From Parelaphostrongylus tenuis (lineage: Eukaryota > Nematoda > Chromadorea > Rhabditida > Metastrongylidae): a DNA stretch of 64,000 bases. Positions 1 through 64,000 of this stretch are shown piece after piece; within the stretch, counting starts at the first letter, position 1, and each line of letters opens with the position of its first letter. The translations under genes and the position numbers were made by a program. The notes under the pieces are model-generated. The model was not told the DNA's origin, made no database searches, and saw nothing but the letters and a program-made list of their open reading frames with translations. Location of the stretch: assembly GCA_019055375.1 (NCBI GenBank), contig JAHQIW010000080.1, forward strand, positions 1 through 64,000. The letters run 5' to 3'.

Positions 1-186
1 AGAAGATCTATGTTACTATATGAACTTGCTATTCAAATAATTAAAACAATGCGATAATACAGGTTTCGCTCTTGGTTTCTTACTTCAAATTTTCCCACCA
101 CAAATCTACCAATTCCATCAAGTTTCTCACAGCACTGAGCGTTTCTCAGCTGCATGACTTTCATAGTGAGTCGTGCAACAATCCTA

Positions 187-580
187 TGTTTTTCGTTTCA
201 AGTGTTTTCTTAAGACCACAGCTCAAAATTCAATATGCCAGAAAATCATTTTTGAGCCACGCATCACATGTGGCCTGCTAAGATGGGCTGACTTATGGAG
301 CCCGATACACGTGTTTCGACCTTGCTGTCTCGTCAGTCGGACAGTTACCCTTTTTCGTCTTTTGCCAATCCTATGTGGGTGCTCCAGTCCCCACACTAAG
401 AGTTAGGAACGACCAGCGTTTTACACTCTATGTCCAGTAAAATTATCACCGAACACAGAGTGTGTACACTCGATTGCTCTTAGCTAGTATATTTGGTATA
501 TCATATATTTCCTTTCGAGTGTTTTCCTAAGACCACAGCTTAGATTTAAATAGGCCAGAAGATCATTTTTGAGCCAATCC
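187..580 (-). mobile_element. Hammerhead repeat unit present in copy A, reduced in copy B
   Basis: An approximately 75-bp segment containing gtgttttcttaagaccacag occurs at 187-260 and again, more diverged, at about 508-580. Between them is one ribozyme unit. The total is about 1.2 units with a period of about 320 bp. At the matching place in copy B (38660-38740) only a single 75-bp segment remains and no ribozyme. Confidence 0.7.
300..342 (-). ncRNA. Hammerhead ribozyme, near-intact
   Basis: Minus strand: GTCCGA/TCGGGC stem I with one T.G wobble, core CTGACGA, stem II GAC...GTC with a 6-nt loop, GAAA, ACAC/GTGT, and a GTA cleavage site. All invariant core bases are retained; stem II is shortened to 3 bp. 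Confidence 0.82.
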
Positions 581-671
581 TGTCTTGTGAAAGAGAGCTT
601 CGAGAGTGTGACACAACACGGCTTCACGGTCGGATGTGTCACACTGTGAAACTGATTAATGAGGCACCTAC

Positions 672-3600
672 CGATATTTTTCCGGAGGATGAGTATCAGT
701 TAGAATGAGACCTATCAAGAAGTCTGTCTTCGTATGGCCACACCATATCTGTAAAACTGTGCTTCCAAATTGTTATCATAATTTTATCCTGTCATCAGAA
801 AACACCATAACAAAGCTTCAACTTTTTACCGCCAAATTTTTACGGCTGTTACGATGTTATTTGTAATCCCAATAATTCTGAGGTACCTTACTTAGCCTTC
901 GCTTTAATCATGTTTCGCTCTTGTCCGAGCGATCGATAACACGTGAGGTCGAGTTAATCGCGGGTTCAAAAGATACTGGAGGTTCCAAATTATGCTTGCA
1001 TAACACTATTCATCTGATTTAAATCACTTCAATGGATGAACTCTTCCACTGGACGATAATCGAAGATTAGGTAATTGAGGCAATGTATGTGGTGCTGATC
1101 AATGGTGCCATGTAGCGCACTATGAGCGCTGTCACGCAATACACGTACTAACCCTCTAACCCTAGGGAATGTATAATTCAGCAGTTAGCGATGAAGTGCA
1201 ACATATGCATCCTCGTTTCGTGCGAGCCAACCAAGCCTCCTATATCTTTTAGATTGCAAACGCTTCCTTGAGTAAAGTATCCTGTGATTTGCAAAAAGTC
1301 TATGTGCCCTATACTGTCTATATGCTAACTCTGAAACGCACTAGTCCGTGACTTCGGTCTAAGAATATTATTTATACTTTTTGTCGATAGAGGTACGCCT
1401 CATTTTTACTTCTGCTGGTTCAATTAATTTCTTCTAATGTTAAATGAGAGATCGGCCTTTCAATCGATTTTTCTGGAACTAATGAAGTATATCTATAATT
1501 TCAATGAGCAAACGTATATGATTCGTTATGAAAAAACGTGATAATTGAAAATACTCTCGTGGACTTCTCAACGAACAATTTGCAAACATTTTCATGTCTG
1601 GGCGGAATCTCAAAATGTCTTTAATCTTTTTTTACTGTCGTACGAGACTACTTTAATCGACAATATCCACTCATTGAAAAAGTCGCTTATTACTTTTTTG
1701 ATTTGCAGCATTCTCAAGATAAGTGCCACTTTGAATGCTGGCAATTCACTGCAATATCAAAACGAAACGTCCGGAAACGATATCGTGGCGATTGGTATCG
1801 ATCGGTTCATTTTATAGAAATTAAGATACTGTTGTGATCATTCGAACTAAGAAGTTCGATCGTTACTCGTGCATCGATTTACTAAATTATAGACTTCGAG
1901 GAAGGTGAAGACGCTGAAACATTAGCCGTACAAAGGTTTTTGAACTTCGAGTTAGCTCGGTACTCAAGGCAACATTCGTTCAAGGATGCTTAACTAAGCA
2001 CACTTCGAAGTCCAGGTTTTTCGAACTTCTCGTGTTGCCCGCGATTTATCGCACTCTTGTGGAGGGAGTTTCTGATTCCACGATTGGGGACTGAATGTCG
2101 GTAGAGGAACGCAACGTTGAAAAAAATTCTGACAACCTTTTTGCAAAGACTGGTTAGAAGAAACTTATATCGCTATTATTTTTCAAAAGGTTTGATCGCA
2201 AGAAGGAAAATGCCCTGCAAAAGACGAGGTGGTTGCTTGGTGGTACGTGAAAAGCCATGAACTGGTTTTTTCAAGAGATTTCAAAGGTGAAGCTCGGAAG
2301 ATCCATCAAGCACCATTCAAAGATGGAAGACGAACTACAGAGTTCTCAAAGTGAGTGATTTCATTTTTCAAATACAAAAAATATCACTGTTAAAGTCTTT
2401 TTCAAAATTATCAGGAGCTAAGCCGAATAGAAAAGCTATCTTCTCTTTCGTACAAGATTTATCGCCCAGAATCACGTTGAACTTGATTTTGAAGCCAACC
2501 TAGGCTTTCCAGTTTCAATTAGTAGCTTTCCAATTCTATTAATTAGATTAATTAGATTAATTAACTTTAATTAGATTAATTTAATTAGTAGCTTTCCTAT
2601 TCTCCAAATATTGATCCAGTGAGGTAGCATAATTATTTGTTCAGCATATAAAAAAATTAGTATAACTGGCACTTATTCTGAAATTGGGTGAAGACAACAA
2701 AACTGGAGGTGCCATGGCCGAGTAGTTGTGGTTCTCATCGCGGCGCGCGTGAAGCCGAGCTCGCCCCTTCACTCCCCTCCCCCACCTTCTCAACTCTCTT
2801 CGGAAGTCAACAACAACGCCCTATAGAACGCCATAGTCAGGCTATCCTCGAGATTGCAAGAAGACTCGCTCAGCCTTATTCTTCGAAATCCATGAAGAGG
2901 AAACAACGTATTGAATGCTAGAAGTACTGGGATCCCACAGTGAAAAAAGCACTGTGAAGACGCATCAATAAAAAGTTTAACGTGCCCAGAAAACTACTGA
3001 CCTCATGGTATACACGAGATGAAATGAGAAAAAAATAAGAAAGAAAAGCATTTTTGTAAAGATATGCAAGCAGATAGAAATTATCAACAATGGCTTACCA
3101 TGGCGTACCCCATGAAAAACATCTGTTCGTTATTGTATGCTTCCAGTCCTTTGATGCGATTTTCTTCTCCGTACTTCTTCAAATAATTCTTGTATGCCTG
3201 AAAGGAACTCTTCCACCATATGCATTTTTGAATTACAATAAGTGTCGCATGAAGCAGACTTCAGTTTCTATAGCTGTCTGTTTTTCTTGCAAATCGAAAA
3301 ACTTGTTATCAACGTCGCTCTAAAGGTTCTATGCTAGATTGGGACTGGTTCCCATTTCAGGAATAGAAATCTACCTTGAAAGCTTGCTTCACTCCACCGT
3401 TATCAGCTATATTCTCTCCTTGTGTTAACTTTCCGTTCAAATGTAGACCTGTTCCAGCGACCTATGAAGATTTTTAATTCTTCCTTGCTCTGCATAGTGT
3501 TGAGATACGTAAACTAACGGTGTTGAAATCTACAAAATCTCTCCTTTTTCCTGTGTTGTACACGAAAACTGTAGGCTTGCTATTTCAAGGTTAAGTGGCT

Positions 3601-6600
3601 GATGGATCAATACCAACCATTTTCTCATGATAGCAATAAAGTATTATCGTGCAGATCCGCGCTTTCTTCATTTTTTAGTGCTGACTCGATCGTTAGTAAC
3701 GCTCAGAGTACGACTATTTCACTTGCTCATGGTCATAAATCTTTATAATTTCATTTTCAAACACACCTCTATCTTTTCATACTGATAGATGATACACTGC
3801 GCACGCCTTTCAAAGTTCTTTTTCACCTCATCATTCCACCAATCTCGCAGATTCCCAACCACATCGAATTGTCTGCCTGTGAGTAAGGAAGTTACGTTTA
3901 TAACATAGGTCATTTTCCATGGAAAAGTCAAAAATTTCTCGGTCTTAACTTCCTCCGTCGATGACTGAGAAACTCAGTAAATACACGACGGCGGCAACTC
4001 AATATCCCCGCTGCAGGTGTGCCTCTTGAACTTTGCTCTCTCCATAGATTTATTCCGCCCACCCAACCTTCTACCGCCTATCACAAAGTTTCTGTTTGAT
4101 TCACTGCAAGCTGACAAAATGCAAAATATCATACAGTCTGCAAACACTGTTATTTTTCGTAGATCCTTTGAATTCACAGACTCTCTAGGTCAAGATTACC
4201 GTGAACGATTTAGCTTGTTGACCAACTGCTTCAGCATTCCTCATGTAAGAGATGCAAGCGCCTTGGTCAATATTTACACAGGTGTTATGGTAAAGAATTC
4301 TCACCATCAAGAGTTGTATTCTGTCTCAAACAAAACTGAGTGCTTTATTAACCGCGAAGGAAGCCGGAGCAAAGTGAATACATCAACTATAGCTTTTATA
4401 CTGATCCCTAGGTTCTGCTTGCGCTTCAGCATGTTGGAAACTCAGACTGTTTTGATCAATTCCAAAAAGTCGCAAATTATGAATGACTCATGTAATCCAA
4501 AAATTCGTGATATCAAATAAATCAAAACGGAATACCTTTATCATCGAATCCGTGAGTCGTCTCGTGCCCAATTACCGACCCAATTCCTCCGTAGTTCAGA
4601 GCTCTGAAATGGGATAAACGAGTTGTGCTTGATAAAAATGTACGTTGATAAGTATATGGAATTGATCTTATCGCCTCTTCAAACTGCCTCATTTTCTACT
4701 TCATGCTTTGTTCGTATTTAGATAAAATCTCACTTTGGAAATGTTTGATGGAAAAAGGGGCGTCTGAAGAATTCCTGCTGGAAAGTCTGAAAAGAAAAAG
4801 ATTGGCATAAGAGATTTTTCAAGCTTTTTGATTTCACTTATTCCTTTGAGTGACCTGATTTTTGATATTTCAATCTCATCTACATCACGAATTGTAAAAA
4901 GAAGTCGGAATAGCCTGAGCTTGCTCACTGATGGAATTTGACATGAATGAGTAATAGGCGTTCACAATCGCTGGGTTGAAATCAAATTCATTTCTATCAA
5001 CTGGTTTCATGAGACGTTTAAACTGGAATTCGTTGTTCCAACGTGCCACCTTGTCCACCATTTGACTGTACGAATCCCATTCCTTCACGCGCAGCTGAAA
5101 ATTAATTTTCAGGAATATTTCAAAATATAACCAAATATTTGACGTACCGTCTCGGTCGCAACGTTACATTGAAATAACCACTTATTAGTACTCAGTAATT
5201 AGTCGAGACTCAGCACAGTTATTTTTCAAATCAGTTTTCCATAGTCTTTAAGAAAGAGGCTCCTGAAGCTTGACAGGCTTGAAAGCGTTTGAGTGGCTTA
5301 AAAATGATTCAAAGAACTACAATTGCCGCACCTACAGGCATACAGGGTCCATACGGTGCCTTGAGATTTAGAAAGCATTAACTAACTTATCAGCAATTTG
5401 AAAAAGGGTTTGAATGCCCAATAAAGTACAGCACATTTCGGATCTTCCTGATTAGGAGGGAACGAATGAAAAATCGATCTCGTTCGCTGAAGAAGAATTT
5501 TTTTAGGAGTGTTAGAAAACTATTCGAAAGCTGAGACTAGAGGTTACAACCCACCGTCGTAGGTTTTTTCAGAACATTCCTTTGTAACGTTGTAACATTT
5601 AGAATAATGTCAAGTTCCACAAAACCATGTGTTCTTTTTTATCTTGCTGATATTTCGCTGGACAAAACCCCTTCCTCAGGTAGTACTTAGACTAAAGGAC
5701 AAGCTTCAAAGAACTCAAAAATGTGACTGCTTTGTAAAAGCTCATGGTCTTTGATCGTCTTTGCTCTTTTGATTTGTGATTTGAACCTCGCCGGACAGAA
5801 CTCTTTCTTTAGACTATTAGTAATCTGACAGCGTAATGTTATCTGATTCTAGCGATATGCTTATTTTCTGTAAATACGGTTTAGCAGGGAAAATAAGATA
5901 GAGTCTAACGTTTTTGGTAACGTTGTTTACAGTGTGTTCGACAAAGCGAAGGCCGTGGCTGCGGCATGACAAGTCGGAGCGAGGCTAGACGATCAATATT
6001 TTGTTATTCAATTGAGAATTTTTCCTTCGCTTCGAAATAAACTCTAAATGAAACGAACGATAAGGATACTACGAAGATTTTTCTACACAACGATATGCTT
6101 TTCGGCTTCCAGCGAATAATACGTATGATAAAAGCGAAGCAAAATGCGAGTGTGAAGAGCAATCTTTTGGATGCTACAGCGTTATAAAGGGGTATTTTGA
6201 AAACCAACGTCGCGGGGCTATAGTCTGAAGTCAAGCTTTCGCTTGGTTACTAACACTTCTATGAAAAGTTCCTCTCCGGCAAATGAAATCGGTTTTTCAT
6301 TTGCACCCTCCTAATCAGAGAGAACCCACATCTCTTCTTCTAAACTTACTGAAGACGTATGCGCAAAACTTGCTGAATGATTTCCATTTGGTGAGAGAAC
6401 ATTAAGATCAGGAAGTATTTTGTTTGCGCTCTGATTAGTAAAAAGTGGTCAAATTCAACTGCTTGATACTATTGTGGTATCGACTTACTCTATACTTTGT
6501 TTTTGATTACAAGTATAAATCTCGTCTCTAGCTTACGAAACCCTACATCGGAGAGTATTCTTCGTCATACGTTGTTGCTGGACACAGAGATTGCCTTACA

Positions 6601-9600
6601 ACAGGCATTTCGTGCAGTTAGGTTTACGTGACCGGATAAGAAGGGTTTCATTAACAATAAGACTGGGTAAGGACAACTCATTTGTGGTCTTCTTATTAGA
6701 ATAAGGTCTGTATATGCTGCAGGAGTCTAATAAAAGAGTATAGGGTCATCCGTACGTTGAAAAAGTTCAAAATGGTCTTTTTTCAACCATTCTCGCTCCC
6801 AAAGTCTTCGATTTTTCAAAGTGTTTGCAAGAGAAATTCGCAGATCGTGAAGTAAAATTGCTTACATGAGATTGAGATTTACTCTACTAATACTCACTCC
6901 TTTATAATAATCGTCGAGCTTCTCATCATCAAGAATAAAGTCAGGGTAACCGATCTGTCGGAGTATGTGTCTTGCCTTATCGATCGCCGTCTGAAGAGAT
7001 TCTTTGAAGTTGTTTCCGTATCCTATATTCTGCAAGCTCTCTCCACTGACCACTTTAGTACTTTCATCCATCCAGTCGTTCTCTGTCATCATGCTAAGGA
7101 ATGCATCTTGTAGATCGTTTATCATTTCCAGCGTCACGTTTTTCGATGCCTGCGAATTAGTAAATATTACTTAATTAGGAACTGATAACAGAAGAGGGAA
7201 TGTTCTACTGAATAATTATTCAGGCTATCTAATTTGAGAGTTACGTCGCTGCCCTGTGCAATCTTTGTTTATTACGTGAATGCCTTGGCCTACATTCATA
7301 GAAGAAGCTAAAGAGATTGATTTATCTCACCGTTATGGTTTGAAAGTGCTCGTAAGTTAGAAACTAATTGATCACCTCAATCAGTAGCTCCCAAATGTTT
7401 CCCGCCTTATTTTCGCTCGGAGGTGTCCCTCGGCGTCGGACTGTGAATTACAGCGTGTGGTTCAGCCCCTAACAGGGCCACCCAAGCTGAGAAAGCTGAG
7501 AAGGAGCACGAATTTTTCACCCTGAAAGTCCATCTAAGAGTAAGCCATACTAGGAATAACTGCCGTCTTGGTACCTAAGAGCCGCAAGGTGGTAATCTCC
7601 CTTTGATCCACAAGGGCAGGCGGCTCCTTTAATGTGATGGCCACCTGAGGGAGCACCGGCTAGCCTTGCGCCGAGACTCCAGGGAACAAAACAGCTAAGC
7701 TAGTACGGTTTCTCTGTGTCATGACTCGCACTATCACTGATGACGGGCCGTTCAAGTATCAAAGTAAGTAACCTGACAGCTCACCTCATTGAATGCCTTT
7801 TTGACGTATAGAGCACCAGTAGCATACTTCATTCGGTGCATAGTCTCGGTTGTGCAATCTTTCCATCGAGGAGGCTTTTCTTCCCTTCCGAACATGGCGC
7901 GAAGAAACTCCTTGAAAATAGTTTACTTGTTAGTCCTTGCCATTAAGTATTTCTGAAAATTATTGTGGTCTTCTCTTTTTTTCATTTAGAAAACGACACC
8001 TAAATCCGCTTGCCTCACGACTCTATTTAACATGGAATATCATTCCTTTTCATATGTTTTGGTACTAAAGCAGTAAACACCATATTTATTAACCAGAAGT
8101 AATTAAAACCGCTCAACAACACTATCAAAAATATGCGTCATGAGCCTGAACACAATCGTCATCCAACTCTTCGATAGTCAAAGTCAGATCCTCCTCAAGT
8201 GCTTCGAATGACGGCCCATCGATCAACTTCGCGTGGACGTTCGGAGCGCAGCTGGTCCTTCAAGCTAGTGTTGCCGGAGCGAAATTCGGCAAAAAAAAAC
8301 CAAATCACTGTTCGCATGAACAGAAATCCTTGAGCCTTCGCACAGCTGATGTTCTCGAAGGTGATCTGTATGGACAAATTTGGTACAGAAAGAAGGCTCG
8401 GAAAATTCTGCACATAGCGGTATTGATTTGTTGCCCGAGAGATGGCAGAAATGTGCTCAAGCTGATGACGCATACTTTGAATAGTGTCGCTAAGCAATTT
8501 CAAGTACTTCTGGTTAGTAAATTTGGTGTTTATTGCTCTAATGCCAAAACTTACGGGAAGAACTAATATTGCGAAGCATTCGCTGCTAGCAAATCCCGAG
8601 TTACATGAGTCGTTACCTACTTCTTAGATAGCAGCTTCGCTCGCATTCCTGTGCTTTTTTCTCTGTGATTAACTTTCTCGTTTCTTTAGGACAGTCAATC
8701 TCTTTTAATTATTTACGTATTGCTCTAAATCTTTCGCATTATTTACTTATTGCTTTACATCTTCTGTGTCTCAGCCCACCTTCTGAAACCTTTTGCACTG
8801 ATGTATGTGTGTGATGAAAAACTTTCATCCCTTGCAACTATGCTGCTATCACAATCAGTATCCAGTTAGCTTTACCACTTTTCTTGATGTAAACAGAAGT
8901 AACTGGTACAAGCGCATCGACTTTCTACGAACCTGGGAGATGTCTTCATATCGTTCACCGAGCTCGCCGCCCCAGCTGGATGAGTAGCGAAGGTAAGCAT
9001 AATTTGTGATAATCCTTGGATCCGTTGACTTAATCAGTTCGCTGACTCTGTAACAGACCTATGATATTCATACTCAGGAACGATTTGGCATGAACTCTAT
9101 CACCTTCTCATGTAATCGATTTCTGTTATGAGTATTTCTGGGTTATTTGCTAGATAGTTGTTGAGTGCAAATGGCGCAACGAAATGAAAATATCTGGCCC
9201 AGTCCACCTGGAAGCATCCGTATTTCATTAGTTAGAACTCAGGAATTCGAAATCTCATTGAGTCTCTATTCTCAGCAAATACTGTAGTTAACAAGTGCTA
9301 AGTGCTGTCATTCGTCACACTTTTCAGAACGATGTGTATGCATTTGTGTGCACGCTTGTCTTCTCGTTCCGGAAAAAGTGTACTGTTATGTATGCAGACG
9401 CTATACAGTGGCCTTTTCTGCTGAACATAACCTCTATTCAAAACCTATGATTTTCACAAAGTGCTCATTTACATTCATAACATTCCAAAAATAAGATTTT
9501 CAATATTCAAATACTCGGTCGTAATTACTGAAAAATGCAGCGAATACGCAACAGACCAAAATTAAACATTTAGGAAACAACAGCGTGTCGTGATGGATGA

Positions 9601-12017
9601 AAGACTGCACGCTGAACTACTCTGATTTCAGTGGTACAAGTTTCGATACAAAGACTATGACAATGCATTGATAGCGATATAATTTCTTTCAATATTCTAG
9701 TGAAAATATAATCTTATATTAACAGAATGTAGATATGAGTTCCTGATTTTCAGAAGTCTGAAGAAAGTTTTCGTCGTTGCTCCAGAAAAAAAAAGCAGTT
9801 TGAGCTGAAACATGTTGGCTTAAAGTTTTAACACGTCCCACGTTTCCGCTTAACATGAGATATGCACTGTTCACGAAGTTGCAAATGCTTCGGAAACTGA
9901 CAGAAAAACTCTCTCGTTTAATGAAAAAGTGTTGTGAAGCGATGATTTTCAATTAATGAACGTAACAGCTTGAATAAATAGCCTTAGGCAATTTTCAATC
10001 GGCCTTATTACTTCTGATCATTTAATTTCTCACCAAAGGCATTAGTGTTAGCATATCACTGAAACGTCTCAGATTGTACATTTTGGTGAAATTCCTTCGA
10101 TCCTCTTCGGGCACTAAAATTTTAGCCAGTTCCGTTTCGTGTTCGATAATCTCATCCACATCGATCGCAATTTTCCTTTCATTTATAGGAAGACTGGCAT
10201 CGTGGTGGAATAGTTTTACCTGAAATCCTCTATTAATTGGATTGTTTTCCCACGGTTGGCATTGATTACAACAATTTTTGACTTATTTCTGAGGTAGATA
10301 AATACTTTATGTCATCGTAAGGCATTTTTTGTAAAATCGTTTTTTGTTGCACTGAGAATTTTCATTAATCTTATAGTAGCCATCCGAAAGCTCATATTCG
10401 GTGATTTCAAAGGCGTACCTGTTTTCAAAAAAGGCCTCTTTGCTGCCTTGTAACAGTGAATATGAACTTGCGTTTCACTTTTTCCTTTGTTTTGTAAAGC
10501 TTCCTAGGTTTTCTTGTACTGATCGTAAAAAAAACCTCCTCTTGTCGCTCTTTGCGCCTAGGCTTTTCATTTTTATTTTTTTGGCAAGTAAATCCGCTAA
10601 TATGCTTACGCATAAGTGACTTCAGCTTGTGCCCGAAAAGCATATGAACTTGTAGAGGAAATCTTGCAGTATCACGGTCATGCATTTATCTGGATTCTTT
10701 CCAAGGCGAAGAATAAACCTTAGATAAATAACAAATCTCGCTCGCCCACATGTGACTCGTGCTGCGCAATCAATCAAGTTGTCGCGGTAAGGTGATTAGT
10801 CCGAATGTGAAACGTAATCTTATTCCTGCTGTTACAGCATTTTGGAAAGATTTTTTGGAAGACACAGTGTTGAATTTTCGCGTATTTGAGCTGTCGGGTG
10901 ATTATTAAAAGTCTGAAGATGAAGCAAAAGTGGCCTTGCCCATAGAGGGTATAAAAAAACTTTTCGAATATTGGAAAGTACCGAAAACTCGTCTTGTAGA
11001 AGCAAATAACGCACCAACCTTGCTAATAAGAAACTGTCTATAGGCGGCAATTTTCTTCCCATGCTTTTCTCTGTCCAAATAGTAGTCCTGAGTATAATCA
11101 CCCAAACCAAGATCTCCTTGATCAAACTAAAAGATGGCATTTTTGAGCAGAGAACGCCTACGTACACCAAGAAGCAACTAGTTTCCTTCCACATAATTGA
11201 ATTTCTGCACAAAATAGTTGCAAGGTAGTTGATAGCTCACCACTATCAATCTCCGGGAAACATTTCTGCTGTCGAGTGTGACGTAGCTTGTGACAAAAAT
11301 GTCGACTCCTCTGGATGCTATGTCGATAAGAAGCGTTGTCAAGTCGAATTGATCTACATTCCACTTGTTTCCCTCCAACATTGGCCACTCTCCGAAATTC
11401 TATATCCCAACAGATTACACTTTTGTATAAAGCTTTGCACCATTTATTACTTCCAATTATCAAAAATTTCCCTATAGCTTGGCAAAGGCACTCTACTAAG
11501 GGCTTACCTTTTTATTATTAACTACTTGAATTAGTATTTCAGAACAGGACATTTTATTGTTCTACCAAGTTCTTACAAAAAAGTGGAATGTGATGTGATC
11601 ACACGATGTGCTCAAGAATGGCCCACCCTTATTGTCTCTAGAAGCTTTCTTGCACCAATCCGGTTAAGCTCGTCCTTGTCCATGCATTTGCGGTACATCG
11701 CCTTCAGAGCACTAACGGATTTTGATGGAGACGCCTCTGTCGATTCAAAGATTGCTGAAAAGTGTTCGCCATGAAAGACATCAGTGTCAAAACAGTACTC
11801 CGAATTTCGCAGTAAGTCAATCATTTGTATTCAGAGCATCATCGCACATTAAGAAAGCAAACTCATTTTTAAATCCACAATTACTACCTCTCATTTGTTC
11901 TAGAATTTTGTCTCCGATGATGTCAACTTGAGAGTAGCTAGTCTTGTGGCTTGGAATTGGGTGCTTGGCTATCCAGTTCCCACAAGTGAATTCGAAAAAG
12001 TTCACACATGGGTCGAC
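672..12017 (-). CDS. Neprilysin-like M13 zinc metallopeptidase, copy A (16 exons, 3' end off-window, frameshift in exon 11)
   Basis: M13 peptidases are ecto- or secreted enzymes that cut small peptides. Exons in transcript order: 11888-12017, 11627-11754, 11241-11399, 11019-11126, 10034-10219, 9104-9207, 8933-9047, 7785-7910, 6898-7149, 4929-5094, 4734-4786, 4536-4603, 3767-3876, 3375-3461, 3099-3197, 672-748. All have GT/AG borders read by eye and compatible phases. Family landmarks in order: VDPC...FFEFTCGNW (exon 1), Y-x2-CMD (exon 2), FGEWPMLEG (exon 3), NAYYS (exon 10), FPAGILQ (exon 11), [10 protein letters not shown] zinc site (exon 12), DWW (exon 13), ENIADNGG with the third zinc ligand (exon 14), IWCGH and THPPEKYR (exon 16). 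The final exon, by comparison with copy B, lies just left of position 1. Exon 11 is 53 nt against 52 in copy B, which shifts the frame immediately before HETTH. The N-terminal signal or anchor exon was not found. The family call is strong; functionality is doubtful. Confidence 0.9.
2535..2590. repeat. ATTAATTAG minisatellite-like tract
   Basis: Five or so degenerate repeats of attagattaatt. The orthologous tract in copy B is at 41255-41310. Confidence 0.7.
2708..2972 (+). mobile_element. tRNA-derived SINE type 2 (copy A, intron 15)
   Basis: The head is gccatggccgagtagttgtg (A box), the body has caacaacgccctatagaacg, and the end is gaatgctagaagtactggga followed by a cactgtgaag segment and aataaaa. 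The orthologue is at 41425-41695. Confidence 0.78.
4536..4603 (-). CDS. Neprilysin copy A exon 12: HExxH zinc-binding exon
   Basis: A 68-nt exon encoding [19 protein letters not shown] followed by DDK and the first base of a Gly codon. HETTH supplies two zinc ligands and the catalytic Glu. The acceptor is TTTCAG and the donor GTATTC. The corresponding exon of copy B (43264-43331) differs only at DDQ. The active-site residues are intact in both copies. Confidence 0.93.
4734..4786 (-). pseudogene. Neprilysin copy A exon 11 carrying a +1 frameshift
   Basis: The exon reads FPAGILQTP and then departs from the family pattern. In copy B (43461-43512) the same exon reads [12 protein letters not shown]...FPK and joins exon 12 in frame. 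Copy A has one additional base within the run at about 4752-4760 (C4/T5 on the coding strand). Translation therefore leaves frame immediately before the HExxH exon. A homopolymer assembly error is a real alternative to true inactivation. Confidence 0.8.
7385..7775. repeat. Dispersed repeat in intron 8, possible SINE of the second RTE lineage (copy A)
   Basis: A GC-richer block between neprilysin exons 8 and 9. Its right end, tgatgacgggccgttcaa followed by aagtaagtaa, resembles the 3' end of the RTE remnant at 17050-17090. The copy B equivalent is 46080-46450. No tRNA head or reading frame was recognised. Confidence 0.45.
8120..8503 (-). pseudogene. Mariner-family transposase N-terminal remnant (copy A)
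   Basis: A minus-strand frame ends with [20 protein letters not shown] then REVDRW, matching the helix-turn-helix linker of mariner transposases (F..G..SL.D..RSGRP..VD). A frameshift follows, then traces of LTIEELDD. No catalytic DDD region or terminal inverted repeats were seen. It lies in intron 7 and is shared by both neprilysin copies. Confidence 0.65.
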
Positions 12018-12454
12018 CTGAATGAGAAGACGATAACGAGTCAGAAATAGAAAAAATGGGGTAGTACAGCTCTTCTGGTTCAATGTAATATCTGATGACG
12101 CAGGATGCAAAGCCCTTTTTTGTTATAATTGTTAACACTCAACCTAAGAATATGCCCATGAAGTCATGTCGAGAAGTGCATATGGCACTGTGATCTGTCA
12201 TGTCGCTCTCGACCATGAATGCTCAATTATAAAGCGGTGAATAATTGCAAATATGATTCTCATTCTGTGAAGCTCAGTTATTTTGTGCTTACTTATAGTG
12301 GTTACCAAAAGTACCATCCAGTCTGAGATAAACTCAAAAGAATGAATTCAACATAGAAAAATTATGTGATTGCGCGCCCAGTTTTGATTTCAATCTGATG
12401 GATAACAAAGATATAATCAAATAAAAATACGAAAACTTTCAGGCAATTTATTGA

Positions 12455-12690
12455 TTGTCTTCGCAGTTTTTCCTTCTACTGTATGGTTCCAGTATTTCTT
12501 AGCATTCAATTCGTTTTTTATCTTCCTTTTAACTTCGTAGAATGCTGGTTCAGCGTGTCTCTCTGCATCTCGAGACAGCGTGGCTGTGGCGTCCCATGAA
12601 GTGTTGGTTGTTCATTGTTAGAGGTGTTGAAGGCGCGGTTTAACCCGCACGCGCCGTGACAAGCAACGGAACCCCACAGCATCCCCAAAA
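12455..12690 (-). mobile_element. tRNA-derived SINE type 2 (upstream of gene A)
   Basis: The 3' end is at 12455-12520 (ccagtatttcttagcattca) and the head at 12620-12690, with GGTTAAACCGC as a B-box relic. A predicted signal-peptide-like reading frame here is an artefact of the SINE. The orthologue is at 52810-53045. Confidence 0.7.
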
Positions 12691-13619
12691 ATGTAAAAAA
12701 GGCAAATGAATACATTCAAGTGTGAAGGGATGTTAGGACTATGATAAAGCAATGGGATCTGGTAATGACTTCACACAAATAAATTTTGAAAGTACAATAT
12801 CAGACATAAAAATGAAATTTTTGATAAAAGGTTACCCTTAAGAATCAAGCTTGCGCATAATGTTGCTGAGCCATTCAAGCATAGGATCAGTACTTACTAC
12901 TCCTGTTTACTTTAAACTCCTCGTTTTCATATTTTACTGCGTAAACCCACGTATCTCTAGCATTGCACTCGTTGCCTTCCATTGGTCGTTCCAAAAATCA
13001 TCAAAACTTTACACGTTACATTTTGAAGATAGGCCATCTATTGATCTCGGTATTTATTGGATAATTCAGTGTCTTTTTATTGATGAACAGATTGGAGGTT
13101 GTTAATACCAGAACTCACTGAAGGCAACTAAGCAACATGAAATAAGTTCTGGAGTATCGCCAGTGCCTATTTAGAGCCTCATAAGGTCAACTAACCGGCA
13201 ATTCACTCCATGAAGTAATTTCGAAACCCCTGCAGAAAGACGTGATAATATTCTTACTTTGTCTCGTTTGATAGAGAGCATTTTCAAAATAGTTATGGTT
13301 TCGTTGTTTGTGAGTCTTCCAATCATTCATTGGAGACGAGCGGAGCGGAGTGCTGCAAAGACAGAAATGTGCTTGCTCTCGTCACAAAATTTAGCCTGAG
13401 GTGTGGAGTGAGGTCACACGTTGCCATGAGTTATTTCTCCATGCGGCTTATTCCTGAGGCCTTTAGTAATTATCCAGAAAGCACAAAGAGTTTTTATGTG
13501 ATGGTTCTGATTTTCCATACTAAATTTCACATAAGAATCTTCGGAGAATTTTCCTTCCTTTTTGCCGCTCTTATAGTAATATTGTGATGATATATCTACA
13601 TATTTAAGAATATTGCGTG

Positions 13620-13990
13620 ATGTTCAAAGCTTTTCGACATTGGACGGGAGCTGAACCTGCGTCTACCCTTTTCGGATGTGTGCGTTAAGCACTGCACCAC
13701 CGCTGCTCCTGTTCTGTTATCATTCTTTGTGCTGTACAAGGTATCTCAGTTGACAGCAACCAACCATAAATAACTTGGCCTGGCTAGGACATATCGGTAT
13801 TAAGCCCATTGAGCTGGGAGCTACTGGAATATGTATAATCCCCGAGACTATAGCAGTGTTATGATGTTATAATTATACACCGAATAAAGTGAAGTAATAT
13901 GCAAAAATTTCGAGATCTCGAGCGGGAGTTCAACCTAGTTTTCATCCTTCCCGGAGCGCGCGCTAACCATCGCACAATTGGCGCTTTAAT
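13620..13990 (-). mobile_element. tRNA-like repeat modules (copy A)
   Basis: Two minus-strand tRNA-like blocks about 280 bp apart. 13640-13715 has A box TGGTGCAGTGC and B box GGTTCAGCTCC. 13920-13988 has GATGGTTAGCGCG and GGTTGAACTCCC. The copy B equivalents are 53500-53580 and 53790-53870. Confidence 0.6.
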
Positions 13991-14036
13991 TCATTCATCA
14001 TTCTTTTCGTGATACTGTTATAAGGCAGCTTATAAA

Positions 14037-14080
14037 ACTCGATACACGTGCTTCGACCTTGACAGTCTCATCAGTCGGGC
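14037..14080 (-). ncRNA. Degenerate hammerhead ribozyme
   Basis: Minus strand: core CTGATGA kept and stem II recognisable (GACTGTCAAGGTC). The GAAA is GAAG, and stem I is weakened (TCGAG instead of TCGGGC). Probably inactive relic of the 317-bp family; the flanks at 14081-14300 match the other units. Confidence 0.7.
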
Positions 14081-15552
14081 GGTACTTTTCGTTTTTTTGC
14101 CAATACTCTCGGCGTGCTCCAGTACCCTATACTAAGAGTAGGCGACGTCGAACATTTTGCACGATCCATCAAGTGAGATTATGAGTGATTGGAAAGTGTT
14201 GTACAATCGATTGTTCTTGGCTGGTATCATTACATATACCATACCTTTCGTTTGAGTGCTTTCTTGAGACCACGATCAATTTTCAATATGCTTGGTAATC
14301 ATTTTTCCCTTCATCCAAGTTGAGCCGTCTATTGTCAGGATAGCTTTAATTTGATTTCTCTTTGTGTACCACCAAGTTCTCTATACTCGGGATGTCGAGA
14401 AATCGGTAATAGCTTTACCTAAGTCGACTTTGTCCCTCTAATTCACTTGGAAATTTCTTAGCACAGCAATCTCGAAATGTCACGAAAACGCGGATTCCGA
14501 AGACATGTGATGATAATGAATTAAAGAAACAGAATTAGATAGAAGAAGTGTTGAGTTTCCCACGTTATGTAGTGTCCCACTTTATAAAAATTCTAGAAAA
14601 CAAAATCATAGTTACGGTTTGAACGCTTTGCTCAACTGGCAATAAAACATCAAAAATAGCAGTCAATCAAAGTCTTTTTTTTGTCTATCGCTCACAAGGT
14701 ATAGTGTCAAAAGAAAAACTGACCGAAAAGTTGATAGATTTGGTGAGAATTTCAGAAGCCACCTTGTAACCGGAGCATTCTGGTCCTTTCGTCTCATACT
14801 TCGATGGACGATGACGGCGAAGATATCGACAACCCCAGTGGTACTAGTAGAACAAGCCGCAACATAAAATCCTAGAAAATCGTTGCAGTCATCGTCTGCG
14901 GAAATTAGCCATATTTTATGAAAGAATTTTTTTTTTCTAATCGTTGATCCGAAACATTTATATTGTTTGGGAGATAATCGCAAATTTCACACTTTATAGT
15001 AGAAACGAGGAAAATTACTAGGATATCTAGGATAAAAAAACAATAAAGGTGCATGTGAATGGGTACTGGGAATGATTATGAGTACTTCAAAACTTCTCTG
15101 TAGAACTGTCATCTGCAAAGATAAGCGATGTTCTCTGAATTTCTGACTTCCAGTGATGTAATCAATTAGAGTATTGTCTAAACTCAAAGATAACCAATTC
15201 CGTTCCATTAATGAAGTACTGAATCGTTTAACTCGAAAGACCAAAATATTGGCCACTATGGTGATTTCTACTTAGTGTCCAATTTATTTTCAATATAATC
15301 AAGAAAGAAGCGTGAAGAAAGACAGAGTCAGAGTGACATTGTCGCTCATTCTCATAAAATTCAACCACAACCAGTCAATATTATAAACAAATATGTTACG
15401 AAATCTCAGCCAAACTACGAACAAAAAATGCTCCATTCTCCGAATACATTTTGATCAGATGAAGTACTTTCTAACCTAGGAACATATGAAAGCTTACACA
15501 AAACTGTAGGAACAGCTTTGAACCAAATACGTAGCATTCAATAAATGTCACT

Positions 15553-15855
15553 TGTATAAAAGGATAAAGTTCTCGGCATTGACCAATCCTTGAAGGATGC
15601 GCCTTGCATACGTCTCCAATTTTTGACTTCGATTTGAGGTGATTGAATGCACACCTGGCCAATACAACTACTTGCGGTGGCTTCCCGCTGAACCGACTCA
15701 ATGCTTATCCTCTTAGAGAAGTCTGAGACCAGTCCGGTACCAAATTACCGACCCCGGAGAGATGAATGACTTGGTGAGCCATGAGCGCAAGATTGAGCCA
15801 TCAACCTTGTGTGCGACGCAGAGCAACTCTAACCACTGCGCCACATGCGCTCTGT
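15553..15855 (-). mobile_element. tRNA-derived SINE type 1 (copy A only)
   Basis: The head is at the high-coordinate end: reverse complement gcatgtggcgcagtggtta matches the Pol III A box, and the B-box region is eroded (GGCTCAATCTTG). The body (cactcaatgc, ggcggtggcttcccg) matches three other copies in the window; the tail is at 15553-15575. Copy B (about 55765) joins the flanks without it. Confidence 0.8.
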
Positions 15856-16719
15856 CAATTGGGTACAAAATAAAATTGTAGAGGTGCACGAATTTGCCTA
15901 CGTTCGCGTACTGGAAACATTGAATCGAATGTCATTGGAGCACAGACGAGATGCACATTCAAATCCGGACAGGCGCCCTTGAAGCCTTGTATAGAATGCA
16001 CGACGTGCCGGCTACCTCAAAATTATCGTTTTGCTGCTCGGTTCGTTCACATTCGTTCCATGTAACTCTTACTTCGTATTCACTAATCTCTCTTTTGTGG
16101 ATGATTCCATGTTCTCGAACCTTCTAAAACCTTGATAAAATCAATCTGTTTGCTTGTTCTCAGACTATCAATTATCTTACCACGGAGTTATTTCCTTCTC
16201 CATGGTTTTGTAAGATATTCAAAGTGCGTTTAGGAGTCGCCTTCGTGTTCTCCAGGATCATTGCATCTATTACATCGTTTATAAAAGGCTTTTGCAAGGG
16301 CACCTACCCAGTGCTTAGCTTACTATAAGAAAAATGCTCAACAAGCTATCTACTGACTACAAAAGATGTCAAAAAACTGTGTGAGGCGAAATATGCAGGT
16401 AGCTGGCGCACTGAGATCACGATGCGCAGTCCCAAACGTGCGTCAATGTGCATATTGATACTAATGCGCATGACCCGAGAATGATTAAAGTATGACGACG
16501 TATTTTAGCAGAACAAAGGAGAATTGATGGGCAACATCATTATCCTTTTCCATAACCTTCGTACATGAACTTTGAATACTTAAAGGTTCGACCTTCAGAA
16601 ATTACAAGGAAGATTGTGCTCCAACCTCATTTCCATTTGACATGCACTTCACTCAATTACAAAAATATTGCTGGACACGATTTCACTTTTTCTATATCTC
16701 AATGCCAGATCTTAGAATT

Positions 16720-17100
16720 AGTCTGATCTTCGAATCCAGAATAATTCACATCGATAGCGGTACACAGATGAAGCGGCCATATACTAAGGGGAATAAACGA
16801 GAGATGGACGAAACGGAGTGCAGAAGTGGACGCCACGTGGTTACATGCAACCTCGAGGATGACCACACACTTGTTGGATAAACGTGTTGGTAAGGAGAAT
16901 TAATCAGCTGTACTCTCAGCTGCCAATGTTCTACAGATCACGGTATAAAACTCGTGCTAGTAGCCATGCTCGAATCAAACCATCACCATGGACGACTTTC
17001 GCGAGAAAAAGGAACGAATGGAAATTGTGCTAGGATCCTCACAATTGGTGATGACGGACCGTCCTAGCATCCATATAAGTAAGTATAATTCAATGAGTAG
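16720..17100 (+). mobile_element. Second RTE lineage, C-terminal remnant (copy A)
   Basis: Diverged sister of the better preserved piece at 56609-56929. It encodes broken traces of the RW...RW...W.PRG and R.NQLYSQLP segment. Ends in a tgatgacggaccgtc motif and taagtaagt-like tail (17050-17090), different from the gatacaggtgat tail of the other RTE. Confidence 0.6.
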
Positions 17101-18770
17101 AATTTTACGTGACTTCAAGATCTTAGAGAAATTAGAGAATTTCACAAGGTGGCAGTTATCATATGGTGTGAACGGAGATTCAACTAACCAACTATTCCTC
17201 TCCTAATCGTCTGCTCAACGACACAATGATACCTTAGAACATCTGTGACACATCCACATCAGTATCATTCAGCATTCTACTCTGTTCTCGAATCTGATTG
17301 GTGGATCTCTGAAACTTACTATGAATGTGTTTACGGTGAATGATGACGAAATCCTGCTTAGCAACTTGACAGCAAACTACAGGATAGCTCGTTCGCGAAA
17401 TGGCGATGATAGGCTTGAGCTCGCATCACTATATGTGGTCAGTTGACCTTGGCTCTCAAAAGTTTTTGCTCTGAAAGAGCTTCACGTATATAGCGATTTA
17501 CCCAAAAAACCAGACATGCCAATCTCACTCCGCTGTTCCTCCGATAAGGAAGTGTTTTTTGGAAGAAATCGTTGATGCAGAAATCGCTGGATCATCAACA
17601 AAAAGTGTTCATACAGCAGTCTGTTGTTTCAGCGAAAATGTGCTACCACACAAGTTGAAAACAGACCTTTTTTCTGATGCCAACTAAGTGGAACACTATG
17701 ACTGTTTTATGACATGCGCGATACCCATGTTAGAATCGCAGGTACTTTTTTCCTATCCGCACCAAATTTCAGTTCTTGGGGGATGACTCATTTTTCTGCT
17801 TTTTATCAGAGTTTTATTAATCATTCGACATCAGAAATGCAGAGAATTCAGATATTTTATTTATACTGTGGTCCAATTACTATGCTGTAGCATAAAACAT
17901 GAAATTATGCTTCACAATCAAGCATTTTTTCTAGGAAAAGCTTTTCACAGATTTTTCGCAATCAATAGAGAGCTTGATTACCGATTGTGTTGACGGCGCA
18001 CTTAGTTTTTTTCGAGAAAACTTTTTGTTGCCCTGCAAGACTGAGAATGAAATTGCATTTTGCACGCGCCGCTCATTCTTGTTTCGGTATGTGGATGGAA
18101 CTCCGCAACATCGGCATCAGGACATCGCGTTTTCGCAAAAATGCACGCACCCTAGTAGACAAAAATGCGCGCCGAGTGCGAAACCCAATTTTCTTTTGGG
18201 TGCACAACGCAACAAGAAGTCTTTTTAAGAAGCCAGACATGATACTGGAATAGCCGAGATTTGCGCTGTCACTCGATTATTGAAAGCTCACGAAAAAGCT
18301 GTGTCTAGCGATAACAGGCCAAGCGTGAATCATGATTTTCTTTTGACTTTCGGAACGCAAAAATGTTTTCTTCTTGAATAAAGTAAGCTGTTGAAATTCT
18401 CGAAAATTAAGCTATTTTTTTGAAACTCTCAAACAAATAAAACCCCTTTCTTCTCAAGAGGTTGAAAATAGGTGGGGAAAGAGGAAAAGTACCGATTCAC
18501 ACAATATAAGAAGGAACGGAATTGAACTATGAACTTAAGTCGACCCTGCCCTGAAGAACACGAAGACACAGAATGGTCACGAATTAATTTCTTTATCCTT
18601 GTGTCAGTTTAGCTGTGGAAAAAAACGACAATGGAGAGGCTAAAGACTAAATACTTTCAATGATTCACCCATGTACGGATGACACTTTCGAGACAACACT
18701 GGAGCGCAGCACCTAATTTGTATATTCACCAAATCCCCTTTCAGCCATCCTTGTGCTTAAGTCTCAAGCA

Positions 18771-19075
18771 CATCACGTGTCCGTCGGATACGTAAAGTGC
18801 TTTGAGGCAGCCGATGGACGAGAATCGTTACAGACCGGATTCCTCGCAATGACAGACTTACTACAGGAAGACCAGCAACCCATTGCTCTGGCTTCTTCTT
18901 CAGAGCACAGAAAAAAAATATGATGCACAACAGATTACTATAATGGGGAAGAACTACTGGGCTAGCCTTGCACGTGATAGGAAAAAATGGAAGTTTATTG
19001 GTGCCCTCTCGAGACACTAGGCGGTCAGGAAGGCGGCACGTGACAGGCGACAGGTGAAATCCACGGCAGGAGACA
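18771..19075 (+). mobile_element. Old RTE 3'-end fragment (copy A)
   Basis: Reads as a diverged version of 26460-26700: tccgtcggatacgtaaag, gattcctcgcaatgac, gggctagccttgcacgtgat. It corresponds to the C-terminal GHVMRF...WIPR and 3' UTR. The orthologous fragment in copy B is at 58622-58910, so insertion predates the duplication. Confidence 0.75.
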
Positions 19076-19428
19076 ATCATGGCTTGAAGCCGCAAAAAAG
19101 TTCTGGGGATTTTTTCGATATCTCAATTCCATTGCAGTAGAGATTTAGAGAAAGTCATAGTTGAGAATTATAAAAAGCTCCTTATCGGAATTTTGAACTG
19201 CTTTAAGTCGATTTTCAAAACATTTAGGTGCTCAGTTTTACACAGAATGTGCAAACAGCCTGTGTAGTTACCTAACGTCAGTCGTTATAAAATACCGTTG
19301 TTAAAAGAGTCTTTTGCTTCCACTTGAAAATCTAACACTTTAAACTTAAGTTAACATCTCTTAAACATCATCTACTCATTTGAATACAAATAAATTGGTA
19401 GATCTGTCAATGAGGGCTGACTTATAGA

Positions 19429-19471
19429 GCCCGATACACGTGTTTCGATCTCGCGATCTCGTCAGTCGGGC
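19429..19471 (-). ncRNA. Type I hammerhead ribozyme, intact core (tandem unit 1)
   Basis: Read on the minus strand: stem I GCCCGA pairs with TCGGGC at the 3' side. The core CTGACGA is followed by stem II GATC-GCGA-GATC (4 bp with a GNRA loop), then GAAA and stem III ACAC/GTGT. The NUH site is GTA, with cleavage predicted between 19435 and 19434. Every invariant core base (CUGANGA, GAAA, UH) is present. Confidence 0.9.
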
Positions 19472-19745
19472 AGTTGCCCTCTCACGCCTTTTGCTAATTT
19501 CTGTGGGTGCTCCAGTCCCCACAATAAGAACTAGCGACGACGTACGACTTACACTCTATGTCCAGCAAAGAACTTACCAAACACAGAGTGTTGTACACTC
19601 GAATGCTCGTGGCTAGTATATTCAATATATCATATCTTTTGTTTCGAGTGTTTTCTTAAGACCACAGCTCAAATTTCAATATGCCTGGTAATCATTATTT
19701 GAGCCACGCATGTCAGTGGTCTGTCAATGAGGGCTGACTTATAGA

Positions 19746-19788
19746 GCCCGATACACGTGTTTCGATCTTGCAATCTCGTCAGTCGGGC
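19746..19788 (-). ncRNA. Type I hammerhead ribozyme, intact core (tandem unit 2)
   Basis: Same architecture as the copy 317 bp to the left. Stem I is GCCCGA/TCGGGC, the core CTGACGA, stem II GATT-GCAA-GATC (one T.G pair, GNRA loop), then GAAA and stem III ACAC/GTGT. Cleavage is predicted between 19752 and 19751. Together with the other unit it would release nucleotides 19751 to 19435 as a 317-nt RNA from a minus-strand transcript. Confidence 0.9.
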
Positions 19789-20193
19789 AGTTGCCCTTTC
19801 CCGTCTTTTGCTAATCTCTGTGGGTGCTCCAGTCCCCACAATAAGAGTTAGCGACGACCTACGTTTTACACTCTATGTCCAGTGAAGAGCTCACCAAACA
19901 CAGAGTTTTGTACACACGAATGCTCGTGGCTAGTATATTTAACTGACACTGACATGCGTGGCTCCAATAATGATTATCAGGCATATTGAAATTTGAGCTG
20001 TGGTCTTAAGAAAACACTCGAAATGAAAGATATGTTATATTAAATATACTAGTCACGAGCATTCGAGTGTACAAAACTCTGTGTTTGGTGAGTTTTTCAC
20101 TGGACATAGAGTGTAAAACGTACGTCGTCGCTAACTCTTATTGTGGGGACTGGAGCACCCACAGAGATTAGCAAAAGACGAGAAAGGGCAACT

Positions 20194-20236
20194 GCCCGAC
20201 TGACGAGATCGCAAGATCGAAACACGTGTATCGGGC
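20194..20236 (+). ncRNA. Type I hammerhead ribozyme, intact core, opposite strand
   Basis: Plus-strand copy: stem I 20194-20199 (GCCCGA) with 20231-20236 (TCGGGC), core CTGACGA 20200-20206, stem II GATC/GATC with a GCAA loop (20207-20218), GAAA 20219-20222 and stem III ACAC/GTGT. Cleavage is predicted after A20230 (GTA site). It sits in the right arm of the palindrome with the unit at 19727-19941. Confidence 0.92.
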
Positions 20237-20289
20237 TCTATAAGTCAGCCCTCATTGACAGACCACTGACATGCGTGGCTCAAATAATT

Positions 20290-20480
20290 CATTTAACTTG
20301 TAGACGCATTAATCAATATCATTAGCTGTTGTTGTTGTTGTGTTATTATATTGTATATAATATTTAAATGACTTAGGTTTGAGTTTGTTCGATCTATGGC
20401 GAAAAGAAGCAAAAAAGTCCCGCGTGGTAAGATTTACAAGGCGAGCAAACTCCCTAGCCAGTACAACTGTGGAAAACCAA
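20290..20480. repeat. Dispersed repeat shared with 27050-27215
   Basis: Both have a tgttgttgtgt tract, tttgag...ttcgatctatggcgaaaag, and agtacaactgtgga near the end. It lies directly right of the ribozyme palindrome. Confidence 0.5.
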
Positions 20481-21042
20481 AAGATGTACTGTGAAGTTGA
20501 GAAAACGCATTATGAAAGCAAGACAACACTTTTTTTAGCACATCATACTGTGAAGGTCTCCTCATAAACCAGACTTATTACTGGATTTTGCAGCTCCGCG
20601 CTACTGAAGGATCACTATAAGTCCGGCGAAAAACTCTTTTCAGAAAAGAAGTCAAGGAAACATGGATACATTCTATACAATATGAGAAAAAGGAAATTTC
20701 CGACACATAAGCGTTCTTTATATAAGGAAAAAACTTTTATAGATGTCTCCTCTTTTGTATTTCTATTCGATAATGAAAATGTCCCTTAGGACCTCAGTTT
20801 ACCCACATAACCCCATAATCCCACTACAGCGCACGGAAACACAATTTCTTGCCCCGTGCAACGTGCGACGTCGTGGATGATGACACACACGCCACGAGGG
20901 ACACAAAGGGCCAACTAGAAACAGTTACGCGTGATATTCAGGTCAGTGCAGTGACTTGCCTCTCTTCTATTGCCTTTTCACTCTAAACTTCTGTAGCTGC
21001 TGCAGCATGTATTCTTGAGCATAATTGATGAGCTATTGTGCA

Positions 21043-21087
21043 GCCTGATACACGTATGTCGACCTTGAGCAGCCTCATCAGTTGGGT
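21043..21087 (-). ncRNA. Degenerate hammerhead ribozyme
   Basis: Minus strand: CTGATGA kept, stem II GGCTGC...GGTC, GAAA changed to GACA, and the TACGTGTA arm retained. Followed at 21255-21415 by an inverted-repeat pair derived from the gtgttttcttaagaccac segment. Likely inactive. The orthologous copy at 61123 keeps the core. Confidence 0.65.
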
Positions 21088-21249
21088 AGGCTCTTCGTCT
21101 CTAGCCATGCCTCTCCGGGTCGCTTTAGTCCCCACTAAGAGTAGGAGGCGACGACCGATTTACGCAATTGCCGTCAAGTGAAAAATTACTAGATCGGCAG
21201 TGTTGTGCACTCGATTGCTTTTGGCTGGTAATTTGAAGTACTATACCGT

Positions 21250-21415
21250 TCGTTTAGAGTTTTTTTTAAGGCCACGCTCAAATTTCATTGCATCTTTTAA
21301 TTATTACTTGAGTCAAGATGTCATGCCCTTGAATAGTCCGATGCACAGTTGGATTAAGTAATAATTATGCTACGTATTGGAATTTGAGCGTGGTCTTAAG
21401 AAAACACTCGAATGA
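21250..21415. repeat. Inverted repeat (hairpin-forming) from the ribozyme-unit flank
   Basis: The plus strand reads agttttttttaaggccacgc near 21258. Its inverse, gcgtggtcttaagaaaacac, lies near 21393, with aattattactt/aagtaataatt inside. The orthologous structure in copy B is 61325-61500. A foldback arrangement of the same segment flanks the ribozyme units at 19630-20030. Confidence 0.65.
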
Positions 21416-21900
21416 ACGCTATATTTGACGGACCTTTGAATGAATGATATCAAGCAAAGAGGCTTAAGAATTCTTGTAATGTTCAAACAAGAGATACGTA
21501 TACTGCTTAAGTTAGCGAAAAGACCAACATTTTCCGTCTACTTCATAAAGTGGAGATGCTGAATTAAAGATAGTACAAGTAGAGTGTAAGCGAACAAAGT
21601 GAATTTTTTTCCGCATAGGGTGTGCGGAAACGGTCACAAGTCAGTGTGACATAACATTCTTCGTTGCTTAACGGTATAGCTGGGTGTGCATAAATAGGCA
21701 CATGATAGCAGACAAATCGTAAATACGGGAACATTTGCATTTAACATGAAGAATACGTAACAACATAGGAATGACATCATATAACGAAAAATACGTTATG
21801 AGGAATAATCTAATTTAATAAAGACAAGGGTAAATGTTCTCAAAGAGACAATGGGCAGTCTCTATATGCTCCTCTTGCCTTTTGATTGCCGGATATGCTT

Positions 21901-21909
21901 TATAATATA

Positions 21910-21946
<37 letters not shown>
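21901..21946. repeat. TA microsatellite left of the RTE pair
   Basis: About 46 bp, mostly TA dinucleotides. Similar tracts bound the other ends of the RTE elements. Confidence 0.9.
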
Positions 21947-21948
<2 letters not shown>

Positions 21949-21989
21949 CTATAACCACTAAGACTTAGATTTTTCAACTGACGCGACAT

Positions 21990-23331
21990 ATAAATATCAC
22001 CTGTATCACCTGCCGTCCCGTTGATATTTTTCCCGATCGCGTGCAAGAGTAGCCCAGTTTGTCCTCCTCCCTCTAGGGATTCGCTGAGCATCATATCTTT
22101 CTTCTATCGCTATCGTGAAGAAATCGGACCAACGGGTCAGTGGTCATCCTTTAGAGCGCATGACGTCCCGAGGAATCCAGTCGCTAGCGGCTCTCGTCCA
22201 TCGGTTGTCGTTGAAGCGCATCACGTGTCCGGCCCACCTTATTTTCGATGTCCTGGCGTGTAGAACGGCGTCTCTGATTTTCGATCGTTGACGTAGGTCG
22301 GAACTTCGGATCCTTTCTCTCATTTGTGAGATGCGAGATACTCCTAGCATCGACGTTTCGACTGCGCGTTTGATAACGCCAAGTGATCTTTCATCCTGCT
22401 AACGTAGCGACCAGGTTTCTGCTGCATGTATTAGGGCAGGGATAACTGTCGAGTCGAAAAGGTGGGCACGGAGTCGGATGTTCTTTGTTCCTCTTCACTA
22501 CATCTTCGATGCTCTTAAACGTTCCCCAAGCCGCTCGTTTCTCCTGCTCAACTCTGGAGCTAGGTCGTTCATCATGTTGATTTCACGACCTAGATAGATG
22601 TAACTGGAGCATTCGGAGATTGTCGTTCCGTTGAGCGTGAATGGGGCATTCGAAACCATCCGTTCCTCATGAACATCGTTTTCGTTAGATTTAGTTGAAG
22701 ATCAATCTTTCCACAAGCGTTATCGAAATCGGTCAACATTCGTTCCGCTTAGCTGATGTTTGGTGTTATGAGAACGATATCTTCAGCAAAGCGAAGATGG
22801 TTTAATTGTCGACCGTCAATTTTCACTCCCATTTCGTCCCATTCTAATGTTCGCATGACGTTTTGTAGGGTGGCAGTGAATAGTTTGGCGAAATTGTATC
22901 GCCTTGTCGAACCCCCTCTTCTTACGTCAATGGTGATATTGTTGTAGAATGGAGATATTTTGGTCGTGAAATCTTTATAAAGCTCACGAAGGATCATTAT
23001 GTAGCGAGTAGGGACGCTCTGGTTATCCACAGCCTCTATAACCGCTTCTGTTTCCACTGAATCAAAAGCTTTCTTCAGATCGATGAAAGTGAGACAGAGT
23101 GGTTGTTTGTACTCTCGTGAAACTTCAGTGAGTCTTGTAATTGTGTGGAGTGTGGTCTATGGCACTAAATCCTTTTCGGAACCCTGCTTGTTCGCATGGC
23201 TGTCCTTCGTCCAGTGTTCTGTCAATCCTGTTTAGGAGACTCGAGTAAAGAGTTTCATAGACATCGTACGGCAAACAGATTGGGCGATAATTGCCTATGT
23301 CGTGAAGGTCTCCCTTTTTGGACAACAACTA
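21990..23331 (-). mobile_element. 5'-truncated RTE element in inverted orientation
   Basis: The reverse complement of the last 1.3 kb of the neighbouring RTE (equivalent to about 25376-26700). It starts at KKGDLHDIGNYRPIC and ends with the same gatacaggtgat tail at about 21995-22015. Frameshifts split the RT. Motif C reads FAED (Glu codon at 22782-22784) instead of FADD. Its 5' end faces the 5' end of the plus copy across a 38-bp TA tract. Confidence 0.88.
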
Positions 23332-23369
23332 CATAATATGTATATATTTATATATATATATATATATAT
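23332..23369. repeat. TA microsatellite between the two RTE 5' ends
   Basis: A tract of about 38 bp; the minus copy begins at its left edge and the plus copy at its right edge. Confidence 0.9.
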
Positions 23370-23529
23370 CCACGGACCTCCCTCTTTGAGGGATCCCGCC
23401 CGGTTAGTCGCGAGGGCACGTGGCGCGTCCCCAGGTGGTGGATAGGGGAATAAAACGCGAACCAAAAGCGACCGTGTGCTTCCCAGAGACGCAGGTGGAT
23501 TCAGGGGACGAGCTCCCTGCTTCTGCAGG

Positions 23530-23569
23530 GCCGACTTGACAAAACTCTACTTCTACGAGTCAAGTCGGC
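23530..23569 (+). other. Perfect 11-bp hairpin in RTE 5' leader
   Basis: gccgacttgac (23530-23540) pairs with gtcaagtcggc (23559-23569) across an 18-nt loop. It lies about 160 bp inside the element start. Some RTE 5' ends carry HDV-like ribozymes; I could not fit the full double-pseudoknot by hand. Confidence 0.6.
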
Positions 23570-23874
23570 GAAAAGCCTGCAATCAAGCGGCTGGGAAGTA
23601 CATGGGAGGCGGTTAGGAGTCGTCTCCAACAAATAAGCTCCTCCCGCTCCTCCGAGAGAGACTGGCAAGCTACTCGTGAGTATCCAGCCCTCACGTTTAG
23701 AGCCTGGCAAGCTAGAAGGTTGGGTATCGAAATGCCAAAAACAGCAACAAATATGGGCCTCATTCCCCTGACCCCGAAAGAGCCCCTGGTACGGCAGCGC
23801 CAGGTAGGACGAGTACGGAGAGGTTGCTAAAATCTCAGGGCCGAACTAGGCTGCCAAGATCGAAACGGACTAAA

Positions 23875-24929
23875 ATGACGATCTGTACTTACAGCGCATG
23901 AACCCTTGCTCACCAATCCGCTGTAGAAGATCTGTTGATTCAAGCAAGAAGAATAAGGTACGACGTCATTGGCCTGGCTGAGACGAGAAGGCGCCATCCT
24001 TTTCACGCTGTTTATGACACCGGAGAAGAACTGTTCCTTGGTACATGCGATCGCAGAGGTGTCGGCGGCGTTGGCGTCCTCGTCAAATCGAATTTGACCG
24101 TGAACATTGATTCGTTCGAACAACTAACAACCCGTATCGGACGATTACGGTTGAAAACGATGTGGTTCTATGCCGGCTTTGACCATCTTCGTTGCTTACG
24201 CACCAACATCAAGCTATGACGAAGACGAAGTCGAAGCGTTCTATATGGACCTCGAAAAATTCTTCAGAGAAGATCATACATTCTTCAAGGTCATTGTCGG
24301 AGATGTTAACGCAAAAATTGGACCTAGAAGAACGTCTGAAGAACGTCACATAGGGACCCACGGACTAGAATGGAATGAACAGAGTGAGAGGCTATCTGAG
24401 TTTATCATGACCACCCAAACCATCCATGGTAACTCGCAATTCCAAAAGCCTCTTTCTCAGCGATGGACGTGGGAGTCTCCCAATGGAGAGTAACATAACG
24501 AAATAGATCACATCATAGTAAATCGAAGGTTTTGCCTGACCGACGTCGCTGTTGATCCTAAGTTCTACACGGGATCAGACCATCGCCTCCTTCGCGCAAC
24601 ATTCCGATTTTCGATGAGAGGAGAGAAAGCCGCTCAATTCAAACAACGAAGTCCCAGAACTACCATAAACTGGGATGTATTCAAATCATTAGTCGGCTCT
24701 TGGGAAGATACCGTTGTCGACAACATCGACGAAGAATACGATCGACTCGTTCGAATATCTTCGCGTTAGCGCTATGAAAGCCGAGAGTCCTAAGGTCACG
24801 AAGAGACGCTTGTCTCCGCAGACACTCGAGCTGATTCGTCAACGTGGAATCGCACGAGCTGCAGGCAACCGAAACCTTACAGTCCGAACTTGCGAAACGC
24901 TGCAGAGAAGCGATAAAAGAAGACCTTAA
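23875..24929 (+). pseudogene. RTE endonuclease region, disrupted
   Basis: The reading frame opens at ATG 23875 (MTICTY) and hits TGA at 23899. It continues as IGLAETRRR, shifts frame near 24180, continues as [14 protein letters not shown] and [11 protein letters not shown], meets TAA at 24491, and resumes as NEIDHIIV and GSDHRLL. These are the catalytic Glu, Asp/Asn and final Asp-His motifs of apurinic-like LINE endonucleases. Another shift near 24745 leads into the linker. At least two stops and two frameshifts make this copy non-autonomous. Confidence 0.88.
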
Positions 24930-25021
24930 AGAGAGAACAGCAGCAGTTATGGCAGAAGCTGCAGAAGCTGGGAAGAGCATTTCGCAAAGCCCAGCGAGGC
25001 TTCGCCAACTATAAGACCAAG

Positions 25022-26551
25022 ATGATTGCACTCCGATACCCTGACGGGACACTTACAGCTTCGAGAAGGGCTATGGAGAAAATCATCCACCAATACTACT
25101 CGGATCTCTTCGCTAGCCATGTTCTCTTACCGTCATATAAATTGAAAGAGGACGAATATGTCGTTCCACCGGTCCTTCCTTCCGAAATCCGACATGCTAT
25201 ATCGTCGGTGAAAAACAGAACAACACCCGGTCCAGACAGGATTAGACCAGAACATCTGAAGAATCCTGCCGCCAGTTCTCATCAACACCCTGGCTCGGCT
25301 CTTCACTCGCTACCTGTCAGAATGCAAGGTCCCTATTCAATGGAAAACCAGCAAGACCGTATTGTTGTTCAAAAAGGAGACCTTCACGACATAGGCAATT
25401 ATCGCCCAATCTGCTTGCTGTCCGTTGTCTATAAACTCTTTACTCGAGTCATCCTAAACAGGATTGACAGAACACTGGACGAAGGACAGCCATGCGAACA
25501 AGCAGGGTTCCGAAAAGGATTTAGTACCATGGAGCACATCCACACGATTACAAGACTCATCGAAGTTTCGCGAGAGTACAAACAACCACTCTGTCTCACT
25601 TTCATCGATCTGAAGAAAGCCTTTGATTCAGTGGAAACAGAAGCGGTTATAGAGGCTCTGGATAACCAGGGCGTCCCTACTCGGTACATAATGATCCTTC
25701 GTGAGCTCTATAAAGATTTCACGACCAAAATATCTCCATTCTACAACAATATCACCATTGACGTAAGAAGAGGGGTTCGACAAGGCGATACAATTTCGCC
25801 AAAACTATTCACTGCCACCCTACAAAACGTCATGCGAACATTAGAATGGGACGAAATGGGAGTGAAAATTGACGGTCGACAATTAAACCATCTTCGCTTT
25901 GCTGACGATATCGTTCTCATAACACCAAACATCAGCCAAGCGGAACGAATGTTGACCGATTTCGATAACGCCTGTGGAAAGATTGGTCTTCAACTGAATC
26001 TAACGAAAACAATGTTCATGAGGAACGGATGGGTTTCTAACGCCCCATTCACGCTCAACGGAACGACAATCTCCGAATGCTCCAGTTACGTCTATCTAGG
26101 TCGTGAAATCAACATGATGAACGACCTAGCTCCAGAGTTGAGCAGGAGGAAACGAGCGGCTTGTGGAACGTTTAAGAGCATCGAAGATGTAGTGAAGAGG
26201 ACAAAGAACATCCGACTCCGTGCCCACCTTTTCGATTCGGCAATTATCCCTGCCCTGACGTATGCAGCAGAAACCTGGTCGCTACGTAAGCAGGATGAAA
26301 GATCACTTGCCGTTATCGAACGCGCAGTCGAAAGGTCGATGCTAGGAGTATCTCGTATCTCGCAAATGAGAGAAAGGATCCGAAGTTCCGACCTACGTCA
26401 ACGATCGAAAATCAGAGACGCCGTTCTACACGCCAGGATATCGAAAATAAGGTGGGCCGGACACGTGATGCGCTTCAACGACAACCGATGGACGAGAGCC
26501 GTTACCGACTGGATTCCTCGGGACGTCAGCGCTCTAAAGGATGACCACTGA
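25022..26551 (+). CDS. RTE reverse transcriptase (509-codon open frame)
   Basis: An uninterrupted frame covers the RT and C-terminal region. In order: TPGPDRIRPEHL, KKGDLHDIGNYRPICLL (RT motif 1), AGFRKG, FIDLKKAFDSV (motif A Asp), RGVRQGDTISP (motif B), LRFADDIVLI at about 25892-25921 (motif C, FADD), LNLTKT, YLGREI, and the RTE C-terminus RWAGHVMRF...WIPRDV. Residues about 80-118 are out of the family frame because two compensating indels (near 25262 and 25372) bracket them. Motif Asp residues are present, but the stretch and the broken endonuclease argue against activity. The ATG is internal to the original polyprotein. Confidence 0.88.
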   Translation: MIALRYPDGTLTASRRAMEKIIHQYYSDLFASHVLLPSYKLKEDEYVVPPVLPSEIRHAISSVKNRTTPGPDRIRPEHLKNPAASSHQHPGSALHSLPVRMQGPYSMENQQDRIVVQKGDLHDIGNYRPICLLSVVYKLFTRVILNRIDRTLDEGQPCEQAGFRKGFSTMEHIHTITRLIEVSREYKQPLCLTFIDLKKAFDSVETEAVIEALDNQGVPTRYIMILRELYKDFTTKISPFYNNITIDVRRGVRQGDTISPKLFTATLQNVMRTLEWDEMGVKIDGRQLNHLRFADDIVLITPNISQAERMLTDFDNACGKIGLQLNLTKTMFMRNGWVSNAPFTLNGTTISECSSYVYLGREINMMNDLAPELSRRKRAACGTFKSIEDVVKRTKNIRLRAHLFDSAIIPALTYAAETWSLRKQDERSLAVIERAVERSMLGVSRISQMRERIRSSDLRQRSKIRDAVLHARISKIRWAGHVMRFNDNRWTRAVTDWIPRDVSALKDDH

Positions 26552-26720
26552 CCCGTTGGTCCGATTTCTTCACGATAGCGATAGAAGAAATGATGCTCAG
26601 CGAATCCCTAGAGCGAGGAGGATCCACTGGGCTACTCTTTCACGCGATAGGGAAAAATGGAAGAGTTGCTGGTACCTGCTCGGTCACTCAACGATCAACG
26701 GGACGACAGGTGATACAGGT

Positions 26721-26744
26721 GATATATATAATATATATATATAT
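26721..26744. repeat. TA microsatellite at the RTE 3' end
   Basis: Follows directly on the gatacaggtgat tail of the plus-strand RTE. Confidence 0.85.
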
Positions 26745-26938
26745 CGAAAAAAATCAAAGTCAGCAGCGCTCATCACATCCTATATATATAATGTCACAGA
26801 GCAGTTTTCTCATCAGACCTCACAAATAATTGGGAACTCGCTCCTCATTAAACTTTCCGAATAGGATTTGGGAGCCCGTTCCTCATCGCTCACATGACTG
26901 GTCTTCAATACTTTACTATTAGTATTCAATGGTGTAGA

Positions 26939-27010
26939 GTGGTGCGCAAAAACGTTTGTGTCAGCCGGAATTTGAACCCGGATCTTACTCTTTCCATAAC
27001 ACCGCGATCG
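26939..27010 (-). repeat. Degenerate tRNA-like module
   Basis: Matches 63000-63060 (acgtttgtgtcagccggaat, gaacccggatcttactcttt) and then diverges. The D arm is lost. Confidence 0.6.
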
Positions 27011-27775
27011 GCGGTCAAATGAAGATGATTTGCGATTGATTATAAGTATTATAACTTACAGACACATTTACCAATATCGCTAGATGATTGTTGTTGTGTA
27101 TTAAACTGTATATAGAGTTTAACTATTCAAGTTTGAGGTTCTTCGATCTACGACGAAAAGTAGCAATAAGTTCCACGTGGCAAAACCTACAACCTAGAAA
27201 GTACAACTGTGGAATATCGAAATTAGTACCAAAATTGTCATTTCTCAAGCTGAGCATATTCCATATGACGGAGTGGCTAAATATTGTTGATCATTTATTG
27301 CTCTTCAGTCTTTATGTAATCCGTTCATTTTTGAGTAAACACTAGAACGATCCCCATTTGCAAACCAGATCTGCCACAAATACTTGTGATAGCCTTTACT
27401 TATAGTAGTTAGTCAATTGTACTTTGTTTTGAAATCTACATCAATGTTTTCGAGAAAAGTTATTGTCCTACCAGTCTTATGAAGTTTGAGGTAAATTTTA
27501 TCATATAGCAGTGTGAAGAACCAACTATAGAAAAGTTTTATGCACTTCTATCCAAGCAAAAAGTCTGATTCAGTTCTTATTGTTGATAGTTGAAACGACA
27601 ATCATCTTATCGGATGAAAATCGGTTGTCTTAAAACCATCTTGCCAGTGTGGTCATTGGTGGTCCTCACGTATGAAAATTGTGTTTGAAATTGAGATTTG
27701 CAATTTTCAACTATCACATAGAAGAATAGACGCTAAATCTAGCAACAATTCATTGCTGCCCAACGATCCCTATTA

Positions 27776-28130
27776 GTATCCAATTGGAATTTTATGAATG
27801 TTACTCATTAACGTCACCGTTAATCTCGCTTGTGCCAAAGAACCCGTAAACATTTTTGCATTCAAACATGCCAATTGCTGATTTTTGACAACATGGTAGA
27901 TTTTCAACTGCCATAGCAGTTTATCGGGTTGAGATCGTCGAGTTAACCCATTAGAAACCGCGTTGATTTTTAGCGCGACAGGCGGCGACACCGCATTGAG
28001 GTTACGATGACATTTTGGTAGTTTTATGACGAAATTTAGATTTACATCGTGATTTAAAAAATTATGCTGTCAGTAAACGGTAATATTTTCGTGACATACG
28101 GGACCTCATAAAGCTATGAATACAGATATC
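27776..28130. repeat. Dispersed repeat shared with 59530-59900
   Basis: Shared segments include a gcgttgatttttagcgcgacaggcgg-type block (27960) and its match at 59566, then a region with ggtagt...tgacgaaattta and agtaaacgg/agtaaatgac. Not part of the A/B collinear alignment, so it is an independent repeat copy. Confidence 0.5.
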
Positions 28131-28321
28131 AACGCCGAAGTTTCCGCTGAAGTCCCATATATTGAAATGGCAAATCAGATGCTTTAGAAAAGATCATATT
28201 TTGAACTGTTACTGGACAATTCTACGCTATCTTATTTGTGTTTTTTCATATAATTGATATTTTTATTCTTCATTTAGTATGTCAGCGCCAGTTTGCCTCT
28301 ATAAATTGCCCTATCATTGAC

Positions 28322-28568
28322 ACTTTTGATCCGTCTTCACAGTGTCTCTTTTTTCACTGTGCGGATCCCAGTACTTCTAGCATTCGATTCGTTTTTTCGT
28401 CTTCTTCTTAAGCGTCGTACATTACTGGTTAAGCACGTTCCTTGCAATCTTGAGGATAGCCATGCTGAGGCGTCGCATAGTTCGTTGTTGACTGCTGGAG
28501 AGTGTTGATGGACGGGGCTTAGCCTGCCCGCGCTGCGACAAGCATCACAACCACTCGGCCACCCTTCT
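28322..28568 (-). mobile_element. tRNA-derived SINE type 2 (spacer)
   Basis: The reverse complement reads ggtggccgagtggttgtgat (A box) and a GCTAAGCCCC B-box relic. It then has ctccagcagtcaacaacg and aatgctagaagtactgggat, with a cactgtgaag stem-loop at the 3' end. Confidence 0.78.
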
Positions 28569-28967
28569 AAGATTATATAATCAAGCAATCAATTATATCA
28601 GTTTTATACTGCTAATTCATATATTAAAGCGTCAATCTTTCAGATTGGATAAGCGCTTATCCCATAGAATACATAAAGCCAATATAGTGATTGAAAATTG
28701 AAAAACAATGTACAAGTTGGCATAATACAGCTCACTGCGTGCTATGCCGTCACTGACAACTCTCAATAACTTTTTGATCTGTGTACCTTAGAAACTGTAG
28801 CCTTCATATAATTATTGAACAAAGTTTAATCAATTGTTTTATAGGTATTAATTTTTTTACTCATTATTTTCTTTTGATACCGAACATTGGCACTAAGGTA
28901 CTCTACGTATTTCTCTTTAGTTGAATACCCTTAAAACGATATCTTGTATTTCGTTCAGGACTCACCT

Positions 28968-29090
28968 ATCCAAATGACTCTGATACGACCACGTCCAAGT
29001 GGTCGGAGACCCATCAGCACATCAAAAACCTCATTGTCCGTTCGCCCGACTGCTTCCAATGAGCATGCTCCTCCACTTTTATTGCGGAAA
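28968..29090 (-). CDS. Possible coding exon, unrecognised
   Basis: The minus strand reads SGGACSLEAVGRTDNEVFDV then LMGLRPLGRGRIRVIWIG and ends at a good donor (GATAG then GTGAGTCC). An acceptor AAAAG lies at the other end. Only one short exon can be supported; it could be chance. Confidence 0.3.
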
Positions 29091-29510
29091 TTTATGCGAA
29101 AAATGAGTAGATTTTTGCAGACTATAGTAGAGCTTATCATCGTAGAAGTTGTGGGCAACGGGTAGGTGTTCAAAGCGAGTGCTTTCGTGCAAGGAATCAC
29201 TCAAAATCTAAGAACTATTCATGACCGACGCTATACTATTGAAAACCCACAAAACATTGGTGTACGCAGTCGCATCACATCTCTTGGACCAACTTTTGCA
29301 GACTACTGTAACGTCGGCAGTCGTACACTTTGGGAAAAAATCCGCCTGAGTAAACAATCCGAATAGAAGGTCTTGAACATCAATAGAATGTTAAATCAGA
29401 AAGTGTATTTTTTCCAAATACGTTTTGCTTGCTGCTCATTATTCAGTCATTCGGCATTATCTATCTTTAGAAGACCAACTTCGAGAGCAATCGATTGAGC
29501 AAACTTCCAG

Positions 29511-30049
29511 TCAGTTACCTTCCCAGTCTCCAAAGAAGGCGAAACCTACGAAACTACAGTCAATATTGCACTTTGTTGTTCCCAGTTTTATCAAAAAAAA
29601 AACTGATGAAGAATTAATTGGCGAGTGGTCAAAGAATGTGCCGTCATCCAGAATCCTAACTTGCTCCCTCAAGATGCCTACTCTTTCAAGATGAGGGGAG
29701 GAGTTCTTGGTGACATAATGCTCAAAGCAAAAAACTAGTAGACTCCCACGAACTGTGCCTACCCGATGTTTGGAATCTGGCTTTAGAAAAGACAAATATG
29801 TGGGGCCATCGTAAGAGTGGAAAGTGGAAAAAGACGCTCTTATTCTCATGAGGTAAGTGACAAAGATGTGCGCATTATGAGTTGAAAATATGCTTATCTC
29901 TTGAGGAAATCTTTTTCTCATTGAATAATGGGAATTGGTAGGACTCATAAGCGTTTTCCCATCACAAATACTATTATAGAGGTCTTCACCATAATATGCT
30001 ATCTTTTCGTAATGGATTTGTCCAAATCCCATCATCTGTGCTTCAGGAC
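29511..30049 (-). CDS. Long open frame, possible exon, unrecognised
   Basis: About 180 codons open on the minus strand, entered by a TTTGCAAG acceptor: SPEAQMMGFGQIHYEKIAYY ... SYDGPTYLSFLKPDSKHRVG ... HLERVGILREQVRILDDG. The length is notable for AT-rich DNA, and the first 35 residues look protein-like. Parts may be intronic. No family recognised; possibly in one gene with 28968-29090. Confidence 0.35.
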
Positions 30050-30179
30050 TTGCAAACAAAACCCGATATGAAGTTTAAATAACGGGTTAATCACCCGGAA
30101 AGTAGGCGTACTTTCTTCTCATCGATTCTGTGCAACAACAAGATTTTTTCACAAGTTCAAGCTTGCCACTACTATCTCC

Positions 30180-30240
30180 ATTTTTGAGCTATCGAATGAC
30201 TCCTGATAGCCTAATAAAAAAGCAGAAAGTGCTAAATTGT
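30180..30240 (+). repeat. Dispersed repeat containing gctatcgaatgactnctgatagc
   Basis: Short related segments recur at 17945, 30185, 30892, 35708, 35878, 58266 and, inverted, at 10380 and 50785. Some are followed by A-rich runs and some by short inverted repeats. No coding potential; the family is unknown to me. Confidence 0.5.
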
Positions 30241-31968
30241 TGAACGCGGAGTTCGAGGTGCGTCTCTTCTCAGTTTAGTGGCTTTTTCATAGATAAGTAG
30301 GGATTTGTAGGACAGCTGGGCATTCTTTTGCTATAAATACATGTGTAGAAATATTTCCAGTTATATGAATTTTTCCGTACCGGCAAAATCTGCTTGGAAA
30401 GAAAATTTTTTCTAGATACATCTAATCTGTAAAGTTTAAACAAAGCACTCAAAGAGCAAGACGTTGTCTTCTTTTCGTTATTGGAGCGCACTACAAAAAA
30501 CCTTTTGGAAACCAAGCCAGGTTCTAAGATTTCCATTTCTGTTCTTATGGAACTATCACTGTTAATCTAATGAGAAGTTCTGCAAGATAAAACAGGCAGC
30601 AAAACACGATCACATTCCTTAAAATGTGACTGACATTCCTCACAAGTCCTTATGGAAAGTGGAGATATCTAGAATAAATGAGCGTTCTTCCACTAAAAAT
30701 ACGTTTATAAAAGTCCCATCAGTTGGAGCCTGCTCTTTCGAAGGGGAACTTTTCTTAGAATCAAAATGTCACTCCATAATACCAAAAAAAAATGCGTTAC
30801 GAATGTGAAACAGCGCACTCCATAATCAAGACGTGATTTTTTTAGTAGAAGGTAGTTTGAAGCTCTTTTCGTGAAAGAGACATAGTTCAAGCTATCGAAT
30901 GACCATTAAAATATGTATTCAAATAGAACAAGTGTTCTCTGACAGCTTAAGAAATGTTTCCTTTCATAACGATGTGGTTTTATCTTTCAAACATAGGAGA
31001 TTTCCCTGCATTTGAGCGGTCCTTATACTAGGAAAAAAACGTTATCGAAATCTCTTCTGGGATATTCCATCATTTAGTAATGATGATGACAAACCAAAAC
31101 AGTTTTACCAAATAAATTTCTATATTTTCGTTGCAGTGGAGGGAATTAAAATTGCCGCTCTCCGCCGTAGGCGCTGCATGAAGACTCTTCAAAAACCGAA
31201 TTTAGCTCCAAAATTACAGAGATTTGAGGCACCGAACGGCTGTTCAAATTTAGCGATAAGCTATCCACAGACACCAACAGAGCAAGCAGATCGAACTGAG
31301 TGTAAAGCTCAGTTTTATTTTGCTTCTACAATGCAACTAAGAACGCTTTCTCAGATTTATTGAAAACCAAAGAAAGACGATTTGTCCAACAAAAAAGGTT
31401 GCCAAATTTTGGTGTACCTAAAGAGTACATGTTCTCCGGAATGAATTAAGGGAACACCCTAGAATTCATGTTGCTCCTTCACCAAGCTCAATATAGAGCA
31501 AGTACCATTGAGCTCTTATGTGTAGAGCACCGTCTAAAGCCTTTCTGTCACTTATCAGGCAATTGAACAAAGAACACAAAATGAATATCAAATGTTTTCT
31601 TCAAAAACTAACGTAATCTTGAGTTCTGCATAGGAACCTAGTTCATTTTTCTAGCACGCACACAGTCGTTTTTCGGTGACATTCGCGTTAAAGCTATATT
31701 CATTGATCAAGCATATCACTGTGAAACCTTCAGTATATCACAAAGTCGAACAACCAACTTTGGCTACCTTTGTGGAGCCTTTGTCTCTTCGGGCTAATTA
31801 CTTTGACCGGCGTTGTTGAACACCATTCCTTTACATTGATGAAATAGATTTCTAATCAGCTAGCTATATATTCTTTGAAGATTTTAGGTTTCAGTATTGT
31901 CGTTTAGAGCAAAAAATCACAAATTGCCCATTTTTATGAACAGAATTTCCCCTCAACTCGCCCCGGAT

Positions 31969-31993
31969 ATATATATATATATAATATATATAA
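31969..31993. repeat. TA microsatellite
   Basis: About 25 bp of TA repeats in the spacer, next to cgccccgga. Confidence 0.85.
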
Positions 31994-33272
31994 TGGTTTA
32001 AAATTTGCCATTTTTTCGCCCATTTTCTGAATTTTTGGGCTTATTTGAAAGCTCGTCTTCTACTTCGTTGGTCGGTGTATAATTTGTCTACTTACTTCAA
32101 GATGGAGTTAGCAAGCGAGCAAATTAGATTCATGATGATGCACGAATGGCTGTTATGTTCAAATGCAGCGGTGGCAAGTGAAGGCATCAAACAATCAATC
32201 AATTTGATGCTCGCGGAATCAATCTAGGAAGTGCTCGAAGTTGAATGGAGTACTTTGTCTGATAGTTTTGTTTTGTTCGGGTGTAACAGGCTCATAAATA
32301 AATGTTTTACAAGAATTTTCTCAGAATTTTTTCTCCAACCTATTATCTGCAAGTGCAAAAGTCTCTTGAAGTCAACCAACATGATTTTTTCCACTTGTTC
32401 TTTCGCCTTAACAATGCATTTGCAAAGTTAGAAATACATAGAAAAGCTTTAATGAGATGTAGACAATATGATAACCTATTTTTCTGATGTCTATGTCAAT
32501 AAAACTTCGGCATTTTATCTCACAAAAGCCGAAATTGGTGACAAAAGTGCTGAATGCTTGTCAAGTCGATCGTTGTTGGGCTAGCTCTGCTGGAGCATTT
32601 TGATGTGAATTTGCAGAACTGAGTTGGGCTGAGACAAGTCAGATATCAATTTCACGAGCTCGCAAGGATGAGGGTCTTATGAGCACACAATAAAACATGG
32701 CGATGTACACTTAGTTTTAGAAAAAAATGAAATGATGCCTCTGATCACTAATTCAAAGGGACTTTGAAGAAGTGTGAAATTTCAACCGAATACTTTGAAC
32801 TCCACTCAACTATGGATGGATTATGCAGCTGAATAAAAGTCAAGTTAGATGAAAGATTAATAATTCTGGAATTCAAAAAATCTACTTTGTATAGTCTGTG
32901 AGAATGTTTAGAGCCTTTTCGAGGTTCGTACGTCAGCGTCACAAGTACGTTTTGGCGATGCCACCAGCTTCAATAGTGGCCCACGCCTCACATCGAAACC
33001 TACTTTATGGGAGGAATGGGGAGACGTTATCAATGGTGAAAGAACGTAATAGTGTGTTATCAGCATTTTTAAGTCGATGGATTACAGTTGGTAGTGAATG
33101 CATAGAAATCCAGCTCATCGAGCGTTTTTAAATCTCGCTTTGAACATTCAATATAGTGTGAATGTTTGAAGAGAAATTCAAAAACAGTTGATGAGATGAA
33201 GATCTTTTTTTTAACAAATCATTAACTTTGTCCTAGACCTTGATATCACCTTGGTATTCTTTTAGCATTTCA

Positions 33273-33525
33273 TTTGATCCGTCTTTGCAGTGCGTTCTTC
33301 TCACTGAGTGGATTCCACTATTTCAAGCATTCAGATCGTTTTTTTCAGTCTTCTTCTTGAACCTCGCAAAATACTGGTTGAACCACGTCTTCTTGTAATC
33401 TGGAGGATAAGTGGCTGCAGCCATTCATAGGAAGTTCGTCGATTACTGCCGGAGAGTGTTAAGAGGTGGGGTTCGACCCAGCGCGCGCCACGTCGAACAT
33501 CACAACCACTCGGCTATGGCGTCCC
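33273..33525 (-). mobile_element. tRNA-derived SINE type 2 (spacer, best B box)
   Basis: Reverse complement: atagccgagtggttgtgatg (A box) and GGGTCGAACCCC (B box) with tRNA-like spacing, followed by the shared ctccggcagtaatcgacg body. Confidence 0.78.
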
Positions 33526-34119
33526 GTCACCTTGTTATACTTATTGAAAATTCATTTTTGACTTCAAAGTAACATCCAGTACCATTTATTCAGTTATATC
33601 AACATTACATGGAAAAAATGTGTTCCAGTGCATTTATTCAGGATAAATGTACAATTGTGGTGAATACAATAGAAACTTCAAAGGTGGTGGTCACTTTATC
33701 TGATAATAAAATTTCTAGACACCGATTGACGGTTTCGCAAGAACAACTACGCCGACTTGGAGACTAAGAAAAACATCGCGAATCGGTTTGGCGAGCTATA
33801 ACCAAACAGTGGCACGACTTTCACAGCGACTATTTCCACAAAGTGAAAGTTTACGCTGCTTAAGTTCAGTTGAGAAGTTAATTGAAGTTAAAAAACGGTG
33901 AAATCTTATTTAGAAAAAGGTAGAAGAACTGTTTCCAAAATTGAGAAAGAGCTGGAAACGTTGAGATAAGAAGTGATGAACGGACCAACTATCACATCGG
34001 ACTCAGTCTACTGCCACTGCATGATTATTAAAAATGAGATTAATTCCCATGATCAACTATCAATTAACTTCGGCATTGATTGGACATCTCCTTGATTTTC
34101 CTACTCAGCTGGCGCCAAG

Positions 34120-34330
34120 TTGTTAATTTGAAGATTTATTCGGTAGAGATGAAAAGTACAATGAACTTGATCGTGTTGGCTGACGTTTCGGCTTTTTCGC
34201 CCTTTTCAGAGTCTGAAAGAGTCAAGTTGATATGCAAAACACTGAAGAGCGTGGAAAGCCAACACGTTAGCCATCACGATCAAATTCATTGTACTGTTCA
34301 TCTGTGCCGAATGAATCTTCAAATTAACAT
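34120..34330. repeat. Inverted repeat with hammerhead-like motifs (Penelope terminal-repeat remnant)
   Basis: The arm at about 34120-34214 is repeated in inverse orientation at about 34240-34330; shared pieces include gttaatttgaaga and gttcattgtac. Minus-strand 34178-34214 has CTGAAAA, stem II GGC...GCC, GAAA and CGTCAGC. Plus-strand 34240-34272 has CTGAAGA but a broken GAAA. The motif resembles the one at 40522-40558. No coding part of a Penelope element was recognised here. Confidence 0.6.
34178..34214 (-). ncRNA. Penelope-type hammerhead motif, core slightly altered
   Basis: Minus strand: GACTCTGAAAA in place of CTGANGA, then GGGC-GAAAAA-GCC, GAAA, CGTC and AGC. One core base departs from consensus, so activity is unlikely without compensation. 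Confidence 0.55.
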
Positions 34331-35890
34331 CCTCGTACCTGCTGAATAAGAAAATCAATGAAACTAATTGTAAAGTCACTTTGCTGGTACAAAGAATCAC
34401 TTCAAAAGAAGAAAGAGAACGGGCAAGCATAATGGACACGATGAGACAGTTTGCTTTGTAGCCAGCTGATATGCTTTCAACAATAAGTATTGGTGAGGTA
34501 GAGGATAAACCCAAGTGAGTTACACCACCTTCCACTCCTAGGAGAAAAGAGAGTGAACCGAAAGTTTAGAAACATCATTCTGATACTGACTACGGCTTTG
34601 GCTCTACTAAGCTTAATAGCAATTTGTGCTCCCTAGATCATTTCCGCTGAAAGGTGATTGAGGATATGCCGATCAAGTTGGAATATCACTGAGAGAATAC
34701 CAGATCAGATCGAACGCTCTATTCTATTGTGGCTAACACATGAAGACTAGCTAAAGATGACTCCGTGTTTCAAAAGAAATTTCAGATTCCGAGATTTTGA
34801 GCGTGTCAGCATTCTTTTTACTAACTTTCTTTCCTGTTTCTCAAAAGTTAGAATTTTACTTCAACGAACAACATTTTGATCTGAAAACATTTTTAGCGTG
34901 AGATCAATTGGAGAAAAAAAGACACAAAAGAGAGAGAATATCCAACTATTCACTTCTAATTAGGAGTCCGTTTGAAGAAGGTCGTCCTGTCACATCACGT
35001 CAATAAGAGATCAAATGCTCATCTTGACTTTCGGATTCTGTACAAAACATTACAATGTAATAGTTCTGACATAACTCTTGTAACATATTAAATCGAACAG
35101 ACAATTTTTGGAGAAACCTTTTGTGCTGGAGAAAGACTTTGGATCACAAGACTACAGTAATTTAATGATTGGAAAGCTCAAATCTTTAATTAATAATGTT
35201 CTCCTTTTTTTTCTAAAGTATAATCTTTTACAGTGTTGTAGCATCCAAAACAAAATTATTTTTCACACGCGCTGCGCCTTCTTCGTAAGGATTCTTATTA
35301 TTCATTTGGGGATTTTTCCCCCGCTTCGTGAAGATTTCAAAGTTTTTGTTATCATAAAAATTATCGAAAAATTTATGCTCTGTCGTTCTAGTGCCTGAGC
35401 TTTTCATTCTCTTTAATGATTGCCAAATGAATCCGCTACTAAGCCCAACTTCAGGCGTTATCTTAAGCACCTTAAGGTTAAGCACGAAAGGCTTATGGTC
35501 ATATAAAGGAAAGCTTCAACCATTACAGTCATATATTTTATCCACAGTCTATGTCAGAGGGGAGAAAAATTTCAAATTTAATGACAAAAATCGCAATCCA
35601 CATTAAATCGCGCGTGCGCTGCCTGTCGATCGCAGCTATCGATCCACAGCCACCACACACTCGAACGGTTTCTTTTTTTCAAACAAGCATAGTGCTGGAA
35701 CTGTCGAAACTTAAGCTATCGAATGGCTGCTGACAGTTTGACAAAAGAGCTGTGCCTTGCGGCACAAAAGCACGATAAGCGCTGTGTGTGTGAAACATAG
35801 TTTTATTTTGAATGATAGAGCGCTTTGAAAGGATCTATCTGAAGCCAAAGTGCAATTTCGAATTTTTTGAGGCTTAAGCTTTCGAATATT

Positions 35891-35944
35891 ACTATTAGTC
35901 TAGTGGAAAGTTTGTTTAGCAAAAATTTCCACTAGACTAATAGT
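35891..35944. repeat. Perfect 19-bp hairpin
   Basis: actattagtctagtggaaa (35891-35909) is exactly inverted at 35926-35944 across a 16-nt loop. A diverged third copy of one arm follows at 35968-35992. It belongs near a dispersed repeat that includes aagctatcgaatg. Confidence 0.75.
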
Positions 35945-36122
35945 GACATGCGGAAGCTTAAGCCCCGAATGTTACTACTAGTCCAGTGGAAAGTTTTCGT
36001 CTAGCAAAAAATTCAGTAGAGTATTCTATAACAATGATGTAAAACAGCATGTGTTTCTGAAAAGATTGCGTAAACTAGAAGTAAACAATCAGCTCAATTG
36101 AGCGATAAGGGCCTGCAGGTAT

Positions 36123-36372
36123 CTATTTTACTCTTGAATGCTGATCGATGTCAATGAATTCAAATTCGCACTCGTGCTGAATAGCATTCCACAGAGGAGA
36201 TGTTTGAGCTATCCACATTTGATCATTCACAATATAAAGAGCACATTGAATTCCGCTCATATTCACTGGTCCCCTGAACCGATGAACTGTCGCTAAATCA
36301 GGTCTCGCTGGTAGCTTCCACCTTATTTCACAGCCATAACTACGCATAAGAGTAAGCTGTGCTGCATAACAC
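36123..36372 (-). CDS. Possible coding exon, unrecognised
   Basis: After a TATGCAG acceptor near 36373 the minus strand stays open for about 80 codons: QLTLMRSYGCEIRWKLPARP, then GPVNMSGIQCALYIVNDQ, then HECEFEFIDIDQHSR. It ends at TAG or at a GTAAAA donor near 36127. The composition (Cys, Trp, Pro, balanced charge) looks protein-like, unlike neighbouring frames. I cannot name a family and found no clear partner exons. Confidence 0.35.
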
Positions 36373-36949
36373 TTATCATCAACATAGCTTCAGAAGACAT
36401 CGTCACAGTTGATGTAAGGATTTGCTACAAGACTAGCACTCCGCTTTCGTTTAATTGCACATTTTTCAGCTTGAAGCTCGCATCCTATGCCTCACGACAA
36501 AGTTTCATAGCTAATAAAAGTTATTTTACCACTTCTGAGCAAATTGTAGCACACCGAGGCATCTGTAACCACCCTAAGGGAAAGCTGATGAAAATGAGAA
36601 TCGAAATGCACTTTGATCCAAGACCTCTTTCTAACTTTTTTTGACAAAGACCGGACTTTGCGGCGACTTTGAGGAAACCGGGTCTTTTCGAACCGCAACA
36701 GATGCCGTTCAGGAAGAATACTAAACCTTTAGCCAACAAATAACTTTCGGTGCCGTGGACCCACAGTCTCTGCATCTATGACCGGCAACTCTGGACGCTC
36801 TGCTCCACCTCCCCTACTTCTTTGATTCCTAGCGTGCTGCGTCTAACAATCTTCGACTGAGAGCTAGAGATGCAGGAAAGGTGGAACAATCCACCTAGAG
36901 TCACCATTCAGGCATGCAAAGGTCTTCGGCCCACGGTCCCAAAAGTGAT

Positions 36950-37243
36950 AAAGAAAGGATGAAGCTCTCTGCATTGATCGACCCCTGAGGGATGCGCCAT
37001 ACATTCGCCTTCAATTTCAGCTGCGTCTGAGATGACCGAATGCATATCTGGCCATTGCAACAACTTTCGGCGTCCTACCGCTGTATCGAGTCAGTGTTCC
37101 TTGCTTATCGTCCCAGGCAATTCTGGTACCTCTTTACCGACTCCGGAAAGATGAGTGGCTTGGCAACCCATAGGAGCAGGATAGGACCGTTGACCCTGCG
37201 TACCACGCAGGGCACCTCTAACCACTGCGCACCACATGCCCTT
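36950..37243 (-). mobile_element. tRNA-derived SINE type 1 (spacer copy)
   Basis: Same family, more diverged. The tRNA-like head is at 37190-37243 (accactgcgcaccacatgcc) and the tail near 36950 (aaaggatgaagctctct). It lies in the unduplicated spacer. Confidence 0.75.
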
Positions 37244-37249
37244 TACGTA

Positions 37250-38360
37250 CACTTCATTCACTTCATAGTATACTTGGTAGCAGTGATCAATGGTGACTGA
37301 AATCGTATTCTTTATACATACTAGTCAGAATCGAAATGCGCTCAGAGTCGGTCTGGAGTTATGCGCCACGAAAGTCATGATAAAAGCAGTGTTACTTTCC
37401 ATATTTGCATTATATCGTTTCATCTCTGTGAACTCATATCCGTTTGTAAGTTGACTGTTGTTGTAACATATTCTACAAGGAAGATTCAGCTACTTGTGTT
37501 GTAGACTATAAGCACAGTGTAACCAAAGAGGGAACTCCGAGAGGAAATCGATTGAAATAAACAAAAACGATGATATAGAAGAAAAGTAGTTATCAGTCCA
37601 TAAATTGAAATAATAAAGAAGAGCATCTGTGTTTAACACCATATGTCTTACATGTTCTACCGATTTCCAATCATAGCAATTGTCTTACACTTAAGTCGTT
37701 TTCCGCTGAACAATTGTCAATTCGAATCGGTTTCGCTTGACATTTTCCCACGTTTATGGGTTCACATCAAACTGTGAATAAGAATGACTCGAAAAGTTTA
37801 CACCGATTTGGAATTGTGTTAAAGTGAATGCCATTTCAAGACAACCAAGGCAATCCACGCTGGATCACATTACAGAAGTTCCATTCTTAAGACAGAAGTG
37901 GGAGTTTCTTAAATGAGAATACCATAATGAAGCAAATAACAACTTAGGAAAATAGAAATATGGAGTGCTTTTGCACTACTTGCGGATCACCTAAACTGCT
38001 TAATCACTATATTTTCAGTTCACTGTTCTTGGTAGCAAATGTTATAGGACAGTCAGTACTCAGAAATGGTGCAAGCCTCTTAATCGATGAGCCACTGACT
38101 ATGAGTGCATGCAGCCTGTCATACAGTGAGCATATCTCAAGTAGTGGCATGTATTTTTGAGGTCTCCTCATTTACAATGTAAGCTCATTGAAGAAACATC
38201 TGACTTGTTGTTCATTCAGACCCAAAATCGGTCAGTCTTAACAAAGATGTCCAATATTTACTGTTCTTGTGTGGTGGACAGACAACATAAAAACGTGACA
38301 TGACAAATAAGGGAAGCAACGTAACACAGTATGGTAAACGCGCTGATGATTCCTTCATAT
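37250..38360. other. Intergenic spacer downstream of neprilysin copy B
   Basis: Between the type 1 SINE and the gene B stop codon. Mixed AT-rich sequence without recognised repeats or reading frames. It would contain the 3' UTR and polyadenylation signal of gene B; no unambiguous AATAAA was singled out. Confidence 0.55.
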
Positions 38361-38363
38361 TTG

Positions 38364-38463
38364 TTACCAGACAGCACATCGCTCCGTCGGATTCATAGGT
38401 GTGCCGACAGGGCAGTTGAAGGCGGCAGCGAATTCTGGTTGATTAGCTAGTACTTGATTCACG
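38364..38463 (-). CDS. Neprilysin copy B terminal exon
   Basis: The exon opens after TTATTCAG, completes an Arg codon split with exon 16, and reads [15 protein letters not shown], then [10 protein letters not shown], then CAVW and TAA (38364-38366). PEFA..F.C..GT.MNP and C-x-VW are the characteristic C-terminus of the M13 family. The homology between copies A and B begins at this edge, so the equivalent exon of copy A should lie within about 100 bp left of position 1. Confidence 0.92.
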
Positions 38464-41400
38464 CTGAATAAGATCCATGATACTATGTGAGTTTGCTGTT
38501 CAAACAGTTCAAAACAATCCGATATTATAGTGTTCGCTCTTAGTTTCTTACTACAAATTTCCCTACCACAAACCTACTTCCCATCAAATTTCACGGGCAT
38601 TGAGCTTCTGCGTTTCTCGGCTACGTGACTTCCATAGTGAGTCGTGTAACAACCCTACCTTTTTCGTTTCGAGTGTTTTCTTGAGACCACAGCTCAAATT
38701 TCATTATGCCAAAAAATCATTTTTGAGCCAATCCTATGTTTTGTGAATAAGAGCTTCGAGAGTGTGACACAAAACGGCTACGCGGTCGGATGTTTTACAT
38801 TGTGCAAGTGATTAATGAGGCACTTACCGATATTTTTCCGGAGCGTGAGGATCAGTTAGAATGAGGCCGATCAAGGAGTCTGTCCTCGAATGGCCACACC
38901 ACACCTGTAAAATTGTGCTTCCAAACTGTTATCATTACTCTATCCTCTCATCATAACAAAATCTTCAACTTTCAATTACCGCGAATTTTTTTACGGCGGT
39001 TGCGATGTGATTTGTAATCACAATGATTCTGAGGTACCCATGCTTAGCCTTCGCTCTAATCATGTTTTGACCTTGTCCGAGTGATGGATAACACGCGAGT
39101 TCGAGTTAATTGCGGGTTCAGAGTATACCACTATTCATGTGATCATAATCAGTTTAGTAGACAAACTCTCAGTGGACAATAATCAAAGGCTAGGTAACTG
39201 AGGCAACGTGTGTTGTGCTGATCTATGGCACTACTTAGCGCACTTGTGAGCGCTATCACGCAATACGCATAATAACCCTCTAACCCTAGGGAATGAATAG
39301 TTCAGCAGTTAGCGATGAAGTGCAACATACACTCCTCGTTGCCTGCGAGCCACCAAGCCTCCCATAGATTTTCGATTAGAAACGCTTCATTGAGTATGTG
39401 ATTTGTAAAACTCTATATGCTCTACACTGTCTAATGCTAATCTGAAACGCACTAGTCCGTGATTTCGGTCTAAGAATATTATTTATACTTTTTGTCGATA
39501 TAGGTAAGCCTCATTCTTATTTCTACTGGTTCAGTTAATTTCTTATAATGTTAAATGAGAAATCGGCCTTTCATTCGATTTTTCTGGAAAATACTCTTGT
39601 GGCGTTCTCAACAACAATTTGCAAACATACTTCATCTCTGGGCAGAATCTTAAAATGTCTTAAATCTTTTTTACTGTCGTACGAGACTAATTTCCTCGAC
39701 AATATCAACTCATTGAAAAAGTCGCTTATTACTTTTATGATTTGCAGCATTCTCAAGATAAGTGCTACTTTGAATGCTGGAATTCACTGTAGTATCAAAA
39801 TGAAACGTCCGCAAACGATATCGTGGCGATTGGTATCGATCGGTTCATTTTATAGAAATTAAGATACTGTTGTGTCATTTGAACTAAGAAGTTCGGTCGT
39901 TACTCGCGCATCGATTTACTAAATTATAGATTCAAGGAAGGTGAAGACGCTGAAACATTAGCCGGACAAAGGTTTTTGAACTTCGAGTTAGCTCGGTCAC
40001 TCAAGGCAACATTCGTTCAAGGATGCTTAACTAAGCACACTTCGAAGTCCAGGTTTTTTGAACTTCTCGTGTTACCCGCGATTTATCGCACTCTTGTGGA
40101 GGGAGTTTCTGATTCCACGATTAGGGACTGAATGTCGGTAGAGGAACGCAACGTTGAAAAAAATTCTGACAACCTTTTTGCAAAGACTGGTTAGAAGAAA
40201 CTTATATCGCCATTATTTTTCAAAAGGTTTCATCGCAAGAAGGAAAATGTCTTGCAAAAGACGAGGTGGTTGCTTGGTGACACGTGAAAAGCCATGAAGT
40301 GGTTTTTTCAAGTGATTTCAAAGGCGAAGCTCGGAAATTCCATCAAGCACCATTCAAAGATGGAAGACGAACTGCAGAGTTCTTAAAGTGAGTGATTCAA
40401 TTTTTCAAATACAAAAGATATCACTGTTTGAGTCTTTTTCAAATTATCAGGAGCTACAGTATGATTCTTGATTTTCTTCTTTGAGCAGAACACGAGGTGT
40501 TACATTAAACTTTATTCGATAGCTGACGTTTCGGCAGTTCGCCTTCTTCAGAGCCTGGAAAGGTCAAAATGTTTGCAATACAATCAGTCAAACACCTCCA
40601 TTACTTCTTTAGAAAAAATCACCAGACCTAGATTTCAATCGCATCAAGCAAAAATCAACACTCAACATACTCACCGCTTGTTGTTATATGTGTTCCACTG
40701 AATGATCCCAGTGGAGATCACCGGAAAGAGAGACACATAGGCTCGTAATGCACCCTACCCATCAAACAACAGTCTTATATACTGGCTCATATCACGAGTG
40801 TTTACAAGGCATTCCTCTCTGCGGTTTATGGTTGGATTGGTCGTATTAATCCAAAATGCTTCCAAGATCTTTCGCGCTGATGTTTTTTGCTCTTGCGCAA
40901 GGATGGTGACTTCGATTTCAAAATCAACTTCGTCGTGCTCGATGCGTCCCTAGCGGGGTGTTTCGTCTACTAAGACGCTTGTCAGCTAGGTGTTCTTCTA
41001 TGCGTGCATAGAGCGGCCTACCCGTTTCGCCTATATATTTATCACTACACGTTTTGCAAGAGATTAGGTAGACTATACCTACGCTCATGCAATCACCTAC
41101 GCTATCAGGAGCTAAGCTTTCAAAATTATCAGGAGCTAAGCCGAATAAGAAGGCTATCTTCTCTTTTGTACAAGATTTATCGCCCAGAATCACGTTGAAC
41201 CTGATTTTGAAGCCGACCTAGGCTTTCCAGTCTTAATTAGTAGCTTTCCAATTCTTTTAATTAGATTAATTTGATCAATTAATTTTAATTAGATTGATTT
41301 AATTAGTAGCTTTCCAATTCTGCAAATATTGATCCAGTGAGGTAGCATAATTCTTTGTCCAGCATACAGAATAATTAGTATAATTGGCACTTATTCTGAA

Positions 41401-44400
41401 ATTGGGTGAAGACAGCAAAACTGGAGGTGCCATGGCCGAGTGGTTGTGGTTCTCATCGCGGCGCGCGTGGAGCCGAGCTCGCCCCTTTACTCCCCTCCCC
41501 CACCTTCCCAACTCTCTTCGGAAGTCAACAACAACGCCCTATAGAACGCCATAGTCAGGCTATCCTCGAGATTGCAAGAAGACTCGCTCAGCCAGTATTC
41601 TTCGACATCCAAGAAGAGGAAACAACGTATTGAATGCTAGAAGTACTGGGATCCGCACAAGTTAAAAAAGCACTGTGAAAACGGATCAATAAAAAGTCTA
41701 AAGTGCCCACAAAACTACTGACCTCATAGTACACACGAGATGAAATGAGAAAAAAGAAGAAAGAAAAGCATTTTTGTAAAGATTTGCAAGCAGATAGAAA
41801 TTATCAACGATGGCTTACCATGGCGTACCCCATGAAAAACATCTGTATCGTTATTGTATGCTTCCAGGCCTTTGATGCGATTCTCTTCTCCGTACTTCTT
41901 TAAATAATTCTTGTATGCCTAAAAATAACTATTTTACCAAATGCATTTTTGAAGTACCCTAAGTATCGCATGAAGCAGACTTAAGTTTCTATAGCTATCT
42001 GTTTTTCTTGCAAATCGAAAACCTTGTTGTGAACGTCGCTCTAAAGGTTCTATGCTAGGTGGGACTGAGCCCCATTTCAGGAAGAGAAATCTACCTTGAA
42101 TGCTTGCTTCACTCCACCGTTATCAGCTGTATTCTCTCCTTGTGTTAACTTTCCGTTCAAATGTAGACCTGTTCCAGGGACCTATAAAGATTTTTAACTC
42201 TTCCTTGCTCTGTATAGTGTTGAGATACGTAAACTAACGGTGTGTTGAAATCTACAAAACCTCCCGTCTTTTTCCTGTGTTGTACGCAAAAGCTGTACGC
42301 TCACTATTTCAAAGTCAATTGGGTGATGGTTCAATACCAACCATTTTCTTATGGTAGCCAATAAAGTAATATCGTGCAGACCACCGCTTTCTTCAATTTT
42401 TAGTGCTGACTTCGATCGTTTAATAACGCTCAGAGTACGACTATTTCAGTAGCTCATGCTCATGAATCTTTACAATTTCATTTTCAAACACACCTCTATC
42501 TTTCCATACTGATTGATGATACACTGCACACGCCTTTCAAAGTTCTTTTTCACCTCATCATCCCACCAATCTCGCAGATTCCCAACCGCATCGAATTGTC
42601 TGCCTGTGAATAAGGAAGTTACGTTTATAACATAGGTCATTTTCCATGGAAAAGTCAAAAATTTCTCGGTCTTAACTTCCTCCGTCGATGACTGAGAAAC
42701 TCAATAAATACACGACGGCGGCAACTCAATATCCCCGCTGCAGATGTGCCTCTTGAACTTTGCTCTCTCCATAAATTTACTCTGCCCACCCAACCTTCTA
42801 CCGCCTATCACGAAGTTTCTGTTTGATTTATTGCAAGCTGACAAAAATGCAAAATAGCATACAATTTGCAAACATGATATTTTTCATAGTTCCTTTGAAT
42901 TCACAGGCTCTCTAAGTCAACATTAGAACTAGCTTGTTGACCAATGCTTAACATTCCTCATGTAAGATGATACAAGCGACTTTGTCACTATTTACACAAA
43001 AAGTAATGGTAGAGAATTTTCACCATCGAAGTTGAATTTTGAGTTGTTGATTCTGAATTTCAAACAAGACTGAGCGCTTTATTATTGGCGAAGGAAGCTG
43101 GAGCAAAGATACATCAACTATAGCTTTTATACCGAGCCTAGCTTCTGCTTCTGCTTTAGCTTCATGGAAGCCCATACTGCTTTGATCTGTTCTAGAAGCC
43201 GCGAATATGAATGACCCGCTTATACCCAAAAATACTTGAATCAATGAATTCAGAAGGGAATACCTTGATCATCAAATCCGTGAGTGGTCTCGTGCCCAAT
43301 TACGGACCCAATTCCTCCGTAGTTCAGAGCTCTGAAATGTGATAAACGAATTGTGTTTAATACAGATTCACATTAATAATCGATGGTACTCATGTTATCT
43401 CTTCTTCAAATTGCCTCCTTTTCTACTTTATGCTTTGTGCGTATTTATATAGAATCTTACTTTGGAAATGTTTGGTGGAAGAAGGGCGACTGAAGAATGC
43501 CTGCTGGAAACTCTAAAAAATAGATTGGTATAGGAGATTTTTCAAGTTTTTCGATTTCATCTAATTCTTTGAATAAACTGATTTCTGATATTTCAAGCCC
43601 ATCTACATCACGAATTGCTAAAAAGAGGCTGGAATAGCCTGAGCTTGCTCACTGATGGAATTTGATGTGGATGAGTAATAGGCGTTCACAATCGCTGGGT
43701 TGAAATCAAATTCATTTCTGTCAACGGGTTTCATGAGACGTTTAAACTGAAATTCCATGTTCCAACGTGCCACCTTCTCCACCATTTGACTGTACGTATC
43801 CGATTCCTCCACGTACAGCTGAAATTATTCCAGAAATATTTCAAAACATAGCCAAAAATTTGACGTACCGCCCAGTCGCAACGTCACATTGAAATGGCCT
43901 TCTATTTAGTATCCAGTAATTAGAGTAGACCCAGCATAGTAATTTTTTGACTAAGTTTTCCATTGCTCTGTTTACAAAATATAAAAAGGCTTAAAAAGCT
44001 CAACAGGCTTGAAAAGGTCTGAAGTGGCTTAAAAATGATTCAAAGAGCTACAATTGCCATACCTACAGGCACTACAGGGTCTGCACGGTATCTTGAGTGT
44101 TGAAAATGCAACATTTAACTTACCAGCAATCTAAAAATGGGTTTGAATGCACAGTAAAGTAAACACGTTGCGGTTCTTTCTGATTAGGAGGGAACAAATG
44201 AAAATCGATCTCGTTCGTCAGAGGAGTGTTAGTAACCACTCGAAAGCAGAGACTTAAGGCTACAGCTACACATCGCCGTTTTTTCAAACACATCTTTACA
44301 ACGCTGTAACATTCAAAATAAAATCATGTTCCATTAAACCACGTGTTTTTTTCTTATCTCGCTTATATTTCGCTGGACAAAAGCTCTTCCTCAAAGTACA

Positions 44401-47400
44401 GTTGTCAAACTATAGCACAAGCTTCAAAGAACTCAAAAATATGTCTGCTTTCTGAAGAGCTCTCTTGAACTTTCGATCTCTCCAGATATTTGATTTGTGC
44501 TTTAATCTCTCGGGCAGAACTCTTACTCAGACTGTTAGTAATCATCTGGAATCGTAATGTTTTCTGATTCAGCGATAGAATTATTTTCTGGATATACGGT
44601 TTAGGAGGGAAAATGAGATCAAGTTTTACATTTCTGGTAACGATGTTTACAGGCTAGTCGAGAAGGCGAAGGCCGTGGTAGGGGATGTGGGAAGGGTCAG
44701 GACGAGGCGAGGACGATTAGATAAAACGATTGATTAACAAATAAAACAGAAAATTTCTCTACACATTTATACGCTTTTCGAGCTTTCAGTGAATTGACGT
44801 GTGATAAAAATGAAGGCAGAGTGCGAATGTGAAGCACAATTTTGATGTGGATGCTACAGCGTTTTAAAGGGGCTATTTTTTAAACCGACGTCATAGGGCT
44901 GTAGCCTCAAGTCTCAGCTTTCGAATGGTCCGTAACACTTCTATGAAAAGTTCCTCTCCGGCGAATGAGATTGGTTTTTCATTTGTACCCTCCTAATCAG
45001 AGAGAATCCACATCTCTCCTTCTAAATTTACTAAGACGTATGCGCAAAACTTGCTGAGTGATTTGCCATTTGGTGAGAAAACTATAAGATCAGGAAGTTT
45101 TTGTTTGTGATCTGATTAGTAAAAAGAGGTCAGATTTAGCTGCTTGATACTACTGTGGCATCGGCTTACTGTGTGTTTTGCTTTTGATTAGAAGTATATT
45201 ATTGTCTTCAGCTTAGGAGACCCTACATAAGAAGTATATTCTTCGTCATGCGCTGTTGCTGGACACAGAGATTGTTTTACTGACTGGCGTTTCGTGCGGT
45301 GAAGTTGACGTAATCAGATAAGAAGGTTTTTATTAACAGTATAACTGGATAGGGACATCTCATTTTTGATCTCTTCACTAAAGCTTCTATGCTGCTACAC
45401 TACTCCAATAAAAGATTATAGGGCCATTTATACGATGAAAAAGCTCAGAAATAACTTTTTTTGAACCATTTCCGCCCCATAGTCTTCGACTTACTAAAGG
45501 AAAAGTCGAGGTTTTAAAGTAATTGGAAGAGAAATTTGCAAATTATAAAGAGTAATTGCTTATATAGATTGAATCTAGTCTACTTATACTCACTCCTTCA
45601 TAATAATTGTCGAGCTTCTCGTCGTCGAGAATAAAATCAGGATAGCCGATCTGTCGGAGCATGTGTCTTGCCTTATCGATCGCCGTCTGAAGAGATTCTT
45701 TGAAGTTGTTTCCGTATCCTATATTCTGCAAGGTCGGTCCACTGACCACTTTAGTACTTTCATCCATCCAATCGTTCTCTACTATCATGCTAAGGAATGC
45801 ATCTTGTAGATCGTTTATCATTTCCAGCGTCACGTTTTTCGATTCCTGCGAACGAGTAAATATTACTTAATTGGAAATTGATATCAGAAGAGGACATGTT
45901 TTGGTGAATAAGTTTACTTATCAAATTTAAGAAATAAGTCGCTGCCCTGTGAAATTTTTGTTTTCATGTCAATCCAATGACCTACATGCATAGAAGAAGC
46001 TAACGAGATTAATCTATTATACTCGTTACGGTATAGAAGTGTTTACAAGTTAAAAACTAATTGATCTGATCAGTAGCTCCCAAATGTTTCCCGCCTAATC
46101 TTGGCTGGGAGGTGTTCCTCGACGTCGGACTGCAAATAACAGCGTGTGGCTCAATTCCTAGTCGGGTCACCCAAGCTGAGAAGGAGCGCGATTTTTTCAC
46201 CCTGAAAGCCTAGCTAAGAGTAAACCATAGTAGGAATGACCGCCATCTTGGTAGCTGCTAGTCGCAAGATGGTAGTCTCTCTCTTATCCGCAAGGGTGGG
46301 CGGCTGCTTCGATGTGGTGACGACCTCGGGGAGCTTCGACTAGGCTTACCTCGGGACTCCAGAGAACAAAAGGCTAAGCCAGTACTGTTTCTCTCTGCTA
46401 ATACTCGTACTATCGGTGATGACAGGCTGCCCAATTATCCAAATAAGTAGATTGACAGCTTACCTCATTGAATGCCTTCTTGACGTATAGAGCACCAGTA
46501 GCATACTTCATTCGGTGCATAGTCTTGATTGTGCAGTCTTTCCATCGAGGAGGCTTCTTTTCCCTTCCATACATGGTGCGAAGAAACTCCTTGAAATAGT
46601 TCACTTGTTAGTCTTCTTGCCACAGAGCATTTGCGAAAATTTTTCTGGTCTTCTCGATTTTCATTCAGAAAACGACACTTAGATCCGCTTGCCTCACGAC
46701 TCTATTTGACGTCGAATATTAGGCCTTCTCATATGTTATGGCACTAAAGCAGTAAATACCGAATTCATTAGCCAGAAGTGATCAAAATCGCTCAACAACA
46801 CTATTCAAAATATGCGCCATAAGTTCAAACACAAATCATTATCCAACTCTTCGACAGTCAAAGTTCGATCCTCTTCAGCTGCTTCGATGGCGGCCCCTCG
46901 ATCAACTTTGCGTGGACGTTCGGAGCGCGCAGTTGCTGGTGCTGCCGGCGTGAATCTCAGCAAAGAGCCGAAACGCTGTTTGCCTGAACACAAATCCTTG
47001 AACCTTCGACACGGTTGATGATCTCGAAGGCGATCTGTGCATCGCGTCCCAGTCGTACTCGTAAAGCAGCAAACTGCGAAAAAGGCTTCGTTCAGCGGCC
47101 ATAATGTGGCAAGTTTGGACAAATTTGGTACCAAGAGAAAGCTCGGAAAATTCTGCATAAAGCGGTATTGATTTGTTGCCTGAGAGATGGCAGAAATGTG
47201 TTCAAACTGATGGCGCCCTGCTTTAAATAGGTTGTTAAGAAACTTTAATAACTTCTGGTAAATGAATTCGGAGTTTGTTGCTGTCATGCCAAAAGTTACG
47301 GAAGGACCTAATAATGCGAAATATTCGCTGCTAGTAAATCTCGACTCACATAAGTCGTTACTTACTGCCTAGCGAGCAGCTTCGCTCGCAATCCTGTGCT

Positions 47401-50400
47401 TTTTTCTCTGTTGCTAAGTTACCCGTTTCTTTGAGGCAGCTAATCTCTAATTCGCATCATTTACGTATTACTTTGGGCCTTCTGTGTCTCAGCCCCAGCT
47501 TCTGAAACCTTTTGCACTGATGTATGTGTGTGATGAAAAACTCTCATCCCTTGCAACTATGCTGCTATCACAATCAGTAGTCAATTTTACCAATTTTCAA
47601 AAATTATATGGAAGTAACTGGTAACCGACTTTTTTTAGCTTCGATAATACCACCCAGTTACATACTTTTTGTTAATTAAGCGAATAGCACAAAGTCCATG
47701 GAAATAAAATATATTTCTTTGACGTTTTGGCGTCTTCGTCCTCATCAGAGCGAATGAGTGGAGTCGGCATACAAACTTCCTCGTTCGTCAGAATTTAATC
47801 ATTATCAATTCGTGCTATTCGCTAAATCAACAAAGAATATGTGATTATATGACAATACCTTTCTATTCGACTGTTTTTGAGACCCCGCTATCACAAAAAT
47901 GTGCTATTAGATTATATTCAATTTTGAGCGAGGTCTCTAAAATAGTTTCTTGTAGGGAAACGATTGAGCATGTGCCCTGATGAGGTTTGCGAAAGCCGAA
48001 ACGTACGTCTAGCACTAGAAATACAATACCAGATCTCTGGGAAGCTTGAAATATGCTATTCGCTTATATAACAGTATTTTAATATGAATCTATCCCTTAG
48101 AGCGCATGTGGCGCAGTGGTCAGAGGTGCCCCGCTTCGCACACGAGGTCAATGGTTCGATCTCGCGCTCATGGCTCACCAAACCATCCATCCCTCCGGGG
48201 TCGGTAAATTGGTACCACACTGGTCTTAGACCTATCTGGGAGGATAAGCAGCACTGACGTCTTTTGAGCGGGAGGCCACCGCGAGTCATTGTAAAGGCCA
48301 GATATGCATTCAATCACCTCAAACGAAAATAGAAATTGAAGACGAATGCATGGCGCATCCCTCAGGGATTGATCAACTCCAAGAGCTTTACGCTTTATCC
48401 TTCCATCCCTTAGAATAACAGCAATTTTAACAGTGATTGAAAATGAAAAAAACAATCAAGTCCTCTTAGGCGAACTCCTACTCGTCCAGTCGCTTCGTCA
48501 ACCACCAACAATTATCATAGAACAATCAAGTTTTGTGGGCACCTCAAAGAATACCAGTTTGTCAGAGTGGAAAGAGCTCCATAAAGTTTGCAAAACCTCC
48601 AAAATTCGCTTGATTTTTCTTTGAATGGCTCAGTATGAGCCGAGATATGTCTGTTTCAAAAATGAAAAACTCATTTTGTGTCAAGCAAGATTAACACTGC
48701 GCTTAAAAGCAACACATTCCTCCTTGCTTTATCACTGATCGGTAAAAGCACTGTGGTGTTTGCTCTCTCTATATCACTTCTATCTATCGAATCACCCAAC
48801 TCCAACATTTACAACAATAGCTAGAGAACATTCAATTAAAATCGGAGGAGTGATAAGTTACTTTCACACATCTAATTTTTTGCTGTTTCCTTTTTGCGTT
48901 TTCCAACAAATTATTGCTTTTGAAAGCTGAAAGCTCTCGACGCTGGTTATTCCTGAAGAGGTGACTGTGCATCCGACATTATCGAGCATCGTTAGAAGTG
49001 ACTGTGTAAATCTGGACCTCACATTGACCCATAGGGCCTGCCGATGTGTTGAATCAGTGATGATTTTCTTCCGGACAAGTTTAGTAGCAATTTGTCCGCC
49101 CTGATGGAAGGCTTGGTGATCTGCTTGTCCAGAATACTGGCGTCTATACATTCCCTCTCAAAATGCTTTTTATGACAGAAAATCTTAGTTAATTATCAAG
49201 TTAATTCGTATAATACAAAAGTTCTACGTTTCACAACAATTCTGACAAGCAAAAGCTGTTTGTTGGTAATGTCAACCACTGAGTTATTCTCTTGGACAAG
49301 TTCGAATTCTTTGCAAGCTCATCGACTTTCTACAAACCTGGGAGATGTCTTCATATCGTTCACCGAGTTCGCCGCCCCAGCTGGATGAGTAGCGAAGGTA
49401 AGCATAGTTCGTGACAATCCTTGGATCCGTTGAATTAATCAGTTCGGTGACTCTGTAACAGCCCTATGATTCCGATACTCAGGAACGATTTGGCATGAAC
49501 TCTATCACCTTCTCATATAATCGATTTCTGTTATGAGTATTTGTGGTTCATTTGCTAGATAGTTGTTGAGTGCAAATGGCGCAACGAAATGAAAATATCT
49601 GGCCCAGTCCACCTGGAAGCAGCCGTACTTCATTAGTTAAAACTCAGGAATCCTGAAATCTCATTAAGTCTCTATTCTCAGCAAATACTGTAGTTAACAA
49701 GTGCTAAGTGCTGTCATTTGTCACACTTTTCAGAACGATGTGTATGCATTTGTGTGCACGCTTGTCTGCTCGTTTCGGACAACGTGTACGGTTTTGTATG
49801 CAGGCGCTATACAGTGGCCTTTTCCGTTGAGCACAACCTTTAATCAAAACCTATGATTTTTACAAAGTGCTCGTTTAAATTCAAAATTTTTAAGAACTAA
49901 GGTTTTAACTATCAAAATACACGGTATTAACACCTCGAAAATGCAACGAATACTCAACAGACTCAAATGTAAACATTTAGGAAACACCAGCGTGTCGTGA
50001 TGGATGAAATACTGCACGCTGAACTATTCTGACTTCAGTGATACAAGTTTCGATATAAAGACTGAGACAATGCATTAATGGCGATGTGATTTCTTTTTCA
50101 TAATCTAGTGAAAAATAAAATTTTATTTTGACATAATGTGAATATGGGTCTCTGATTTCCAAAAGTCAGAAGAAAGTTTTCGTCGTTGCTCCAAAAAACT
50201 CCACTTTGAGCTGAAACATGTTGGCTTAAAGTTGGAACACGTCCCACGTTTCCGCTTAACATGAGATATGCACTGTTCATGAAGTTGCAAATGCTTCGGA
50301 AACTGACAGAAAAATTCTCTCGTTTAATGAAAAAACTGTATGAAGCGATGATTTTCTATTAATGAATGTAACAGCTTAAAGAAATAGCCTTTGCCAATTT

Positions 50401-52391
50401 TCGATCGGCCTTTTCATTTTTGATCATTGAAATTCCCACCAAAGGCATTAGTGTTTGCATATCACTGAAACGTCTCAGATTGTACATTTTTGTGAAATTC
50501 CTTCGATCCTCTTCGGGCACCAAAATTTTCGCCATCTCCGTTTCGAGTTCGATAATCTCATCCACATCACTTGCAATTTTCCTTTCATTAATAGGAAGAC
50601 TGGCATCGTTGTGGAAAAGTTTTACCTAAAATCCTCTATTTATTGGATTGTTTTCCCATTGTTGGCATTGCTTACACCAATTTTTGATTTACTTTGGAGG
50701 AAAATGCAAACTTTATATCATCGTAAGGCATTTGTTGTAAAGGCCTCTTTTGTTGAACTTAGATTCTTTATAAACCTCGTAGCAGCCATTCGAAAGCTCA
50801 TATTTCGTTATTTTGAAGGCGCACTTGTTTTGAAAAGGCCTCTTTACTGCTTTGTAGCAAAAGTTGCGTTTCACCATGCACCGCGCGTTAGCGCGTGTAT
50901 CTAGGTTTCCTTGTGGGAAAAACCTTCTCTTATTGCTCTGTGCACCTAGGCTTTCCATTTTCAATTTCTGTTGGCAAATAAACCCGCTAATATGCCTACG
51001 CATAAGTGACTTCAGCTTGTGCATGAAAAGCATATGAACTTGTAGAGGAAATCTTCTAGTGTCAGAGTCATGCACTTATCTAGAATTCTTTTCAAGGCGG
51101 AGAATAAACCTAAGATAAATAACAAATCCGCTCGCCACATGTGACTCGTGCTGCGCAATCGATCAAGTTGTCGCGGTGAGATGATGAATCCGAGTGTGAA
51201 ACGTAACCTTATTTTTGCTGTCACAGCATTTCAAGAAGGATTTTTGCTGTCACCAGCATTTTAAGAAGGTTTTATTTGGAAGACACAGTGTTGAATTTTT
51301 GCGTATCTGAGCTGTTGAGTGATTATTAAAATTCTGAAGCCAAAGCGAAAGTGGCCTTGCCCATAGAGGGTATAAAAATACTTTTTGATGATAGGAAAGT
51401 ACCGAAAACTCGTTTCGTAGAAGCAAACAAAACACCAACCTTGTTAATAAGAAACTGTCTATAGGCGGCAATTTTCTTCCCATGCTTTTCTCTGTCCAAA
51501 TAGTAATCTCGAGTATAATCACCCAAGCCAAGATCTCCTTGATCAAACTGAAATATGGTAATTTTTGAGCAAAGAACGCCTACGTACACTATGAAGCAAC
51601 TAGTTTCTTTCCACGTAATTGAATTTCTGCTTAAAATAGTAGCAAAGTAGTTGATAGCTTACCTCTATCAATCTCCGAGATACATTTCTACTGTCGAGTG
51701 TGACGTAGCTTGTGACAAAAATGTCGACTCCTCTGGAAGCTATGTCGATAAGAAGCGTTGTCAAATCAAACCGATCGACATTCCATTTGTTTCCCTCCAA
51801 CATTGGCCACTCTCCGAAATTCTACATCCCAACAGATTATACTTCAATACAATCTCTGTATCACTATTTCTATAAAGGGTTTGCCTTTTTATTTCTAACT
51901 ATTTAAATATATTTTTCCGAAGGACGCAATGCTCTATCAAAATCTTGCAAAAGGTGGAGTCACGATGTCTCAAGAATGGCCCACCCTTATTGTCTCTATA
52001 AGCTTTCTTGCACCAATCCGGTTGAGCTCGTCCTTATCCATGCATCTGCGGTACATCGCCTTCAGAGCACTAGCGGATTTTGATGGAGACGCCTCCGTCG
52101 ATTCGAAGATCTCTGAGAAGTGCTCGACGTGAAAGAACAATAAAAAAAAGCGATCTAACTGTCAAAATTGTACTTCGAATTTCGCAGCAAGCCAGCCACG
52201 TGTATTATGAATATCATTATTTATTAAGAAACAGACTCAGTTTGAAATCCACAATTACTACCTCTCATTTGCTCTTGAATTTTGTCGCCTATGATGTCAA
52301 ACTGAGAGTAGCTGGTCTTATGACTTGGAATTGGGTGCTTGGCTATCCAGTTTCCACAAGTGAATTCAAAGAAGTCCACACACGGGTCGAC
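38364..52391 (-). CDS. Neprilysin-like M13 zinc metallopeptidase, copy B (17 exons, stop codon present, frameshift in exon 15)
   Basis: Paralogue of copy A in the same orientation. Exons in transcript order: 52262-52391, 51985-52112, 51663-51821, 51440-51547, 50440-50625, 49509-49612, 49338-49452, 46464-46589, 45594-45845, 43653-43818, 43461-43512, 43264-43331, 42494-42603, 42095-42181, 41819-41918, 38828-38904, 38364-38463. Together they give about 688 codons from VDPC to the stop, close to the extracellular part of family members (about 750 aa in full). Landmarks: [42 protein letters not shown] (zinc and catalytic site), ENTADNGG (third zinc ligand kept, Ile to Thr), [14 protein letters not shown], and the family C-terminus CAVW-stop. 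Exon 15 is 100 nt against 99 in copy A: one extra base near 41847 shifts the last part of the protein. The first exon(s), with signal peptide or membrane anchor, were not located. Intron 7 has a 1.7-kb insertion and intron 15 a Penelope fragment, both absent from copy A. Confidence 0.92.
40457..41124 (-). mobile_element. 5'-truncated Penelope-like retroelement insertion
   Basis: A 668-bp insertion within intron 15 of neprilysin copy B, absent at the same place in copy A (about 2412). It is bounded by a 14-bp direct repeat (attatcaggagcta at 40443-40456 and 41125-41138) taken as the target-site duplication. It contains the C-terminal GIY-YIG endonuclease followed, toward the element 3' end, by a hammerhead motif. 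All of the reverse transcriptase is missing. Confidence 0.88.
40522..40558 (-). ncRNA. Penelope-type hammerhead ribozyme motif
   Basis: Minus strand: GCT/AGC stem I, core CTGAAGA, stem II GGC...GCC, GAAA, then ACGTC with a minimal stem III and a GTC cleavage site. It lies about 200 bp beyond the endonuclease stop, where Penelope-like terminal repeats carry hammerheads. Stem III of only ACGU implies activity, if any, as a dimer. Confidence 0.78.
40755..41193 (-). pseudogene. GIY-YIG endonuclease domain of a Penelope-like element (frameshifted)
   Basis: The first frame (40924-41193) reads [12 protein letters not shown]...[18 protein letters not shown], the GIY-YIG fold with the CxxC pair typical of Penelope-like endonucleases. 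After about 40955 the coding sequence moves to the next frame. There it reads [11 protein letters not shown] and [11 protein letters not shown], the conserved Glu and Asn-containing end of the domain, and stops at 40755-40757. A single-base frameshift separates the halves. In the element this nuclease nicks target DNA for reverse transcription; here it is a relic. Confidence 0.88.
41425..41695 (+). mobile_element. tRNA-derived SINE type 2 (copy B, intron 15)
   Basis: Same insertion as 2708-2972, inherited through the duplication. A box TGGCCGAGTGGTT is intact; the B box is eroded. Confidence 0.78.
41819..41918 (-). pseudogene. Neprilysin copy B exon 15 carrying a +1 frameshift
   Basis: Copy A exon 15 (3099-3197, 99 nt, 33 codons) ends [15 protein letters not shown]. 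Copy B has an additional A on the plus strand near 41847, giving 100 nt and breaking the frame within the NNEQMFF motif. The active-site exons are upstream and unaffected. The conserved Cys-rich C-terminus in exons 16-17 would be read out of frame. The extra base is not in a long homopolymer, so an assembly error is less obvious than in copy A. Confidence 0.75.
46080..46450. repeat. Dispersed repeat in intron 8 (copy B)
   Basis: Orthologue of 7385-7775, with the same internal segments (gcaagatggtagtctctctc, gtgatgacaggc) and an eroded 3' tail. Confidence 0.45.
46805..47290 (-). pseudogene. Mariner-family transposase N-terminal remnant (copy B)
   Basis: Orthologue of the copy A remnant. [20 protein letters not shown], then [11 protein letters not shown], is in one frame with the preceding degraded helix-turn-helix region. 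Only the N-terminal part remains. Confidence 0.65.
47721..47750 (-). ncRNA. Hammerhead-like motif with mutated core
   Basis: Minus strand: CTCTGATGA, a weak stem II (GGACGAAGACGCC), then AAAAC where GAAAC is required, then GTC. The G-to-A change at the GAAA motif would be expected to inactivate it. It faces the intact motif at 47972. Confidence 0.55.
47972..48015 (+). ncRNA. Type I hammerhead ribozyme, Penelope-type, intact core
   Basis: Core CTGATGA 47977-47983. Stem II GGTTT/AAGCC with a GCGA tetraloop (47984-47997). GAAA 47998-48001. Stem III from ACGTACGT. GTC cleavage site ending at C48009. Stem I GTGC/GCAC (47972-47975 with 48012-48015) with a small mismatch next to the core. All catalytic bases match consensus. 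Confidence 0.85.
48098..48405 (+). mobile_element. tRNA-derived SINE type 1, well-preserved head
   Basis: A box TGGCGCAGTGG at about 48110 and B box GGTTCGATCTC at about 48154, spaced as in a tRNA. The shared body follows (ctccggggtcggtaaattgg, gaggccaccgcgagtcattg), then cgctttatccttcc. It sits inside the 1.7-kb insertion in neprilysin intron 7. Confidence 0.85.
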
Positions 52392-52809
52392 CTGAATGAG
52401 AAGACGATGACGAATAAGAAATCCAGAAATGATATCAGTACAACACTTCTGGTTCGATGTAATATCTAATGACGCACGGATGCACTGCTTCACTTTTTTC
52501 ATCATTGTTGACACTTAATCGAAGAATTTGCCGATGAAGTCATGTCGAGAAGTGCATAAGGCACAGTCATCTATCATGTCACTTTTGACCATGAATGCTC
52601 AATTATAAAGCAGAGCATACTTGTAAATTTGATTCCCATATTGTGAAGCTCAGCTATTTGGTGTTTACTTCAAGTGGTTCCCAAAAGTAGCATCCATCTC
52701 AAGGTAGACTCAAAAGAATGGATTCAACATAGAAAAATTATGTGGCTGCAGAATATATAGCAAACTGATGGCCAAATAAAAATATGATAACTTTTACGCA
52801 ATTTCTCGA

Positions 52810-53045
52810 TTTGATTTCACAGTCTCTTCTTTTACTGCGCGGATCCCAGTATTTCTAGCATTCAATTCTTCTTTTTCGTCTTTTTCAACGTCGTAGAATA
52901 CTGGTTGAGAGAGTCTTTCTAGTCTCTTGGATAGCCTGGCCATAGCGTTCCATAAGGCGTTCGTTGTCGACTGCTGGAGTGTTGGAGGCGGTATATAAGC
53001 ACCGCGCCGTGACAAGCAACACAATCTCTTGGCCACAGCAATCCA
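52810..53045 (-). mobile_element. tRNA-derived SINE type 2 (upstream of gene B)
   Basis: Orthologue of 12455-12690. The end segment gatcccagtatttctagcat and head with tggccacagcaatcc are recognisable; the box motifs are degraded. Confidence 0.68.
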
Positions 53046-53329
53046 AAAAAAAAACGAAAAAGGCAAATGAATATATTTAGGTGTGAAGGGTTGCTAAGAC
53101 TTTGATATAATGGTAGAATCTGGTATTTCTTTCAGTTTTTTCACTTTCCATATGCTTTAATGCGCAAAGTACATATAATTCATCATATTGGCTAAAAAAT
53201 GAAAAACAATGAATAGTTGTCACTTTCGTTTCGAGTGTTTTCTTAAAAACACACTCAAATTCCAACATATCTCGCGATTATTATTTGAGGCAACATGTCA
53301 GTGGTCCGTTGAGTGAGCTGATTTATAGA

Positions 53330-53370
53330 GCCCGATAGAGCGTTCGACTTTGTGGTCTCATCAGTCGGGT
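53330..53370 (-). ncRNA. Degenerate hammerhead ribozyme
   Basis: Minus strand: stem I ACCCGA/TCGGGC, core CTGATGA, stem II GACCACAAAGTC. GAAA has become GAAC and stem III is lost. Flanks at 53230-53290 and 53371-53440 match the 317-bp family. There is no equivalent at the matching position of copy A. Confidence 0.65.
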
Positions 53371-53499
53371 GGTACCCCTCGTCTTCAGCCAATCCTCTCG
53401 GGGCGCTCAGTCCTTATACAAAGAGTGGGCGAAGACGAACATTTCACCGTTAAGGTCGAAACAATAATTACGAGATATATATTCAAGAATACTGAGTGA

Positions 53500-53870
53500 T
53501 ATGCAAAGTTTTTCGACCTCGGACGGGAGTTGTTTTTGGGTGTGTGTGCTAAGCACTCACCACCGCTGCTCCTGTTCTGTATCACTCTTTCTGCTATGCA
53601 AGGTATCGCAGTCGTCAGCAACCAACCATAAGCGAGCTTGGCCTGGTTAGGACATACTGAACTAACTGGCTGGGGCATATCGGCATTAAATTCAATTGAG
53701 TTACAGCTTCTGGATTTTGTGTAATTCCCAAGACTAGTAGTGTTATGATGTTATAATTATACAGCGAATAACGTGAAGTAATATGCAAAACTTCAAGATC
53801 TCAAGCGGGAGTTCAACCTACATTTCATCCTTTACGGAAGCGCGCGCTAACGATCGTATAATTGGCGCTT
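53500..53870 (-). mobile_element. tRNA-like repeat modules (copy B)
   Basis: Orthologous to 13620-13990. The first block has lost most of its B box; the second keeps ggttgaactcccgctt on the minus strand. Confidence 0.55.
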
Positions 53871-56608
53871 CAAAAAATTCATCATTCTTTTTGCAATACA
53901 GGAGCCCAGCAGTGTAGCGAATACCACGCGCCACAGTAAAGGGAGCGTTCGGATTCAACTTCAGTCCGAGGCTCAAAAGTTTCACGTACCACTCAACATT
54001 CTTAGATATATAATTATAACATCATGACACAGCTCTATTACGTGATAAATAGCCATTTTTTATGGCGACCATACGGTCTCCGAATTATTTTTGCGCTCTG
54101 TTCGCTAATAGTAACACTGACTTCTACAGGATGGATTGTCCGGTGAAAAATCAATGCATACTAAACGAACAATCAATGTTATTAACAACCATCTTGTATA
54201 TTAAGGTGAAGCCAAGTGAAGTTCCTTATTTGAGCGTTGCCCACAAAAGATATTTGCCTCGATCGACAGCGAAGACGAAGACCACAAGGAGGACGAACGA
54301 TAGTGGGCAATTGACTCGAATCAGCGTATGGAGAGGGTGAAGACTTTGAGACGATAGCGGGATAAGTTTTTTTTTTACTAACTCTTGTAAGGTTATTCAT
54401 TCAATCAAGTGAGCCTTAAAATGAACTAGTTGGCAGAAAACAGGAGTAAGAAAGGAAGAAAAGCTCAGAATGTGGGTAACCCTATTTATGACTTTCGAAT
54501 AAATGCTTCCTGGTTCCCTAATCTACCATGGTAGGGGATGGGTAACGCAGAGGAAGTGATGCCGTCTAGTGTCAGGAAGACCCCAATTTGATTTCTCTTT
54601 GTGTCCCATCAAGTTCTCTATGCTTGGGATGTCGAAAATTTGGTAGTAGCTTTACTTAAAGTCGACCTTGTCCTCTAATTCACTTGAAGATTTCTCAGCA
54701 CTGCTATCTCATAATATCAGGAAACGTGGAATGCGAAGAAATGTGTGGAATGATTTAGAGGCACCGTATTTGATGAAAGAACTGCTGGGTTTGCTACATT
54801 ATGTACCGTTCCACTTTGTAGTAACTACAAAAAACAAGTTTTACAGCTTTACTTTGAACATTTTGCTCTACTGCCAGCTAGAATTGCAGTCATTCAGAGC
54901 CGGTCATTTTCTATGTATCGCTCAAGAGTTATAATGTCAGAAGAAAAACTGACCGAGAAATTGATAGATTTTGTGAGAATTTCAGATGCGACTTTGTAAC
55001 CGGGACATTCCGGCCCTTCTGTTTCATACTTAAGCGACGATGAAGGCGAAGATCTCGACAACCCTAGTGGTATTAGTAGAGCAAGCCCACAACATAAAAT
55101 CCTAGAAAATTGTTTTAATCATCAATTAGCTATATCATATAAAAGAATGTTTTTTCTTATCGCTGACCCAAGAACATTATAGATTGGCCGAGAATCGCAA
55201 ATATCAAAAGTTATATTAGAAATGGGAAGAATTACTAGGACAAGAAGCGATAAACGTATATGTGATTGAGTGATGGAAAAGATTATGAGTACTTTAAAAC
55301 TTCTCCGTTGGACTGTCATGGCAAAAATTAGCGACGACTAAATTTCTGATTTCCAATGATGTAATCAATCAAAGTTTTGTCTAAATTTAGAAATAACCAA
55401 TTCCGTCCCATCAATGAAGTAATTAATCGTTCAACTAGAAAAAACAAAGTATTGATCACAATGCTGATTTCTACTTAGTGCTCAATTTATTTATCAAAAC
55501 AATCAAGGAAGCGGGAAAAAAAAAGACAGAGTCGGTGGAATACATTGATCGCTTGTTCTCATAAAATTTAACTAAACCAATCAATATTATAAAAAAGTAT
55601 GTTATGAAATTTTAGCCAAATTATAGAACAAAGAATGCTTCATTCCCAGAGTACATTTTTAATCAAGTGAAGTACTTTCTATTCAATGAACATATGAAAA
55701 CATATGAAAACACACACTGAAAATGTAGGAACAGTTTGAACCAAATACGTAGCATTCAATAAATGTCACTTTCTGTGTAGAATAAGTATGCAAAAGTGCA
55801 TGAATTCGTTTATGATCGCGTAGTGGGCTCATCGAATCGAATGTCATTGAAGCACAGTCAAAATGCACATTTAAATCAGAACAAGTGGCCCTTGAAGCTT
55901 TGTATAATGCACGACGCGCCGGTTGCCTCGAAATATCGCTATGCTACCAGGTTCCCTCACATCCTCTCCGTGTAACTCTTCCTTCATATTCACAAATCTT
56001 TATTTTGTGGACGATTCCATATTCTCGGACCACAAAAAATCTTGGTAAGCTTAATCTATTTGCCTGTTCTGAGACCACCAATTATCTGACCACGGAGTTA
56101 TTTCCTTTTCCATGATTTGTAAGATGTTCATAGTGTATTTAGAAGCCTCCTTCGTGTTATCTATGGCCATCGATTACACTGCTACACCGTTTGAAGGTTT
56201 TTCTAGCGCATCTACCCGGCCTACTTAGCCTTTTTCAAGGAATCAGTCTCCAGCAAACTATCTATTGGCTGCAAATAAGTCAAAAAGCTTTGTGAGGCGA
56301 AATATGCTGGTAGCTGGCGCACTGAGATCACGATGTGCGGTCCGAAACGTGCGCCAATGTGCATATTGATACTAACGCGCATGACCCGAGAAAGATTGAA
56401 CTATGACGACATATTTTAGCAATATTAAGGAGATCTCCTGAGCAACATTATTCTCCTTTCCCGTACCTTCGTAAATGAACCTTGAATACTCAAATGTCCG
56501 ACCTTTATAAACTACAAGGAAATAAGCTCCAACACAATTTCCATTTGACAAGCACTTCACTCAATTGCAAAACATTGCTGAGCACGATTTTCTTCTTCCT
56601 ATATTTCA

Positions 56609-56929
56609 GTGTCAAATCTCGAGAATTTGTCTCATCTTCGTGATCCAGAAGAATTCACATCGATAGCAGAACCCAGATGGACCGGTCAAATAGTAAGGAG
56701 ATTGGACGGCAGATGGACGGAACGAAGTGTAGAGTGGACTCCGCGTGGTTACACCCAACCACGAGGACGATCACTCAAACGTTGGGCGGACTTGTTTGTA
56801 AAAAGAATTAATCAGCTGTACTCTCAGCTGCCAATATTTTACAGATCACGGTATGAAACTCGTGCTAGTCACCATGCTCGCATCAAACCATCATCAAGGG
56901 CGACATTCGCGAGAAAAAAGAACGAATGA
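56609..56929 (+). mobile_element. Second RTE lineage, C-terminal remnant (copy B)
   Basis: An open frame of 106 codons reads RWTGQIVRRLDGRWTERSVE, WTPRGYTQPRGRSLKRWADL and FVKRINQLYSQLP. RW.G...R..D.RW...V..W.PR....PRGRP..RW.D.F is the C-terminal signature of RTE polyproteins. Followed by the same tgatgacggaccgt end as in copy A. Confidence 0.75.
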
Positions 56930-58621
56930 AAACTATGCTAGGGTCCGCACAATTGATGATGACGGACCGTGCAACTATCCATATAATTAATATAATTCAA
57001 TGAGTAGAGTTTTACGTGACTCCAAGATCTCAGAGAAATCAGAGATTTTGACTAGGTGGCAAGTATCATAGAGTATGAACGGAGATTCAACTAGAAAACC
57101 ATTCCTCTCCTAATCGTCTATTCAAGGACACAATGACACCTTAGATAACATCTGTGATACGCCCACATCAGTATCAATCAGCATTCTATTCTGTTCTCGA
57201 ATCTGATCAGGCGATCTCTGAAACATGTTATGAAACGTTTTCCGACATTTGATGACAAGATCCTGCTTGGCAACTTTACAACAAAGTACAGGACAGTCTG
57301 TTCGAGAAATGGTGACGATGCCTAGGTTCAAATCAATATGTGTGGGCAGTCAACCTAACACGGATGTGGCGATTTCCGAAAAGCCAGCCATGTCGATCTC
57401 ACTTCATTGTTGCTCCGATAAGGAAGTGTATTTTTTTCAATCCTTAGTGGAGAAATCGCGGTGTCATCAAAAAAAAAAGTATTCTTGCAGCAGTCAGTGG
57501 TTTTAGGGAAAATGTGTGAAACTGAAAACAGACTTTTTTTTCTGCTGCCAACTAAGTGTAAAACTTCGATACTTTCATGACATCAGCGATACTCACGTTA
57601 GAATCGCAGGTACTTTTTCCCTATCCACACCCATTTTCAGTCTTTTGAAATTAAGGCTTTTATCAGAGTTTCACTAATCATTACGCAGCTGAAATTTGGA
57701 GAATTCAGTCATATTCAATGTGGTCTGTTTACTACGCTGGGGCAGAAAGCATGAAATTATGCTTCATACTCAAGCATTTTTTCTGGAAAAAGCTTTTCAC
57801 ATAAACTTCTAGCAATCATTCGAGAGCTTGAATCTCGACTATGTTAACGGTCACTTAGTTCTATTCGAGAAGGCTTTTTCTGCCCTACAAAACTGAAAAT
57901 GAAATTTCATCTCACACGCGCCGCCCACTTTTGCTACGGTATGTGAATGGGTTTCGCAACATCGGCATCAGGCCAACGCACTGTGGGAAAATTACACGCA
58001 CCCTAGTTGGCAAGAAATGCTAGCTGAGTGCGTGCGAAACCCAATTTTCTTTTGGCTGCAACAACGCAATAAGAAATCTTTTCAAGAAGCCAAACATACC
58101 ACTGGAGTCGCCAAGATTTGTGCCGTCGATTGGTTACTGAAATTCAGGAGAAGAGCTCTGTCTAGCGATAATTGCCTAAGTGTGAAACATGATTTTATTT
58201 CAGTTAATAGAGCGCAGAAAATGTTTCCTCTATAAATAAAGTGAACAGTTGAATTTCTCGAGATTCAAGCTATCGAGCGACTACTAAAACTCTCGAAATA
58301 CCAAAAACGCTTTCTTCTCAAGTGGCTGAAAATAGGTGCGAATAGAGGAAAAGTATCGGGTCATATAACATAAGAAAGAACGGTAGTGAACGATGGACTC
58401 AAGTCGACTGAAGAATACGAAGGCGCAAAAAGGCCACGAATTAACTTCTGTATCCACCTTCTATCAGTTTATTAAAAATGACAATGGAGAGGCGTAAGAC
58501 TGAAAAGTTTCAATGATATCACACGTGTGCGGAAGACACTTTCGAGACAACACTGGAACGCGGCACCTAATTCATATATATATTCTCCAAATTCTTTATC
58601 AGACTTCTTGTTCTCAAATCT

Positions 58622-58910
58622 AAAACGTGTCCGTCGGACATGTAAACTGCTTTAAGGACGACCGATGAACGAAAATCGTTACCGACTGGATTCCTCACAA
58701 TGACAAGCGTACCACAGGAAGATCACCGACACAATTCTCTGCTTCTTTTTCAAGCTTAGAAAAAAGATGTGATGCGCACCAGATTGCTAGAGCGAGGATG
58801 AACTACCGGGCTAGCCTTGCACGTGATAAGGAAAAACGGAAGTCTTATTGGTGCCCTCTTAAGTCACTCGACGGTCAACGAGGCGGCACGTGAAGGCGAA
58901 GGTGAATTCC
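58622..58910 (+). mobile_element. Old RTE 3'-end fragment (copy B)
   Basis: Orthologue of 18771-19075, with the same order of segments (cgtgtccgtcggac, tggattcctcacaatgac, gggctagccttgcacgtgat). No reading frame survives. Confidence 0.75.
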
Positions 58911-59269
58911 ATGTACGAGACAAGCATGACTTGACGCAGTGAAAGAAGTTCTAAGGATTTTTTTTTGATATCTCATTTTTAATGCAGTAGAGATATAGAG
59001 AAAATCATACTTGAGAGATACAAAAAGCTCCTTATCTGAATATCGAACTGCCTTAATTCGATTACCAACATATTTAAGTAATCAGTATTACACAGAGAAT
59101 GCAAACAAATCTGTGCAGTTACCTAACATTAATCGTTATGTAATACTATTGTTGAATCTTTTAGTCTTTTGCTATTTGCTTGAACAGAACAACTGTGAAA
59201 AAGATTATGGCAGGAATCTTTTTAGATTCATCAAAAAGCGGATCTCATACCTTCAAAAGTTGAACAAAT

Positions 59270-60230
59270 AGTCGTTACCGAAGACCAAATCAGCAATGCA
59301 AGCAGATACTATCTAAAATTCTTCATTTTATGGATTATATTGTGTAGTGCGTTGAAAGTATTTGTAATTTCGAGTTTGTATAAAAAGAATAACTGTGCAG
59401 TTTCTGGTGTCAACTACAAATCACAGAATAGGCAATAAGGTCGTTTTAATGAAATATGAGTGTGCGTCAAAGTGAGTGATTTTCAATCGAGGAAAATAAA
59501 GTCGTAGCAGACCGCTCGTGCCAACGTCGACTGCATACTCATTTGAACATAAACTTTGAGTCTCGCGTTAATTTTTGACACGGCAAGCGGTGGGATCGCG
59601 CAACGCGATAACGACTACGTGGTAGTGTCCCAATGAAATCCAGACTTTTATCATCATTAAAAGGTGCTCAATCGGCAGTAAATGACGCTTCAGTAACGTT
59701 ATTTATGCTTGAAAACGCCAAAACAATTGCCAAACAATGAACTGTTCTTCAAAAATGATGCCGCGCATTACGATACAATGCCACCCCAACAATGACTCGG
59801 AGTAACTTACTATTTCTGGTGAATTCTAGGAGCTGAAACTTCTACAGAGTTGTAAAAGATGCTTTGTCATATTGCATCATTGGTATTAACTTTCTATACT
59901 AACCACTTATAATCTCATATGAACTTTACTCAACCGTATCTTTTCCGAAGAAGTGCTCAAATATATCAATGTAAACTCTATAAAGGCTTGGCACGGCCAC
60001 ATACTAAAAGTAATGAAAAAGTTTCCTCTAAGAAGACTCAGTTATAGAAAATAAGTTTCAAAGAATGCCCGTACAGCATTATCGAAAGAACCGTGGAGAA
60101 AGGGTTCAGGATGAGTTGATTCCCCAGCTATGTGACTTTCGCATTTACGTTGATATAACTCTCTGCAATTATAATCCACTTTTCCATAGCGACAAAGCTT
60201 GCTAAGAATCGAAATTTCACTATGCAATAC
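59270..60230. other. Copy B-specific block without genes
   Basis: Occupies the place where copy A has the hammerhead array. Contains a repeat related to 27776-28130. No coding exon recognised. Confidence 0.55.
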
Positions 60231-61122
60231 CCAAAATAATGCACTGTGAAGTTGAAACAACGCATTATAAAAGCAAGACGTTATCTTTTTGTGAGCTGAT
60301 CATACTATAGAGGTCTCTTCACAAACCAGATTTATTACTGGATTTTCCAGCTCTAGCGCTATTGAAGGATCATTAACAGTCTAGCAAAAAAGCTCCTTTT
60401 CAGAAAAGAAGTCAATGAAACATGGGTACATTCTATACAATGCGACTGCATTGCACACAGATCGTAATGATAGTGCAAATATCTAGGAAAATGAGCGTTA
60501 TTTTCACAAAAAATACGTACATGAGTTCATCTAACAATAAGCTATTTTGTAGAGATAAAATTTGCCTAGAATCAAAATTTATCACATGATATCAAGAAAT
60601 CCCACTGGAATGAAGGTTGTTTCACAAAACAAACATAGTACCAAAATTGACATTTCTCAAGCTATTAAATCACATAAAAGCACAGATTAAAATTGAACAA
60701 ATGTTCTATAATTGCTGAATATACATTACTCTCCGAAACGATGTCGTTTTCCTCGTCAAAAAAGGGAAAATCTCCGACACATACGCATTCTTCATACAAA
60801 GAAAAAACTTTTATAGATCTCTTCTCTGTTGTATTCCACTATTTGATAGTGAAAATCTCCCTTAGGACCTAAATTTACCCACATATCGTCATAACCCCAT
60901 TGCAGTGCTCGAAAACGCAACTTCTTGCCGCACTCGACGTGCGACGTTGTGAATGATGGACACATGTACATGCCACGTGGGATGCAAAGGTTCAACTAAA
61001 ACAACTACGCGTGATGTTTTGGTCAGTGTAGTGACGTGCCTCTCTTCTTTTGGCGTGTCACTCGAAACTTCTTTAGCTGCTGTAGCATGTATTCTCAAAC
61101 ATAATTGATGAGCTCTTGTACA

Positions 61123-61167
61123 GCCCGATACACGTGTTTCGGCCTTGAGCAACCTCGTCAGTTGGGC
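61123..61167 (-). ncRNA. Hammerhead ribozyme, core retained
   Basis: Minus strand: CTGACGA, a stem II of weak pairs (GGTT...GGCC), GAAA, ACAC/GTGT and the GTA cleavage site are all present. Stem I GCCCAA/TCGGGC has one mismatch. Better preserved than its orthologue at 21043-21087. Confidence 0.75.
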
Positions 61168-62020
61168 CCTTCGTATCTAGCCAATCCTGCTGGGGTGCAC
61201 CAGTCCCCACTAAGAGTAGGCAACGACGAACGATCTACACAACTGCTGTCAAGCGAAAATTCACTAGATCGGGAGTGTTGTACACTCGATTGTTCTTGGC
61301 CGGTATTTTGAAATATTATACCGTTCGCTTCGAGTGTTTTCTCAAGACGACGCTCAAATTTCAATCCATCTCATACTATTATATGGGCTAACATGTCGTA
61401 TGTTCTGTTAATGGGCTCTTGAACAGCTCGATACACACTTGGCACAAATAATAATCATGAGATGTATTGGAACTTGAGCGTGGTCTTATGGAAACAACTG
61501 AAACGAACGGCGTAATTAATGAATTTTCAAATGGATTATATCAAAGCAGAGAGGTTTTTGGAATGATCTCATGATGTTTCAACAAGAGAGACGTATACTG
61601 CTTAAGTTAACGAAAAGACCAACATTTTCAGTTTACTTCATAAAATGGCGATGATGAGAAAAGATAGTGCAAGCAGAGTGTAAGCGAATGGAGTGAATTT
61701 ATTTTCGCATAGGGTGCGCGGAAACGGTCACAAGGTCACTGTGACGTACCCTTTTTCGTTGCTTAAGGTATAGCTGGGTATCCATAACAGGCACATGATA
61801 GCAGACAAATCGTACACGCGGACACAGCATATATAACATGAAGAATGCATAACAGGACATAACAGGAATAGGAATGACATCATATAATGGAAATCAATAA
61901 GATATGAGGAAAAATGTAATATCACGAAGACAATGGTGAATGTTCTCAATGAGATAGTGGACAGTCTCTATGTGCGTCTTTTGTCTATTGATTAGTGGGT
62001 ATTATATGCTCTATATATAT

Positions 62021-62325
62021 AAAAGGATAAAAGGGTAAAGCTCTCGGCGTTGATCAATCCCTGAGGGATGCGCCATGCATTTGTCTTCAATTTTTAACTT
62101 CGTTTGAGGTGATTGAGAGCTTACCTGACCTTTACAATGACTCGCGGTGGCCTCCCCTGAACCGAGTCAGTGCTACTTATCCTCCCAGACAAGTCTGAGA
62201 CCAGTTTGGTACTAATTTATCGACCGCGGTGGGATGGATAGCTTGGTGAGCCATGAGCGCGAGATCGAACCTTAACCTCGTGTGCGACCTAGAGCACCTC
62301 TAGCCACTGCGCTACACGCGCTCAT
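62021..62325 (-). mobile_element. tRNA-derived SINE type 1 (copy B)
   Basis: Head at 62260-62325 (reverse complement gcgtgtagcgcagtggctag for the A box, gaggttaaggttcgatctcg for the B box). Tail aaaaggataaaagggtaaag at 62021, abutting a TA tract. The tract continues on the far side, so the element inserted into it. Absent at the matching place in copy A. Confidence 0.82.
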
Positions 62326-62330
62326 TGCTA

Positions 62331-62391
62331 CATATGTATATATACGTATATATATATATATATATATATATATTCGTTATATGTAACATAT

Positions 62392-62423
<32 letters not shown>
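62331..62423. repeat. TA microsatellite cluster
   Basis: Two long TA tracts joined by tattcgttatatgtaac, continuing as shorter tracts to 62499. The SINE at 62021-62325 splits this array. Confidence 0.88.
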
Positions 62424-63010
62424 TGAGCTACTAACTATCAAGAACACAGAGTTTATACTTGACCTAACACATGTATACATATATGTATATATATATAAAC
62501 ACATTAAATTAGCAACTACTAAGAATTTAGAGTTTTCCAGATTTAAGTAATTTTTCGTCAACTAGGTTGTCTTCAAAATTAAACTGTCTGGGTTTGGGAT
62601 CTATCGGTCTCCCATTAGTCTCACGGCCCACTTCTATGGTTAAGATTTTAAGATTTTTTTTTCATGTTTACCCAGACAGTTTTAAATACCATATGAACTC
62701 TCGTTTTTAAGCTCATAAAAGTTTCTGACATTTACTCTGGTATTTCAAGTTTGCCTTATTTTCTAAGGCGATCTGCAGCTTGATAAGATGGTTTTCACTG
62801 ATGTGAACGCATCTTTTCACCTACAGTGACCATTTTTGTAAAAAGATGATTATCAATTAAAGTACAGAATTTCAAAACTTTTACAAGAGCAATGTGATGT
62901 TGAAGAATGGGCGTATTCGGTTGAACAGAGTGGATAAATAATGTTTAACGTTTAATAAAGTTGGATTCTTATAGTATACCCAATATGTGGAGTACTGTGC
63001 AAAAACGTTT

Positions 63011-63081
63011 GCGTCAGCCGGGATTCGAACCCAGATCTCACTCTTTCCGGGAGCGTATGCTAACCGTTGCACTACCGACGC
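63011..63081 (-). tRNA. tRNA-like sequence (SINE head, probably not a functional tRNA gene)
   Basis: 71 nt fold as a full cloverleaf: acceptor GCGTCGG/CTGACGC, D stem GTGC/GCAT, anticodon stem CGCTC/GAGTG, T stem CTGGG/CCCGG with loop TTCGAAT. The anticodon loop would be CCGGAAA, lacking U33. A diverged copy is at 26954-27005 and a partial one at 63197-63236, so it behaves as a repeat. I infer a SINE head. Confidence 0.6.
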
Positions 63082-63196
63082 CCGCTTCGTACAGCACTCT
63101 TATTTACGCTACAACGCGTTGTCTGCCAACTGCCAACCGTTGACGGTCTGGCGGGGCAGCCGCTATCGGCATTGGACCCACTTGTGTTAACAGATA

Positions 63197-63444
63197 TTGG
63201 TAGTGCAACGGTTAGCATACGCTCCCGGAAAGAATGTTGGATTCCTCGGGACATCAAGAGCTCTACAGGAAGACCACCGACCAGTCGGTCTGATTTCTTC
63301 ATGTAAGTTATAGAAGAAAAATATGATGCTCAGCGAATCCCTAGAGCGAAGAGGACCCACTGAGCTACTCTTGTACGCGATAGGCAAAAATGAAAGTGTT
63401 GCTGGGACCCGCTCGAGTCACTCGACGATCAACGAACGACAGGT
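63197..63444 (+). mobile_element. SINE-like chimera: tRNA-like head joined to RTE 3' end
   Basis: 63197-63236 repeats the D-arm-to-anticodon part of the tRNA-like sequence (tagtgcaacggttagcatac). Directly after, 63239-63444 matches 26512-26720 of the RTE element: gattcctcgggac, cgaatccctagagcga, acgatcaacg and the final acaggtgatac. tRNA head plus LINE-derived tail is the organisation of SINEs mobilised by their partner LINE. Confidence 0.75.
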
Positions 63445-64000
63445 GATACGGGTAGTCATTTATTGCTCTTCAACCTCTATGTAATCCGTTTATTTTTGAG
63501 TAAACACTCTAACGATGCCCATTTGGAAACCAGATCTGCCAGAATTACTTGTGATAGCCTTTTTTGTTTTACATATAGCAGTTAGTCAATTGCACATTAG
63601 AAATCCGTACCATGTTTCGAGAAATTCAATTCCTACCGGTGATATGAAGCTTGGGATTAATTTTATGATAAAGTAGTTTGAAGAACCAACTACAAGAAAA
63701 CCTTAACCAGTTCATCCAAGCTAAACCAGATTCAATCCTTATTGCCGATAATTGGAATGACAGTCATCTTATCGCATGAAAATCGGTCATCTTAGAACCG
63801 TCTTGCTAGTGTGATCATTGGTGACTCTTATGTATGACAATTCATACTTAGTATTAAAATTTGCATTTTCTAACTAACACTTGGAGGAATAGACGCTGAT
63901 TTTAGCAACAAATACATTACTATCCATCAATCTCGATCAGTATCTAATTAGTATTATTTGTGAATGTTATTCATAAACGTCACCGTTAATCTCGCGGATA

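Follow-up and report, generated by a model that had tools for sequence, protein, structure and literature searches.

A dispersed 317-nt hammerhead unit of the nematode Parelaphostrongylus tenuis, probably a non-coding retrozyme mobilised in trans by Penelope-like elements

What kind of element carries the pair of hammerhead ribozymes on the minus strand near position 19,400 of this 64,000-nt stretch of Parelaphostrongylus tenuis DNA (hereafter the window), and how is it copied? An earlier note on the window had described two complete type I hammerheads in direct orientation, 317 bp apart, and had proposed that a minus-strand transcript would release a 317-nt RNA suited to circularisation, as in retrozymes. 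Both motifs lie where they were placed, with cores starting at 19782 and 19465, and the cuts predicted from the sequence agree with those given (19752/19751 and 19435/19434, spaced by 317 nt, at GUA/UCGGGC). Unit mapping, with coordinates (u) in which u1 is the first base 3′ of the predicted hammerhead cut, revealed that three hammerheads, two on the minus strand and one inverted on the plus strand, are parts of one insertion. The insertion, its relatives and a remnant of another element in the window are as follows.

19403–20288 (~0.89 kb), no single strand: whole retrozyme insertion, a direct arm (minus) and an inverted arm (plus) joined head to head at 19943–19946, from unit mapping, inverted repeats and a duplicate on contig C748
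19752–19942, minus: first unit of the direct arm, 5′-truncated, u127–317, from unit mapping
19746–19788, minus: hammerhead 1, stem I to stem I, core starting at 19782, predicted cut 19752/19751
19435–19751, minus: complete 317-nt unit bounded by both predicted cuts, from unit mapping
19429–19471, minus: hammerhead 2, core starting at 19465, predicted cut 19435/19434
19403–19434, minus: 3′ end of the direct arm, u1–32, at a minority end site (32–34, used in 3 of 34 loci)
19947–20288, plus: inverted arm, u34–317 (19947–20230) followed by u1–58 (20231–20288), from unit mapping and the inverted repeat
20194–20236, plus: hammerhead 3, inverted, strict core 20200–20223, predicted cut 20230/20231, overlooked in the earlier note
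181–584, minus: second copy of the 317-nt unit family, u38–317 then u1–123, 81–84% identical to the unit, core 313–336
61129–61365, minus: diverged relative of the unit, 73%, hammerhead core 61136–61161
40453–40551, minus: 3′ tail of a Penelope-like element (PLE), with the hammerhead CTGAAGAAGGC..GCCGAAACGTC (40551–40525) and 72 nt past the cut

The direct hammerhead pair is part of a foldback whose arms are 93% identical over 316 nt and 97% identical over 249 nt, and the two direct units share 92% identity over the 223 nt compared. RNA transcribed across the insertion can pair with its own inverted arm, which weighs against release of a 317-nt circle at this locus. Six matches to the strict core CTGANGAG..CGAAAC lie in the 64-kb window, compared with 0.02 expected from shuffles. 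Five of these cores are of the CGAAACACGUG kind (313–336, 19442–19465, 19759–19782 and 61136–61161 on the minus strand, and 20200–20223 on the plus strand), and the sixth, at 47977–48002, is of another kind. The window insertion is also found on the short contig C748 (region L009), where its layout is preserved and the query matches at 100% identity, so the assembly contains haplotigs or a recent segmental copy.

Both cores of the direct pair have CUGACGAG, CGAAA, stem I GCCCGA/UCGGGC, loops of GCAA or GCGA, and a GUA site. Their description as complete type I hammerheads holds for stems I and II, which are good, but not for stem III, in which no more than 2 bp enclose the ACGU of the palindrome ACACGUGU. 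The Rfam hammerhead model, put forward in the earlier note as a check, found nothing in the window at the gathering threshold, nor in 18600–21000 at E values up to 10, a miss that is probably explained by the reduced stem III. A MIR821 match at 19874–20108 (73 bits, gathering threshold 249) was rejected as a microRNA, being the two-arm foldback. When the hammerhead was folded as a monomer, its energy was −10.9 compared with −14.5 for the minimum-energy fold; the minimum of two-strand folding (−36.9) was exactly the double hammerhead, with the 8-bp palindrome as a common stem III. The unit hammerheads are therefore predicted, from these folds, to be dimer-type ribozymes with a minimal stem III.

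Exact CTGANGAG..CGAAAC cores number 9,037 in the 481.5-Mb genome searched (5,105 contigs, duplicate contigs included in the counts), and a reversed-pattern control gave 0. Among 100 listed places, stem II was paired in 284 of 300 cells (shuffle mean 214), and among 39 distinct sequences in 101 of 117 cells (shuffle mean 79.6); 0 of 2,000 shuffles reached the observed value in either set. This excess over shuffles indicates that pairing has been maintained through sequence change by co-variation. The strict core is retained in 37 of the 39 full units mapped. The unit itself is non-coding (longest stop-to-stop frame of 67 aa in three tandem consensus units), has a GC content of 43.5% and, when folded as a circle of one unit, is predicted to pair extensively with itself (z = −5.3 relative to 100 mononucleotide shuffles).

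The anatomy of the insertions was examined in 39 fetched regions with the element (L009–L047), taken from the best-scoring 40 of 4,367 candidates, a sampling by which long copies are over-represented among the mapped loci. Duplicated or allelic copies were recognised in four groups (window/C748, L021/L022, L032/L033 and L036/L037/L041/L046); dropping L009, L022, L033, L037, L041 and L046 and adding the window left 34 loci. The copies are 5′-truncated tandems with 1.3–3.2 units in one direction per locus, and a partial inverted arm is present in 20 of the 34. Direct repeats of at least 10 bp (10–15 bp) flank the insertion in 17 of 33 loci, compared with 5 of 1,056 swapped-flank control pairs, L012 having been skipped because it lies at a contig edge; such repeats are absent in the other 16. 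At L035 and L039, both among the 17, the left repeat copy lies 15 and 7 nt, respectively, outside the mapped element start, and in many loci the target repeats overlap the element 3′ end by a few nucleotides. Searches for empty sites, carried out locally at the L019, L026 and L030 junctions, returned merely 66–76% relatives across the junctions, and a genome search for an empty allele of one locus, L013, returned none.

The 3′ ends of the long arms fall mainly at two sites, 67–83 nt past the cut (site A; 18 of 34 loci) and 115–132 nt past it (site B; 13 of 34), with three further loci, including the window, at 32–34. Inverted arms end at site A in 4 of 20 loci, at site B in 12, at 48–58 in three and at 295 in one (the complex locus L016). 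The two arms of a locus tend to end differently: in 16 of 19 inverted-arm loci (L016 dropped) one arm ended below 110 and the other above 110 (permutation p 0.009), and of the 14 loci whose arms both end at A or B, 13 had one of each. The sole like-ended locus of these 14 is L047 (120/120), and its removal, which is post hoc, leaves 13 of 13 unlike. The window locus is atypical in ending at u32 and u58 and in having no direct repeat of at least 10 bp. The hairpins at sites A and B are nearly invariant; both sides of a pair have changed in just two instances, each in stem B, so the covariation check speaks for conservation and adds no covariation support beyond it. Folds of short fragments were inconsistent, and sites A and B were not consistently unpaired.

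Long-arm 5′ ends are variable, with 12 of 34 at u277–292, in a search whose query began at u281 and thereby disfavoured later 5′ starts. This cluster would suit either a linear template whose 5′ terminus is fixed or a stop of the reverse transcriptase (RT) at the ribozyme. At L026 an apparent start at u1 was considered as a hammerhead-cut 5′ end, but the alignment continues to about u302 and the candidate was discarded. Among the first 100 places in contig order, neighbours less than 1 kb apart comprised 13 head-to-head pairs, one tail-to-tail pair and three same-strand pairs, two of the latter at 317–318 nt. The 13:1 ratio in a contig-order listing means that head-to-head insertions are common and not an artefact of the choice of loci. 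Tandem copies with a 317-nt period, for which the earlier note had suggested a search, do occur as these two direct pairs of exact cores but are rarer than the 13 head-to-head pairs in the same 100 places, which further disfavours release of a 317-nt circle.

The template of each insertion was approached through non-consensus variants. Those recurring in sibling pieces of the same insertion amounted to 308 of 556 (55%) on the same strand, compared with 112.3 (20%) expected, and to 144 of 325 (44%) on the opposite strand, compared with 61.3 (19%) expected. Sharing was in excess in 26 of 34 loci, the window being an exception, with 2 of 49 variants in common between its pieces versus 7.7 expected. 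At L021, neighbouring units are identical over 315 nt, though 17 sites are off consensus in both. Rates of rare variants (2.60 per 1,000 nt within loci and 0.12 between) were set aside as biased by the definition of 'rare', and the recurrence count was used instead. The sharing fits one circular or homogeneous multimeric template per insertion; later gene conversion would look similar. At these loci the copies continue beyond the cut for entire units, so a ribozyme-released linear monomer cannot have served as their sole template. Copying would thus appear to need a multimeric or circular template, which is not necessarily a circle.

A possible source of the copying enzyme is present in the same genome. 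Adjoining the retrozyme copy L047, on contig C4892, is a PLE that has RT ORFs together with one for GIY-YIG (Pfam RVT_1, 1.2e-9; GIY-YIG, 1.2e-4). At least 143 matches were obtained with the PLE RT region as query (6,155 candidates, of which 142 were scored); in many of them the frame is open for 600–902 aa, and groups of copies with equal scores occur. Every named match to the PLE RT piece came from a strongylid nematode. The PLE tails examined carry a hammerhead of their own, CTGAAGAAGGC..GAAACGTC, found at 2,465 exact places with 0 for the control. In all 20 PLE copies sampled the 3′ end lay 110–128 nt (median 120.5) beyond the cut of the element's own hammerhead, and none continues into the ORF; these copies were picked from 40 matches to a query reaching 119 nt, so that long tails were favoured and short ones under-sampled. 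Other PLE ends were at 59, 68, 72 (the window remnant), 72, 79, about 100 and 119. Among the first 100 PLE hammerhead places listed, pairs less than 5 kb apart were head-to-head in 15 cases, tail-to-tail in 0 and on the same strand in 4 (two at 2,983–2,986 nt), and all six opposite-strand pairs of PLE RT matches less than 3 kb apart were head-to-head. One PLE head-to-head junction was seen at L077. The retrozyme and the PLEs therefore have end distances, the choice between two sites and the double-arm layout in common.

This likeness does not extend to the sequences. No alignment beyond chance was found between the unit and three PLE 5′ regions, the C4892 PLE tail or the window PLE tail, so the link to PLEs rests on geometry and not on sequence. 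Nor is the unit itself a PLE, as it encodes no protein, neither RT nor GIY-YIG, and PLE proteins are encoded elsewhere in the genome. The C4892 PLE was dismissed as its direct parent, having a tail with a different hammerhead and no alignment to the unit. At one place (L047, 1540–1760, minus strand, near G000:C4892:200156; n = 1) a PLE ORF is joined to the retrozyme at u2, beside the predicted cut. Such a chimera is what a template jump by a common RT would give, and as a single case it is suggestive.

Two side observations concern other loci. By eye, a PLE arm at C4796 lies directly against retrozyme-like sequence (L074, 1–45), which may represent another mixed insertion. The L047 region forms a perfect palindrome, with arms of 371 nt at 100%, that extends beyond the element into the flanks, and a PLE at C3441 (L075, L076) likewise appears by eye as a palindrome extending past the element into the flanks; these palindromes may be assembly foldbacks or very recent palindromic duplications.

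We interpret the element as a non-autonomous, non-coding nematode retrozyme that is mobilised in trans by PLEs, a reading to which we give a probability of roughly 0.7. PLE mobilisation is favoured because the insertion ends and the head-to-head architecture match those of PLEs in the same genome. The positions of the insertion ends are those expected if cDNA started internally at two sites downstream of the hammerhead, as in Penelope-type insertion, and the DNA orientations (13:1 for the retrozyme, 15:0 for PLEs) point to priming on both target strands, yielding two arms with their 3′ ends outward. Internal or read-through transcription would produce multimeric retrozyme RNA, which hammerhead pairs with an 8-bp stem III in common would, going by the predicted fold and conservation, partly self-cleave; circularisation is possible. 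The PLE protein would then bind uncut multimers or ligated circles and nick both target strands 10–15 bp apart, a spacing suggested by the target duplications. From the ends, cDNA would start internally at A (67–83) and B (115–132), one arm per strand, and the anatomy suggests that the two 5′-truncated cDNAs would be joined head to head. The main findings that count against this scheme are the atypical window locus, the 16 of 33 loci that have no direct repeat of at least 10 bp, and the lack of sequence similarity to PLEs; on the same side stand the failure to find an empty allele of L013 and two observations on the Anolis PLE discussed below, the insensitivity of insertion to ribozyme mutants and the cDNA starts without homology to the cut DNA.

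A bolder version of this scheme, which we hold tentatively and at somewhat less than even odds, is that retrozymes are substrates of the PLE RT by copying the PLE spacing from the cut to the two start sites, and that a PLE dimer uses both sites at once, one per nicked strand, the normal insertion being a head-to-head pair with A on one arm and B on the other. If true, this would settle the mobilising enzyme of animal retrozymes and explain the inverted arms of PLEs.

We weighed three other explanations. The unit could be the pseudo-LTR (pLTR) of an autonomous PLE family that lies outside the fetched regions, its copies being solo or tandem pLTRs formed by 5′ truncation or deletion. PLE pLTRs are described as carrying minimal type I hammerheads (PMC7761336), the end geometry of the unit is PLE-like, and the PLE sample is small (three 5′ regions and one PLE followed from ORF to tail). 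However, the PLE tails examined have a different hammerhead and do not align to the unit, which in the fetched regions adjoins itself or flanking sequence; PLE-like ORFs of at least 150 aa occur there in L047 alone, in the neighbouring PLE with the other hammerhead. We consider this origin unlikely. An alternative enzyme is offered, for example, by the RTE-type LINE abundant in the genome, which might copy the retrozyme via a small circular RNA. The circle model is the one published for animal retrozymes (PMC7229834), RTE sequence is present in the window (24917–26548, RVT_1 1.1e-34) and in L014 and L027, and the sharing of variants from unit to unit within an insertion is the expectation of rolling copying of one circle. 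Yet the two fixed internal end sites and the head-to-head double arms match same-genome PLEs, and the 12 of 34 5′ ends at u277–292 are not predicted by a circle, so that another RT seems a slightly poorer candidate even than a hidden PLE family. An ordinary tandem satellite with fossil ribozymes, spread by recombination or segmental duplication, would account for the 317-nt direct repeats and for the loci that are plainly duplicated or allelic; it is very improbable, since insertions with differing flanks show target duplications and ends that are fixed on the 3′ side but variable on the 5′ side, and since ribozyme pairing is maintained across the listed places.

Animal retrozymes with type I hammerheads have been reported from cnidarians, molluscs, rotifers, flatworms, annelids, crustaceans, insects and amphibians (PMC7229834). 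The non-LTR retrozymes described there (Cervera and de la Peña 2020) are built of non-coding tandem units of ~170–400 nt, each containing a single type I hammerhead; they have a GC content below 50%, no LTR, a dispersed distribution, high copy number, target-site duplications (TSDs) of more than 4 bp and a highly self-paired predicted RNA, and in these respects they are like the P. tenuis element. The latter has its type I hammerhead core in a non-coding tandem unit within 150–450 bp, is dispersed in high copy and without LTRs, and has TSDs of more than 4 bp (10–15 bp in 17 of 33 loci). The retrozyme reading of the earlier note thus stands as regards a non-coding, tandem 317-nt hammerhead unit of a nematode with thousands of dispersed copies and target-site duplications, while the foldback and the third, inverted motif depart from it. 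The unit differs from the retrozymes of PMC7229834 in its inverted arms and two fixed 3′ end sites, and the terms 'inverted', 'truncat' and 'nematode' are absent from the main text of that paper. It differs further in its minimal, dimer-type stem III, as in amphibian retrozymes and PLEs, whereas most invertebrate retrozymes are described with a stable stem III (PMC7761336).

Minimal hammerheads without helix III have been reported by the thousand in many animal genomes, mostly dispersed in non-coding DNA and some in PLE pseudo-LTRs (PMC7761336), so the type of ribozyme is itself not new, and the cores counted here may belong to this dispersed minimal type I sort. Unlike the dispersed motifs as described there, they are part of a defined tandem unit of 317 nt, the insertion ends of which have been measured. 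PLEs have been proposed as mobilisers of retrozymes (PMC7229834, PMC7761336), and named as strong candidates on the grounds that both have type I hammerheads, form tandem copies and are found together in the animals studied (PMC7229834). The link was thus previously proposed for other animals, not shown. The closest mechanistic parallel is the PLE Poseidon of Anolis (PMC11167929), described as having a minimal hammerhead, two preferred internal cDNA starts past the cut, use of both target strands, and tandem or partial-tandem copies. In that work the purified protein cuts and extends both target strands, internal cDNA starts lie at sites that define an optional 30–40 bp genomic tail, and insertion in the assay is unaffected by ribozyme mutants (PMC11167929). 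The cDNA starts described in PMC11167929 are non-homologous to the cut DNA, whereas in many loci here the target repeats overlap the element 3′ end.

Two further comparisons concern the ribozyme and its host. The unit shares with the small dimeric hammerhead variants a reduced stem III, a predicted dimeric fold and the PLE association, and differs from them in placing the motif in a separate 317-nt non-autonomous unit. Those variants, with reduced stem III and PLE association, were reportedly described by Lunse, Weinberg and Breaker in 2017. Sm-alpha is a non-autonomous, hammerhead-bearing element of a parasitic worm. The P. tenuis unit is likewise non-autonomous, hammerhead-bearing and from a parasitic worm; phylum and ribozyme differ. 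The host of the Sm-alpha elements is Schistosoma mansoni (PMC6155905).

In the literature searched we found no description of a nematode retrozyme; the 2014 PLE-hammerhead work, the 2017 dimeric-variant work or later studies may list nematodes, and a term search of the main text of the P. tenuis assembly paper (PMC10940269) gave neither 'Penelope' nor 'hammerhead'. As far as this literature shows, the new points are the nematode family, the dimer-type ribozyme in a separate tandem unit, and the quantitative match of ends and architecture to same-genome PLEs. Retrozymes are extended to a nematode, with more than 9,000 ribozyme cores. Here both elements are abundant in one genome, where their insertions can be compared nucleotide by nucleotide, so that the question of which enzyme mobilises animal retrozymes becomes testable with purified PLE protein and the 317-nt RNA.

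Several other features of the window were observed. At 47600–48080 there is a different hammerhead at 47977 on the plus strand (CTGATGAGGTTTGCGAAAGCCGAAACGTACGTC), preceded by hairpin-like sequence, and a decayed one at 47748 on the minus strand; these look like another PLE pLTR family. A tRNA-like sequence followed by a tail, which we take to resemble strongylid SINEs, occupies 48103–48200. RTE-type LINE fragments lie at 22749–23156 and 24917–26551, the second with an open frame of 544 aa, 61% of which aligns at 98% identity with a P. tenuis protein; the three closest P. tenuis matches of this RTE ORF are 94–98% identical over 51–61% of the length and the fourth is 87% identical. The sole Rfam gathering match of the window is a tRNA-Ser (GGA) gene on the minus strand at 63010–63081.
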